In this document: piece after piece, positions 1 to 64,000 of the stretch
Layout: every line of letters starts with the position of its first letter
Numbering within the stretch: the stretch's first letter is position 1
Position numbers and translations under genes: made by a program
Notes under the pieces: generated by a model
Databases searched by the model: none
Told to the model about the DNA's origin: nothing
Seen by the model: only the letters and a program-made list of their open reading frames with translations
NCBI GenBank assembly: GCA_958510825.1
Contig: OY294047.1
Location: 51,567,365 to 51,631,364 of the forward strand
Direction: 5' to 3'
Length of the DNA stretch: 64,000 nucleotides
From: Brachypterus glaber
Lineage: Eukaryota > Arthropoda > Insecta > Coleoptera > Kateretidae

Positions 1-1400
1 TTTAAAGCCGAGGGCCGACCGATTGGGCCGGCCCGAGGTTAATAAACCTACGAAATCGAAATTTAACTTTTTGCCCGTGTATTATCCAATATTTTTTATT
101 CCATTGTTACTAATTATAATAAATTATTAAAATATACTTAATTTTAAATTGCAAAAAGTATTTCTCTTTAGTGTCTTATTACTTATCTAGTTTTCCATGA
201 TAAATTGCTATCCAATCAAATCGCTAAAAAAACAATTGAATCGTTTCTTTTGCGTGCGGTTTCATTTTCAAATTAAAAAATCTATAGCTTTTTAATTAAT
301 TTCTGTTAAAATGTGTCTGTTATGAAAATAGTAAACTTCTGAACCGTTCTATAAATATTATAAATATTGAAATTGATTCTACAATTGAAATGTTGTGTTT
401 TTAATTTATTTTAGTGGATGAATACAGATTAATCAGTTAACATATATTTTGAGGTTATGTTATAGAAGAAATTTTTATTTTGTATGAAATGATTATAATA
501 ACTATATCTGGTCAAAAAGAACGGTTAGTTCAAGACCAAAAGGTCATATTTCTTTATAAATATTACAGTAAAGGCAAAGCATCTTCTTTAAAAAAGCGAA
601 AAAAACTTTTTGGCCCTAGGGCCACAATGTTTTAGTGTTTAATCCACCAATCATAGATTAATTTTAGTTAACAACAAAACTTCCAAATAACTTTAAGGAA
701 ACGTCAATTAATAGAATAATAAAACTGTCTAAAACTGAGCCTTCTTCTTCTTCGTTAGGCTTTTTTTGGTTTTGGCTGCCTGGGCCATCCAACCAACCAA
801 ACTCTTATTCTCTTTCCAATCCCTTCAACATAGGTCTGCACTAAAGCAGGTCTGGGTTGTCCCATTCCTAAGTTTATTCTTTTTTTCACATCATACCTAT
901 GTAGGCTGTAGTCTGTGACCTTAAAAACTTATTTTGTTTAGTGCTTGATTGTTAAATGTCCGCGCAAGTCAGGGTTCATAGAAAATATAACAGAGAGGTT
1001 TACCTACTCTGTAAAATTTTGTTTCCCACCAATCAGCGATTTTTAGGTTCTCCATCTCTTACAAGTCATACAATTTGATATAGCTATCCTACGCAACGTT
1101 GCCAAGCTTAGCTTTGTTTACATTTAGTTAAAAATTAAACGAGACTTTTTCTCTCAAATAAAACACAAACAAGTGGTAAAATGTAATATAAAAATTAGAA
1201 TTAAAAACAAAAACCAAAGAAAATATATAAAAACGCAAAGAACAAACAATATAGCGCATGCATCTGACAACAATGCACAGACAAACGTATACGTCATCGA
1301 TACTCCCGACCAACCTCACTTCCCCTCTCCTATCACCTGCACGAGTATGCCACCCTCTGTGCTATATTTTCTTCGAAACCTGTCCGCAAATCATTAAAAT
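1..1400. other. AT-rich stretch, no gene seen
   Basis: No convincing coding region. Short frames at 1128-1397 overlap on both strands and show no motif. At about 733-905 there is a less AT-rich patch that starts with a TTC-rich run (cttcttcttcttc) and could be the reversed 3' end of an old retroposon, but nothing in the window confirms it. Confidence 0.5.
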
Positions 1401-1413
1401 AAGCCTTTAACTT

Positions 1414-1995
1414 CAGTTGCTTTTCATCCGTGAAACGAGTAATATGTGCTTTCGGCAGGAATTAGTAATACGTTAAACGCGTTTAATTTTCTAGCATCAA
1501 GTCTTTTAGTATTAGTTATTTATTTATTTATTTGCTATCTTAGATATGCCCCAGAATCGATTTTATATATTTTATAGTGATTGTATGGAAGTAAGTAAAA
1601 TAACGAACATGTGATTATATTGGAGTAAGAAGGGAATTTTATGTTTTTTAATCATTTATAATGCTGATAAATTTTGATTTGGAAGCAACTAACACGTGAA
1701 GAAGTTTTTATACGTACAAAATTTTTTATATGCTAGCGCATACGCAAATATAATTACAAATTAGAAAAAACTGCCTTGGCAACAGCTAACACAACCAACA
1801 GTAAACACGAAAAGGAAAGAAGGAAAAGAAAAAGAAAAGGTCTTACAGAAGACTGGAAATTTTATATATTTAAAACAGGAGTGGGCATGGCGAAAAGCCA
1901 GACAAGAACCACTCTTGGTGAATTGAGTAACTAAGAGGGATCTGGCTAATTATCTCACTGAGAAAAGGCCAAAATAAAGGAAGAAGAAGAAGAGG
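1414..1995 (+). mobile_element. rep-S retroposon, full-length copy 1
   Basis: An interspersed repeat of about 580 bp that starts CAGTTGCTTTTCA and ends in a (GAA)n-type tail. It lies between exact 13-bp direct repeats AAGCCTTTAACTT at 1401-1413 and 1996-2008, which I read as the target-site duplication. Other copies lie at 51981-52533 (full length, minus) and 25431-25910 (5' truncated, minus). A constant 3' end with a simple-repeat tail, variable 5' truncation and target duplications point to target-primed reverse transcription. No coding capacity or tRNA promoter boxes were recognised, so it is either a non-autonomous LINE derivative or a SINE of unknown origin. Confidence 0.75.
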
Positions 1996-2014
1996 AAGCC
2001 TTTAACTTTAATTG

Positions 2015-2575
2015 TTAATGTCCTTCTTGGCATTTGTTACCAACTGCAAAAAAACCCTAAATCTACGAAGATTATTCATAACATAAAAGATGAGAAAATA
2101 GAAAAGGAAATTACTATAAAATACTCATTTCATGTGATTTTTTATAAAAATGATGTTTAATATAATATAATAGCATAATAATTATAGTAGGTAAAATATA
2201 CTTAAAAACCTATAAACGTTTTTCCTATTAACAAAAAATGTTCCATCCCATGCTTTGATTATTATAATGTTTACCAATAAAAACTGATTTATTAGAGTTT
2301 TTTTTTCATAATAAAACGGGATATTTTCTTGACATACGATTTAGTTCCGGAATAAATCAGGAAAAAACTTACTAGCTCCAGTTTCCTGTTTTGGGTAACC
2401 CCAAGAATCACGATTTTCTGTTGCGTACTTCCTTTATTACCATACATTTTTTATAAAATGCCATAGTTTAGTTTTATTTCATAGCAACACAACTTATATG
2501 GCAATAGTTTTTTTTTCGGGAAGATGTCATTTGACTAGATTTTATCTAAAACTAAACAACTTGTTTATTTACTAT
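2015..2575. other. AT-rich stretch, nothing recognised
   Basis: AT-rich sequence with poly-A and poly-T runs. No frame, inverted repeat or similarity to other parts of the window was seen. Confidence 0.4.
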
Positions 2576-2741
2576 TATAACTGGATACCGCTTATCTAAA
2601 AGGAACCAAGCGACATTTTTACAAAATTTTGTTAGGCATGGGAATGGGTTCTTTAGGGTTAGTACAACCTATTCCCATGCCTAAGAAAATTTCGTTAAAA
2701 ATGTCGCTTGGTTTCTTTTAGTTAAGCGGTATCCAATTATT
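2576..2741. mobile_element. Small foldback MITE
   Basis: A near-perfect hairpin of about 165 bp. The outer arms read GGATACCGCTTATCTAAAAG on the left and its complement around GCGGTATCC on the right. The inner arms meet at AGGCATGGGAATGGGTT and AACCTATTCCCATGCCT. Arm length is about 65 bp with a small loop (about 2652-2666). No coding content. It is either a MITE of the foldback type or a relic of an inverted duplication. Confidence 0.65.
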
Positions 2742-2849
2742 CTAAAATACTTATAAAATTTAAATATGTTTCTACGGAAATACAAAATTCCGAATTTCCA
2801 AAAAGTTTTGATGTTTTTTTTTGCAAAATTCATTTTATTTCTAGTTATA

Positions 2850-3425
2850 CTCCGTCCAATTATACAAGATAGTAATGGACGCGGCTCGTTTTACACTACA
2901 AAGCGCATAAATAGTATAATTATGCATAAATCGTAGTGTATCAAAAATTTAAGAGATGTCGGTACTGTTTTCCTGAAAAGGGCCTATCCAAAGACTCGCA
3001 TAACAAGCATAGTACGTAAGAATACGATGCCAGGATTGGCTTGATGTGTCGTCATGTATCTTGCAATGGTTGTTATGCGAGCCTCTGGATAGGCCTTAAG
3101 TTGTAATTGTAACCTAAAATTTTGAAGTTTTCCTTATGTTCAATATAATTTACGTTTGTACAGTATGTAGAATATGCTAATTTAGTGTAAGTGTATGAAG
3201 AATAAACCAAAAAAGTACCTTTTTCAATACCATACAAACTAACATTAAGTATAACCATTTTTTATGTAACTTTCTCTTCTTTTATTAGCTTTAACGACCG
3301 TCAATCATTGTCAGACAAAAAATGTCACAATATTTTATATGTTAAAAGGTACGAGTTTTTGAACCAATGATGTAGCTTAAAAATCGCGGGAATTTTAAAC
3401 TACTATCTTGCATAATTGGACGGAC
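2850..3425. mobile_element. Stowaway-like TIR element with TA target
   Basis: A 576-bp element with inverted ends TCCGTCCAATTATACAAGAT at the left and TATCTTGCATAATTGGACGG at the right, flanked by TA on both sides. The ends and TA target fit the Stowaway-like Tc1/mariner MITEs. No transposase frame is left. A second inverted-repeat unit is nested inside at 2981-3095. Confidence 0.65.
2981..3095. mobile_element. Nested small MITE
   Basis: About 115 bp bounded by GGCCTATCCA..GACTCGCATAACAA and its inverse TTGTTATGCGAG..TGGATAGGCC. It sits wholly inside the Stowaway-like element, so it is either a later insertion or an internal hairpin of that family. Confidence 0.5.
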
Positions 3426-4189
3426 TATAGTTCTAAATTTTTACCGAGAATACTTAGTATACACTTGAACTACTTTTATTTATCGTTAGCATTGTTAATT
3501 TTTGCATAAACTAATCTTTATACTTTAGTGTATTAACCAATGCTCCAATGCATTGGAGTAATGCTCTAATCTTTTAGAAAATTGAATTTAATTTAATTTG
3601 ATGTATTTTTTTAAAGTACCTGATGTTCTATTTTTAATTTGATGTAGCTACTGGTAAAAGGTCATACTTTAAAGGCCTTTTGTGATATTATGTTTTTAAT
3701 TTCATAAAAGTAAAGGTCAGAACATTATATATTTATAAAAGCGTTCTAACATTTAGATGTGAATTTATAAATGTTATTTATTTTATAAAATTACTAGGCT
3801 TTAAAATTTTTGTTTTGAAAACAATTGAAATTCTGGCACGATAATTCAATTAAAACGTGATTTATTAGTTGAAATCGGCAAAATCAACATACCAAACAAA
3901 AACAAATGACAACACAAATTAATTAAACAAAAGATTTCATTAGCACACTATTCGTTTTTACAAATTTATACCCATCATTACATTCCATTCAATTTTTAGG
4001 TTATGATCATTATTATCATGAATATTAATAATTAATCATTTTAAATTAAAATGGATTTAGTTTATTGTATTAATCATTTTTGATAAAGTATTATCTATGT
4101 TATTAATTTTTGTTTATTTTTTTTCTAGGTGAGTACCAATTTTTTGAATTTGAAACGTCTACGGTAAGTAGTTAAAAACATCATATTTT
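3426..4189. other. AT-rich stretch, nothing recognised
   Basis: No gene or family member was seen. A 20-bp palindrome, TGCTCCAATGCATTGGAGTA, lies at about 3540-3559. Confidence 0.4.
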
Positions 4190-4805
4190 TGTTCAAGCGT
4201 ACTAATATGTTCATATTTTATAACTGAACACACTAGTTAGAAGTGATCAATTTTTTTACAGTAAAAAAATGAGTTAATTGTTGTACGCCGTAAAAAAAGT
4301 TAGTTAGCAAAACCACCACTGGCGGCAGCACTCTTTGACAGCCATATTTCAAACTTGTTTGTTTATTATGTAAACAGGTGGTTGATTCGAGATTCTGTAG
4401 AAACCTTTTGTGAAATTGATTAAAAATGATTGAAGAAGAATATATGGTTTATACACCTACAAATCTCTCCGAAATTGCAAATGCTACATTAGACAAGTTA
4501 CCATCGAAATCGCGAAAAGTGTACGATTTAGCCTACCAAAAAAATTTAAAATGAGCTAAGGAAGGTTTAAGTTTATTTCGAACGGGTTTTATTGGCCTAT
4601 TTTAATAAAAAAAAAAAACATTCTTTATTGCTGAATAAATTAAATTCAAAAATTAATATTTAAAAAATATATATGGGATGCTTGAAGAAAAAATAGTATT
4701 TTCACTCAGAGGAAAAGTGCCTTTTTACTCGTCTGTAGTTTTTGGTAAATTCTACAGACTAGTAAAAAAAGCTTCACTTTTCCTCTTAGTAAAACAATAT
4801 ACTAT
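4190..4805 (+). mobile_element. Foldback family Z, copy 1
   Basis: An element of about 615 bp, repeated at 24342-24985 (minus) and 54397-54965 (plus). It has a left part with a short conserved ORF (4426-4554). Near the right end is a strong hairpin whose arms carry AGAGGAAAAGTG / CACTTTTCCTCT and ACTCGTCTGTAG / CTACAGACTAGT. The right end reads AATATACTA, like families X and Y. It is non-autonomous and no transposase is present. Confidence 0.65.
4426..4554 (+). CDS. 42-codon ORF of family Z, recombinase N-terminus-like
   Basis: Encodes MIEEEYMVYTPTNLSEIANA followed by TLDKLPSKSRKVYDLAYQKN and LK, then stop. The same peptide is encoded at 24612-24740 with E5Q, A18E and Q38E. The copy at 54559 has a TAG stop after residue 26. 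The stretch KLPSKSRKVYDLAYQK resembles the start of the N-terminal SAM-like domain of KIAA1958/Crypton-type tyrosine recombinases, which often reads P-x-K-S-x-x-x-Y-x-x-A-Y. I infer that this is the first-exon remnant of an autonomous relative. The resemblance is from memory of the family and is not a search result. Confidence 0.4.
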   Translation: MIEEEYMVYTPTNLSEIANATLDKLPSKSRKVYDLAYQKNLK

Positions 4806-5456
4806 TGTTGTGCCAGCCAGCCAAGTCTAATGATTTCGGACGAAGCCTTCGATATCCTCAATATATATTACAAAAAAAGTATTGAAAAAAATATAAAAAA
4901 TTACTAATTTTTAGAAACACTCGTCTAATAAAATAATAATTTAAATAATTTTAAAAATAGATAAAACATTGGTTTCTGAGTTCCCGTTCCTTGAATCCTT
5001 ATAAAAAAAAGCCCAGGTAAACATATTTTCATTATATTTTTATTAAAAAATAGATATTCTGAATGCGTATTCTTTCACAGGAGTCGAAAAATATTCCACT
5101 CATTTCTATGAAAAAGGTCCTTTTTGGTAAAAAATTTCCAATTCAAACTAGCGTACACACTAGAAAGTTTTTCTTTCAACGTGTACAATATTGTATCTCT
5201 TATCCTAAGGGGTTATATTTTTTAAGAAAGAAAATCCCCAAAATGTATTCGAAGTTTTCCATTACATAAAATGAAAAATAAACTTGCTTTTGTTAGAAGA
5301 AAAATGTAAAAGTTTATTTTTAGAAAAGTTATGTGGTCATGAAAAGGTATATGTATTTCTTTAGAAATAAATGCATGAAGATGATAATATTTAAAGTTTC
5401 ATACAAAGTACGTACTTTATTTTTAAATTTTAGATTATTAGAATATTTTTTTATAA

Positions 5457-5811
5457 TTTATTATTCTATCGATCTATTTTCTAATCATCGTACAGAGTGA
5501 TATTGGTAGACTGACAGTTTCGGGCTGCTGGCCCTCTTCAGTACCAAGAGTCAACTCTGCACGCTGATTAAGAAAACGTTTTTAGACTTTATTCGCAAAA
5601 GGAATATGGTCATTAGATTGATGTAGACTTGTGCGCCATTTATTGCTAAATGTAGACAACTACTCATACCTCTCCTAGTCTGGAGCCTTTGGATGGTAGC
5701 AAGTTAAAGACTTGTGTGTCTCAAGCACATAGTACCACTAACGTATGGTTAGGCGTAGGTTAATTAATATTTTTATAATTTTGTTTAAAATTAAAAATTT
5801 CTGTCCTTATT
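5457..5811 (-). mobile_element. Hammerhead-bearing repeat, copy A
   Basis: A repeat of about 355 bp. The left arm (5457-5575) carries a hammerhead ribozyme on the minus strand. A unique body follows (5576-5762), then an AT-rich tail (5763-5811) ending TTTCTGTCCTTA that is shared by copies B (50739-51115) and C (56153-56645). Unlike B and C it lacks the second inverted ribozyme arm. No reverse transcriptase frame is present. By architecture it may be a short derivative of a Penelope-like element or a retrozyme-like unit. Confidence 0.7.
5489..5563 (-). ncRNA. Type I hammerhead ribozyme, intact core (copy A)
   Basis: Read on the minus strand from 5563: outer stem I CGTGCAGAGT, loop TGACTC, inner stem I TTGGTA (5547-5542), core CTGAAGA (5541-5535), stem II GGGC / loop CAGCA / GCCC (5534-5522), core GAA (5521-5519), stem III ACT / loop GTC / AGT, cleavage-site C17 (5509), inner stem I TACCAA (5508-5503), loop TATC, outer stem I ACTCTGTACG. 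The inner stem I helix is 6 bp and the outer one 10 bp with one G-U. All core positions match the hammerhead consensus (CUGANGA..GAAA, A15.1-U16.1, H17=C). The short stem III, and the stem I internal loop facing loop II, are as in natural type I hammerheads of Penelope-like elements. Predicted self-cleavage is 3' of C17. Confidence 0.8.
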
Positions 5812-6470
5812 TTTTTATAAATTATTCTATACTGTAACAAGAGTATATTGATTTAAATTTTTTTTACAGTATTTTAGAAGGTAATTTTTAATTTTATACA
5901 AAAAAATGTAGTATTACTATACATTTTAAAGTAAATATACGTTTTTGGAGTAATTTTACCATTTTAAGTGTTTTTTTTTTCGTATCTAATGTAATGTACA
6001 ATATATACAACAATTACATTAGCTATATGGTATAATCACATTAAATAATAAAATATTAACAATATTTACATAAAACGAGAAAATTGACCATACCCTAAAT
6101 GGGTCCGAAACGTCTCACCTAGTGTAGTTCTTTTAGATGAAATGATCCAAAATCTTTAAACAAGTCTCTTTAGTTTTAAAATTCAGGCGCCAGAGAGTAA
6201 AATTTACCTCCTTTTCCTTTTCCTTTTCCCTCTTTGGAGAGTTTCTACATTCTCCCTTGTACCACCGGCTCATTTACTTCTTTACTAGGAGGAATGTACC
6301 CTACACCCTATTTTGCATTTTTGGTGGAAACATACAAGGGAAAAATATGGTTTCCATCTAAAATTTTAAGATACTAGGTACAATTTTAATATAAAGATAT
6401 TTAATTTTATACTAGCTTAAACTTTTTATAATAATCATATTAACAATTATTATTATTGGGAAGGGAGTAG
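5812..6470. other. AT-rich stretch without a gene
   Basis: Nothing coding was seen. At about 6210-6300 there is a pyrimidine-rich then moderately GC-rich patch (ccttttccttttcc). It has no match elsewhere in the window. Confidence 0.4.
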
Positions 6471-6474
6471 GGAC

Positions 6475-6551
6475 AGATCGGGCTGGCAAAAAGGGCTGTA
6501 TTGGCCTAGTTGCCTGGCTTGTAGCCTCCCCACCCTTACTACTACATTATT
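6475..6551 (+). mobile_element. LINE 3'-end remnant with (TAC)n-like tail
   Basis: The stretch GGCAAAAAGGGC..TTGGCCTAGTTG..GGCTT..AGCC, followed by TTACTACTAC, matches in order the 3' untranslated end of the RNase H-bearing LINE fragments at 22890-23464 and 47587-48262 (read on their minus strand). Those also end in a (CTA)n tail. Only about 75 bp remain, in plus orientation, and a SINE lies directly downstream. Confidence 0.55.
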
Positions 6552-6554
6552 ATT

Positions 6555-6835
6555 GGGAGGATTGGCGTAGTGGACTACCGTGTCGTACTTGACGAGTTTA
6601 CTTCCCAAAATAGCGTGAGTTCGATTCTCACCGGCGCCGATTTGCCTTTTTCAGTTAATTAATAATTGAAATTTGGCGAAGGCGTAAGTACAGCGGACAC
6701 TCCCTATAAATTGGTTCGAAAGTCAATTAAAGCCCGTGGTTCCCTCTACTACTAGCCCACACAAGTCCTGGACTTAGGGGATGCTTAATTAAGTAGAATT
6801 GTACGAGGTTAAACAAAATGTAAATGTAAAAAAAA
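6555..6835 (+). mobile_element. tRNA-derived SINE, copy 1
   Basis: The 5' part looks like a tRNA gene. The RNA polymerase III A box TGGCGTAGTGG lies at 6563-6573 and the B box GTTCGATTC at 6619-6627. A body of about 200 bp follows, ending TACGAGGTTAAACAAAATG in an A-rich tail. Copies lie at 32666-32921 (minus) and 53775-54045 (plus), with a 3' fragment at 61700-61765 (minus). It is a SINE and not a tRNA gene because the unit is dispersed with a shared non-tRNA body. In this copy it sits next to a LINE tail. Confidence 0.85.
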
Positions 6836-7225
6836 TGTTAATATTAATCATAAACACTAAACTAATTTAATAACACAGCCACACAAAAAAGAAATTCATA
6901 TTCCAGAGACTAGACCAATGCATTTTTATATTTTTGGAATCGCTGAAACCGAATTTGACCTCAGAATTGATCCATCAGGTCACAACTTTTTCTACCCATT
7001 TTCAACTCGAGAGATGAAAATGTCATTTTCTTATAAGGTTAGAAAAGTGTTTTATTCACAATCATATAAGACATAAAATATTATGAAATTAAAGTTAAAC
7101 AGAGGTTTGAGTATGTTGTTCCCAATGAAAATTATATCGAGCCATCTATGAGGTAACATCTAAAGCTAAAAAAGGTTAGAAAGGAGCTCCTTTCTGCCTT
7201 TAGCAAAAGGGTGACTTTTCTAACT
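6836..7225. other. Stretch without recognised features
   Basis: AT-rich, no long frame and no repeat matching elsewhere in the window. Confidence 0.4.
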
Positions 7226-7330
7226 TGTTAAAAAGGGGTCGTCCATAAAATAAGTCACGCAAATTCACCAAAATTCATACACTTTATACCCCGTTTGGAC
7301 TATTTGGGGGGGGGGTAGTCAAAATATAAA
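7226..7330 (+). mobile_element. End fragment of a CGTCCATAAA-type TIR element
   Basis: GGGGTCGTCCATAAAATAAG..TCACGC followed by a run of about ten G residues resembles the left end of the 28001-28706 element (CTGTCCATATATTACGTAAC..CGC, then a G run). Only one end is visible, so this is a truncated or diverged relative. Confidence 0.4.
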
Positions 7331-7375
7331 ACCTCTACAGCCTTTAATAACGCAAGAAACGGGGTATAAATAATA

Positions 7376-7475
7376 ATCAATATTATTATTTATTATTATT
7401 ATTATTTATTTATTTAATTACAGTGTTATGAAGAGCCCCAAATAAGCTTTTGGCCTGTGCTATAATTTTAATTCA
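7376..7475 (-). mobile_element. LINE 3'-end remnant with ATT/TTTA tail
   Basis: A (TTA/TTTA)n run at 7376-7420 adjoins GAGCCCCAAATAAGCTTTTG..GGCCTGTGCTA. The same block occurs at 42854-42890, again beside a (TTTA)n run. Simple-repeat tails next to a fixed block are typical of the 3' ends of insect non-LTR elements. The element would be on the minus strand. The clade is unknown. Confidence 0.45.
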
Positions 7476-7679
7476 TGCCCACATCAAGTGAGGAGCATTA
7501 TTTCAAGTTAACAAATCCAATATACGTGTTAAAGATCTGTTAAGCTAAAAAATTTCAATCAGACAATAATGAAGCAAATTTTACCCTTTTTGAACCCTGG
7601 ATAAAAATATTTAAGAAATAAGAAATCTGTCATCAATACAAAAATATTAATATATATTTTATTCATTTTTTTTTTCGAT

Positions 7680-8130
7680 CTTTTGGCATACAGAGCGTCC
7701 GCCATTCTGTTTTTTTTTATTCAGGGTTGTAATGTCCCAAGGTTGTAATGCACATCCAAGTCGGCTATCCTTCAAGTTATTCCCTTTTGACTTAACGCCT
7801 TAACTCTAGCTGCCTTTGACCGGACTTTCCAACCTTTTTCCCGGCCGTTCTTTTCATCTATTCAGAAAGAGCGTATTTTATGCATTCTACAGACTGGAGG
7901 TTTTTCCTGAGAGTGGTCGACTTCTGCCTGACTGGACATCGTCCTGGCTTTCCTGCAGGATGTATTCAGAGTTACACTTCGGCGAAGGTCATGTCAACCG
8001 TTATCAAACGGTTCCTGCAATGAAAGGTATCAAAGTGTTTTTTATTTCGTTGATCACTAAAAAGGATATCTGTTTTTTTAATGGTCATTTTATTTGCAAT
8101 GATATTTTAAATCGGGACATTTAAACCACA
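7680..8130. other. Less AT-rich block with a 102-codon frame, unidentified
   Basis: The plus-strand frame 7816-8124 lies in a block that is richer in G+C than its surroundings. Its translation has no recognisable domain, and the reverse strand is interrupted. It may be a decayed coding part of a transposable element. I assign no function. Confidence 0.2.
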
Positions 8131-8239
8131 ATTACAAATTATTTATTATACTATTCACAGCACGTGCGCTAGAATAGTATTATACGGTAGTTTCGAATTT
8201 CCCAAAATCGCCAAAAAACGTCCTAGACAAACAAATTAA

Positions 8240-8347
8240 ATCGGCACTTAGTGCTACTAAGAGTGCCGATGTATTGAAATCTTCGCCGAAAAGTCAAAAT
8301 CTTTGACCACGTTTTTTTTCACATTTCTCGACTTTTTATACCATTCT
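8240..8347 (+). mobile_element. Element D, left-end fragment
   Basis: Matches the first ~105 bp of element D (11153-11857), including the terminal hairpin CATCGGCACTTAG..CTAAGAGTGCCGATG and the following GAAATCTTCGCCGAAAAGTC. It stops at about TACCATTCT. Confidence 0.7.
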
Positions 8348-8739
8348 AAACTATTAAAATCTCATATATGCTCACTGATGATCGCAAAAAATCGTGAAAT
8401 AGCAGCTATATGACATTTTGGTAGGGATTTTCTCATTGATTGTGAAAATTCTGTAGTAGAGCAGTGCAATTTCTTTATTATCTTAATCTTTCTGAACCAA
8501 TATAAAATAATCTTTGTAAAATATAAGACCAATAACGTCTGTACTATATAGATATACCTCATCTTATATTCTATTAATAATACTCATACATATTTTAATT
8601 CATAATGCTAGATTTGTGTTTCTATAAAAGGCATAAAACCTTACATTTCAATACAATGTTATAGTCTGCATTATTAAATAAAATATTATGTATTGATATA
8701 ACATGCTTCGCATTCCCTAACAAAAGATACTCTTACCAA
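8348..8739. other. AT-rich stretch, nothing recognised
   Basis: Contains only a short minus-strand frame with no motif, and shows no repeat similarity. Confidence 0.4.
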
Positions 8740-9151
8740 TGGCGATTTCTCCCGTTAGATTAGACAGGGACAAAAGTTCTACCCAAAAAGGATAGAAGGC
8801 ATACATACACTCCCACTTCCACCCAACCAAACAAATTCTGTATTTGTTTTTTGTTGAACAAATACAATATTTACTTGGCCGGGCGAAAAGTGTAACTTTA
8901 TTATTTTTGTTAAAGAAATTACTGGCGCCATCTAAATTTTAGTAGAATTATCTTATTCTACAGATTCACATTAGCTATGTTCGTTCGTGCCGCTCAGTGC
9001 TACACTTTCCGGCCAACCAAATAAATACTGTATTTGTTGTATGAAAAACAAATACAGTATTTATTTGGTTGGCTGGAAAGTGTAGCACAAATGAGATAGA
9101 GATAGGGTAGACGTCTTTTGTTTCATAATTCTAGTTGTAGAGAGCTCCATT
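8740..9151 (+). mobile_element. MITE H, copy 1 (double hairpin)
   Basis: A 412-bp element with an inverted copy of exactly the same length at 15304-15715. It contains two related palindromes in a row (about 8821-8900 and 9000-9085). Each has arms of the form TGTATTTGTT / AACAAATACA flanked by AACCAAATAAATAC and GTATTTATTTGGTT. A block with GGCGCCATCT lies between them. The ends carry partly inverted ACAAAAG..CTACCC blocks. No coding capacity. The superfamily is not assigned. Confidence 0.7.
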
Positions 9152-9162
9152 GATGGTATATA

Positions 9163-9358
9163 CAGTGCGATTATAAAGTGCCGAACAGTTTGAAAATAAA
9201 ATACTTTTCGTTTGAAGCCACGCCTCTGTTGTGCGCGACAAGCTCATGTGATTGCTACATACAACAGCTCGGTGGCCAGTAAAACGCACACAGCTTTCTT
9301 GCATTTAACTCATCGCTAATGCCAATTTTGCATTAAAAAGTGTTCGGCACGCTAAAGT
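9163..9358 (-). mobile_element. MITE B, copy 1 (right end decayed)
   Basis: Starts TA|CAGTGCGATTATAAAGTGCC and runs inverted relative to the two 209-bp copies at 19947-20155 and 58330-58538. The right terminal repeat is reduced to GTGTTCGGCAC. CAGTG ends and a TA target suggest a Tc1/mariner-type non-autonomous element. It is followed after 25 bp by MITE A. Confidence 0.8.
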
Positions 9359-9383
9359 AAAAAAAATTATCCAGCTATACATA

Positions 9384-10235
9384 CAGTGCGTGCATTAAGT
9401 CTGGAATCACCCGAATAACTTTTTAGTTACAAGTAAAATACAAAAATCCTCAGACAGGTCGATTTATATTTTTAATTCTGCAAATTTTGGTCTAAAAAAA
9501 GTTATCAAAATTGGCACCCCCTTGCACCCTCACCCCCCAACTTTTTTTTTCAAACAGCAACCTACCCCTTGTGATACATCATTGGAAAGGTAATTTAATA
9601 AGCTTTCCAACAGTGTATAATAAAGCCTAATTTGTTAAAGGGTCTATGAAAAAACGCATGTTTTATTTAAACATTGTTTGTGTGAAATATTACGCATAAT
9701 ATGGTAATTGTTGCCCTATTTCCTACTTGGCACCTTCCTGAGAATCTAAATAAGGTTGTTTTAAACTTATTGTAATATTTTATACCCTGTTGAAAAATGC
9801 AATTTTTTTTCTTTTTATTGACCAATTTTATGTTTACTATTTAATCGATTTTAATCCCGTTTTTTTACTGTCCACTGTCAAAGAGCTGAAGGACATCAAT
9901 TTGAACATTTATAGTGAACTAAAGTTATACTTTACATGTCTTTATAATAAACTAAATTGTGCATTTTATCATTAGCCCTTTACCAAATTAGGCTTTATTA
10001 TACACCGTTGGAAAGCTTATTAAATTACCTTTCCAACGAAGTGTCACAAGGGGTAGGTTGCTATTTGAAAAAAAAAAGTTGGGGGGTGAGGGTGCAAGGG
10101 GGTGCAAATTTTAATAACTTTTATTACACCATAATTTGCAAAATTAAAAATTAAAATCGACCTATCCGAGGGGTTTTGTGTTTTACTTGTAACTAAAAAG
10201 TTAATCGGGTGATTCTAGACTTAATGCACGCACTG
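9384..10235. mobile_element. MITE A, copy 1 (852 bp, Tc1/mariner-like)
   Basis: Flanked by TA and bounded by CAGTGCGTGCATTAAGTCTG and its inverse CTTAATGCACGCACTG. The long inverted arms (about 260 bp) include a C-rich block ending CACCCCCCAAC at the left and a G-rich block (GTTGGGGGGTGAG) at the right. About 330 bp of AT-rich centre carries short frames (9790-9975) but no transposase. A second copy at 41851-42702 has the same 852-bp length and nearly the same sequence, so it moved recently relative to the other families. Confidence 0.85.
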
Positions 10236-10925
10236 TATAAAAAGTCGAATTTGTGAAATTATTAACAATGTCGTTGGTTATTTAATGCCACCAATTTTGT
10301 TAGTAATATTACTTATCAACTTTGTAATTTAACTAAACTGCGTTGTAATCTTGTAAATTGTTAAAAATGATTTTTTGTAATTTCAAAACATTTTCCTGTG
10401 ATATTACATAATAATTTGTGAAATTATTTCGCATTTTTACAATATTACAACACGTCTTTGTAATTTTAAATGTTTTTTTTTTGTGAAAAGCTAAAACATT
10501 TGTATTTTTTTGTAAAATGTTCAAGTATTTTCGCAAAATTTAGTAAATCTACAATAATATTGCGTTTTTATTAAACTAACTTTTGATTTTACAACATAAC
10601 AATATAAAATCGCTGCAATAATGTTAGTATTTATGTAAAAATACGCTTTTTTCAGTGTATTGTATACAGAGAAGTTTATACCTGAATAGTTATAATATAC
10701 GTTTAGTACCAGATATAATATTGTCAATATTGAGCAAATATTAATAACCTTTACAATAGTGTATTGGCTATAAAGGCGATATTACGTTACAAAATCTCTC
10801 TCAATATTGGACACTAAAATTCTCTATGATGCCGATATTAAAATCCAGGACAAAATTGTATATTTTAGATACGTTCAATATTTTTACTCCTAGCTATACT
10901 GCTAGCATGCTGTCATAATTCTAAA
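10236..10925. other. AT-rich stretch, nothing recognised
   Basis: Two short minus-strand frames at 10333-10727 are low-complexity by-products of AT richness. The phrase TTGTGAAATTATT recurs loosely, but no clear repeat unit is present. Confidence 0.4.
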
Positions 10926-10945
10926 ATCCCTAACTTCATATTTTA

Positions 10946-11132
10946 AATTTTAAGCTTTCACGGCCATTAAGATATAAAGAACTTTCACTTTCGGGTTTAG
11001 ACCGTGTTAATGGATTTTCACTTTCCGACGTTTCAGATTAATCCCTGAAGATGTCTCTAGTAGTAAGAGACGAAACGTCGGAAAGTGAAAATCCATTAAC
11101 ACGGTCTAAACCCGAAAGTGAAAGTTCTTTAT
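10946..11132. mobile_element. Palindromic insertion with 20-bp direct repeats
   Basis: A 187-bp insert between exact 20-bp direct repeats ATCCCTAACTTCATATTTTA (10926-10945 and 11133-11152), read as a target duplication. Most of it is a palindrome with arms of about 64 bp (ATAAAGAACTTTCACTTTCG.. and its complement, 10971-11135). The apex holds CTGAAGA, a small helix GTCTC / GAGAC, then GAAA. The long target duplication suggests reverse-transcription insertion with foldback. The apex resembles a hammerhead core but lacks a proper stem I and has an extra base before stem II. Confidence 0.65.
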
Positions 11133-11152
11133 ATCCCTAACTTCATATTTTA

Positions 11153-11857
11153 CATCGGCACTTAGTGCTACTAAGAATGCCAATGTATTGAAATCTTCGC
11201 CGAAAAGTCAAAATCTTTGACCACGTTTTTTTCACATTTCTCGACGTTTTAGACCATTCTGAGTCGAAATCAGTAAAAACAAAAATTGCGTCCGTCCGTC
11301 TGTCTGTCTGGGTGTAAACTCTCTGACTCCATTTCTACATGAGATATCGACTTGCGGTTTTTTGCATATTGTTTCTTATCGTATTCCGAAGAGCAGATTA
11401 GATTTTGGGGGTAAAAGATTGGGGGTAAGGGGGTAAAAATAGGGTAAAACTCCTATTTTTAGCGTTTTTTGTTTATAATTAAGGCAATTATTATTGTATT
11501 TGGTTAATTTAGCACTTATATAAAAGATAATTTTAAATTGGGCAAAAAATGTTATAAACAACGTTTTCCTAAAACGCATTGTTTTCGAGATATTGGCGTT
11601 TAAAGCAGTAAAAGGTTTTTTTAGCATATCTCACATATGTATAACCCTATTTCAAAAAAATTAAATTTTAAATAAAAGCTCTTTTTAAGCCCTATAAAAA
11701 ATGTTATATGCAGTTTTTTTGCTAGAATATAATGTTTTAAAGATACAGAATTTAAAATCAAACAAAACACCTAGCTTGAAATTTGCAAACTAGATGGCTC
11801 TAGTGTACAATAGTGCCGATGTTTTGACAGGATGCTTGCAACGTTTCATCTAGTTTA
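11153..11857 (+). mobile_element. Element D, copy 1
   Basis: A repeat of about 705 bp, found inverted at 60129-60830, with a left-end fragment at 8240-8347. It begins with a hairpin (CATCGGCACTTAG..CTAAGAATGCCAATG). It contains a GTCCGTCCGTCTGTCTGTCT tract at 11290-11309, a block GGGGGTAAGGGGGTAAAA, and ends near AGTGCCGATGTTTTGACAGG. The minus-strand frame 11376-11627 is shared with the other copy (60353-60604), but I do not recognise its peptide. Similar tract-plus-G-block structures occur at 17255-17460. The superfamily is unknown. Confidence 0.7.
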
Positions 11858-12069
11858 CTAAATAAGCCATTTTGGTATCGTTGGATGAATAGTTTTTCTA
11901 CCCTTGGCAGAAAAAAAATATTGTGATTTTTGCAAAAGACTTATCTTGTATTCTACACAAAATGTCGAATTTAAAAAAAGGTAAAATGTTTGACTAACCG
12001 AAATAAATTGTATAATTCTTGTTCTTAGTAAGGTTAACAATGTTGTAATCGTGAGAAAAATTACAAAAT

Positions 12070-12168
12070 ATGGCGTAAGCCTAATGGCGTATGCCTTATA
12101 GGGTAATCCGAATGGCTTAAGCCTAATGGTCTAAGCCTAATAGCCTGCCTAAGAGCCTAAGCCTAAAT
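12070..12168. repeat. Degenerate ~14-bp tandem repeat
   Basis: About seven imperfect units of the form CCTAATGGCGTAAG. The word CCTAA recurs but not as a continuous pentamer array, so this is not an interstitial insect telomere repeat. Confidence 0.6.
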
Positions 12169-12547
12169 AATTATCTGTAAAAAAGTTCTTATAAATTGCT
12201 GAAATAAAAATGACCAAAAAACCTATGAATTATTCAATAAAAAGTTAAAACTACTTTTTAATGTAGCTCAGTAATGATCCATAAAAGTCAATAGCAAAGA
12301 ACTAAAATGAAAAAATAAAAAACGAAGCCATAAAATGGTCGTGTTGATTTTGTAATAAAACCAGCAAATAAATTGAATATATTTGTCATCCGCCTTGGGC
12401 TCACGATTTGAAGCAGTTTTTCGTCGAGTTTATTTTTAGTTGGCCAATAAAATTGTAACTTTAAACTTTCTATAGTGTGAGGGAAATGGGGCTTTTTTAC
12501 ATCCAAATAAAATAGGAAATGCATTGACATCTTTAATGTCAGAAAAT
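12169..12547. other. AT-rich stretch, nothing recognised
   Basis: The short minus-strand frame 12288-12530 shows no motif. Confidence 0.4.
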
Positions 12548-12778
12548 AATAGTTATTTATGGTACTAGTGGGTAAAGTAAGATATTGCCCATGAGAAAAT
12601 TAACCTGCGAGGCGGCAGCCAAGCAGGTTAATTTTCGAGAGGGCAATATCGGTTTACCCATGAGTGCCATACAAGGTTTTATCCACTAAATAGCTTAGGA
12701 ATTCATATTTTTATTAAAAGTTTTAATGACATTTACAAGAAAATAATTTGACAGTTGAGTGGGTAAAATAAATAATTA

Positions 12779-13660
12779 ATAATAATAATAATAATAATTT
12801 ATTAAATCCGTAAGAGATTATACAATCTATGGATACGTCACAAATTAGGAATAAAAATATATAAATAATATGTACTACATGTCACAAACACATTAAAATC
12901 ATTTGTTTACAATAATTAATTAATTAATTGGGTAAGCCCAGGAAATTATTTTCCCTAACTTCATCATAGTACTCTTCCAGTGTATAAAAGGGGTTATTTA
13001 AGAAGAAAGCCTTAATTTTGTTTTTAAAGGTGTTAAAATTTGTTATTTCCCTAATGAAGGGTGGAAGGTGGTTGTAAACCTCCATCCCCCTGTATCGCGC
13101 CCCTTTTTCGTAGGTTACTGTCCTATGTCTTGGTGTGGATATAGCATTATTATGTCTTGTTGATATACCTTGATTTAGTTCTCTATTTATAATAAACTGT
13201 TCATTATTTTTCTTTACAAAAAGACACAATCTATAAATATAAAGAGAATAAACTGACATTACACAGCAACGCTTAAATAGGGGTTTGCAATGCGCATCAA
13301 ACTTTTCAAAACAGATCGTCCTCAGGATCTTTTTTTGAAGTGTTAAAAGCCTTTCAGTCTCTGATGAACCCCCCCAAAATATAATTGAGTAATTTAAGCG
13401 GCTTTGGACAAAAGCATTATAAAACAGTAAAATAGAATCAAGACTAACCGTGTTTCTTAAGTTCAATATTGCATAGTTTGCTCAACAAATTTTTTTAGCA
13501 ATTACATCTATATTTTATGCCCACGATGTACAGTTCCCCGCAAGGTGGGTACCCAAAAATAAAACTTCTTCACTCTGATGGATACTTTTACCATCCATCC
13601 TTACCAGTAAGCTGGAGGAAAGCTGGTTGGTTAGCTTGTAGTGTACTAATTTGGTTTTTG
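12779..13660 (-). mobile_element. 5'-truncated non-LTR retrotransposon in W
   Basis: Minus-strand LINE 3' part. It holds the C-terminal coding region (12924 to about 13655), a 3' UTR of about 120 bp, and an (ATT)n tail at 12779-12800. Its insertion interrupts repeat W, so it is younger than this W copy. Its coding part is of the same type as, but clearly diverged from, the ORF at 36456-38780. Confidence 0.8.
12924..13655 (-). pseudogene. Reverse transcriptase C-terminal fragment
   Basis: The open part (12924-13466, 180 codons) reads FWGGSSETERLLTLQKKILR, then HCKPLFKRCCVMSVYSLYIY. It aligns by eye with residues 625-760 of the intact polymerase (WGGSSHAERLLIIQKRSVR, HCKPLFVKHEIMTV). Upstream to about 13655 the frame continues as DGKSIHQSEEVLFLGTHLAG, broken by a stop after TSWA. 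The catalytic fingers and palm are missing, so it cannot be active. Confidence 0.8.
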
Positions 13661-13865
13661 ATTATTATCCACTCAATAAAGTAAAAGCCACGCGGGGGTT
13701 ATTATTGAGTTTATCTATTTAAAATAAAGCTGGTAATTGTCTCATTATCTGTATGTATTGGATAAAAGAGCATATCTTATTATACAAAATGACACTGTTC
13801 CTTATTTTATTAGATTTAACACCTTACGCCATTTGACCTTATAGCAAAGTAGACGAGCTACATAA

Positions 13866-14172
13866 TAGTATATTAAAGTACTAGTTTCATAACATACGTT
13901 TTTAGCGCACGAGTACAAGTTTAGAAAACGAGCCGCTTGCGGCGAGTTTTCTAAAGTACTAGTCCAAACTGTTATGAAACGAGTGCTTTATACAATTTTT
14001 TCTATTTTGCTCTAAAATTTTAAAAACCTTTAAATTGATGACTGATTTAGGGATTTTTGTTTTGGGTTGGCATTACAGTTTTCGTCATGTTTAAAATTCT
14101 AAGAACGAATATTATTTTGATATATTTTATAGTAATTTCTTCTCTTTTCCACTGCAAGTAACCAAGTAATTA
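13866..14172 (-). mobile_element. Foldback family X, truncated copy 1
   Basis: The reverse complement of the right ~300 bp of the X copies at 26446-26931 and 49575-50080. It includes the subterminal hairpin with TAGTTTCATAACATACGTTT / CGTATGTTATGAAACTAG-type arms and a GC-rich apex CGAGCCGCTTGCGGCGAG. The left half of X is missing beyond about 14172. Confidence 0.65.
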
Positions 14173-14204
14173 GCCAGTGTCGGAAAAAAAATAACTTTTT
14201 TTAT

Positions 14205-14300
14205 TTAAATGCAAAAGAGTGAGCAAAAAATTTTTTGTCACTAATAGAAAAAACTTTTGATACTTAAATTAGTGCTTAAAACAAGTGTTTCTATGCAGGT
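14205..14300 (-). mobile_element. Fragment of TIR element V
   Basis: Reverse complement similarity to 43440-43530, including AGAAACACTTGTTTT, AAAAGTT and ACTCTTTT in the same order. Only this inner piece is recognisable. Confidence 0.5.
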
Positions 14301-14695
14301 TTTAGATAAAAGTAGCTTTTTCTCATAAATACAATACAAAATTTATCATTTTTTATAGTGTATATTATTGTTATATGTTTTTTTTTCGGGACGAAGACGT
14401 GTTTTGTTTTATTTTTGGTACGACCTAGTGTACATGAAATAAAGAAAAATGCATGTTCACTATATATCCTCGTTAGGTTATATTTCTGTCGCAGGAGTAC
14501 ATAGTGCATATTTGGATGAAATGACAACTATGCACACTAGTTTATCCAAACGAGTACACAGCTTTCATTTTAACAAAAGTCGTTTGACGTTTATAAAATT
14601 TTAAAATGTCAAAATTAAACACAGGTGATTCTTTAAAATATACATTTTTAAAGAGTCTAGACTGTAGATCGAACAAAAAATGTTGTTCGCAACAA
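14301..14695. other. AT-rich stretch, nothing recognised
   Basis: Contains the short minus-strand frame 14291-14527, which has no motif. Confidence 0.4.
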
Positions 14696-14769
14696 GTCCT
14701 TAGTGCACTCGAATGATTTTTTGACCGCTTCGCGTCGTCAAAAAAACTTCATTCTCGTGCACTAAGGAC
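14696..14769. repeat. 74-bp hairpin with GCTTCGCG apex
   Basis: The arms GTCCTTAGTGCACTCGAATG and CATTCTCGTGCACTAAGGAC are nearly perfectly complementary and enclose an apex around CGCTTCGCG. It resembles the subterminal hairpins of families X, Y and Z and could be the end of another foldback family. Confidence 0.65.
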
Positions 14770-15303
14770 TAAAGTCGCTTACTCGTTACGAAAACTACTA
14801 TTCTTTTTCTAAAAAAATAAGTACTTTGGAGTATTTTCTTTTTGGTTTGGCGGCAAAAGTGAAAAATATTCTTAAACATTAAAAGTGTGTATGACATCAT
14901 TTACTGTATTCATGTGTCAGGTCTTATAGACCATCTAGATTAAACATTCTGATAAAAAGCCAAAATTAAATATCGTATAACTTAAACGTCACAGGTGGTC
15001 TAAGCCTATTTTAATCAATTAAATTGTGCATTCAACGTTAAAGTTACATAACCTAGAAAAAAATGAATGAACACAAATAGATCAAAAACTGTGATACCAA
15101 TAAGAAACTTGATGTTCGTGTAGATAATTATCTTTTTATAATAAACATATGGAATGTAGGTGTCCTTTTTTTAAGATGAACGGTGAGAATTTGAGCATTA
15201 AATGCTATTGGTGTATAAAAAAATCAAAAACTTTCAATGTCTTACATAAAAAAATCTGAAAAGAAAAAATGTCAAGAAATAAATTAAATAATTTTCCACT
15301 AAG
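14770..15303. other. AT-rich stretch, nothing recognised
   Basis: No frame or repeat was recognised. Confidence 0.4.
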
Positions 15304-15715
15304 AATGGAGCTCTTTACAACTAGAATTATGAAACAAAAGACGTCTACCCTATCTCTAACTCATTTTTGCTACACTTTCCAGCCAACCAAATAAATACTG
15401 TATTTGTTTTTCATACAACAAATACAGTATTTATTTGGTTGGCCGGAAAGTGTAGCACTGAGCGGCACGAACGAACATAGCTAATGTAAATCTGTAGAAT
15501 AAGATAATTCTACTAAAATTTAGATGGCGCCAGTAATTTCTTTAATAAAAATACTATAGCTACACTTTTCGCCCGGCCAAGTAAATATTGTATTTGTTCA
15601 ACAAAGAACAAATAAAGAATTTGTTTGGTAGGGTGTAAGTGGGAGTGTATGTATGTCTTCTATCCTTTTTGGGTAGAACTTTTGTCCCTGTCTAATCTAA
15701 CGGGAGAAATCGCCA
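15304..15715 (-). mobile_element. MITE H, copy 2 (inverted)
   Basis: A 412-bp inverted copy of 8740-9151, with both internal palindromes kept. Together the two copies form a pair of inverted repeats about 6.2 kb apart. Confidence 0.75.
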
Positions 15716-15984
15716 CTTAAGTATAACAAGAAATGGACGTGTTGAATACAACTTTGTACATGCCTGTTTTTGGCTTTACTCATGTTAAATTTTATCAACT
15801 TGAGTTTGCCTAAACTTATTCAGTGGCGAGTTTGTTGCAAGCAAATCTGCTGAAAATAAAAATCAAAGATTGATTAATTTCACCTTGCGTATAGCCAAAA
15901 CTTCATATTGTAAGACTATATATAAATATGTCGCGGTTCGTGATTTTTAAGTTTAAAAACTCTCTGTTTTGTATATAATTATTA

Positions 15985-16066
15985 TATTATTATAACTATT
16001 ATAGTATATTACGCACCGAGTATGCGATGTGCACTGAAATGGTTTTCGTTGTGGTGCGTATACTAT
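15985..16066. repeat. Hairpin ending in TATAGTATA / TATACTATT
   Basis: TATAGTATATTACGCACC at the left is inversely related to GGTGCGTATACTATT at the right. The TACTATT end is like those of families X, Y and Z. Nothing else of the element could be delimited. Confidence 0.45.
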
Positions 16067-17100
16067 TTTTTCTACGTTCTAACACCTAAACATCCAAAAA
16101 ACGCAAAAATTATCTTAAAATTAGTTTTTCAATTTGAGGTTTTGATGTGTTTGACTTTTACAAATTTTCTGACAGTAGATATGTAAAATCAGCAGATTGT
16201 CACTTCCAACCGTTGTGGAAAATAGGCACTAACTACTAACTAGGTCGTAGGAAAAAATTTAAACTTAACTATTTATTTACCATTTAAAAAAAAATCTATA
16301 TGTAAAAACACTGTTTTAAGCTAAAAGTTTCTCCCCTTCTCGTCGATAGATACCCATATATCACGTGAGGTGAACTAAACCATTTTGTGGTCATTTTAAT
16401 CGAATTTTGGCTACATTAAACGGGAGAATTGAATTATATTAATTTATTTACTGTGTTTTGTGCAATTGAATTAGTATTAACACATACACGCACATTTGTC
16501 CGTACTGTTAATATAAGAGTTTATGTACACAAATGAGTATAAAAAATATCTACCAAATAATTTCAAATAAGTAAACCTAGTTTGAAACTGAATGCTTAAA
16601 GTAAATTTAGACCTGATTTAACAGTTACAGCGTGGCCTTTGAAAGGGACGGGTTTAGCCTTCTTGGCACATTCCAGTGCAGCGAATTCGCCATCTTTTAT
16701 GATGTGCCTTGTGTATTTTTGTTTTGCTATCTTCTATGATATGCCTAGAGTATTTTTATATTAAGGTATTATGTACAAGTTAAAGTGAACCATATATTTA
16801 TGGTTATTAATCATGTGAACTGTTGAATTTTAAGTTAATAATAATGGACGTTTGAAGATATTTTTTTGTGTGTTTTTAATAATAACTTTTTATATTAGCT
16901 TGGAAATTACTACAGTAGTAATTGTGATAGTGCGCAAGTCAGGATACATATCCGATTAGTACTTGAGCACTGGAAACCTCATGATTATATAGAGAAACCC
17001 TGGTTAATTCGGAAGAAAAAGACCAAATAAATAGAGAGAGGGGGGGGAAAGAAAGAGAGAGAGAGACCTGATTTAAGCTAGATAAATTAACACTTTTAAG
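16067..17100. other. AT-rich stretch with minor repeats
   Basis: Holds a 37-bp tandem duplication at 16689-16762 (GCCATCTTTTATGATGTGCC / GCTATCTTCTATGATATGCC) and a purine run at 17033-17066 (gagagaggggggggaaag). No gene was seen. Confidence 0.5.
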
Positions 17101-17640
17101 TGTTTTTTTTTTTGAAAACTATAAAGTAACTAGACCATTTTTACCTTCCCCAAGCAAAGTCTTACGTTGGTAAAAAAAATTCGAAAAATTTTTATTGCTT
17201 TTTTTACGTTTCTGGACATTTTATATCCAAAAAATATGATTTCCGTCAAAAAGAAATTCTGTCCGTCGCTCGGTCGGTAGGTCTGTCCGTCTGTCGGTCT
17301 GTCGGTCGGTGTGTCCGGGAAATTTGTTTCCACGATAACTCAAGAACACTTCGGGCTAAAGACTTCAAGTTTGGACCACAGGTTCATTATCCAAACCTAG
17401 GCTGGTATTGTTTTTCGTAAAAATTGTGCTGGGGTAAGGGGGTAAAATGGGGTAATTTTTTTTTTATTTTTTATGTTTTTTTTTTCTGTTTATAATGAAC
17501 CTAGGTCTATATGTGAAAGTATAATTTTTTTGGCAGCAGTATTTTTTGTTTTCTAAGTGTAAACATTGAATTACAAATTCTTTCAACAAAGTTAAGTGTT
17601 TGTCGGAAAATTAAAACCTAATCGCTCGTATCGGCTGCAT
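17101..17640. mobile_element. Element D-like relic (D2)
   Basis: It shares the layout of element D but not its sequence. There is a long GTC(C/G)GTC tract at 17260-17320 (CTGTCCGTCTGTCGGTCTG), then ACTTCGGGCTAAAGACTTCA, then a G block GGGGTAAGGGGGTAAAATGG at 17433-17452. The minus frame 17130-17333 (with TDRPTDGQTYRPSDGQ) is just the tract translated. It may be a non-autonomous DNA transposon relic. The ends are not defined. Confidence 0.45.
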
Positions 17641-18354
17641 AATTTGCAAGTATATATGCGGTTTAAAGGCGAGGTTCGCTCCTTTTCTCTCTCATCCTCA
17701 AGCTTAATCCTTTTATCGAGTTAAAACTTAAGATTTACTAGTTGCAGACTTTGAAAACTACTCATGAAGAAGTGTTCTTCTCCTTCAAACGATTTAAGAG
17801 TACACAATAGTAGGCTGGCCATCAACAAACACTTTTTTCACGAAATAATACATTATAGGGGGGGGAAGTAACGTTTTTTTAAATGGTTTGGAGCCTGATT
17901 ACCAGTCATCGGCGAATTTCTAGTGCTCGCACAGGCGCCGCGTCGATTCTAGCGTTGAAGCGAGGTTTTTAAATATTTACATTTTTATTTCTTTTTATAT
18001 TGATTTCTTTTAATGATTCCATTTAAACGAGTAAGGTGGGAAAAAAAGTTATCGATAAATAAAAATTAAAAACTTTCGTATTCTTAAAAAAAAAAAATAG
18101 AATGTCGGTTTTTCTTCGAAAAACACCGAGTGGTGGAGGGTAAGGAGAGGGGACAAGGTTTACACAGTCGACCGTATAGACCTAAATTGTCAGGGGAACA
18201 TGTTAAAATGTATAAAATTCTCTAAATTTTACGAAACACGGTGTTAAAATTACACATTTTTACACGATTTAACACGATTGCTTGTCAATTCAGCTCTACA
18301 CGCTCCTGTGAATTTTTTTTATCAGTGTATTACAAAAACTTAGGGTGTACATAG
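17641..18354. other. No gene seen
   Basis: Contains a GC-richer patch at about 17905-17960 (CACAGGCGCCGCGTCGATTC) with no recognisable frame. Confidence 0.4.
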
Positions 18355-18610
18355 AAAAAACGGATTCCTTGAACCAAGGACACGTGTCTTTGTATATGTT
18401 CAAAGCCATATTCTCTTGTTTCAAGGCTGGAATTTTCCTGAACCAAAGTCAATGTCCTTGAATGAAGAGCACGGGTTTTGGAATAAAAATCCGCGCTTTT
18501 TATTCAAGGACATTGACTTTGGTTCAAGAAAATGCCAGCCTTGAAACAAGAGAATATGGCTTTGAACATATCCAAAGACACGTGTCCCTGGTTCAAGGAA
18601 TCCGTTTTTT
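18355..18610. mobile_element. Palindromic family P, copy 1
   Basis: A near-perfect palindrome of 256 bp. The arms begin AAAAAACGGATTCCTTGAAC and include CAAGGACACGTGTC, TTGTTTCAAGGCTGG and CAAAGTCAATGTCCTTGAAT, with the mirror image on the right. The centre lies near 18482. A diverged copy is at 31960-32157. A frame (18462-18665) crosses it but is incidental. Confidence 0.75.
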
Positions 18611-19345
18611 CCAAGTACGAAAAACTTTTCACTATTTCGTCATATATTTTTTAATTAAATATTAAGTAAAGATTTGATAAAATATAATGTCGATAAAGCC
18701 TTTCAGATTCTTAACGTTTTATTAAATCATGCCAGTCTAATAATTAGGCATACCAGCAAGATAATGAAGTATCAGGAAACTCCTGAGACAAAGTTCTTGT
18801 TTGATTAATTCCAAATCATTGTTCGGAGCCATGTAACTAAAATATAAGTAATGTTTTGCTTCAGGGTATCAATAAGGGACTAGAAATTAAGTAATTTAAA
18901 CTTAAAAGGATCACATCGACGAATTAAAGTTCAAAACTTTGTAATACTCTACTGTCTTCACACGTAATCTTTTAAATAAGACAAAGAACTTTTCAAACTA
19001 TTGAATAGAAAGATGGTAAGCTTTGAAGTTTATTTAGTAGTCCAGGCACTGGGTAGGTTCGGACTTGCAAAAGGTCAAGGAGAGTTCTAATTTGGTAGAT
19101 TTGAATAGTTTATTTATATTCCGAGTTTTCGACAGTCAGCGACCGCCTCTTGCGCCGCCATATTGAAAAAATGGTACCCAGAACCAGTTTTTCGAGAATA
19201 TCTTCTCTCCAGCACTGCCTTGGTTAAAAATAGCTATTACAAAAATAGCGAAAGCCCCCCTTTATGAATTCAGTGCCTGGCCTATTGGGCTCTCCATGAC
19301 GCTGTAATTTATAAATCCCTCTATAATATAAAATAGTTTTTTTAT
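18611..19345. other. No gene seen
   Basis: AT-rich with a slightly GC-richer block at 19040-19210. No motif was recognised apart from the far end of the ORF described next. Confidence 0.4.
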
Positions 19346-19580
19346 CTGTCAACAATAGTTTTTCCTCTGTCAACAATAGTTTTTCCTCTGTCAACAATAG
19401 TTTTTCCTCTGTCAACAATAGTTTTTCCTCTGTCAACAATAGTTTTTCCTCCGTCAACAAAAGTTTTCCTTTGTCAGCAATAGTTTTTTCTCTGTCAACA
19501 ATAGTTTTTCCTCTGTCAACAATAGTTTTTCCTCTGTCAACTTTAAGTACTCCCTGCTCGCCAGGCTCAATAAATTTCAA
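19224..19580 (-). CDS. 118-codon ORF built on a 7-residue repeat
   Basis: About two thirds of the product is heptad-like tandem repeats, first VDRGKTI (x2) and VDREKTI, then LLLTEEK repeated about six times. They are encoded by the 21-bp minisatellite at 19346-19541. One 20-bp unit shifts the reading frame of the repeat without creating a stop, which explains the two peptide versions. The ends (MKFIEPGEQGVLK and YRGIYKLQRHGEPNRPGTEF) do not suggest a domain. It could be a chance ORF across a minisatellite whose unit is a multiple of three, or a repetitive secreted or structural protein. I favour chance. Confidence 0.25.
   Translation of the reverse strand: MKFIEPGEQGVLKVDRGKTIVDRGKTIVDREKTIADKGKLLLTEEKLLLTEEKLLLTEEKLLLTEEKLLLTEEKLLLTDKKTILYYRGIYKLQRHGEPNRPGTEFIKGGFRYFCNSYF
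19346..19541. repeat. 21-bp minisatellite, about 10 units
   Basis: Tandem CTGTCAACAATAGTTTTTCCT. Most units are identical, two are diverged, and one unit is 20 bp. A single inverted unit (GTTGACAGAGGAAAAAACT) lies at about 19599-19617. Confidence 0.9.
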
Positions 19581-19615
19581 AGTGACGTTTAATTAAAGTT
19601 GACAGAGGAAAAAAC

Positions 19616-19946
19616 TCTGTGTTGGCGAGCGAAGCGAGAAGGGGTACCCCCCTAGTACAAAAATAAATAAATAAAAAACCTGTTTAGCTAGCAGTTGAAT
19701 TATCAATATAAGAAAAAAACAATCTGATTGACTCAACCAGATGAAAATGGCTGATATATTTATCTGCAACAAAATTTTGTATATAGCAACCCAATATTAA
19801 ATTGAAGCAACAAAAATTCTGGTATACAGAATTTTGTTTTTGCACCAACCAGAAAAAAGTATTTGAGCCATATTTGACTACTCAGATAACTTAATTGTTT
19901 ACATAAAATGCATTGAATATCAAAAAAGAAAAATTACGTACATATA
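19616..19946. other. No gene seen
   Basis: AT-rich. The element boundary of MITE B follows. Confidence 0.4.
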
Positions 19947-20155
19947 CCGTGCGATTATAAAGTGCCGAACACTTTTTAATGCAAAACTGGCATTAGCGAT
20001 GAGTAAAATGCGAGAAAGCTGTGTGCGTTTTACTGGCCACCGAGCTGTTGTACGTAGCAATCACATGGGCTTGTCGCGCACAACTCTAACAGAGGCGTGG
20101 CTTCAAGCGAAGAGTATTTTCTTTTCAAACTGTTCGGCACTTTATAATCGCACTG
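19947..20155 (+). mobile_element. MITE B, copy 2 (209 bp)
   Basis: Flanked by TA with inverted ends CCGTGCGATTATAAAGTGCC and GGCACTTTATAATCGCACTG. The internal sequence (GTGTGCGTTTTACTGGCCAC) is shared with 9163-9358 and 58330-58538. Tc1/mariner-like, non-coding. Confidence 0.85.
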
Positions 20156-20394
20156 TATATGTATAATAAACGAATAAATAACTGACTTACAAAGTATAAA
20201 AGGTTGATCGTTTAAAAAAATTATGATAGGGTAAACAAAAGGTCTTTTGTCATTCTAAATTACGCAATTTTCAGGTAACATTTTTATTAAGACAGATTTA
20301 AAAAGCTTTTAACCTAGATGGGTGAATAGTACAATCAATTTACCACCATTTAAAGAGACAATGGTGCACGTTTCTCGCTTGTCCCTGAAAAATA

Positions 20395-21850
20395 GAAAAG
20401 GTTTCGATCCTGAGAAAAAAGCTGCAGGCACGACACAGGACTCGAAAAGGATTAAAAGGGATTTGTGTCGGAAGTGCCGCGGGCTAGTCTTTGCTTTCTG
20501 TTCTTTGGAGAGAGAACACGGTGGTCTGGAAGCAGTTATTAGTGCGACTAAAATAATCAATTTTTTTAAACCCTAATTTTTTAGAGCTCTGCAATCGTTT
20601 GAAGATAAATTTTTAAGAAATCTATCCATGCTATCGCGTCTTCGCGCTAAAATTTTTGGTTTAAATGTGTCGCGTATTTGCGGCCGTTAATGCCCACAGC
20701 GACACCTAGGTGCACCTGTCGCGGGACATAGAAAGAGAGAACGAATCAAGATGTAAACGCGAATCAATCTTATTTCGCGCTAAAATGAATTCTTATAGTT
20801 TTATGTAACTAATATTTGTCTAGTATATGTGTTGAGTTATGTGCGATCGTCCAAACCTATTCAACGTTAGTCGGCTCGGCCGGCATTATAAAAGTTAGTG
20901 TAAAAATCTCTGCAATAGCACATGTCCAAGACTGAAGTCTCGGAAAATCCAGCGAATAAATCCTATGCATCTCTTGAATCGGCAAAAGTGTAAGGTATAA
21001 AATACCTTCGTAGGAAGGTCCCTGTTTCACTATAAATAAATACTAAATACTACTAGATTAATTGCACCTCACCTCACCTATTGGTGAGGTCTTTTATTTT
21101 AATAAACCGTCTGCGCCCCCCGACACATTCGTTTTGGAGAAACAACATTTTCATTTGTTTTAGAAAAAAAAAATATTTTTTAGATACCAGATTTTACTTC
21201 TCCATCAACGAACTAACAACTATTCTCTCTAGAATACGCATACCGTTAATATAAAGTATCGCCAATATCTCGGTTTGTTTGTAAACAAATAGTAGGTATA
21301 TTCAGGCCTGAACAATAACAATTACTAGTACCTGTTATTGTTGTCTCTGGTAGAACAAAGCTGTGAGAGTAAGACAGACAAATTTATATGTTGGCTACGT
21401 TTTTGTCAGTTTTTACAAATGAAATGCCTATTCTAGAGAGAAGAGTTATTACTTCGTTGGTCTCGATGCACTTTTGTGTTAAATCGCTTTATAAGAGAGC
21501 TTAGACATTTTTAAGGGGAACATTTTAACTTATTGACATGAAGTTTTCCAAATAAATATTATAATTATAATTATCGTTTCATAACATTCAAAATTAAATT
21601 TTTAACAAATTACTATCATAAACTACTAAAATCTAGTCTTAAAATGATCGCAAAGCTCTAAAAAATTATGTATTAAACAAGTCGGTCGCACTGAATGTTG
21701 TTTCCAGACCACTGTGAGAAAACTGGGTGAGATATAGTCGCTAAAAGTACTAAAGAGTGTAGAGTTACATGCTGTGTTTCTTGCAGAACCCACAACTTGT
21801 CTCTTTTATGGATTTTTCTTTGCACTGTTCTTTTGATCAATGGCGTTATA
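20395..21850. mobile_element. Inverted relic, possibly piggyBac-like
   Basis: The left arm (20395-20610) and right arm (21640-21850) are diverged inverted repeats: CACGGTGGTCTGGAAGCAG and ATTTTTTAGAGCTCTGCAAT on the left, and their inverses around TTTCCAGACCACTGTGAG and CAAAGCTCTAAAAAAT on the right. Both arms can be read outward-in as a Cys-rich segment, left SKRIKRDLCRKC and right CKEKSIKETSCGFC. This recalls the Cys-rich C-terminus of piggyBac-type transposases. MITE Q sits between the arms. The transposase link is weak; the inverted repeat itself is clear. Confidence 0.35.
21204..21463 (+). mobile_element. MITE Q, copy 1
   Basis: Inverted ends CAACGAACTAACAACTATTC and AGAAGAGTTATTACTTCGTT enclose about 260 bp with the inner block TATTCAGGCCTGAACAATAA. 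An opposite-orientation copy is at 29378-29637. Non-coding, superfamily unknown. Confidence 0.75.
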
Positions 21851-22047
21851 AACTACAGAAGCATATAAATCTGTGTAACTCTAAGGCTTTATTAAATATA
21901 AATTACCTTGTATAATTATAATTATATATTGGTTATATATAAGGAGAAATGACTATTAAAAACAAATACGTAATATTCGGATCAAGTGACTCAAAAGTAT
22001 TTATATCCGCATCCATGTTTTTATCGTGGATATTTGATTTTGAAGAA

Positions 22048-22471
22048 CACGGAAAAAAAAATTATAGCTAGGAGCGCTATAACACACATACCAAGCAAAT
22101 TATAATCGCTTATTATATAAATACAAGGCTTTCTCTTACAATTATGGCAGTCAGTGTAAAAATTTATATGAAATACTTTAATTGTTTAGTGAATAATAAA
22201 ATATAACAAATAGTATGGCATTTATAGCTTAAATAGATTTAATTATTGTCCGTGCTAATAATTTTTATAATATAATAAAATTTCTGTAAATTTATAATAG
22301 TGCCTGTAATAAATATAATCGTGTCTGTAATATATATAATCGTTTCCAATTTATTTTTAACATTATTAGTTATTGTGTCCCTTATAATCTATAGCTTAAA
22401 TCACTATAATTTGCCACTGTTACCAAATATCTTATAATGTATAGCGCAGAGCCCACTAATTTCTTTCCGTG
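22048..22471 (-). mobile_element. MITE R, copy 1 (424 bp)
   Basis: Ends CACGGAAAAAAAAATTATAG and CACTAATTTCTTTCCGTG, with AT-rich filling that includes TGCCTGTAATAAATATAATC. Copies lie at 34827-35250 (opposite orientation, same length) and 47212-47586 (interrupted by a LINE). The CACGGAAA ends are inverted for only a few bases. Copy 2 has TA on both sides. Confidence 0.75.
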
Positions 22472-22878
22472 AAGGCTTTTTGTTTTGTTTTTTACCTATA
22501 TGCCTCATGTTAGTGATTGTATTAAGGTTATTACCAGAAAATGACCACAATTTGTAGTCAAACTGTATATAATATCCAAAAAGCTTTTTCGATTTAAACA
22601 GCTTAATGGATATTAGCTTTAAAGAATATTGAAATATTCAAATGGCTGAGTAAAGAAAATTTTGAAACTTTTTCCAAGTAAATTGGTAAGAATTACGATT
22701 ATATCTTTTTCTCAAGAGTTTTGGAAGAGTCTCTTGACAAGTACAAGTAGGTAATATACCTATTTGCCCTGCAAAAATATTAAATTTCAAAATTTCTAAA
22801 TCTGATATTGTCGTTTGGTTTTTATAAAAATCCACCAAGTTTTCCACTTTTTAAGTCCAAAAATATATCATTGGTGGC
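22472..22878. other. No gene seen
   Basis: AT-rich. The short frames at 22638-22847 (minus) and 22808-23005 (plus) show no motif. Confidence 0.4.
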
Positions 22879-22889
22879 ACGACAATACA

Positions 22890-23464
22890 TAGTAGTAGTA
22901 GTAGTAGTAGTAAATTTTTGGGTTGGCCAAAGCCGGACAACTAGGCCATTTCTGGCCCTTTTTGTCACCCCAGGCAATCGCAGCCATTTACTGAGTCCTC
23001 CTTGAACCTACCCGTCCTTTCAATAAAGGTCAGGATATTGGCCCAGGGGAGATGTCTTAGTTCCTCTTGGTTGAGTCTTTAAGTTTCAAAGACTTGCAAC
23101 CTGATCCTGTCGTATCTGACACACTCGGCTAAGTAATGAGAGGATGTTTCATCTTCTCTGCACTCTGGGCATAGCGGACTCTCTAGAATCCGCATTGTGG
23201 CCAGGTACTTTCTTAACTTGCAGTGGCCCGTAAAGACCCCTACAAGTTGTCTGAGTGCAGTTCTTCCTTTTTCCAGAAACCAGTTGGTCTTTGATTTGCT
23301 TGGGCCAGCCAGGAAGTCCCTAGCTTGCCCGCAACCGTCGACCGCCCTACATTGCTCCTTTAGCTTGGCATAAGCTCACTCATCGAGAGCGGTCTTTACC
23401 TGCTTTTTTGTAAAACCCAATATAGGTTCCGGCCCCGTGCAGGCCATCCCTGATCCGAGTCTTG
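22890..23464 (-). mobile_element. LINE 3' fragment with (CTA)n tail, copy 1
   Basis: A minus-strand 3' portion of an RNase H-bearing non-LTR retrotransposon, about 85-90% similar by eye to 47587-48262. It ends in (TAG)n on the plus strand at 22891-22911. Its 5' end is cut at CGAGTCTT. It is flanked by an 11-bp target duplication with one mismatch: ACGACAATACA at 22879-22889 and ACGACAATTCA at 23465-23475. The coding region is broken by frameshifts. Confidence 0.85.
22990..23460 (-). pseudogene. RNase H / C-terminal LINE pseudogene
   Basis: Residues matching the better copy can be followed on the minus strand. They include the GMACTGPEPILGFTKKQVKT-type stretch (23400-23450), the Cys-rich segment RILESPLCPECREDETSSHY and the end ILTFIERTGRF. 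No continuous frame exists. The complete CPEC of this copy suggests that the other copy has a small deletion there. Confidence 0.7.
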
Positions 23465-23475
23465 ACGACAATTCA

Positions 23476-24341
23476 CAAGAAGTTGCTCCAATTTCATAAG
23501 ATTACTACACCATTTAATAGTTTTGTATAAATTGAATATATTAAACTTTTTATATCTTCCATATTTTCTAAACCTTATTTATAGTTCTAGTTTCCCACTG
23601 ATTACTTTGTTACCGGGCCAGGTGACAGTTACTGTCGTACATACTGTATGTCTTAAAAAGTTACCTATGATTTGTTTTTGTAATTAAATAGCTATTGTAT
23701 TATATATACAATATTTATTGTATATTGTATATTTATACAATTCCATATATGGTACGGCTTCATATTTTAATCGTCTGTAGTCTCTAAATTCGATTTTTAA
23801 AACTATTTCTTAGTCAAATTTTAAAAAATTTCTTATTATGAGTTCTAAAATCGTTTTTTCTCTTTTGTCTAATATTAATTTAAATATTTTAAATCAGGGA
23901 GATATAAGCTTACGACGTTTTATCGTATAACCAATTACCATTTCATATTATTTATTGTTCTCCAAACTCTTTGTTTTGCCGTTGACTAATTTGATTCTAA
24001 TTTAAACTTCTTGCTTATAACGTATTACATGTTTTTTGGCCAGGGCCTACTTCTCTCGCTGAAATTAATCTTGTAAACAAGGCAGCCAACATGCAGACAC
24101 CAAATTTTACACTGATTTATTTGAGAATGTCAGATGACAAAATGAAAATTTAAGAAAATATATTTGTATAAATTATTTATTTTATTTTAACAAAATATTA
24201 ATTGTTTAACTAATTATTCGTTTTATTTTTGGTTCTTAAAATTATATTATTATGCTGTTTTCATGTCTTTAATTAATGTTTAATTATACGCCTTAATGCC
24301 TTCATTGTTGTTGCCTATGAACATAGTTTTCTGTAGCTAAA
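23476..24341. other. AT-rich stretch, nothing recognised
   Basis: Includes an AT-rich pseudo-palindromic run at about 23696-23750 (tatatacaatatttattg). No gene or family member. Confidence 0.4.
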
Positions 24342-24985
24342 ATAGTATATTGTTTTACTAAGAGGAAAAGTGAAGCTTTTTTTACTAGTCTGTAGAATTT
24401 ACGGACTATGCGAAGCGGAGTCCGGAAACTACAGACGAGTAAAAAAAGCACTTTTCCTCTGAGTGAAACATACTATTTTTTCTTCAAGCATCCTATATAT
24501 TTCTTTAAATATTAATTTTTGAATTTAACTTAATCAGTAATAAAGTATGTTTTTTTTTTATTAAAATAGGCCAATAAAACCCTTTCGAAATAAACTTAAA
24601 CCTTCCTTAGCTCATTTTAAATTTTTTTCGTAGGCTAAATCGTACACTTTTCGCGATTTCGATGGTAACTTGTCTAATGTAGCATTTTCAATTTCGGAGA
24701 GATTTGTAGGTGTATAAACCATATATTGTTCTTCAATCATTTTTAATGAATTTCACACAAGTTTTTGCACAGAATCTCGAGTCAACCACCTGTTTATATA
24801 ATAAACAAACAAGTTTGAAGTATGGCTGTCATCAAAGTCAAAGAGTGCTGCCGCCAGTGGTGGTTTTGCTAACTAACTTTTTTTTACGGCGTAGATCAAT
24901 GAAATCATTTTTTTACTGTAAAAAAATTGATCACTTCTAACTAGTGTGTTCAGTTATAAATTATGAACATTTTAAACGCTTGAAG
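24342..24985 (-). mobile_element. Foldback family Z, copy 2
   Basis: An inverted copy of 4190-4805. The hairpin (24358-24470) is better preserved here, with AGAGGAAAAGTGAAGC / CTTTTCCTCTGAGTG arms and the apex ATGCGAAGCGGAGTCC. It carries the 42-codon ORF at 24612-24740. Confidence 0.7.
24612..24740 (-). CDS. 42-codon ORF of family Z, copy 2
   Basis: Intact counterpart of 4426-4554. It reads MIEEQYMVYTPTNLSEIENA then TLDKLPSKSRKVYDLAYEKN and LK, stop. The KSRKVYDLAYEK segment is fully kept. After this the frame closes; in a recombinase a hydrophobic residue and a Trp would be expected soon after. It is probably an exon remnant and not a finished protein. Confidence 0.4.
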   Translation of the reverse strand: MIEEQYMVYTPTNLSEIENATLDKLPSKSRKVYDLAYEKNLK

Positions 24986-25430
24986 AAAAACTCTATTTTT
25001 TGAGAAATATACAGTACGAAAAATTTTTGGACTTTTTGTGGACGAAAACAATATAAGTGGTAGCAGTATTACAAAGCTCAATCCGGCTCATCGAAAAAGC
25101 AGGGTGGGACGGGTCCACTCGGCAGCACTGTTGCCACTTGAAATTGAAAATTTTACATTCTGATACAGTATACTCTGTTTATAGTTTTCTCTTAAATAGC
25201 TTTTAACAAAGTAAGATAACTTTTCCTTAGTTTAATCAGTAGTAATCTTACAGTTTTATTAGCATTTAAATTAAATTTTATTGTATTATTTTAATTTAAT
25301 TACAGTGTATTATACATGCATGTATTAACATTTATCCAACGTCAACCAACAGAAATTTATGCTGCATATTAAACTTAATAGTATTATTAATACACCGAGA
25401 AAAATCTAACAAATATACTGTGTATTTCTT
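24986..25430. other. No gene seen
   Basis: A GC-richer patch at 25075-25145 (AGGGTGGGACGGGTCCACTC) has no match in the window. The rest is AT-rich. Confidence 0.4.
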
Positions 25431-25910
25431 CTTTATCTTCCTTTTCTTTGGCCTTTTCTCAGTGAGATAATTAGCCAGATCCCTTTTAGTTATTCAATTC
25501 ACCAAGAGTGGTTCTTGTCTGGATTGGCACCATGCCCACTCCTGTTTTGATTATAGAAAATTTTCAGTCTTCTGTAAGACCTTTTCTTTTTCTTTTCCTT
25601 CTTCCCTTTTCGTATTTGCTGTTGGTTGTGTTAGCTGTTGACAAGGCTGTTTTTTCTAATTTGTAATTATATTTGCGCATGCGCTAATATATCAAAAAAT
25701 TCTGCACGTATAAAAACTTCTTCACGTTTTAGTTGCTTCCAAAATTTATCAGCATTATAAATTATTAAAAAACATAAAATTCCCTTCTTACTCCAATATA
25801 TTCACATGTTCGTCATTTGACTGTACATCATCCATACAATCACTATAAAATATATAAAATCGAATCCAGGGCATATCTAAGATAGCAAATAAATAAATAA
25901 ATAACTATAC
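25431..25910 (-). mobile_element. rep-S retroposon, 5'-truncated copy 2
   Basis: Matches 1414-1995 in reverse, from the GAA-type tail (TTTCTTCTTTATCTTCC on plus) to ATAAATAAATAAATAACTA. The first ~75 bp of the element are missing. The 5' truncation supports a retroposon origin. Confidence 0.75.
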
Positions 25911-25999
25911 ACTTTAAACCTATAACAGGTTACATTAGTGTATTTTTTTAATATATATTTGTTATATAATATGTGTATATTATGTATATTGATTTTTTA

Positions 26000-26052
26000 C
26001 CCTGTAAATGGATTATTCTGTTGGGTGAATAAAGATTATTATTATTATTATA
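26000..26052 (+). mobile_element. LINE 3' tail remnant (AATAAA + (ATT)n)
   Basis: CTGTAAATGGATTATTCTG, then GTGAATAAAGATTATTATTA. A polyadenylation-like AATAAA directly before an (ATT)n run is the usual 3' end of several insect non-LTR families. Only about 50 bp can be assigned. Confidence 0.45.
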
Positions 26053-26445
26053 TTTTTTAATTTGAATTATTAAATTTATGTTAGCCACAAATATATTTTT
26101 TCTCGGTGTACCTTCTGTAAAATTGAATAATATTATAACGATTAAAGTAGTTTTGTATGTATACATTTCTGGATTTACCGTATGTATACAAAGCATAACG
26201 TAAATTTCACGTAAATATGAATCTTTTACCACAAAAAAGGTACTTCATAATTCAATGGTAATTAGGGTTAGTTTCAAGTAAATAATTCTCTCAAAAGGTT
26301 GAAGTTTCTCACCTAAAATGAATTAATGATATGTTAGAGAAACTATAATTTAAAACATATTAAATTTAATTAATTATTTTAATTAATTAATTAATTTGAC
26401 ATATAAACTAAGATGAGTTTTTAAGTCATCTGTTTAAAATAAATT
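26053..26445. other. AT-rich stretch, nothing recognised
   Basis: The frame 25948-26232 (minus) is low complexity. An ATTAATTAATTAATT run is present at about 26380. Confidence 0.4.
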
Positions 26446-26931
26446 TTTCTATTTTGCGACTCTTATAAGCTCATAATGCGTGTTTTTATAGGCCCATAAG
26501 AGGTCTCTACTTTTTTTTCTGTTGGGTTGGCAACATACAAAAGCCTATCTCTTGACGTTTTGCGTGCAAATGTCAATGTCGATTTATAGTTTAATTTTTT
26601 ACAAAATTTTGTGTTTGGGTTATTTTTTACCGTGTTAAAGTTGTGGACTGGTTAATTGCAGTGAAAAAAGAAGAGATGACTGTAAAATATATCAAAATGA
26701 TATTCTTTCTTAGAATTTTAAACATGGCGAAAACTGTAATGCCAACCCAAAACAAAAATCCCTAAATCAGTCATCAATTTAAATGTAAGTTTTTAAAATT
26801 TTAGAGCAAAATAGAAAAAATTGTATAAAGCACTCGTTTCATAACACGTTTTTAGAGCATTAGTACTTTAGAAAACTTGTACTCGTGCGCTAAAAACGTA
26901 TGTTATGAAACTAGTAATTTAATATACTATT
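26446..26931 (+). mobile_element. Foldback family X, copy 2
   Basis: Starts TTTTTCTATTTTGCGACTC and ends AATATACTA. Shared with 49575-50080 over its full length and with 13866-14172 in reverse. There is an internal inverted copy of the starting block (AGAGCAAAATAGAAAAAA), then a subterminal hairpin with CGTTTCATAACACG / CGTATGTTATGAAAC arms. No transposase. Confidence 0.7.
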
Positions 26932-27414
26932 AAAGTTTAAAAAAACATCTAAATTTTTAATTTTTTCTCGCAATAATTATAAAACTTTCCCGTTTGCACT
27001 ATTTAATAAATTCTAAATATTTTTTTATGGGATTGACTTTCCTGGTTCCTGAAACAAATATGGCCTTTTATCTTATCTTCACATACCCGTTTTAAAACAA
27101 GGAATCCCTTGTCAGTTTACTTAATCCTCTGGACGGATTTAGTAGAGAATTATTCAGAGTTAGAATGACGTATTTCGGAAAAAAACTTTCCTAAACTTAT
27201 ATATATTTAAACCGCACACACTTCACTTGGGCCTATATTCGTGCTAAAAACTGGTGGAAATCCTAACCATAAATTAAAAGTGTGTGTCCCCTAGAAGAGT
27301 TACGTTTTGGTCCCGTGGGAAAAATTTAAGCCAGATTTAAAAGTTGAGGAAAATAAAGAGAATCCTCCATATTGTTTAAAAAAACTACAATAAATTTAAA
27401 GCTTTAGGGCCATT
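26932..27414. other. No gene seen
   Basis: AT-rich sequence between family X and the hAT MITE. Confidence 0.4.
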
Positions 27415-27422
27415 ATATTCAC

Positions 27423-27853
27423 TAGAGATCGGATTTTACAGAGTCGTGACGTCAAAATCCATAGCCGGGTACAACAAATTAATAATATAAAGATACAAAA
27501 TTAATTTTAATCACAAGTTATAAACGTCACGTGACCTTTTATTGCGAATAAAAAACGATTGGCCAGGCAGATTTTTTTTTAACTTGGTGAAAGCACAGCC
27601 ACCATGCCACAATACTATAAATTAAATTGGGATTATTAAAGCCCAACTAAATCGTAGTTTTCAGAATTGTTATTTTTTTTAATTTTGCTTTACTTAAATA
27701 AAACGTTATAGGATTTTCATAATATTTATATAATTTTCTTTGGTAATGTAGTAGTTTGGCAACATATTAAACATTTTAATAAAATTAATATGAATTTGTT
27801 ATTGTACCCGGCTATGCATTTTGACGTCACGACTCCCTAAATTCCGATGTCTA
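27423..27853. mobile_element. hAT-type MITE with 8-bp target duplication
   Basis: A 431-bp element starting TAGAGATCGGA and ending TCCGATGTCTA, with longer subterminal arms GTCGTGACGTCAAAAT..ATAGCCGGGTACAA and the inverse TTGTACCCGGCTAT..ATTTTGACGTCACGAC. It is flanked by the exact 8-bp repeat ATATTCAC (27415-27422 and 27854-27861). TAGNG ends plus an 8-bp duplication are the hallmark of the hAT superfamily. No transposase is present. Confidence 0.85.
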
Positions 27854-28000
27854 ATATTCACCTAAAAGTTAAGTCTCTGTTAAAGTTACCGACAGGATAA
27901 ATGCCGAATGCTGTTTTCTCATTGGTAGTTGATATACGATCTAGATACTCTACCAAGCAGATTAATTTACTTTAAGATAAATATAAATGTAAATAAGGGG

Positions 28001-28706
28001 CTGTCCATATATTACGTAACGCGCCTAGGGGGGGGGTCAGAGAAATTGTTACAGTTTGTAACAGGGGGAGGGGGGGGGGCTCTAGGTAAACGTTACGTAA
28101 CGAAATTTAATAAATTTAATGTTTATTTCCTAAGCTTGGCTTGGTATTTTTATTTCAACATAAATTACTATTTAGCCCATAATTCCCTTTTTCACACAAA
28201 AATTGACGAAACTATGCATATTTAAATAATATTGTAATCAGTAAAAAAAAAACTGTTGACATTGATATAAAAAAAATCTTACGGCCCTGTTCTTGCGTGA
28301 TCTTGCCGATGAATCATCGGCGATGATACATTTTCGCGCGGAATGTGTACTCACAAAACACCAATGTGTGTACTATTTTGTGTACCTGTGCATAAACAAT
28401 ATACGTGTTATATGTGACACAGGTACCTAGTATTTTTCCCTGTGTGATATTGATTATGAATATTTTTTTAAAGTTTGAGTGATTTTTTCGTCTAAATTTT
28501 TTTAAGGTTATGTTATACTATATTTTAGGTTCACGTTGTTTTGTCGAGAAAAACGAATCAATAGTGAGAATACAGTTAAATTTATTGCGAAACAAAATTT
28601 TTATATTGTTACGCGTTACGCGATACGTAATGTGACAGTTTGTTACACAGGGGGGAGGGGGGGTCATATTTTTTTTTGAAAAATTGCGTTACGTAATATA
28701 TGGACA
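28001..28706. mobile_element. TIR element with CTGTCCATATATTACGTAAC ends
   Basis: The inverted ends CTGTCCATATATTACGTAAC and GTTACGTAATATATGGACAG are almost perfect. Inside both ends lie G-rich blocks next to TTGTTACA/TGTTACA. About 700 bp, and the central part shows no transposase. Flanking GGGG/GGG could be the target duplication or part of the end. The superfamily is uncertain. A related left end is at 7226. Confidence 0.75.
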
Positions 28707-28710
28707 GGGG

Positions 28711-29377
28711 TTTATTGATAATATTATTATTATATTGTTTTTTATGCAAAGTCACGAGGTTCCAAAACATATTGGTCAAATAAAAACAAGTAATCTCCGG
28801 AAGTACGTCTTCTTGTGGACGGACAAAAAGAAGTCTCCTTTCTCCATTTTCAAGTGAGGGATACGTTTAAGATAAACCGGAAGGGCAATAAAAGAAAGTG
28901 TATTCGTCGTCTTTTCTTTAAAAAGTTTTTTGTAAAGAAATAAGGGAGACTTGCCGTTTACTATTGACTGTCAATGGGCATATTTGTTCTCGTTTAAAGC
29001 GGTTTAAGTGCCTTCGACTTTTTATTTTACGATGCACGATTGTATACAAATATTTATATTCTATATAAATTCTCTATGGTTATTACTTTTCTTAATGAAA
29101 GTCTAACGCTGTTAAAAACAAAATGAAATTTGTGTTGCTTTTGTTAAAGTTTTTCGACGTTTTTATGCAAAAATTGTAGCGACGCGTCAGTCAATCTATC
29201 CGTGTTGTAAACACAATAACTTTGAGCAAAATACTTAAATTTTGGACCATAATTTCCTTATTTCGCAGTTTAGAGCTGCGATTGGTTTTGGTAAAAATCT
29301 GAATTATGTAAGAGTTTACAACCTACATACTTAGGTGTATAGTTAAAGTATAATCAAACGGGTTAAAAAAAGATAGT
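28711..29377. other. No gene seen; faint D-like tract
   Basis: At 29176-29260 GACGCGTCAGTCAATCTATC, then AATACTTAAATTTTGGACCA, loosely resembles the tract-plus-block layout of elements D and D2. It is too decayed to delimit. Confidence 0.3.
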
Positions 29378-29637
29378 TTATTTCAACGAACTAATAACTC
29401 TTCTCTCTAGAATAGGCATTTCATTCTTAAAAACTGACAAAAACGTCGGCAACATAAACATTCGTCTGTCTTACTCGCACATCTTTGTTCTAACAGAGAC
29501 AACAATACGAGTTACTGGTAATTGTCATTGTTCAGGCCTGAATATACGTACTATTTGTTTACAAACAAACCGAGATGTTGGCGATACTTTATTTTAATGG
29601 TATGCGTATTCTAGAAAGAAGAGTTATTAGTTCGTTG
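29378..29637 (-). mobile_element. MITE Q, copy 2
   Basis: Opposite-orientation copy of 21204-21463 with perfectly matching ends CAACGAACTAATAACTCTTC and AGAAGAGTTATTAGTTCGTT. Confidence 0.8.
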
Positions 29638-29711
29638 GTTTATTTTCAATGTATTTTAGTTTTTTGAAAAAAGAGATAATTGGACTTTTATAATTGTTTG
29701 GGCGCTTATGC

Positions 29712-31112
29712 TCGCTGACCTTGAACAGACATCAAGTTTAAGTGAATTTTCGACGCAAACCAAGAGTTAATCCTGTTAGTAGGTGGTCTACGCATTATAA
29801 AACCATCAACAGTAAAATATTAGGTGCTCGGTTTCGGAAGATAATAATAAACCTTTATTTTATACTGTTTTAGATTATTCTATATGAACTTTGGTCAGAG
29901 ATTTTAAATCCGTTTACATAAATAGTCTATCAATTCTCAATTCAGAAAAAATGGTTGCAAAGGTATTTAGTAGCTTATTTCCTAAAAAAAAATATAGCGC
30001 AGTGTATTAAATTTCTGTCATAGGGTGAATAATAATTCAATAATAATAAGATTGTACAAATAATTTGTCATTAATCGATACACTAGTATGGATATTTTTT
30101 AAGAAAATAAGTTTCAAAAAGCCTCAGTATTACTTTTTTTCCGAAATAGAAATTAATATACCATATTTCTACGACTGCTTTAGAATGTAAGCAAATACAC
30201 ACACTTTTCAAACACAGAATGAATCCATTCGAACTCTAGATACGGTATGTATATTCCGTATCAAGTGTTAGAATGAGCACATGTAGTGCCATCACTTGTT
30301 TATAAAAGTAAAGAAAACTGTAGCAAAATTAGCACAAATATATTTATTTTACCATAAAATATTGAATAATTTAATGCAATTTAAAGTTTTGCGTTAAAAT
30401 TACATAAAGTTTATTAGTTTTTCTTAATATTTGACCAGTTTTTTATCAATTTAGTTCAAAAAATTAAAACTGCTCCATCTATTGTTAAATATTTAATGTC
30501 ACAACAGTCTGACATAACCTTCAATTTTTGCATTATATTTTATAAATATGTGCTAAAATTAAATAAAAATCTTTTTTAAGTACTGATTTAATAAAATTAT
30601 TAAATAACATTAATTGCTTTAATTAAAAAATATGTGTTTTGTTGCATTTACAATGTCGAGTCACAAAAAACATGGTTTTTAATCTTGTCCGCAGTTTAAA
30701 GCCATACAGTGTTTACAGTGTTTCATATTTGCAGTCGAAGAAAAAGTATAGTCTACAACACGTATGGAATAGTCATTCCGAGCTCTCGGGACCGTCATAC
30801 TCGCCTACCGGCTCGTATGACTAACTTTCCGCTCGCGCGAAATATTGTCTATTCCATACTAGTTATAGAATATACTATTCTGTAAATGGATTTAAATTCT
30901 CTGATCAAAATTATTTAGAATAAGCTAAAACAGTATAAAATGAAGTACTATGAAGTCCCCTATGGTAATTTTTGATGAATAAAGTCCATTATCTTCTGAA
31001 ACCGAGCACCTCAGATTTTACTGTTGATGTTTTTATAATGTGGAGACATCTTACTAACAGGATTAACTCTTGGTTTGCGTTGGAAAGTCTTTTAAACTTA
31101 GTGTCTATTCAA
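29712..31112. repeat. 1.4-kb inverted repeat T enclosing family Y
   Basis: The left arm 29712-29926 and right arm 30881-31112 are diverged inverted repeats sharing CGCAAACCAAGAGTTAATCC, CATCAACAGTAAAAT, GTGCTCGGTTTC and TTTATACTGTTTTAG. Between them lie about 240 bp of unassigned AT-rich DNA (29927-30165) and a family Y element (30166-30879) whose right end directly touches the right arm. It may be the long terminal arms of a foldback transposon. Confidence 0.65.
30166..30879 (+). mobile_element. Foldback family Y, copy 1
   Basis: Starts TTTCTACGACTGCTTTAGAA and ends TTATAGAATATACTATT. A subterminal hairpin is formed by ACACGTATGGAATAGTCATT and its inverse around TTGTCTATTCCATACTAG, with a CTCGCCTACCGGCTCG apex. 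Other copies: 35477-36136, 40007-40650 (minus), 49028-49387 (partial), 52970-53630. A short conserved segment around ATGTCGAGTCACAAAAAACA (30651) could be a first-codon remnant (MSSHKKH), but no long frame exists. Confidence 0.75.
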
Positions 31113-31959
31113 GATTAGCAGGTATGCAAGTAGGGACTGAAATTAATTGATGATGATGACTAAATTGGTAATAATTGGTAATAATTGGTACTTGATAACT
31201 GATAAATAATTTTGTCCATGCACATTTTTTATCACATAATTTACCTATTTTTCATTCGCAGACTTTTTGCATTCTTATACCCTCTTCAGCCTTAATTCCC
31301 CACAAACCTAGGGATTTTCTAATTTCTATTATATCTTTTATTCCTTCAAAATTTATGAATCACATACGCATAAATGCATCGACAAAAGAATGGGAAGGCC
31401 TAGGAAAAGACACATATGTTTGATCGAGAGGGCCTGGAAACGCGGTTTTAACAATAGACTGCATGCGGTGAGGCATTATAAATGTTTTGGATAGGAGTTT
31501 TGATAGATGTATCTACCTTGCACTTCTGCAGTGCAGTTTGAGTCATTGCTAATGCGATTTTTTTATTACCATAGATTAATAGAATGCCCCTTTTTCGTAG
31601 GCAAAAGTAAGCCTCCTAACTGTAGAACAAAATATCGGGAATACAACAACAAAATTGAGCAAATTTATTAAACCCTTTCGTGAAACTGTCTTCTAGAAAT
31701 TGACCATAACTACCCTGATCGAAAATCTAAATAAAGGTGAATTTTTGCAAAAAAAAACATAATACGCAAAGAATACTATATATTTCTTTATTATTTATTT
31801 ATTTATATTCATTCTGGGACTTTCAAAGGTGTTTTATACCATAATAGACTAGTTATATTACAAAAATTTAGACTTATCATTGCTCTGCAGTGTGGGGTCC
31901 TTTAAAAAACTCCTTAAAGCAAGTCGTTATATATCGTAGGGCTCGTGCTATGCTTATAC
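31113..31959. other. No gene seen
   Basis: A GC-richer patch at 31385-31475 (GGGAAGGCCTAGGAAAAGAC) has no sustained frame. An imperfect GGTAATAATT triplication is at 31165-31190. Confidence 0.4.
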
Positions 31960-32157
31960 AGAAAAAAAGAAGATTTTTTGAACCAAGGACACGTGTATTT
32001 TGATCATTTCAAATGTCGGATCTTAATTCAAAAACCCGTCCACTTCATTCAAGGATATTGACTTTAGTTTAAAGAAATACTAGCCTTGAAACAAGAGAAT
32101 ATGACTTTGAACATATCAAAAGACACGTAACCTTGGTTCAAGGAATATTTTTTTTCA
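31960..32157. mobile_element. Palindromic family P, diverged copy 2
   Basis: Keeps GAACCAAGGACACGTGT, CATTCAAGGATATTGACTTT, AGCCTTGAAACAAGAGAATA and CCTTGGTTCAAGGAAT in the order of 18355-18610. About 60 bp of one arm are lost, so the palindrome is incomplete. Confidence 0.7.
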
Positions 32158-32665
32158 ATGTCGCTGATCCTCGTATAATAAATTAATTTCCTCATTTTTG
32201 TCAAAAACTTGATAGATGGACAAATCAGAAATATTTATTGTTTGACATAGGCATTGACGCGTTGGTGTTAATTCACTGCAATTTTCTCGATGATTGAGTG
32301 AAAATTTCTTCTGCGACCCCTCTTAATGGACGATAATGCCCTTATTATTTTATTGTTGTTTAATAAGAAATGGTCGGGATTCGTTTCGCATATGTGTGAA
32401 TCCGTACGTAAGAAAAGAAACCCCTCTAACAAGAAAGAAACATCTTCTTAAGAAGAGGAAAATGTACACAAATTTTAAATAAACTAAGTACATAAAAATA
32501 CCTAGAAGATATACAAATTTCTTAACTAAATTAAGGGCTGAGGGAGGGCCATGGCCCCATGCCCTGGCATAGGGAGTTATAGCTGTGCACAGGTTGTACA
32601 AAGTTTCCAGGACCGATCCTGCAAACTTGATAAAAATAGGAAAAAATTAATTACGTAATTAATTA
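32158..32665. other. No gene seen
   Basis: The minus frame 32350-32601 is uninformative. A GC-richer patch lies at 32535-32600. Confidence 0.4.
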
Positions 32666-32921
32666 CATTTTTTGTTTAACCTCGTACTATTCTACTTAAT
32701 TAAGCATCCCCAGAGTCCAGGACTTGTGTGGGCTAGTAGTAGAGGGAACCACCGGCTTTAATTGACTTTCGAACCAATTTATAGAAAGTGTCCGCTTTAC
32801 TTACGCCTTCGCCAAATTTCAATTATTTATTAACTGAAAAAGGCAATTCGGCGCCGGTGAGAATCGAACTTGTGTAGTAAACTCGTCAAGTACGACGCGG
32901 TAGTCCACTTCACCAATCCTC
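32666..32921 (-). mobile_element. tRNA-derived SINE, copy 2
   Basis: Minus-strand copy with the A box TGGTGAAGTGG and B box GTTCGATTC. About 10 bp are missing between the two boxes compared with 6555-6835, so the promoter spacing is altered. The tail runs into TGTAATTAATTACGTAATTA. Confidence 0.85.
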
Positions 32922-33232
32922 TTTTTTCTTAAAGAACCTGATAAGCCTTTAGTGAAAAAAATAATAAAGGTATCGGTTCCACTTAACGCAACTCGGGACT
33001 TTGTATAAAAATATTTCTCACAGTAGTGCCCGATCAGCTTTTAGCAAAAAAAGCTGTGTATGAGAAAATTAAAGCGCTATGCCCAAAAGCTCTACTTTTA
33101 ATCAAATTTAAAAGTAATTTTTTAGGAGAGCCCGTCAACCTTTCTGTGCCTAAGCCCGCGCTGGCCGTGCCCACCAGTCCATAGTCTCAATAGCCACTCA
33201 TTCGTCTGAAGACTGTTTTCTTAGAATTCAAC
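32922..33232. other. No gene seen
   Basis: A GC-richer patch at 33130-33190 (AAGCCCGCGCTGGCCGTGCC) is unexplained. Confidence 0.4.
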
Positions 33233-33587
33233 CTATAGTTCGTTCGTCCAAACTTGACACATAAAAAATTCTGACGTCACACCAGAAACACTGTGTGTTC
33301 GACTTTAAGAGTTGTTCCAGTAACATTTTTAATAGTCTAGGCTAGTCCACCTTCGGATAGTTGTTGATCTGGAACTCTAAATTGCAGATTTAATCTTCTA
33401 GATCATACTGTTAGCTAAAAAATGATTATTCACAGGTTAAAAACCATGTTTTTTTAGTGCAATATACCGAAATTAAACTGTTAAATTGTTTATGATTTGC
33501 AACGCCGCTAATTTCCATAAAAACAACTGACGGCGGCATATCAGATTTGAATTTTTTATGTGCCAAGTTTTAATGAACGAACTATAG
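33233..33587. mobile_element. TIR element with CTATAGTTCGTTC ends
   Basis: The inverted ends CTATAGTTCGTTCGTCCAAA and GAACGAACTATAG continue inward with ACATAAAAAATTC / GAATTTTTTATGTGCC, about 38 bp in total. The length is 355 bp. There is no frame inside. It may be Tc1/mariner-like if TA is the target. Confidence 0.75.
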
Positions 33588-34826
33588 TTCTTTATTCTAA
33601 ATTTTTGGAAATGCAGGTTTGAGTTTGTCAATAAATACGCCGTTTAAAGAAAATCACTACTTTTTTTAAATATGCCACCCTTAAAAAGCTTATAAAAAAA
33701 AGGATATAATAGAGCAAAGTGGTCCTTTTTCTGAGGTACGAACACAGAATGATGCCACAGAATACGAGAAACAAATTTCATTATGAGTCCGTTAATATGT
33801 GGTCGGTCTTTATTGCTTATTTGACAAAAGCTGCTTCACACATTAATACCACAATAGAAAATATTTAATGTAAGAGGAGTATTTGGTAAGAAAATACAGG
33901 GCGATTAGTATGAGTTATAACCATTCCTAGAGGATAAGCGAGCTGTTCTTTCATTCATGAGGTAAGCATAAATTCAGCACTGTTTAGAAGCGAACGCAAG
34001 ACGCATACTCTACAACAACGCAACGCCAGTGTATCTATAATAAAGGCTAAAAAAATTACAAGAGATGACTCATAGCTCGCAACTCCCCGGGCTCTGCCTC
34101 GTATCTATTAATTCTAGTTAACTGACTATTTTGGAACGCACTTTTTGCATTTGGCGACGCTTTTTTGACATCTTATACGCATGTTATAAAATTTTTTGAA
34201 GTTTAAATGGTTCAATAATTAATAATATTATTATAATAATCAATTATATTCTGATAAAATATTAAATTAATAATGTTAATTATTAATTTTAAGCATCAAA
34301 ATGTCGTATCCATAAACATTAGGTTTTTATTTGTATTTATTTATTTTATACACAATAAAATGATTTAAGGTAAGTTAATCTCTTTTAGCTTGATAAAGTC
34401 TTAATTAAAGACGAAACGGCGCTAGTGCATAAAACTTTTTATTTAAAGTCCTAGTCCCGATATTTGTTTATTAATTAAAAATGTATTAAGTTTATATTAA
34501 AAAAGTATATTTTCAACGTATTATAATGCGAGAAAGAGTTATTTCTCATTCCTGTAAAGTTGTCTTTTTTGAAATACGACGTTCTGAAATTTACAAGACG
34601 ATATTTAACCTGCTTTAATTTATTGTAAAGTTTAGCTATCGACACACATAATAGGATAAAAATTTGTATACATAAAAAATGTTTCTTTAATGTTTGGCTA
34701 TAAATTTTTCTATTCAGCAGATAATGGAAGGATTTATCCATAAAAGGAAGACCAGTTTAATATCTATTTGACATACAAAGACGAATTTAACCTATCAAAA
34801 CTATAAACATATTATTATAATAACTA
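33588..34826. other. No gene seen; GAAACGGC motif at 34390
   Basis: AT-rich. At 34389-34423 GATAAAGTC..GACGAAACGGC forms a small stem followed by GAAAC. It looks like the stem-then-GAAAC motifs at 11050, 44955 and 58780, but no hammerhead core can be assembled. Confidence 0.4.
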
Positions 34827-35250
34827 CACGGAAAGAAATTAGTGGGCTCTGCGCTATACATTATAAGATATTTGGTAACAGTGGCAAATTATAGTGATTT
34901 AAGCTATAGATTATAAGGGACACAATAACTAATAATGTTAAAAATAAATTGGAAACGATTATATATATTACAGACACGATTATATTTATTACAGGCACTA
35001 TTATAAATTTACAGAAATTTTATTATATTATAAAAATTATTAGCACGCACAATAATTAAATCTATTTAAGCTATAAATGCCATACTATTTGTTATATTTT
35101 ATTATTCACTAAACAATTAAAGTATTTCATATAAATTTTTACACTGACTGCCATAATTGTAAGAGAAAGCCTTGTATTTATATAATAAGCGATTATAATT
35201 TGCTTGGTATGTGTGTTATAGCGCTCCTAGCTATAATTTTTTTTTCCGTG
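34827..35250 (+). mobile_element. MITE R, copy 2 (424 bp)
   Basis: Opposite orientation to 22048-22471 and the same length, with TA on each side. Left end CACGGAAAGAAATTAGTGGG, right end TATAATTTTTTTTTCCGTG. Confidence 0.8.
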
Positions 35251-35476
35251 TAAATGATATTATAATATAATAGTATAGTAGTTATAAATTATTACTTATA
35301 ATAATAGCTATGGCTTTATAGAATCGTTAAACTTTTACGATATATTTTGTTTCGGCCATTATTAAAGTATTAAAGTAATATTTTATTTAATTAGATTTAT
35401 AAGAGGTCGTAACAATTCAAATAGGATAATTGAAGTCTTTATATAAAATTATACTAGATTTGAAGGTACTAAAATC

Positions 35477-35643
35477 TTTTTCTATGACTGCTTTAGAATG
35501 TAAGCAAATACCCGCACTTTTCAAAGACAGAATGAATCCATTCTAGCTCTAGAATCGGTATGAATATACCATATCAAGTGTTAGAATGAGCACATGTAGT
35601 GCCATCTCTTGTTTATAAAGGTAAAGAAAACTGTAGCAAAATG

Positions 35644-35704
<61 letters not shown>

Positions 35705-36136
35705 CCATGAAATATTGAATAATTTAATGCAATTTAAAGTTTTGGGTTAATATTACATAAAGTTTATTAGTTTTTCTTAATATTTGACAAGTTTTTTTAT
35801 CAATTTAGTTCAAAAAATTAAAACTGCTCTATCTATTGTTAAATATTTAAACCTGATATATGTCACAACAATCTGACATAACGTTCAATTTTTGCATTAT
35901 AATTTGTAAATATGTGCTAAAATTAAATAAAAATCTCAAAAAAACATTGTTTTTAACCTTGTCCGCAGTTTAAAGCCATGCAGTGTTCCATATTTGCAGT
36001 CGAAGAAAAAGTATAGTCTACAACACGTATGGAATAGTCATTCCGCGCTCGCGGCACCGTCATACTCGCCTGCCGGCTCGTATGACAAACTCGCGCGGAA
36101 TATTGTCTATTCCATACTAATTATAGAACATACTAT
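35477..36136 (+). mobile_element. Foldback family Y, copy 2
   Basis: Matches 30166-30879, but has a (TA)n microsatellite at 35649-35702 where copy 1 has only ATATATTTA. It has lost about 100 bp before the ACATTGTTTTTAACCTTG block. The hairpin apex reads CTCGCCTGCCGGCTCG. Confidence 0.75.
35649..35702. repeat. (TA)n microsatellite, ~54 bp
   Basis: A pure AT-dinucleotide run inside Y copy 2. It is at the same internal position as the run at 40470-40527 in Y copy 3. Confidence 0.95.
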
Positions 36137-36258
36137 TATTTGGCTTAATAACAGTACATTTCTAACCTAATCAGAAAATGAAACATTTCCAACTCGAGAG
36201 ATGCTGTTTCGCCGAGGAGCACTCGAGGAAAAAAATCATTTGAGAACACTTAAGACAG

Positions 36259-36260
<2 letters not shown>

Positions 36261-36290
<30 letters not shown>

Positions 36291-38815
36291 TATTTATTTC
36301 CACAGACTTTTACAAGTATCGGATATTGTCAAAATTCAATAATTAATATTAAAAAAAAAAAAAACATATATAAATATAATATAAAATGCATAAGTAACTA
36401 CCTGATATGTTACAAGAGACTGTGACATACATATAAGACTTAATAAAAAAAGATATTATGAACACTGGTAATTTTGAAAATTAAATTGAAAGAATTCGTT
36501 AGTGTTATAAAAAGGATTACTAAGAAAAAATAATTTTAGCTTACTTTTTAATTGAGACATAGTTCCTTCCTTGAGACAAACAGGTAATTTATTTAAAAGC
36601 TTTATCCCCATGAAGATCGGTCCTTTTTCATAAAAAACTAGTCTATGTTGAGGAATTGAGATATCAGTTGCATGTCTAGTTACAGGACCCTCGGAGATTT
36701 CAGAGTTTGATATAAAAAGATCCTTATTACTCAATGCATATAATGCTAAATTAAAAAGGTACAAGGCTGTTACGGTCATTATTTCGTGCTTTACAAATAA
36801 AGGTTTACAGTGGTCTCTATACTCTGCGCCCGATATCAACCTTACCGACCTCTTCTGAATGATAAGCAACCTTTCTGCATGACTGGACCCTCCCCACAAT
36901 ACAATCCCGTATTGTAAATGTGCTTTTACATTAGCATTATAAAATATTTTTAACGTGGCTAAATCCACATTTTTTTTTAAATTTATCAAAGCATAGTTAC
37001 AGCTTTTCATTTTATTTACAACCAGATTAATATGTGTCGACCATGAGAGAGTAGAGTCCAAGGTCACTCCTAATAACTTAAAGGAGTTTAGCACTGGGAT
37101 GGTTTTATTAGAGCACTTTGCTAAAATACTCTGATTTCTAGTTTTAGTAGAAAACTGCACAATAGCTGATTTGCTAGGGTTTAATATAAGAAAATTTAGG
37201 CGGCACCATTCTTCCATTGCATTAATTAGCGATTGAATTAAGTTATGATCATGTCTACATACTATTGAAGTATCATCAGCATATTGCAGAAGAAAGAAAA
37301 ATCTTGGATCAGCATTATTACATAGATACTCTAACAAATCATTGCTAAAAATTAAAAATAGTAATGGAGAAAGTATTCCCCCTTGAGGTGTGCCCCTTTT
37401 AACCCTTAGGTACTCTGATTTATATTTTAAATGTTCATCTACTAATTCTACATATTGTTCTCTGTTTTCTAGGTATGATTTTATCCATTCTAGCGGAGGC
37501 CCTATTATACCATATGACTCTAGTTTAGCGATTAGAATTTTATAATCTATAACATCAAAAGCAGCTGTAAGATCAAAAAATATGGCTGTTGTTAAACTTT
37601 TTTTATCAATGCAGTCTATAATATAAGAGATTACCTTAAATAGGGCTTTTGTTGTACTATATCCAGTTCTGAAACCATAATGAGATTTTGATAATAGTAA
37701 ATATTTTTTAAAATACTCTGTGATTCTATTTAGCATTATTTTATCTATTATTTTAGCAAAAAATGAGAGATTTGAAATTTGACGATAGTTTCCCAATGAT
37801 TCTTTGTCTCCCTTTTTGTGGAGGGGGATTACCCTAGCTTTTTTAAGAACCGATGGATATGTACCATTCGCGAAGGATGCATTAATTATGTTTACCAAGG
37901 GATGTGCAATGTACTGAGCCACAGACTTTACAATTACCCCTGGTATTTCATCGGGACCCACAGACCACTTATTTGGGAAGGATTTAATGGTATTTATTAC
38001 CTCTTGTTCATCAGTGGGTCGTAAAAACATATTATTTGCATTTATATTTTTTCTTTCGAAAGAAATATTATGTGGTGGCGCATTCGCCATAAGTGATTCT
38101 GCGTGGTTTACAAAATGTTTGTTAAAGGTGGTGGCGACTTTTTCAGGATCACTTACTTTTTGGTTATTTATAGTTAAAATTGGAATTTTACTTTTAGGTC
38201 TATTTTTTATAGTATTATTTATTACATTCCATGTGTTTTTGATAATGTTATCATTTTTTAAAATATGCTTTTTATTATAAAGTTTTTTTGCTTTTTTTAT
38301 TTCAACATTATATTGTTTTTGTAATGTTTTATATTCCGTTTTAGCATTATTGTTACCTGTAACATTTGCAGCCCAATGCAGATCTTTTAATTGTTGAGAT
38401 TTTTGTATTAATTCAGGTGTTAGCCAGTTATTTTTATTAAGAGTAACTTTTTTATTTTTTATTGGGAAACTTTCGTCAAAAGTATTTTTAAAAATATTAA
38501 AAAATTCAGAGTATTTTTCGTCCACTGTTTCTAGATTGGCTACAGTACCCCAATTAGCCTCCTGCATCATTTGAGTAAAATTTGATTTATTTAAGTCTGA
38601 ATAATCTCTACTTGTTTTTGAAATTTGTGCACATTTATTAAGTTTATTATTTCTTACCTTGATCTTCACTCCCATATGGTCGGAAAATTCAACTAAACAG
38701 GTGTTTGTGGCAATAACCTCCTTATAATTAGTAAAAATATTGTCTAAAAGTGTCTTTTTATGTGTAGGGGAGTGTAGCATACTTGGTGCATATAATATTT
38801 TTTCTACTACCTAAA
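36261..38815 (-). mobile_element. Non-LTR retrotransposon, 5' truncated, intact RT
   Basis: A minus-strand element of about 2.55 kb. It contains the end of the endonuclease, a complete reverse transcriptase and C-terminal region (36456-38780), a 3' UTR of about 160 bp with AATAAA just before the end, and a (TATCT)n tail (plus-strand AGATA x6 at 36261-36290). The ORF has no stop or frameshift, so the insertion is young or has been kept. The 5' end is lost inside the endonuclease; ORF1 is absent. Confidence 0.9.
36456..38780 (-). CDS. Endonuclease remnant + reverse transcriptase (LINE ORF2)
   Basis: 774 codons from the first Met; the frame stays open for ten more codons upstream to 38810, so this Met is internal. 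Residues 5-40 are the end of an apurinic-type endonuclease (PTHKKTLLDNIFTN, then SDH with catalytic His35). The reverse transcriptase covers about 310-580: motif A FFDLTAAFD (401-409, catalytic D403), motif B RGTPQGGILSP (462-472), and motif C YADD (500-503). All three catalytic Asp residues are present. The C-terminal part has WGGSSHAERLLIIQKR (629-644) and HCKPLF (657-662), as in Jockey/CR1-group elements without RNase H. Without most of the endonuclease this copy could not insert by itself. The exact clade is not decided here. Confidence 0.92.
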   Translation of the reverse strand: MLHSPTHKKTLLDNIFTNYKEVIATNTCLVEFSDHMGVKIKVRNNKLNKCAQISKTSRDYSDLNKSNFTQMMQEANWGTVANLETVDEKYSEFFNIFKNTFDESFPIKNKKVTLNKNNWLTPELIQKSQQLKDLHWAANVTGNNNAKTEYKTLQKQYNVEIKKAKKLYNKKHILKNDNIIKNTWNVINNTIKNRPKSKIPILTINNQKVSDPEKVATTFNKHFVNHAESLMANAPPHNISFERKNINANNMFLRPTDEQEVINTIKSFPNKWSVGPDEIPGVIVKSVAQYIAHPLVNIINASFANGTYPSVLKKARVIPLHKKGDKESLGNYRQISNLSFFAKIIDKIMLNRITEYFKKYLLLSKSHYGFRTGYSTTKALFKVISYIIDCIDKKSLTTAIFFDLTAAFDVIDYKILIAKLESYGIIGPPLEWIKSYLENREQYVELVDEHLKYKSEYLRVKRGTPQGGILSPLLFLIFSNDLLEYLCNNADPRFFFLLQYADDTSIVCRHDHNLIQSLINAMEEWCRLNFLILNPSKSAIVQFSTKTRNQSILAKCSNKTIPVLNSFKLLGVTLDSTLSWSTHINLVVNKMKSCNYALINLKKNVDLATLKIFYNANVKAHLQYGIVLWGGSSHAERLLIIQKRSVRLISGAEYRDHCKPLFVKHEIMTVTALYLFNLALYALSNKDLFISNSEISEGPVTRHATDISIPQHRLVFYEKGPIFMGIKLLNKLPVCLKEGTMSQLKSKLKLFFLSNPFYNTNEFFQFNFQNYQCS

Positions 38816-39096
38816 ACTGGTAACTCCAAATACCAGATAAAAATATAGTTTAAACATTATTTTGACATAGTCTGTTTGTCAAATAAGTTAGAAAAAAGTC
38901 ATTAATAAATGAGTTTACTGTTTTTTTTTGGCTGTTAAGGTAAATAAGCCTTGGCAACGGTATATAATATGTAAGCTAACACATAGGTAGTACAAAACAA
39001 TTATTATTGTTATCAATATTAAAAAAAGACGAAGGGTCTGTCCTCTTGTTTTAAAATTAAATATATACTATATATACTTTAAATAGTAATTATATA

Positions 39097-39202
39097 CCAA
39101 GGTAGAGAAGACATTTTTATAGCCGAGCGTATTAAATCCCGAGCTGTGTAGCAGCAAGGGATTTAAGAGTGCGAGGCTATAATAGTCTTCTCTACTGTGG
39201 TT
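39097..39202. repeat. 106-bp hairpin with GAG/CTC apex
   Basis: The arms GGTAGAGAAGAC..TATAGCC and GGCTATAATAGTCTTCTCTAC pair strongly. Inner arms ATTAAATCCC / GGGATTTAA enclose GAGCTGTGTAGCAGCAA. It looks like the subterminal hairpins of X, Y and Z. Confidence 0.7.
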
Positions 39203-39589
39203 TATATATTAGTTTTTCCAATAAAATAAATTATTAACAAAAAATATATTTCTTGAAGTTTTCATTGCCTTGATCAATGACATTTTCTCAAATAAATACT
39301 TTGAACTGACGTTTAATTTTTTTTTCATAATATTTAGCTAGTTATTGATTGTATTAATTGGTTATAATTATAATTAATTATTTTTAATAAATAAAAAGTT
39401 AAAAAAGCTATTTTCTTGGGTTTAATAAGTAAAAATTGCACAAAGAACCGAAACATCTAAAGTGACAGAAATCAATTGTTTATAAAATTTACTCCTACTA
39501 GGAGAGAAAAAATTATTATTGCTATAGGTGAAGAAAATTGATTTCACAGTCTGGAAACATGATAAATAATGGTATGTTCTAAAACTAGT
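39203..39589. other. AT-rich stretch, nothing recognised
   Basis: No gene or repeat match. Confidence 0.4.
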
Positions 39590-40006
39590 AGTGGAAAAAC
39601 AATGTTTAATAACAGTCAGTAAATAAGTTCAGTGATTTTATTGGTTCTCAAGGTAAAGAAGACTTGACAGCGTTAGATAATATGCAATCTAACAATTAGG
39701 TAGTAAAAATTATTATATTTATAAAAGAAAAGACGTTAGACCTGTCTTTTTGTTTTAAATTTAAAATTACACTATATAAACTTTGAAATAAATTTATTTT
39801 AAAGGCAAGTTTATTTCAACCAAAATTCAAAACAAACAACTTTAGTAAACGTGTAAAACTGGAAGTTATTTTCACACTTCCATGACACAAAACATTTCCA
39901 TAAAACCTCTGGAACGTGAAAATACAGTGATTTTCTTCGAAATAACGTTTAAATTTGGAAATTTAGATGTTTGGATATCTTTGTGTATAATAAAATATAG
40001 GGTATG

Positions 40007-40467
40007 AATAGTATATTCTATAACTAGTAGGGAATAGACAGTAATGACCATTCCATACGTGTTGTAGACTATACTTTTTCTTCGACTGCAAATATGAAAC
40101 ACTGCATGGATTTAAACTGCGGACAAGGTTAAAAACAATGTTTTTTGTGGCTCGACATTGAAAATGCAACAAAACAATATTTTTAAATAAAGCAATTAAT
40201 GTTATTTAATAATTTTATCAAATCAGTAGTAAAAAAATATTTTTATTTAATTTTAACACATATTTACAAATTATAATGCAAAAATTGAAGGTTATGTTAG
40301 ATTGTTGTGAAAGATATCAGGTTTAGATATTTAACAATAGATGGAGCAGTTTTAATTTTTTGAACTAAATTGATAAATAACTGGTCAAATATTAAGAAAA
40401 ACTAATAAACTTTATGTAATTTTAACGCAAAACTTTAAATTGCATTAAATTATTCAATGTTTCATGG

Positions 40468-40530
<63 letters not shown>

Positions 40531-40650
40531 CTAATTTTGCTCATTCTAACGCTTGATACGGAATATTCATACCGTAGAGCTAAAATGGATTCATTCTGTG
40601 TTTGAAAAGTGTGTTTATTTGCTTACATTCTAAAGCAGTGGTAGAAAAAA
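40007..40650 (-). mobile_element. Foldback family Y, copy 3
   Basis: An inverted Y copy. A (TA)n run at 40470-40527 is expanded at the same internal site as in copy 2. The hairpin apex region is deleted, leaving TAGGGAATAGACAGTAATGA directly joined to CATTCCATACGTG. The frame 39963-40172 derives from it. Confidence 0.75.
40470..40527. repeat. (TA)n microsatellite, ~58 bp
   Basis: A pure dinucleotide run within Y copy 3. Confidence 0.95.
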
Positions 40651-41564
40651 GGTATTTTTTTAATGGTTGTCCTGACGTTTATTTAAAACTTCCTCTCTTA
40701 TTTTTCTGCCCTCATAAGCTTAGAAAAACTAACTTCAACCAGAAAAGTTTCAAGATTTAGCAAAATAAGAAAAAACTGCTAAAATTAAGACTAAAATTTA
40801 GTGAATTACTAAAACTAAATTATGTTAGTACTAACTAAATAATATTTATTAATAATATCTAATATAATAATAAGGATTATTAATAAAATACTTAGTTAAA
40901 AGTTATAAAAAACAATAAAAATATAATTTGTTTAATTTCTGTTGTGATAATTCATAAAAAGTCCTGTTGCTAGACAAAAATGTGTCTTTTAATTGGTACA
41001 ATGCAGGACAGAAATATGAAACTAGATTTTTTTCCTGCAGATGTTAGGAAAAATAACAGTAAAAATATCTCTATTATGAAAAATATGGGTTTTAATATCA
41101 TGACGGCATTTTAGAATATTTAACAGCTATTAAAATCTGTTTTAATGACGTTTTTTCGTCTAATGCTTCTACTGCCTAAACGAACCCCAAATGCCTAATA
41201 TTGATAATTATTATTTAAAATTTAATATCATTAGTGTTGGCTTAATGTTGTCAAAAAAAAACACTTCTTTTATCCTTTGTATTTTTTTATCCATTAATTC
41301 TACCAAATTTAAAATACACTGTAAAAAATGTATCTAACCCCTTTAGAGATATTTTTTTTGCGTTTGATAAATTTTTCTTGAGTATCTAAGGTAAATTAAA
41401 AAAAATATATTTAATATTTTTTTTCTTCTATTTTACATAAATGTTTTTTCTTTAATTTTTTTTTTTTATAACCTCTACAATTTTAATATATTACTAAATA
41501 TTTTAAGGAAAAAAGAAATACTTGTAAACGATACAATTAATGAAAAAACGTGTACATTAAAATG
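40651..41564. other. Very AT-rich stretch, nothing recognised
   Basis: Runs of A and T, no frame, no repeat matching other parts. Confidence 0.45.
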
Positions 41565-41699
41565 TACTGTTAAAATTTTACTAACTGGCACCTGTGAAGG
41601 CATGGGGGAGAAGAAGGTAAGCTATTGTGCGTATTCCATAGGCGACCTTAAATTCCAAACATTCCGGCCAGGTGTCAGTTAGTCAAATTTTAACAATAC
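41565..41699. mobile_element. Small MITE (135 bp)
   Basis: The inverted ends TACTGTTAAAATTTTACTAA..CTGGCACCTG and CAGGTGTCAGTTAG..AAATTTTAACAATA enclose a 75-bp GC-richer centre (GGCATGGGGGAGAAGAAGG). Confidence 0.7.
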
Positions 41700-41850
41700 A
41701 TATCGTTTTAAGTATAAATATAGGTTAAGGGATGCAAGACTTCAAAGATATAGACACTATTTCAAAAATATATCACTAGATGAGCTTTTAATTAAATAAA
41801 TTTCTGGACTACACCAGTCAGTTTTCTAAAGTAAAGATATGATTATTATA

Positions 41851-42702
41851 CAGTGCGTGCATTAAGTCTGGAATCACCCGAATAACTTTTTAGTTACAAG
41901 TAAAATACAAAAATCCTCGGACAGGTCGATTTATATTTTTAATTCTGAAAATTTTGGTCTAAAAAAAGTTATCAAAATTGGCACCCCCTTGCACCCTCAC
42001 CCCCCAACTTTTTTTTTCAAATAGCAACCTACCCCTTGTGATACATCATTGGAAAGGTAATTTAATAAGCTTTCCAACAGTGTATGATAAAGCCTAATTT
42101 GTTAAAGGGTCTATGAAAAATGGCATGTTTTATTTAAACATTGTTTGTGTGAAATATTACGCATAATATGGTAATTGTTGCCCTATTTCCTACTTGGCAC
42201 CTTCCTGAGAATCTAAATAAGGTTGTTTTAAACTTATTGTAATATTTTATACCCTGTTGAAAAATGCAATTTTTTTTCTTTTTATTGACCAATTTTATGT
42301 TTACTATTTAATCGATTTTAATCCCGTTTTTTTACTGTCCACTGTCAAAGAGCTGAAGGACATCAATTTGAACATTTATAGTGAACTAAAGTTATACTTT
42401 ACATGTCTTTATAATAAACTAAATTGTGCATTTTATCATTAGCCCTTTACCAAATTAGGCTTTATTATACACCGTTGGAAAGCTTATTAAATTACCTTTC
42501 CAACGAAGTGTCACAAGGGGTAGGTTGCTATTTGAAAAAAAAAAGTTGGGGGGTGAGGGTGCAAGGGGGTGCAAATTTTAATAACTTTTATTACACCATA
42601 ATTTGCAAAATTAAAAATAAAAATCGACCTATCCGAGGGTTTTTGTGTTTTACTTGTAACTAAAAAGTTAATCGGGTGATTCCAGACTTAATGCACGCAC
42701 TG
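41851..42702. mobile_element. MITE A, copy 2 (852 bp)
   Basis: The same length as 9384-10235 and nearly identical, with the same orientation and TA on both sides. The 61-codon frame at 42257-42442 is identical to that at 9790-9975. This identity reflects recent copying and is not evidence of coding function. Confidence 0.88.
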
Positions 42703-42819
42703 TATAATGAATATAAAAAGAATATTGATCTTTGTGTGTCTATAGGTCTCCCAAACAATCAAGCTAGTCACGTGACACGGTTGCTTGGAAAACCAATATG
42801 ATTATTTTATTTATTTATG

Positions 42820-42900
42820 TTTTATTTATTTATGTACAATTTACTACAGAGTGATGGAGAGCCCCAAATAAGCTTTTGGCTTGTGCTAGGGGCTCTCCAT
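42820..42900 (-). mobile_element. LINE 3'-end remnant with terminal hairpin
   Basis: A (TTTA)n run followed by ATGGAGAGCCCCAAATAAGC..TTTTGGCTTGTGCTAGGGGCTCTCCAT. The GAGCCCCAAATAAGCTTTTG block is shared with 7432-7455. Here ATGGAGAGCCCC / GGGGCTCTCCAT also forms a hairpin. Confidence 0.45.
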
Positions 42901-43087
42901 TAATTTTTGTTATAAATATTCCAAATCGTATGTGTTTAGTTCACAATAATTTCACCTCCAAATTTAAAATTTTCGCTTTCCCCCATTGCTACATTCTGGT
43001 ACTCCATTTCAATAATATTTACAGTAAATTTTGTATTTATAAATTATTTTAAAAAATATTGACATTGACTTTTAAAAGTATGGATAA

Positions 43088-43413
43088 ATAGTTATTTATG
43101 GTACTAGTGGGTAAAGTAAGATATTGAAATTAACCTGCGAGGCGTCAGGCAAGCAGGTTAATTTTCGAGAGGGCAATATCGGTTTACCCATGAGTGCCGT
43201 ACCAGGTTTTATCCAATAAATAGCTTAGGAATTCATATTTTTAATAACAATTTTAATGACATTTACAAGAAAATAATTTGACAAGTGACAGTTGAGTGGG
43301 TAAAATACATAATAATCTACTCAATAAAGTAAAAGCCACGCGGGGGTTATTATTGAGTTTATCTATTTAAAATAAAGCTGGTAATTGTCTTATTATCTGT
43401 ATGTATTGGATAA
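43088..43413 (+). mobile_element. Repeat W, copy 2 (uninterrupted)
   Basis: An empty-site version of the W copy that holds a LINE at 12779-13660. A few bases are lost in the left hairpin (AGATATTGAAATTAACC). Confidence 0.75.
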
Positions 43414-43428
43414 ATTATATTTATCCAA

Positions 43429-43872
43429 CACCTTTACAGAAACACTTGTTTTGAGCACTATTTTAAATGTCAAAAGTTAGTTTTTTTCACTAGTGACTAA
43501 AAAATTTTTCACCCACTCTTTTACGTACAGCTTTTGATCTCACCCAAAATTAGTTACATACCCTATTAATTAAGTATTATAACTATTCTATAAATAGAAG
43601 CACGTTAACTAAACCATAAAAGTTAAAGAAAAGCCCAAATTATTCTTTAGTTTTTGAATAAAATACTGTTTTTATTAAAAATTCTGTCATCACAGAGTCC
43701 ATTTTGACGTTTGTAAAAAATGTAAAACTAGCAATTGTTTATTTTTAATAGGCATACTTAGGCCATTGCTACCTATTATTTTAGTATTAAGAAAACTTAA
43801 TCTTAATATTTTTGACATAATTTTTTGCAAAATTATAGATTTTTATTTAAAAATAAAAGGTGTTGGATAAAA
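43429..43872. mobile_element. TIR element V
   Basis: The ends TTTATCCAACACCTTTA and AAAAGGTGTTGGATAAA are inverted, and 444 bp lie between them. It starts only 15 bp after repeat W ends. A fragment of it is at 14205-14300. No transposase. Confidence 0.65.
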
Positions 43873-45128
43873 TTAAATTCTCTACTCGTGTATTAAGTGA
43901 TTTTATCCACTAGTGCAGTTAAGAAAATAACTATTTTCCATTCTCTGGAAAATTTTAACAACGTTTTTGCAGTGTAAACAGTCTACATATTTTATTGAAC
44001 AACAAAAAGAATAATCTATTCATGCGAATATTGAACATTAAATTAAATCCAGCAGCAACAAAACAAACGAACAAATGCGTTTACAAATTGCTTAAATTAA
44101 TTCAATTAGAAACGTTAATTGTTAAATTCCGAAACGAATTTAAATTCATTAGCAGCCACCATATTTTTCTCTACTACTATTTTTCCAGGGTGTCCCACAG
44201 TTACGTGTAATATACGTATACAGGGTTGTTCAGAAATAGGGTCATTTAAATAAAAACACATAGGTCCGTTATATATATAATAACGACAAATCAATTTTTG
44301 GCAAACACTTGCGCATGCGCAATCACATTTTTGATCAAAATGTTAATGTTGAATTACTTTACATTTGCAACAAAGGTTTTTTTATGAATTTTCTAGAAAA
44401 CTTGGAAATATATAAACTTTCCACTAATCCAGATTATGTCAGTTTAAATACAGTGCAACCATATTTCAAAAATCAGCTAACTGCGATATTAATTGATTAA
44501 AAAAAAAAAAAATATATTATTTTATCTATTATTTCGTTTATGTAGGTTATTTTACTTTATTTTATTTACTTATCCTTTATTTTCTTCCTTTTAATTTTTC
44601 TATACTTTTATTATTTTACCGTCATGTTGGTTTTACGCCCTACTGTAAATAGCGCTTAACGCTATAATTTGTTATTTTACCGACACGTCTTACTGTAAAC
44701 AACGCTTAACATATAACCTCAAAATATTAATGTAACGTTTGTTTTCCCGTATTGTGTTATTTTTATATAAATTAATGGTTATTATTAATAAGATGATTAC
44801 ATTTAAATCATCTTTTTGTACTGGTGTTTATTTGTTTTGGGTTTAAACCCTTTTAGATAGGTAAGCTCAATTTTCACAAATTTTCCACTTTTTATATATT
44901 TTTTTTTTGTAGTTTTTCTTATTATTTAAGCTTCTTTTATACTTTTTATAGATGTTATATGCCCGAAGATGGTTTTTTAAAAACCGAAATGCATCGCATT
45001 TATTTTAATAAATGATCAGAAATTAAGGCGTCTCTTATTTATTACAATGACTATTTCTGAGACGAGAAAATTTACAAACTTTCGTTATATATATTTTTTA
45101 ATTTTTATCTTAAAATCAAACTTCTCTA
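43873..45128. other. AT-rich stretch with minor features
   Basis: At 44191-44240 there is CAGGGTGTCCCACAGTTACG followed by a second ACAGGGTTGTTC, like ends of the CAGGGTG element at 63222. At 44620-44720 an imperfect ~65-bp duplication (TATTTTACCG..ACTGTAAA) is seen. At 44955-44990 GAAGATGGTTTTTTAAAAAC then CGAAATGC is a stem-plus-GAAA motif. The short frames 43995-44210 and 44309-44500 show no domain. Confidence 0.35.
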
Positions 45129-45266
45129 AGGGTGCTTGCTAATGGGGGCCCTAAAATTCGTAAAATTGTCAAAAATCGTAAAAGATTGTTGAAAAACAGA
45201 CAATTTTTAACTATTTTTTACGATTTATGGTAATTTTACTAATTTTAGGGTCCCCATTAGCACCCT
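45129..45266. mobile_element. 138-bp hairpin MITE
   Basis: The arms of ~55 bp begin GGGTGCTTGCTAATGGGGGC and end with TCCCCATTAGCACCC. The inner part is TTCGTAAAATTGTCAAAAAT against TTTTTTACGATTTATGG. No target duplication was identified. Confidence 0.75.
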
Positions 45267-45480
45267 CAGATAAATTTGATCACTCTCATATTCATAAAAT
45301 GAAAATATTAGGATTTAAAAAATATATAAGATCTACCCTAAGGCCCTTGTTAGAGTTTAATTTTTCCACACTAAAACAAAATATATACCCACTCGTTTAA
45401 AAGCATATTTTTTTAAAAGAAAACACTCATAAAATTAGTACGCCACTGGCTAGAAATTAATAAACAGCGATGTTGCCCAA

Positions 45481-45783
45481 TTGAATTATTTTGTTTATGA
45501 AGATTTGTTTCTAAAAATTGAAGGAATATTCTGGCGAAATGATTCTGCTGTTGATATTGTCTTATTATTTAATTATAAAAAAAACAAAGGGTTACTTTTT
45601 TATGATTTTAGAAATCGCGCGTTTTTTGAACAAAAAAAATGCAATTATTCTGATATTTTTTCAAAAATATTACTAGGTACTTACCATTTCACTAAAAAAT
45701 ATTTGATTAAAACAACAATACATTTATTTGTCCATGATTTTACATGTAGGTATACCAAAAAAAAAACTAATAAATTTTTATGA
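45481..45783 (+). CDS. 100-codon ORF, unidentified
   Basis: Reads MNYFVYEDLFLKIEGIFWRN onward, rich in Lys, Phe and Tyr as expected from AT-rich DNA. No motif was recognised and no second copy is in the window. It ends close to the converging ORF at 45862-46161. It is probably a chance frame, but it is long for this base composition. Confidence 0.15.
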   Translation: MNYFVYEDLFLKIEGIFWRNDSAVDIVLLFNYKKNKGLLFYDFRNRAFFEQKKCNYSDIFSKILLGTYHFTKKYLIKTTIHLFVHDFTCRYTKKKTNKFL

Positions 45784-45861
45784 TATTAGCTTTTTTAACT
45801 CACTTAAAAACTTTTAATCCTCACATCTCCTTTTATTACAAGTACCGTAAATGACACCCTA

Positions 45862-46161
45862 TTACACTACATTTTTACAAACAAAAACCTTAATGCCGTA
45901 ATTTTGTCCAAAGTCCAAATTTAGCGTGTAATTGTCATTTAAATGACAATAGTAACACTTCTTCTCGTCATAAACACGGTAGAAATTCGAATACATATCG
46001 CGCAGGCGCGAGCTACTGATGAAGTTGTTGAAATTCTGAAAAACGACAGCCGTAAATAGCTCCATGGCCGCGACATGTTTACCAACCTTCGTGCATTTGT
46101 TTACTTTATAATGTGTTTTTGCAATTAATAATGTTTTGTTGAAGTTGTGAATTTGAACCAA
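45862..46161 (-). CDS. 99-codon ORF with coding-like codon use, unidentified
   Basis: From the internal Met33 (MELFTAVVFQNFNNFISSSR, then LRDMYSNFYRVYDEKKCYYC) the codons are C/G-ending far more often than the AT-rich surroundings (TTC AAC AAC TTC ATC; CGC CTG CGC). A C-x2-C pair occurs in KKCYYCHLND, and a further Cys comes near the end. It is not part of any repeat seen here. It could be an exon of a host gene, or a piece of an integrated viral or transposon gene. No family was recognised. Confidence 0.3.
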   Translation of the reverse strand: MVQIHNFNKTLLIAKTHYKVNKCTKVGKHVAAMELFTAVVFQNFNNFISSSRLRDMYSNFYRVYDEKKCYYCHLNDNYTLNLDFGQNYGIKVFVCKNVV

Positions 46162-47211
46162 TCAACTATTTTGTACATTTTCGAGTTAAAAGGTGTTGAT
46201 TTGTTCGAGGATATGTATGAGTTAAATCTTAAAGTGAAAATGATTTTTTTTTTGTATTTATTATAAGAAAAACAATAATTGAGTGTTACATTAGCTCTTA
46301 AAATCCCAAAAAGTAAATAGTTTCAACCGTGGTAAATTCGGCAACCTGGAAAGAGACTCGCTAAAATAGAATACTGCTCACTAATATTAAAGTATGTTGT
46401 ATGTAGAAATTATAGAATTGGATAGGAATAAGGATAGACTAAGATGATCACTTGTAGATATCTGAAAATATTTTTAATTGAGTCATTTTAAATTAAAAAA
46501 AAAGCCGGCGTAAATTCTATCATGGAATAAAAAAGATGTAGTTATGTGAGATAACAATGAACAAATCGAATGAGCCGTGGCTGCGATTCGCAATTATTTT
46601 TTTAAAACAATACACCATCGTCATACAAAGGAGGGTCTATAGCGGCGTTCGTCCGCAATTAACATTGAATCGAACCGTTGTTTTGAAGAGAAATATATTG
46701 GCCATTTTGACGGCTGCACGGGAAATAAAATCTCTCTATTCAAAAGACACTTTTTTCTAGTTTATGAGCGATTCATTCTAATATTTATGGAAAAATTATA
46801 AAATAGTGTTTCTATCTACACAATAATACTATTCATATTTTTGATTTGTTATCGGAGTCAAAGTTTAAATATATAATTATTAAATTAATTAAGATTATGA
46901 AAAAACGTTTTAAATGTAGTAAATTATCAGAGTCGTAGCTATAGGAAGGGCGCGGAGCCCTTCCTTCTCCAACCACTTCAAAAATTTAGTCCAGGAGGCA
47001 GTGAATTTTTTTGTTACAGCGAACATCAATAGTTTTGATCAGTAAGTGATTCTAAGCAAGAAATCGTATATTCAGTGAGAGGTTTTTCGATAGGTTAGGT
47101 CAGCGTCAGGTTAAGCACGCTTAAAGATCACTAGACGAGTCTGGCAAGGATTTGATGGTCTCCCATTATAGCCATATATGCAAACTATCACCTGACAAAT
47201 TTTCAGTAGTA
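46162..47211. other. No confident gene
   Basis: The plus frame 46557-46760 (67 codons) has balanced codon use, and the opposite strand has a well-placed ATG in CGTCAAAATGGCC (about 46705). Neither gives a recognisable protein. A GC-richer piece is at 46945-46975 (GGAAGGGCGCGGAGCCCTTC, a small hairpin). Confidence 0.3.
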
Positions 47212-47586
47212 CACGGAAAGAAATTAGTGGGCTCTGCGCTATACATTATAAGATATTTGGTAACAGTGGCAAATTATAGTAAATCACTATATAGCTATAT
47301 AGCTATATATTATAAGGGACACGATAACTAATAATGTTACAAATAAATTGGAAACGATAATATTTATTACAGGCACTATTATAAATTTACAGAAATTTTA
47401 TTATATTCTAAAAATTATTAGCACGGAACATTAATTAAATCTATTTAAGCTATAAATATCATACTATTTATTATATTTTATTATTCACTAATCAATTAAA
47501 GTATTTCATATTATTTTTTATACTGAATGCCATAATTGTAACAGGAAGCCTTATATTTATATAATAAGCGATTATAATTCGCCTTA
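47212..47586 (+). mobile_element. MITE R, copy 3, interrupted by a LINE
   Basis: Starts CACGGAAAGAAATTAGTGGG and follows 34827-35250 to TAATTCGCCTTA, where the LINE of 47587-48262 is inserted. The distal end after the LINE (48278 onward) is too diverged to call. Confidence 0.75.
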
Positions 47587-48265
47587 GTAGTAGTAGTAGT
47601 AAATTTTTGGGTTGGCCAAAGCCGGACAACTAGGCCATTTCTGGCCCTTTTTGTCGCCCCAGGCAATCGCAGCCATTTACTAATTTGAGTCCTCCTTGAA
47701 CCTGCCCGTCCTTTCAATAAAGGTCAGGATATTGGCCCAGGGGAAATCTCTTAGTTCCTCTTGGTTGAGTCTTTGAGTTTCAAAGACTTGCAACCTGATC
47801 CTGTCGTATCTGACGCACTCGGCTAAGTAATGAGAGGATGTTTCATCCTCTGGGCATAGCGGACTCTCTAGAATCCGCATTGTTGCCAGGTGCTTCCTTA
47901 GCCTGCAGTGGCCCGTGAGGACCCCTACAAGTTGTCTGAGTGCAGTTCTTCCTTTTTCCAGCAACCAGTCGGTCTTTGATTTGCTTGGGCCAGCCAGGAA
48001 GTCCCTAGCTTGCCGGCAACCGTCGACCGCCCTCCATTGCTCCTTTAGCTTGGTATAAGCCCACTCGTCGAGAGCGGTCTACCTGCTTTCTTGTAACCCC
48101 CAATATAGGTTCCGGCCCCGTGCAGGCCATTCCTGATCCGAGTCTTGCAAGTTCATCTGCCTTCTCGTTTCCGGGAATTCCACTATGACCCGGTACCCAT
48201 ACCAGTTGAACGTATGGGTACCGGGTCATAGTGGAATTCCCAGAAACGAGAAGGCAGATGAATAA
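47587..48265 (-). mobile_element. LINE 3' fragment with (CTA)n tail, copy 2
   Basis: Inserted in MITE R and flanked by TAATTCGCCTTA (47575-47586) and TAATCCGCCTTA (48266-48277), a 12-bp target duplication with one mismatch. The 3' tail is (TAG)n on plus at 47587-47600. At the 5' end the last ~51 bp of the element are repeated in inverted orientation (48152-48202 against 48212-48262), a foldback at the 5' junction. Confidence 0.88.
47680..48229 (-). pseudogene. RNase H domain and C-terminus of LINE ORF2
   Basis: The upstream frame (48005-48229) gives YPYVQLVWVPGHSGIPGNEK, then ADELARLGSG. This is the end of an RNase HI domain with the GHSGxxGNExAD signature and its active-site Asp. The downstream frame (47680-47964) gives LTGHCRLRKHLATMRILESP, then DETSSHYLAECVRYDR, the Cys/His tail typical of I/R1/Jockey-type elements. 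The two frames are joined by frameshifts. The first Met lies in the inverted duplicate and is not original. Confidence 0.85.
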
Positions 48266-48277
48266 TAATCCGCCTTA

Positions 48278-49027
48278 TAGCCAGGCTGTTATTTTTACTT
48301 TATTTTAGTGTAAGACTTATTAGCAGAACCATTTTCATTAGTGTAAAAAAAAGTGGAACGCATCTGTATCTTCTAAAGCATTTTCATAAAAAAATCTACA
48401 TAATATACCACTGGGAATTCGTTATCGTAGGAAATACTAACCGTGTTTGCCTATTTGGAACCCCAGGCAACATTAGTTATTAATTATAAGTTGTTACAGT
48501 AAAACATAACAGAACAACGTTATTTTTTGCTGTAACCACTTGTAATTAATAATAAATATTGTCTAGGGTTCTACGGTAAAGAATTCTTAGTGCAAGTGCA
48601 AAATGAAGACCATTTTTAATCCTACAGGGATGTAGGACCTTTTCTCTGTGTAGACTAAAACGTAATTTGTCTGAGAACTCCGCGGAATGTTACAAATGTG
48701 AAACGTTTTTTCGGTCAACTCATTCAATCAGTGTGCGACTTTATACAATGCCATTTGCAAACATGAAATAATCTGCAAATGCTTCAAAATCCATAGTTAA
48801 CTCTTCAGTTTTTATAATAAACACAAGCAGGATTACAAAAGAGAAAAACTGTTAACTCTAAAACTCTCAAAATCTTTTACTTCCTGAATCTGTTGCCCAT
48901 ATTGTGTAAAGGTTTCGAGATATTTCGGAAAGTACAGACTTGGGTAATTTTTTGTTTAAAATGAATTTAATAATAGAACTTATAAGCCCATTTTGCAGAC
49001 ATATTCGTATTTAGATATTTTTGAGTT
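48278..49027. other. No gene seen
   Basis: AT-rich, no frame and no repeat match. Confidence 0.4.
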
Positions 49028-49387
49028 ACAAATTCTAAATAAGTGGTAAAACTCAATAAAAAACTTTTTTAAGTACTTATTAGATAAAATTATTATATAG
49101 TATTAAGTGCTTAATTTAAAAATATGTGTTTTGTTACATTTACAATGTCTAGTGACAAGAAACATTGTATTGTCTTCAACCTTGTTTAAAAATATTGTAT
49201 GATTGATATAATTTATGAAATAAAGATATTTATTTATTATTAAAGCCATCCTGTGTTTCATATTTGCAGTCGTAGAAAGAATATAGTCTATAACACGTAT
49301 TTATTCTGCGCCCGCGGGACCGTCATACTGGCCTTCCCCTCGCGCAGAATATTGTCTATTCCATACTAGTTATAGAATATACTATTA
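49028..49387 (+). mobile_element. Foldback family Y, partial copy 4
   Basis: The right half of Y. About 45 bp of foreign sequence (ATGAAATAAAGATATTTATT) replaces the stretch before AAAGCCAT. This copy reads ATGTCTAGTGACAAGAAACA, then TTGTATTGTCTTC (MSSDKKHCIVF), a variant of the possible N-terminal remnant in other Y copies. Confidence 0.65.
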
Positions 49388-49574
49388 TCGTAGACGGAAT
49401 ATACAAGACAGTCAATGCAGTGTTAAATATTGGAAACCGTCCCAGGCATATCAATTGGAATATCAATGGAGGTGACTGTTTATGATCAATTTTATTTAAA
49501 CTAAATACAGTCCAAACACATAATTATTTTTTGTGTTTTTTGGGGTTATGATTGGTTTCCAGCAATTTAATTTA

Positions 49575-50080
49575 CTTTTTCTATTTTGCGACTCTTATAA
49601 GCTCATAATCACACGCATTTTGCGTGTTCTTATAGGCCCATAAGAGGTCTGTACTTTTTTTTCTTTTGGGTTGGCAACAGACAAAAGTCTATCTCTTGAC
49701 GTTTGCCGTGCAATTGTGAACGCCGGTTTAAAGTTTAATTTTCTACAAAATTTTGTGTTTAGGTTATGTTTTACCGTGTTAAAATTGTGGCTTGGTTACT
49801 CGCAGTGGCAAAGAGAAGAAATGACTATAAAATATATCAAAATCATATTCGTTCTTAGAATTTTAAACATGACGAAAACTGTAATGCCAACCCGAAACAA
49901 AAATCCCTAAATCAGTCATCAATTTAAATGTAAGTTTTTTTAAATCTTAGAGCAAAATAGAAAAAATTGTATAAAGCACTCATTTCATAACACGTTTTTA
50001 GCGCAAGCTACTCGTTTTCTAAACTTGTACTCGTGCGCTAAATACGTATGTTATGAAACTAGTACTTTAATATACTATTA
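49575..50080 (+). mobile_element. Foldback family X, copy 3
   Basis: Full-length relative of 26446-26931. A 79-codon frame (49671-49910) is open here but not in copy 2, so it is not conserved. The hairpin apex reads CGCAAGCTACTCG. Confidence 0.7.
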
Positions 50081-50738
50081 CACCTCTTGTATATTTACTC
50101 TATGCTATTATCCAATGGAAAACTCCCCGCTTCGCGGCTTGTGTTCCAAACATGGACGCGTGCGCCAAAATAGTATCTTATGTAACTTGTCCTTTTTATA
50201 ATATTAAAACATGCAATTCTACTTTTAAATCTGTGGAGAGTGTAAAAAAGAGAAGTAGGAAGATAGACTACCAAAATACGTTTTACGATCGAGCGACATG
50301 TGACAAATTCACACTAGCCAGACAGTGAGGAAAGGTGACGATTACACGCTGTTTTTCATTTGTCAGCAATCCGAACTACTGAATGCCCTTTGAATAAAAC
50401 CAAATCGTAAAAAAAACACAAAAATACAGTAATAGGATTTTATCCAAATAAACTTTTAAACGTCAATTTTTTTTGCATTTATTTGCCACTCACCACTAAA
50501 TGTTAGTAACAGCAAGTTTATACTCAATTTTTATTTATTTATTTATTTGACAAAATATTAACAAAGGCATGAGAGCTGTAAAAAATTCTAAACGCGACAA
50601 AAAATTAAACAAAAGCAATAAAGTTGTCTCAACCTGAAAACTGAAAAATAGTAAAAGATTTCGCAACTATTTTTCTGGTAACTGCAACTATACTTCTGTA
50701 ATAGGGCAACCAATTATTTAATTAAAGTTACAAATATG
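50081..50738. other. No gene seen
   Basis: Contains CCCCGCTTCGCGGCTTG at about 50130, another GC-rich palindromic apex like those of the foldback families, but its arms are not clear. Confidence 0.4.
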
Positions 50739-50773
50739 TAATTTATTATTCCATCGATCTATTTTCTAATCAT

Positions 50774-50848
50774 CGTACAGAGTGATATTGGTAGACTGAT
50801 AGTTTCGGGCTGCTGGCCCTCTTCAGTACCAAGACTCAACTCTGCACG
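50774..50848 (-). ncRNA. Type I hammerhead ribozyme, intact core (copy B left)
   Basis: The same fold as at 5489-5563. Differences are outside the core: the stem III loop is ATC instead of GTC, and the stem I internal loop is TGAGTC instead of TGACTC. CTGAAGA, GGGC/GCCC, GAA, ACT/AGT and C17 (plus position 50794) are kept. Changes confined to loops are what would be expected if the fold had been under selection before insertion. Confidence 0.8.
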
Positions 50849-50962
50849 CTGATTAAGAAGTAGTAGTTGTCTACATCTAGCAATAGATGGCGCACAAGTC
50901 TACATCAATCTAATGACTATATTCCTTTTGCGAATAAAGTCTAAAAACGTTTTCTTAATCAG

Positions 50963-51035
50963 CGTGCAGAGTTGACTCTTGGTACTGAGAAGGCCAGCAG
51001 CCCGAAACGGTCAGTCTACCAATATCACTCGTACG
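50963..51035 (+). ncRNA. Degenerate hammerhead (copy B right)
   Basis: TTGGTA and TACCAA still pair, but the core reads CTGAGAAGGCC instead of CTGAAGAGGGCC, stem III has ACG against AGT, and two bases of the outer stem are lost. Predicted inactive. Confidence 0.75.
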
Positions 51036-51115
51036 ATGATTAGAAAATAGGTTGATGGAATAATAAATTAATATTTTTATAATTTTGTTTAAAATTAAAA
51101 ATTTCTGTCCTTAAC

Positions 51116-51345
51116 AAATATGTAGTTAAGGTACAAAGGTTATGCCATATTATTATTTTATTGTTGAGGCTGGATTTTTTTCCGTGTATTATTAATAATA
51201 AGTTATATCCAGTTTTATAAGATTTTGGTTTGGACTTTTTCAAATTGATTATAATAACATTTTATCTGCTCTTTTTAAATCTTAGTCAGAAGTTTTAAAT
51301 TTTTTTCTATGTTACATATGTAGTACCTAAATAAATAACTTTTAA
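51116..51345. other. AT-rich stretch
   Basis: Nothing recognised before the reverse transcriptase relic that follows. Confidence 0.4.
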
Positions 51346-51505
51346 AATTTATTTGAGCTCCTGGTATCCCTCAGGGATCAAATCCTAACCCACTGTGATT
51401 TTCCTTTTTCATAAATGATCTCTATGTTATAATTCTATTTGATGTAACAATATGATCGCATACGAATAACGTTAAAATTTATCATTGTGCTATTTCAAAA
51501 AGCAC
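51346..51505 (+). pseudogene. Decayed LINE reverse transcriptase, motifs B-C
   Basis: GGTATCCCTCAGGGATCAAA translates GIPQGSN, then PNPL*FSFFINDL, a clear match to the motif B region of Jockey-type reverse transcriptases (GVPQGS..GPLLF..FINDL). About 35 codons on, HTNNVKIYH corresponds to (Y/F)ADDxKIY with the catalytic Asp pair lost. Stops interrupt it. It is an old relic unrelated at close range to the intact ORF at 36456. Confidence 0.6.
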
Positions 51506-51969
51506 TTGCATAATTTTGTAATAAAACACCGCACTCAAAAAATACCCTTTTTATAGTCGGAGTTTTGACAAATGAGTACAGTGAAATACAGTTCAGCAAA
51601 TCTTTTATGGGGGTTCGTTTGGGCGTTAAATAACTTTAAATGTATTCTTTTAAGGGGTGGATTCTTGCTACTGTGTATAAAATCTAGTTACAATGTGAGG
51701 GGTTGGCCAACATTTGGTCCATATGACCCAAAGTTTTCTATAGAAATAAATATACTAATTATCAAATAAATATGTTGAATCAAACAATAAAAGAAATTGA
51801 TTATAATAGGGTAGAATATAAAATTATGTGAGAATTACTTAAACGAACCTCGATAATTTTTTTTTGATTTTAAGCTTAAGAAAACAAGCTGATTTTTTTA
51901 TGAAATATGTAAATTTAGTCAGAAATATTATTTATTTAATTAACAAAAATACATGTTTTATTATAATCC
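51506..51969. other. No gene seen
   Basis: The frame 51572-51769 shows no domain. Confidence 0.35.
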
Positions 51970-51980
51970 ATTTCTAATTC

Positions 51981-52533
51981 TTCTTCCTTTTTTTGGCCTT
52001 TTCTCAGTGAGATAATTAGGCAGATCTTTCTTAGTTACTCAGTTCACCAAGAGTGGTTCTTGTCTGGCTTGGCAGCATGCCTCCTGTTTTGATTATAGAA
52101 AATTTCTAGTCTTCTGTAAGACCTTTTCTTTTTCTTTTCCTTCTTCCCTTTTCGTGTTTACTGTTGGTTGTGTTAGCTGTTGCCAAGGCAGTTTTTTCTA
52201 ATTTGTAATTATATTTGCGCATGCGCTAGTATATAAAAATTCTTCACGTTTTAGTTGCTTCCAAATCAAAATTTATCAGCATTATAAATTATTAAAAAAC
52301 ATAAAACTCCCTTCTTACTCCAATATAATGACATGTTCGTCATTTTACTGCACATCATCCATACAATCACTATAAAATATATAAAATCGAATCCGGGGCA
52401 TATCTAAGATAGAAAATAAATAAATAAATAACTAATACTAAAACACTTGATGCTAAAAATTAAACGCGATTAACGGATTACATAATTCTTGCCAAAAGTA
52501 CATGTTCCTCATTTCACGGGTGAAAAGCAACTG
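51981..52533 (-). mobile_element. rep-S retroposon, full-length copy 3
   Basis: A minus-strand copy that starts at CAGTTGC (52533) and ends in the TTC/GAA tail. It is flanked by exact 11-bp repeats ATTTCTAATTC at 51970-51980 and 52534-52544. Together with copy 1 it fixes both ends of the family. Confidence 0.8.
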
Positions 52534-52544
52534 ATTTCTAATTC

Positions 52545-52969
52545 TTTTTTTTTTGTTTTAGGTAAGTTAAAAACAGAAAAGGTGTAAGTAGTAAGTAAGT
52601 TTTAATATATTGATTTAAGAAAATATTAATTAGGTGTTTTCAATAAATTATTAATTCAAATGAAAAGTAATTAAACTTTGAATATCAAACAAAGACAACA
52701 CAAGAAAAATGATCTAAATTAAAAAACTATAAATATAGATAGACAGCTTTCCAAGTCATAAATTTTATGTGACCAAAAGTAAATTAAATATAAATTTTAT
52801 TATATTTATCGAAAAAATTAATTAATAAAAATAAATTTTATATAATATAATTTGTATTTAGTTGTGTTTTAAAGATACAGCTAGCTGTATACAGGTTGAA
52901 AATAAAATGTAAGGATTTATTTGAAAAAATCGTTATTGCATGCTTTGTTTAGTTAAATCAAAATAAAAT
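52545..52969. other. AT-rich stretch, nothing recognised
   Basis: No gene or repeat match. Confidence 0.4.
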
Positions 52970-53630
52970 TTTTCTACGATTGCTTTAGAATGTAAGCAAA
53001 TACACACACTTTTCAAACACAGAATAAATCCATTTTAGCTCTAGATATGGTATGAATATTTCGTATCAAGTGTTAAAATGAGCACATGTCTCTTATTTAT
53101 TAAAGTAAAGAAAACTGTAGCAAAATTAGCAAAAATATATATATATTTTACCATGAAATATTGAATAATTTAATGCAATTTAAAGTTTTGCGTTAAAGTT
53201 ACATAAAGTTTATTAGTTTTTCTTAATATTTGACCAGTTTTTTATAAATTTAGTTCAAAAAATTAAAACTGCTCCATCTATTGTTAAATATTTAAATCTG
53301 ATATCTGTCACAACAATCTGACATAACCTTCAATTTTTGCATTATAATTTTGATAAAATTATTAAATAAAATTAATTGCTTTATTTAAAAATATATGTTT
53401 TGTTGCATTTACAATGTCGAGTCACAAAAAACATTGTTTTTAACCTTGTCCGCAATTTAAAGCCATACAGTGTTTCATATTTGCAGTCGAAGAAAAAGTA
53501 TAGTCTACAACACGTATGAAATAGTCATTCCGCTCTCGCGGGACCGTCATACTCGCCTACCGCCTCGTGTGACAAACTTTCCTCTCGCGCGGAATATTCT
53601 CTATTCCATACTAGTTATAGAATATACTAA
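52970..53630 (+). mobile_element. Foldback family Y, copy 5
   Basis: A near-complete Y with a short ATATATATAT instead of a long (TA)n. The hairpin arms CACGTATGAAATAGTCATTC and TTCTCTATTCCATACTAG enclose CTCGCCTACCGCCTCG. Confidence 0.75.
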
Positions 53631-53774
53631 TCTATCTAAGAGTCAGATTTTTCATGCACAGGTAAATTTATTTTTGAGATATAGATATAGGGTAAAGATG
53701 GAATTCCAAAATGTTACTGGTGTTTCTATAGCAACAAATCCATTACGATAAAGCTGTCAGACTTAATCATGATT

Positions 53775-54045
53775 GGGAGGATTGGTGTAGCGGACTACCG
53801 CATCGTACTTGACGAGTTTACTACCCAAAATAGCGTGAGTTCGATTCTCACCGGCGCGGATTTGCCTTTTTCAGTTAATTAATAATTGAAATTTGGCGAA
53901 GGCTTAAGTGAAGCGGACACTCGCTATAAATTGGTTCGAAAGTCAATTAAAGCCGGTGGTTTCCTCTACTACTAGCCCACACAAGTCCTGGACTTAGGGG
54001 ATGCTTAATTAAGTAGAATAGTACGAGGTTAAACAAAAATGTAAT
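53775..54045 (+). mobile_element. tRNA-derived SINE, copy 3
   Basis: A box TGGTGTAGCGG and B box GTTCGATTC. The body is collinear with 6555-6835. ATGATTGG occurs just before (53770) and just after the tail (about 54043), a possible 8-bp target duplication. Confidence 0.85.
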
Positions 54046-54396
54046 GATTGGATTTGGATCGTTATTCCAGTATCCTCAACAAATACGACAAGAGTTAATA
54101 TTAAAATTGGGGATTTAATTTAAAGCCTCCCGACTCCAATTGGGAGGTTTCAGGGACACGTATCGACGTGAAAAGTAATAAGTAACAATCATTTTCCGGG
54201 AAAGTTTTCGTGTATTTTGTGTGCACAACAATACGGGAAAACTCTCAGGAATCAATTATAAAACTTTTAATATTTGACAGTGTCTCTTTTATTTTCCCTA
54301 GGACTTATTAAAAGTTTTCCTTCCAAGTAGAGGTTGTAAAAAATCCGAATACACTGAAAATAAAAAAAATACAGTCCTGATTTTCTTTTATGAGTT
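54046..54396. other. No gene seen
   Basis: Contains CCTCCCGACTCCAATTGGGAGG (54126), a small hairpin. Nothing else. Confidence 0.4.
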
Positions 54397-54965
54397 CATT
54401 GTTGTACGCCGTAAAAAAAAGTTAGCTAGCAAAACCACCACTGGCGGCAGCACTCTTTGACTTTGATGACAGCCATACATCAAACTTGTTTGTTTATTAT
54501 GTAAACAGGTGGTTGACTCGAGATTCTGTGCAAAAACCTTGTGTGAAATTGATTAAAAATGATTGAAGAAGAATATATGGTTTATACACCTACAAATCTC
54601 TCCGAAATTGCAAATGCTACATTAGACAAGTCACCATAGAAATCGCGAAAAGTGTACGATTTAGCCTACGAAAAAAAATTAAAATGAGCTAAGGAAGGTT
54701 TAAGTTTATTTCGAAAGGGTTTTATTGGCCTATTTTAATTAAAAAAGAAAACATACTTTATTACATATAAATTAAATTCAAAAATTAATATTTAATAAAT
54801 TATATATAGGGTTCTTGAAGAAAAAATAGTATGTTTCACTCAGAGGAAAAGTGCTTTTTTTACTCGTCTGTAGTTTCCGGACTCCGCTTCGCGTCGTCTG
54901 TAAATTCTACACACTAGTAAAAAACATCTCCACTTTTCCTCTTAGTAAAACAATATACTTTTTTT
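54397..54965 (+). mobile_element. Foldback family Z, copy 3
   Basis: Lacks the first ~75 bp of copy 1. The 42-codon ORF (from 54559) has a TAG at 54637-54639 and L25S. The hairpin with the apex GACTCCGCTTCGCGTCGTC is kept. Confidence 0.7.
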
Positions 54966-56152
54966 TCAGTGTGGGATTATATCGTTAGATCTCAAAAAGA
55001 AGGAATATTTTAAAGTCGAGTGAGCTCGTTTCCAATTTTTCATTCTCGGTTCGGTAATAACGGTAATAATAAGTTAATAAAAACTTTTTTAATAATGTCT
55101 TGTTCGCGAATTTTACGGAGAACTGAAAAGCTAACAAAGTGAATTTTATTCCAATGTGTACCTAGTTTTATATAGAAAATGAATATTTTATATTCCTGTA
55201 AATTCTTTTACAAATTGAGTTTGTTTTCTTTGCAGAGGTACAGTAGCGTCCATGTATCAAGTAATAATATTATATACTATAATAATCTATTTATCCACGG
55301 CCGTGATTAATAGGCTTATTAATCACGGGTCTGTAAAAAGAAAGCGTTTAAAATTTAAAATGACGGTGGATAAAGTATAGAATTCTACTCGCGTGTAATA
55401 GCTATTAAGCATTCGAGTAATTAGGCAACTCGCCTGTCGGCTCGTGTCATTGAATAATATACTATTATCTATTTAATCCTGCAAAAACTCTAATTTTAGC
55501 TATTTTCGACTACTTGATTATTTTCATATAAGCTTGATCTCTTAGGGGGAAGGGGACGGTCATTCTTAATTTAATATTGGCCATATACCGGGAATACAAT
55601 AATTTTCAAATAACTCGAAAACGGTTAATGTTAGATATAGGGTATTCATTTTAAAGAAAATTTGATTCTCTATTTTACTAAATAAAAAAAGTAAAGGGTG
55701 CCATTAAAAAAAAAATAAGTTATGGCTATTTTTAAATTTGTTAGATTTGACCTGCTTCCTGAGACACCCTGTATACATTTTGGGCTCTGTTTCGGCTTAG
55801 GATAATTCGGTTAAGTATTATTGAGTAAACCACAAAACAACTTTTCTCCAATTTAAAAAATCAAGGAGAAATTAATTTTTTTAGGGGTGCTTGAATTTGC
55901 TAGTTTTTCGCTAAAAACTTTATTAAAAATAAAAAAAATATATGAGTTGTTTCATTTAAAAAATCAAAGTTGAGTGCCACTTCCGGTACAAGCATAAAAA
56001 TATTTTTAATTCATTGGCCATATTCAAAAACCCCAAAGTGCAAAATATCAGATTTTTTAAATTATTGTTTCTCCATAAACTTTTAATAGGCCACTTCCGT
56101 GAATAACCTTGTATAAAACAGTATGCGATAGGCCAAAACTACTTTTCTTTTT
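54966..56152. other. No gene; hairpin at 55300-55460 and a CAGGGTG-type end at 55765
   Basis: At 55305-55335 GTGATTAATAGGCTTATTAATCAC is a palindrome. At 55430-55480 CAACTCGCCTGTCGGCTCGTG leads to AATAATATACTATTA, again the foldback-type end. At 55758-55776 GAGACACCCTGTATAC is the mirror of a CAGGGTGTCTC transposon end, but the partner is not found. Confidence 0.4.
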
Positions 56153-56160
56153 GTGATCAT

Positions 56161-56235
56161 CGTACAGAGTGATATTGGTAGACTGACAGTTTCGGGCTGC
56201 TGACCCTCTTCAGTACCAAGAGTCAACTCTGCACG
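56161..56235 (-). ncRNA. Type I hammerhead ribozyme, intact core (copy C left)
   Basis: As at 5489-5563, but with GGGT in stem II pairing GCCC through one G-U wobble. Core CTGAAGA, GAA, ACT/AGT and C17 (plus position 56181) are all kept. Confidence 0.8.
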
Positions 56236-56490
56236 CTGATTAAGAAAACGGTTTTATATTTTTTTATAATTTTGTTTAAAATCAAAAATTTCTGTCCTTA
56301 ATAATTCTACGCCTAACCACTCGTTAGTGGTACTACACACAAGTCTTCAACTTGTTACCATTCAAAGTCTCCAGACTAGGAGAGGTATGAGTAGTTGTCT
56401 ACATCTAGCAATAGATGGCGCACAAGTCTATATCAATCTAATGGCTATATTCCTTTTGCGAATAAAGTCCAAAACCGTTTTCTTAATCAG

Positions 56491-56565
56491 CGTGCAGAGT
56501 TGACTCTTGGTACTGAAGAGGGCCAGCAGCCCGATACTGTCAGTCTACCAATATCACTCTGTACG
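56491..56565 (+). ncRNA. Hammerhead with one core substitution (copy C right)
   Basis: All helices are perfect (GGGC/GCCC, ACT/AGT, TTGGTA/TACCAA, outer 10 bp). The invariant GAA reads GAT at 56533-56535, so cleavage is predicted to be lost or very weak. Confidence 0.8.
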
Positions 56566-56645
56566 ATGATTAGAAAATAGATTGATGGAATAATAAATTA
56601 ATATTTTTATAATTTTGTTTAAAATTAAAAATTTCTGTCCTTAGT

Positions 56646-57132
56646 ATGTAACCTATTTAATTTTTAATGATTATACCGTTTAAATTTTCATAAAAATTTA
56701 AAAACCATTTTTTTTTCTCTTCCTTTGTCTTTTTTAATCGCTAAATTTCCTCCTCCATTATTTCCATTATTTAATCAATTTAAACACATTGAACTGACTG
56801 CACTAAATCGTACTGAAAAAAGGTCTTCTACAGCTGTTAAATAAATTTCGAAAGATTTTGAAACAATAAAGTAATCAGTGAAATGAATCGTTTTCCGGCA
56901 TTTTTTTCAGCTCCCGGAGTATTTTCAGCGGCCGTTTTTTACACGGAAAGGAGATAAATTCATAAAATCTTTCAAATTTTTTGCGATTCTCGCTTAATTT
57001 AACAACGGTTTTACATTTTACTGTTCTATTGAATTAGAGTAACTATAAATTATTTTTGTCCTGTAAGAAAATCTTAAAAGAATATTTTTATCTATACTGT
57101 AGCGTAGCGTAGCGAGGCAGGTACTTTGAATT
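56646..57132. other. No gene seen
   Basis: AT-rich. A short GTAGCGTAGCGTAGCGAGG repeat is at about 57102-57117. Confidence 0.4.
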
Positions 57133-57464
57133 AATAGTTATTTATGGTACTAGTGGGTAAAGTAAGATATTTCCCGTAAGAAAATTAACCTAGCGAGGCG
57201 TTAGCCAAGCAGGTTAATTTTCGAGAGGGCAATTTCAGTTTACCCATGAGTGCCATACAAGGTTTTATCCAATAAATAGCTTAGGAATTCATATTTCTAT
57301 TAAAAATTTTAATGATATTTACAAGAAAATAATTTGACAATTGAGTGGGTAAAATAAATAATTATCCGCTCAATAAAGTAAAAGCCACTTGGGGGTTATT
57401 ATTGAATTTATCTATTTAAAATAAAGCTGGTAATTGTCTTATTATTTGTATGTATTGGATAAAA
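57133..57464 (+). mobile_element. Repeat W, copy 3 (uninterrupted)
   Basis: Empty-site copy reading AATAATTATCCGCTCAATAA at the position where the LINE sits in copy 1. Confidence 0.75.
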
Positions 57465-57850
57465 ATTATTATACTTTCTTAAAACGGATAGAACACTATC
57501 TATAGCGTAATTAGGTTATAGAATACAAAAATAGATAGTTGTATATGCGCCAACCACTATATATTGCATAGAAACCAACAAAAAACAAGTAAAAGCTTTC
57601 GGTATTTACAAACGAGTGCAGTTGTTCGATTTACAACAACAAATTGTACGCATTTTATTTTAAATTCACATATTACATGTATGTGCACATAAAGACCACA
57701 TATCACATGTAATTACATGTACTTGTATACTTATCGTTAGGTATACTTATGCACATGAAAATTTCAGCCCAAAATGCCTACTTTTAAAATTTTGGTAAAA
57801 TCAGCTGATTTTCGCCATCTTTATTAATCATCCTTGATAAAATACCGGCA
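57465..57850. other. No gene seen
   Basis: Contains repeated ACATGTA words at 57670-57725. Confidence 0.4.
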
Positions 57851-57920
57851 CTATACTGCCTTTCTAAGCTGAAAGGTCCTATCTGTGGATAGGACCTTTT
57901 AGCTTAGCAAGGCAGTATAG
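57851..57920. repeat. 70-bp hairpin
   Basis: The arms CTATACTGCC..CTAAGCT..AAAGGTCCTATC and their inverse are joined by a TGTG loop. Two small mismatches. No second copy is in the window. Confidence 0.75.
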
Positions 57921-58329
57921 TACAAAAATGTTCTTGTAAAATTAAATAGTGTGGAGCAACATATAGCAACCCAATATGCAATTAATTATAATTAATAATT
58001 AGATAAGAAATATATTCATTAATTTTTTCTCCGTGTAGAAACTTTTATGGATGCAAAATAATATATTGCATTATGACAGAGAGAGTACATTAAAGTTTGA
58101 AATCTCCATAATTGCACGAAAATTGCTCTAACTTCCGGTTTTCCAATATGAGAAAGGGTTTGTTCAAAATTAATAACGGTAATTTTCTATAAACCTTTAG
58201 TTACTCTACGAATATCTGTCTCTCTATCTCATATTTCAAACTTTCTGAACTGAACTACAATATTCAACAATAATTTCAAGTATAACTTTAGTTTGACTTT
58301 ATTTTGTAGATTTGGAAAAATATAGTATA
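57921..58329. other. No gene seen
   Basis: AT-rich, nothing recognised. Confidence 0.4.
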
Positions 58330-58538
58330 CCGTGCGATTATAAAGTGCCGAACACTTTTTAATGCAAAACTAGCATTAGCAATGAATAAAATGCAAGAAA
58401 GCTGTGTGCGTTTTACTGGCCACCGAGCTGTTGTACGTAGCAATCACATGGGCTTGTCACACAAAACTCTAAAAGAGGCGTGGCTTCAAACGAAGAGTAT
58501 TTTCTTTTCAAACTGTTCGGCACTTTATAATCGCACTG
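58330..58538 (+). mobile_element. MITE B, copy 3 (209 bp)
   Basis: Same length and orientation as 19947-20155, flanked by TA. Confidence 0.85.
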
Positions 58539-60128
58539 TATAATCAAATATAAAATATTCTACAGTTCTACAGTGAGTATTCTCCTGTTGAAAAATGTCT
58601 GGTGTATTTTGTTTGTTGATGTAATGTTTTTGTTTAATTTGTTTTTTTTTTAATGCATATTTAATAATTTAGGTAAGTTTTTAATTTATTAATTTCTTTT
58701 ATTTTTGTTTATTTACATTTTTTGTCTCCAAAAAATCAGTTTATAATATCCAAAAAGTTTTATAATCTTTTTGTCTTTTTAGACCTAAAAAAGCCTAAAT
58801 ATTAGGTGAAACGTTGGTATGATTATGTAATGCAAGAAAGTTTTTATTTGTTTCATTTCCGAGTGTTTACCACAAATAACCCTAAATATAAAATAATCAA
58901 ATTTTACCGAATTATACTACTTAACTCCTCCGTGCTAAAAATTAGGCATTTTTAGTCTAAAAAACAATGATTAAATGTGACTTTAACCGCGTTTACTAAC
59001 CAGAGTACCTAACAGTTTATGTATTTTATTTTCATAAAAAAAATAGCGATCTAGCCACAAATATATTTTTTTCTTTTTGTAAATGTAAAATACTGCCTTT
59101 TTTGGGTCAACACTCGCTAGTTAATCATAAAAAATAGCCTCCAGAGTGTAATTGAAATAATCAAATCATCTTGGTAATGTTTTTAGGGTCGGGATAATGA
59201 GATCGATAGACCATGGGGTTATCTTTATTGCCTAATGCAGCAAAAGTATAAAAGGAAACAAAGAAAGTTAAAAAAAAAACTTCTGCGCAAAAATAAAGAT
59301 GTTCCTGCTATTTGTGCAATTTAACATCGAGTTTAAAGGTCTATTAAAAAAACTTACAGTAAATAAAAGAACCTTGTTTCTGAAAAGTAGTTTTGCCAAA
59401 GAACTTTTACCTCAAGAAGGAACATGATAAAATCTACAGTATGCTTTGTTTGAAGCGTGAACCAACTACGGTGAGGGGCTGGTGGGGAGTGACTATTGTT
59501 TACACTTAGTACGCGTAAAGAGAGAGAAAGAATGTGTAAACTCACAGTCTAATGTCGTAAAATGACTGACAGGGGTACAGTGTTGCCGATTGGAAACATA
59601 TACTTTGGATATTTTATTGTATATTTTAAGAAACATTAGTTCTGTATGAGTTTAATATGAACTAGTAGTTTAATTTTAATAGATTAAAATATACTATATT
59701 ATTAAACATAATTATAGTATACACAATAAAGTTTTTTACATTTTTAATTTAAGTATAATGATTTGAATTCATGATAAGGTGGAAACTACGCAACATCGCT
59801 ACTAGGTAGCCTGAAAGTCGACTAGCGACATCTACATTTTACACCCCAAAGCTGTATCGCGTTTCTGTTAGTAAATATACAAACAAAAAGATGACACCTT
59901 CATAAACATTGGTCTGAAATTACTTCTTAAGGTAAAAGTTCTTTGAGTTTTGCTTATTAGCACTTTAAGAATTATGATTTTTTATAATTTTCAAATAAAT
60001 AGTTATTTCTGTGCCAAGGCCAGAAGGACCGTCGCAAAAAGGCGATCATGCAAAGAAGTTGTTTAGGCCATGGTGCACACAATTTTTTTTAGACGGCCAT
60101 AATAAAATAATTGCATTAAAATTCAGAA
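58539..60128. other. No gene seen in about 1.6 kb
   Basis: AT-rich. At 58782-58825 GCCTAAATATTAGG then TGAAACGTTGG is a stem-plus-GAAACG motif. The minus frame 59354-59545 has no domain. Confidence 0.4.
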
Positions 60129-60830
60129 TAAACTAGATGAAACGTTGCAAGCACCCTGTCAAAACATCGGCACTATTGTACACTAGAGCCATCTAGTTTG
60201 CAAATTTCAAACTAGGTGTTTTGTTTAATTTTAAATTCTGTATCTTTAAAACATTATATTCTAGCAAAAAACTATAACATTTTTTATAGGGATTAAAAAG
60301 AGCTTTTATTTAAAATATAATTTTTTGAAATCGGGTTATAAATATGTGAGATATGCTAAAAAAACCTTTTACTGCTTTAAACGCCAATATCTCGAAAACA
60401 ATGCGTTTTAGGAAAAGGTTGTTTATAACATTTTTTGACCAATTTAAAATTATCTTTTATATACGTGCTAAATTAACCAAATACAATAATAATTGCCTTA
60501 ATTGTAAACAAAAAACGCTAAAAATAGGAGTTTTACCCTATTTTTACCCCCATACCCCCAATCGTTTACCCCAAAAATCTAATCAGCTCTTCGGAATACG
60601 ATAAGAAACAATATGCAAAAAATCGCAAGTCGATATCTCATGTAGAAATGGAGTTAGAGAGTTTACACCCAGACAGACAGACAGACAGACGGACGCAAAT
60701 TTTTTTTTACTGATTTCGACTCAGAATGGTCTAAAACGTCGAGAAATGTGAAAATAACGTAGTCAAAGATTTTGACTTTTCGGCGAAGATTTCAATACAT
60801 CGGCACTCTTAGCACTAAGTGCCGATGTAA
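60129..60830 (-). mobile_element. Element D, copy 2 (inverted)
   Basis: Inverted copy of 11153-11857 with the same frame (60353-60604, plus), the CAGACAGACAGACAGACGGA tract at 60670-60689, and the hairpin end CATCGGCACTCTTAGCACTA. Confidence 0.75.
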
Positions 60831-60936
60831 AAGAAAATTTAACCTTTAGTATTAGAGTATACTGTATATATAACAGTATACTGTCATTGATATAAAGTTA
60901 CTTATCAATGCATGAACTGAAAGTGTTTTTTCAGTA

Positions 60937-61262
60937 CATCATCATCATCAGAAGTGGTGTGGTTATTACCAAGTAATAGCCACTGCACTTATACCTGAGA
61001 TCCATTGTGCATGCCGCAGTCATCTAGATGACACATCATTTGATTAGGATGAGATTCCATGGGGGCAGGCATCTAAAAAGGCGATGATCTGCCCCAATGA
61101 AAGTTCGACTAAATCGCTAGGTTGCACTGATGGTGAACCTAAAAATCGCAGTCTCTTTTAAGCCAAGACAGGACATTGTCCCAAAATGTGGGATGCAGTT
61201 TCTTTATCATAGTCGCAGAATCTACAGCGTTTGCTTTGGATAATTTTCCTTTTTTCAGTACA
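60937..61262 (-). mobile_element. LINE 3' end with (GAT)n tail
   Basis: A minus-strand 3' fragment: the coding end (61044-61262), about 90 bp of 3' UTR and a (GAT)n tail (plus ATCATCATCATC at 60939-60950). A third RNase H-type LINE family in the window, distinct from the (CTA)n one. Confidence 0.7.
61044..61262 (-). pseudogene. C-terminal Cys/His tail of a LINE ORF2
   Basis: Translates as CRFCDYDKETASHILGQCPV, then an in-frame stop, then KRLRFLGSPSVQPSDLVELS and LGQIIAFLDACPHGISS, stop. The C-x2-C..H..C pattern followed by the RFLG / L..ILxFL end is typical of I- and R1-like elements downstream of RNase H. One premature stop makes it a pseudogene. Confidence 0.75.
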
Positions 61263-61699
61263 CTTTGTTTTACTTTTAGTACATAAGTATTAAATTGACT
61301 CCTTTCCCTCTTTTACCAAACCAAGCTTTTTAAAAATTCTCAGATTTATTTAAATCAAAAGAAAAAAAAACTGTAACAACATTCGACAAGGACTTTATAT
61401 CAGATGCATCATAATCGGTAAAAAGCATCTCAAATCACATCAAATAGGGTGACGCACTTGCCATATAAATTTTTGAGGCCTTAGCTTTAATCATGTAGTA
61501 AAATTTTACGACTTTTTAGACATGGGTGTAAAATATACATTATGGAAGGGTCGAGAACAATGCCAAGGACCCATTCAGCGTCCAGTATGTTTGCAGAACA
61601 GATTTTTATTGTTTATTTTTCGCATTTGTAGCGCATCATATGTCACTTATTTGATCAAATACAGAATCTAATTGCAAGGTTGTAGATTTTTTAAAATTT
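61263..61699. other. No gene seen
   Basis: A GC-richer patch at 61545-61600 (GGAAGGGTCGAGAACAATGC) may be older LINE sequence. It cannot be assigned. Confidence 0.35.
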
Positions 61700-61765
61700 T
61701 TACATTACATGTTTGTTTAACCTCGTATTGTTCCACCTAATTAGACATCCTCTAAGTCCAGAATC
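61700..61765 (-). mobile_element. SINE 3'-end fragment
   Basis: Reverse of the last ~65 bp of the tRNA-SINE (TGTTTAACCTCGTATTGTTC, then TAATTAGACATCCTCTAAGT). Confidence 0.7.
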
Positions 61766-61785
61766 TGATTAATATGAATTTTCTT

Positions 61786-62050
61786 TCAGCTTTTTTCGAT
61801 TTTTTTAAAAGTTTAACCCCAAAACTTTTTTGTTTCTGAGGGGATTACTTTTAAAATTCAGCTTTTTTCTATTTTTATTAAGTTTAACCCCCCATAACTT
61901 TTTTGTTTTTGGGGGGATTACTTTTAAAATTGGTAGAATTGATCATTTCTAAAAAAGTTACGTTAATCGGAAATTTCTTTCAGTTTTTTTCGATTTTTTT
62001 AAAAGTTTAACCGCCCATAACTTTTTTGTTTTTGGGGGATTAGTTTCAAA
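61786..62050. repeat. ~75-bp tandem repeat, three units
   Basis: The unit is CAGCTTTTTTCGATTTTTTT, then AAAAGTTTAACCCCCCATAA, then CTTTTTTGTTTTTGGGGGGA. Units lie at about 61786-61857, 61858-61930 and 61977-62045, with ~45 bp of other sequence before the third. A tract ACGGACGGACAGACGG follows at 62106, as in elements D and D2, so this may be the inner part of a D-like element. Confidence 0.75.
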
Positions 62051-62181
62051 AACAGGAAGGATCTTTCTGTCGTAGATTTTGATTTTTCAAAAATCGTGAC
62101 ATCGTACGGACGGACAGACGGATACTGGGCGATTTTTTAAAATTTTATGAAAAATTTTAAACTACACGGTAAAAACAAATT

Positions 62182-62335
62182 ACATTAAATTACATAGTCC
62201 GTAAATGGTAATATGTTGCCATAGACCGGAATGGTAAAAATTACATAGTCCGTAATGGTAATGTTTTGCATAGACCGGAACAGTAAAAATTACATAGTCC
62301 ATAATGGTAATATTTTGCATAGACCGGAAATACAT
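62182..62335. repeat. ~57-bp tandem repeat, three units
   Basis: The unit contains ATTACATAGTCCGTAATGGT, then AATATTTTGCATAGACCGGA. Confidence 0.85.
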
Positions 62336-62849
62336 ATTAAAAGTGCTTTTAAAACAACTTAAACACTACGATATTTCAAGAACGCTTTGACATAGAACTT
62401 GAAATTTGAAAAAAAAATATTTAATGCTTAGAAAATGTTTGTTCCAAATTACAAGTCTCTGTGTCAAAGCTTTTTTGAAATATCGTAGCGTAAAGTTCAT
62501 TTGGTTTAATAAACCAAATAATTTGCACCCTTAATACGAGTATAAACTGCTTACATCTTTCTTTAAAGATCTATTGGTTGATAAAGATCGTAATTTATAA
62601 TGAATGTAAATTTTAGGCCAAAAATAAAGCATTTAAATATCGTACATAAATAATACTTACCTTTTTTTACACTTTTAACACTTTAACCTAGCAGCATGCG
62701 TTGCTATCTCTCTAACAATAACAATATTAAACGGTCCGTCTTATGATGCGATGCCTTCTTGGTTACTGTCCAAAGCGCACGCGCGTCTTAAAATAACATA
62801 GCCCGACATTGTAAAATCATTTAAAAATATGTAAATCAATATAAATATA

Positions 62850-63000
62850 TTTTTTTACATTATTTTACATTCTTTTACATTCTTTTACATTCTTTTACAT
62901 TCTTTTACATTATTTTACATTCTTTTACATTCTTTTACATTATTTTACATTATTTTACATTCTTTTACATTCTTTTATATTCTTTTACATTCTTTTACAT
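62850..63000. repeat. 10-bp minisatellite TTTTACATTC
   Basis: About 15 units of TTTTACATTC or TTTTACATTA, nearly perfect. Related ATTTTACAT words continue at 63068-63085. Confidence 0.92.
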
Positions 63001-63221
63001 AAATTCATGAATTATGCATATTCCAGAATAGTAAATTTACTATTCCGTACTATGTAAATGCATGTATTTTTACATTATTTTACATGCAGTTTTTACATTT
63101 ACCGTGTATTATTCTGGAGCAGGCGCTATGAATAATATGAGAAGTAAAATGTTCAGCAACCTAGTGTTAATTTATATTTCAATGTGGATTAACATTATTA
63201 TTGCAAAACAGTGTCCATATA

Positions 63222-63955
63222 CAGGGTGATCCATAACTGGCATGCCAAAATTTAAGAGGTGATTCTAGATCCAAAAATATAAAAAGAGTTCCTATAAAGG
63301 TTGGTCCGGAAATGAGCCCTAAGGGATCTAGGGCCCTTTAAAATTGTAATAAAAATAATGTTTTAAATTAATAACTCGGGTACCGTTTAAGCTAGAGCGG
63401 CGAGCTTTTGCATGTATACTAGTATTAATAAGGGCAATAAGTTTATGTAAATTAATTTTTTTAATTTATCCAGAGGCGTGCCCAGACGGACAAAATATAT
63501 GAGGCTTAAAACATTTTTGCCCCAAACTTTTCTATGTGTATGTTTTTTGGATTTGTTGTAAAAAATATAGATTTCTAGAGTAAAAATACATATAAAATAT
63601 CATATAGTGTAACACTGTAGGAGGAACCGTTATCAAAAAAAAAAAATGCAATTAAGAGGAAGTAACATTTTGTGCCACCAAAAACGTTACTTTTTAAAAG
63701 GCCATTACTCCTTTAATATTAAATTTAGGTGTTTTGGTGTATAATACTTTTTTGCTCAGTTTTAAATGAAGAATCACCCTGCAGCATTAAAATTTTATTG
63801 GTGCTTTTTTTGTTCCCCATTCAATACGTCATCTTCGAAGGGCCGTAGCTCCCTTAGGGCTCATTTCCGGACCAACCTTTATAGAAACTTTTTTTCATAT
63901 TTTTGGATGTAGAATCACCTCTTAAATTTCGGTACGCGAGTTCTGGAACAGGCTG
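63222..63955. mobile_element. Tc1-like element with ~118-bp inverted ends
   Basis: Flanked by TA. The left end CAGGGTGATCCATAACTGGC and right end GAGTTCTGGAACAGGCTG continue inward as AAAGGTTGGTCCGGAAATGA / CATTTCCGGACCAACCTTTA and AGCCCTAAGGGA / CCCTTAGGGCT. The 734-bp unit has an AT-rich centre without a transposase. CAGGGTG ends and a TA target suggest Tc1/mariner. Confidence 0.75.
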
Positions 63956-64000
63956 TATCATGCCAAAAAAAAAAATAAGAAATGCCCATCAATTTTGTCT

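Follow-up and report, generated by a model that had tools for sequence, protein, structure and literature searches.

A Hammerhead Repeat of the Retrozyme Kind in the Beetle Brachypterus glaber and Its Penelope-Type Insertion Scars

We describe a 354-bp repeat of Brachypterus glaber. We consider it likely to be a non-autonomous retroelement, of the same kind as non-LTR retrozymes, and to be produced by Penelope-like machinery that copies a self-cleaved, probably circular RNA. By its sequence anatomy the repeat is a non-LTR retrozyme, for which circular RNA expression is a prediction only. It is not itself an autonomous Penelope-like element, because it has no long frame and no ORF with reverse transcriptase (RT) and GIY-YIG domains. 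The insertion scar left by its copies is the new part of these results; a link between retrozymes and Penelope-like elements has already been proposed in print.

Three Hammerhead Motifs in Copies of One Repeat

The window (the whole 64-kb stretch of DNA analysed here) carries three copies of the repeat, A (5454-5809), B (50739-51113) and C (56149-56643), which consist of the following parts:

5489-5563, minus strand: intact hammerhead of copy A, found by descriptor
5454-5761, minus strand: inverted arm of copy A (hammerhead module and body)
5762-5809, plus strand: tail module of copy A, 48 bp, on the strand opposite to the arm
5444-5456, no strand: left direct flanking repeat of copy A, TATTTTTTTATAA, target-site duplication, with a few ambiguous bases shared with the end of the element
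5808-5820, no strand: right direct flanking repeat of copy A
50739-50860, minus strand: inverted arm of copy B, with an intact hammerhead at 50774-50848
50861-51113, plus strand: direct arm of copy B, with a body fragment, a broken hammerhead at about 50963-51035 and the tail at 51066-51113
50730-50740, no strand: left direct flanking repeat of copy B, ACAAATATGTA
51114-51124, no strand: right direct flanking repeat of copy B, ACAAATATGTA
56149-56257, minus strand: inverted arm of copy C, outer end shortened, with an intact hammerhead at 56161-56235
56258-56643, plus strand: direct arm of copy C, with tail 56258-56303, body 56304-56468, hammerhead at about 56491-56565 and tail 56596-56643

In copies B and C a further ribozyme, broken and oppositely oriented, is present; in that of copy C (at about 56491-56565), GAA is changed to GAT. 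The direct arm of copy C is a partial tandem with a 343-bp period.

The initial annotation had reported a complete type I hammerhead with named parts, and all of these are readable on the minus strand of 5489-5563 (75 nt). The outer stem I of copy A, CGTGCAGAGT/ACTCTGTACG, comprises 10 bp including one G-T and is followed inwards, across a 6x4 internal loop, by the inner stem I, TTGGTA/TACCAA. The core contains CTGAAGA, stem II GGGC(CAGCA)GCCC (4 bp and a 5-nt loop) and GAA. Stem III, ACT(GTC)AGT, is formed by 3 bp closed by three bases and is followed by C17 at window position 5509; the predicted cleavage site lies between 5509 and 5508. Apart from one T-T, the sequence of stem III, ACTGTCAGT, is self-complementary. 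Pairing of stem III ACUGUCAGU from one copy with that of another is possible, so that the ribozyme may act as a monomer or as a dimer.

The window was searched with a descriptor of type I hammerheads with a short stem III (CTGANGA; stem II with 4 bp or more; GAA; stem III with 3 bp or more, closed by A-U; H17; stem I with 5 bp or more). Exactly three intact motifs were retrieved, at 5503-5547, 50788-50832 and 56175-56219, all on the minus strand, against no match in 150 simulated windows (first-order Markov, dinucleotide frequencies, both strands). All three sit in copies of one repeat; they are homologues and were therefore counted as one origin. CUGANGA and GAA cores, an A-U pair closing stem III and H17 are present in each of the three window copies, as expected of a type I hammerhead. 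The three helices, with stem I open, are captured by the descriptor; the minimum-energy fold differs. Judged from the sequence, the hammerhead motif at 5489-5563 is confirmed as real.

Distribution and Structure of the Repeat in the Genome

The repeat context proposed for the motif was borne out by the three window copies and by many more copies genome-wide. The host genome (648 Mb, 842 contigs) contains 2,800 matches (1,433 + 1,367) to the ribozyme core pattern, which has 35 places, three of them degenerate; the reversed 35-place pattern produced no matches in the same genome. A 281-base query containing the body retrieved at least 73 genome matches, from 40 scored of 869 first-look candidates. 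The 37 non-window loci studied below are the best-scoring places for this body-containing query and not a random sample. The relaxed descriptor detected at least one motif in 35 of these 37 loci and no motif in L036 and L044.

The unit consists of the body, the hammerhead and a tail of ca. 44-48 nt, in this order, and has a length of 354 bp and a GC content of 0.367. Units occur singly, as dimers and trimers, or in tandem arrays (L010, L011, L014 and others); the array at L010 contains ten 354-bp units. At L011:1579-6286, thirteen tail-less units, mostly with a 316-bp period and the first of them partial, are followed by two units with the tail. The tail-less units are ca. 38 nt below 354, and the L011 array looks like a satellite-like offshoot of the repeat family. 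Read through for three laps, one unit yields a longest open frame of 65 codons, which indicates no protein coding and agrees with the earlier remark that the host element has no polymerase. When a natural 354-nt unit was folded as a circle, the energy was -92.4 compared to -66.1 (sd 5.7) for 60 shuffles (z -4.6).

After 28 partial matches had been set aside, 101 full-length ribozymes were available from the 37 loci and the window. CTGANGA and GAAA are kept in 96 of them, and 31, counting copy A, share the exact sequence of copy A.

Searches of two sequence collections that hold viruses, bacteria and archaea revealed no tail or body pattern in viral_contigs and no match to the patterns in genome_contigs; the ribozyme pattern was found in one unrelated viral contig of viral_contigs. 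Given the content of these collections, the outcome tells little about relatives of the repeat elsewhere. This hammerhead-like sequence is located at L001:4319-4361 (minus strand), among the tRNA genes of a long tRNA array in the 137-kb viral contig IMGVR_UViG_3300032315_000774, and no hammerhead family was matched by it in Rfam at E<=1.

Rfam Searches, Folding and Covariation

The whole window had no match in Rfam at the gathering threshold, and no hammerhead was retrieved at E<=10 in a search with 251 bases. In a permissive search of 81 bases, the sole match was RF03152, RAGATH-1-hammerhead (17.3 bits, E 0.47), whose alignment covers every core part in place; RF00163 was not matched by the motif in the searches of the window and its excerpts. 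A significant Rfam covariance score had been put forward as a check of the motif, and this check formally failed, the best score of 17.3 bits standing against a gathering threshold of 56.3. The Rfam score gauges similarity to described families. We did not take the miss as a refutation, because RF03152 aligned all core parts and the descriptor gave no chance matches.

The minimum-energy fold of copy A (z -4.57) is not a hammerhead, since ACUGA is paired with UCAGU; the hammerhead fold lies 8.1 kcal/mol above the minimum, before any core or tertiary energy. Covariation was counted in 41 distinct copies of 75 nt, with three distinct copies of other length left out. Changed pairs were kept in 9 cases and broken in 31, with 0 two-sided changes, among copies that are very alike. 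Since changed pairs are mostly broken and never doubly changed, the copies look neutral after insertion. It thus follows from their neutral decay that the within-family comparison neither supports nor refutes the helices.

One may ask whether the motif is catalytically dead, a relic that is carried along with the repeat. The competing ACUGA/UCAGU pairing, the stem III of 3 bp, the lack of an Rfam score over the cut-off and the lack of covariation would fit such a relic. We consider it unlikely, however, given that 96 of the 101 copies retain both CTGANGA and GAAA and that stem III ACUGUCAGU can form between two copies, as described for dimeric hammerheads (PMC6155905).

Insertion Scars with One Tail and Flanking Repeats

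Insertion scars were analyzed in 42 clusters, drawn from the 37 loci and the three window copies; 26 of them are insertions whose arms run both ways. All but one of the 26 (25 insertions) have a tailed outer end and an untailed one. The tailed end is located at unit position 344-354 (at L016 it was read by hand, the script having listed an overlapping AT-rich match), and the untailed end is located at the tail start, at 307-335, with positions over-extended in some rows by the AT-rich flank. The exception is copy C, with its outer end at 289. The inner joint of the arms is variable in position; an overlap of 2-4 bases between the arms was seen in 11 of the 26 insertions, a raw count without chance control.

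Direct flanking repeats of at least 9 bp were found in 24 of the 26 inverted-arm insertions, compared to 8.3% of 1,332 mismatched flank pairs. The 24 repeats have a median length of 12 bp (range 9-18 bp) and an AT content of 0.877; no flanking repeat of at least 9 bp was found at L015 and none at copy C. Once 11 direct-only copies were added, such repeats were present in 26 of 37 insertions. This test used 37 of the 42 clusters and left out L012 (twice), L019:343-687, L037 and L038.

A fresh sample consisted of twelve further loci picked by the ribozyme core alone. One tailed end, one untailed end and a flanking repeat of at least 9 bp were present together in six of its eight inverted-arm insertions, or in six of nine if the messy cluster L081:1301-1426, which was set aside, is counted. 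Under the strict range of 307-335, the number is five of eight, with the untailed end of L084 located at 297. The two failures are L079 and L087. The copies thus show the marks of Penelope-type insertion, i.e., inverted arms, a tail at one outer end and short AT-rich target-site duplications.

Inversions, truncated copies and flanking repeats also arise with LINE mobilisation, and the scars share these features with a SINE-like element moved by a LINE, whose 5' inversions would be due to twin priming. A LINE-type RT ORF is present in the window at 36459-38810 (minus strand), which would suit such an origin. Twin priming, however, should leave the inverted outer end variable, whereas 25 of the 26 insertions have it at one fixed place, the tail start. 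In addition, no A/B box was found by a simple pattern in the one unit tested, and in the window the tail matches solely copies A-C at E<=1e-3. We dropped LINE twin priming on account of the fixed outer end of the inverted part and regard a LINE-moved origin as very improbable.

Copies B and C, considered alone, resemble inverted repeats, and B has flanking duplications; they had suggested a MITE or foldback DNA transposon with terminal inverted repeats that contain the hammerhead by chance. Arm lengths, however, vary between copies, the tail is present at one end only, so that the two ends differ, the flanking repeats range in length from 9 to 18 bp, and tandem units occur inside the arms. The genome copies contradict this origin, which is hardly credible, and the candidate was rejected.

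Several other features were seen in the window. The frame at 36459-38810 (minus strand) has 784 codons and a reverse transcriptase domain (PF00078, 3.5e-33) and is LINE-type by look; 12927-13481 (minus strand) resembles, by eye, the C-terminal part of a relative. A short tandem repeat at 19224-19592 has frames open on both strands (LLTEEK and SVNNSFS repeats). Frames at 23082-23375 and 47683-48078, both on the minus strand, are alike by eye (ARDFLAGPSKSKT...) and may be what is left of a further repeated element with coding sequence.

Penelope-like Elements in the Same Genome

The GIY-YIG domain (PF01541) has at least 31 genome matches, from 150 scored of 419 first-look candidates; further Penelope families may be present beyond those scored. 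RT and GIY-YIG domains are found in one ORF at L072 and L057, and also at L067, where RT is below the Pfam cut-off. A PDB sequence search with a Penelope-like ORF gave no match. Out of 30 fetched PF01541 loci, 28 fall into three Penelope groups, with L047 and L050 left unassigned. Twelve loci of the three groups show an inverted pair, and in 11 of them exactly one of the nearest pair is tailed; L049, the exception, is without a tail. The flanks of 11 of the 12 have 11-18 bases in common (8 at L058), these being raw lengths without chance control. Since the scar of the retrozyme follows the same one-tail rule as these neighbouring Penelope-like elements, the repeat appears to insert by their rule.

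A TGANGA hairpin followed by CGAAAC is located behind the GIY-YIG domain in 27 of the 30 loci. Minimal hammerheads are known in Penelope-like elements (PMC7229834, PMC7761336), and the motif agrees with those published. Across loci L047-L076, three or more Penelope-like groups can be distinguished. Every group has a tail of its own as well as a minimal hammerhead-like motif, and several loci have an inverted copy upstream.

In the 30 GIY-YIG loci, none of the three Penelope groups shares the tail words of the 354-bp unit. Comparison of the unit with these loci revealed short matches only, most of them in AT-rich tail sequence. The best one, L050:325-361 (plus strand), has 37 bp, 84% identity and E 3e-5 and corresponds to the 3' half of the ribozyme; a truncated GIY-YIG fragment of Penelope-like type precedes it by ca. 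900 bp. This match is most likely an old copy or fragment. Only a faint resemblance can be seen between GAAACTAGTC of the first Penelope group and GAAACTGTCAGTC of the 354-bp unit.

Discussion

The anatomy of the repeat can be compared with several described systems. Animal non-LTR retrozymes, which have insects among their hosts, are described as non-coding tandem repeats of 170-400 bp with a type I hammerhead, a GC content below 45% and many copies (Cervera and de la Pena 2020, PMC7229834), and the 354-bp repeat is like them in hammerhead type, unit size, GC content and lack of coding. In that description their mobiliser is merely proposed, whereas the Brachypterus repeat has inverted arms, a one-sided tail and flanking repeats that point to one. 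Penelope-like elements or LINEs have been suggested for this role (PMC7229834, PMC7761336), Penelope-like mobilisation also in PMC11722881, and no conserved retrozyme motif is said to point to a mobiliser (PMC7761336).

In animal Penelope elements, the pLTR is also present in inverted form, one member of the inverted pair may carry a tail of 31 bp, and the target-site duplication measures 8-10 bp (PMC3846280). With the Anolis PAc protein, both strands of the target are cut and extended, and reverse transcription begins at two neighbouring internal positions that delimit the tail (PMC11167929). With the Penelope-like elements of A. vaga (PMC3846280) and Anolis (PAc, PMC11167929), the 354-bp repeat shares inverted and direct repeats, partial tandems and a tail at one end, as well as short target-site duplications, AT-rich targets and a hammerhead in the repeat. 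Unlike them, it has neither RT nor GIY-YIG, and its full hammerhead, with a looped stem III and an internal loop in stem I, differs from the minimal Penelope-like variant. The suggestion made from the sequence that retrozymes or Penelope-like elements are the relatives to look at is in accord with the unit size, the arrays and the insertion scars.

Hammerheads are also present in the SINE- or satellite-like repeats pDo500 of Dolichopoda (PMC2837043) and Schistosoma W elements (PMC8490949), which we compared by description; the two-arm, one-tail scar was not found in these descriptions. Scar evidence that links retrozymes to Penelope-like elements was not found in the parts of the open-access literature searched, where the link is proposed only.

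One can envisage the following course of mobilisation. Tandem units would be transcribed to a multimeric RNA, which the hammerheads would cut to 354-nt monomers, and these would probably be ligated into circles. A Penelope-like protein with RT and GIY-YIG nuclease, presumably from one of the families acting in this genome, would bind the RNA. Its nuclease would cut both strands of an AT-rich target, ca. 12 bp apart, and each target 3' end would prime at one of two fixed RNA sites, the tail ends. The two cDNA arms would then be joined in head-to-head orientation, at a position that varies, and copying round a circle would produce tandem units. We see an even chance that the scars identify the mobiliser of animal retrozymes in this way, i.e., as a Penelope-like enzyme that acts on self-cleaved circular RNA with two priming sites ca. 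44 nt apart and generates head-to-head rolling-circle arms.

Likeness between same-strand units within a locus (median 0.983) exceeds that between units from different loci (median 0.9565), and does so in 24 of 30 loci taken singly; such values could also come from local amplification of DNA. Between the two arms of an insertion, likeness does not exceed that between units from different loci (12 of 23), and a single shared template molecule is therefore unsupported.

The same element and a Penelope-type mobiliser could also operate without circles, on a linear multimeric template, with the ribozyme merely trimming the transcripts; tandem arrays would then come from the linear multimer or from unequal crossing-over. 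We rate this course, including such an origin of the arrays, as a tentative alternative of appreciable though lesser probability. Hammerhead cleavage is dispensable for PAc insertion in vitro (Frangieh et al., PMC11167929), which agrees with it, and arrays of like units can also expand in DNA; L011 contains thirteen tail-less units. However, arms of one to several near-identical units are present at many separate insertions, each with its own flanking repeats, and unit size and GC content match those of retrozymes that produce circular RNA (PMC7229834), which argues for copying from a circle.

Animal retrozymes are known as abundant hammerhead circular RNAs, and the machinery that inserts them has so far been a matter of conjecture. 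Many copies of the Brachypterus repeat carry a countable clue to their mobiliser. If copying from a circular RNA by a Penelope-like enzyme is true, tandem arrays, inverted arms and the one-sided tail would be explained in one step, and the RNA, the two priming sites and the candidate enzymes, all in one genome, would provide a testable model.
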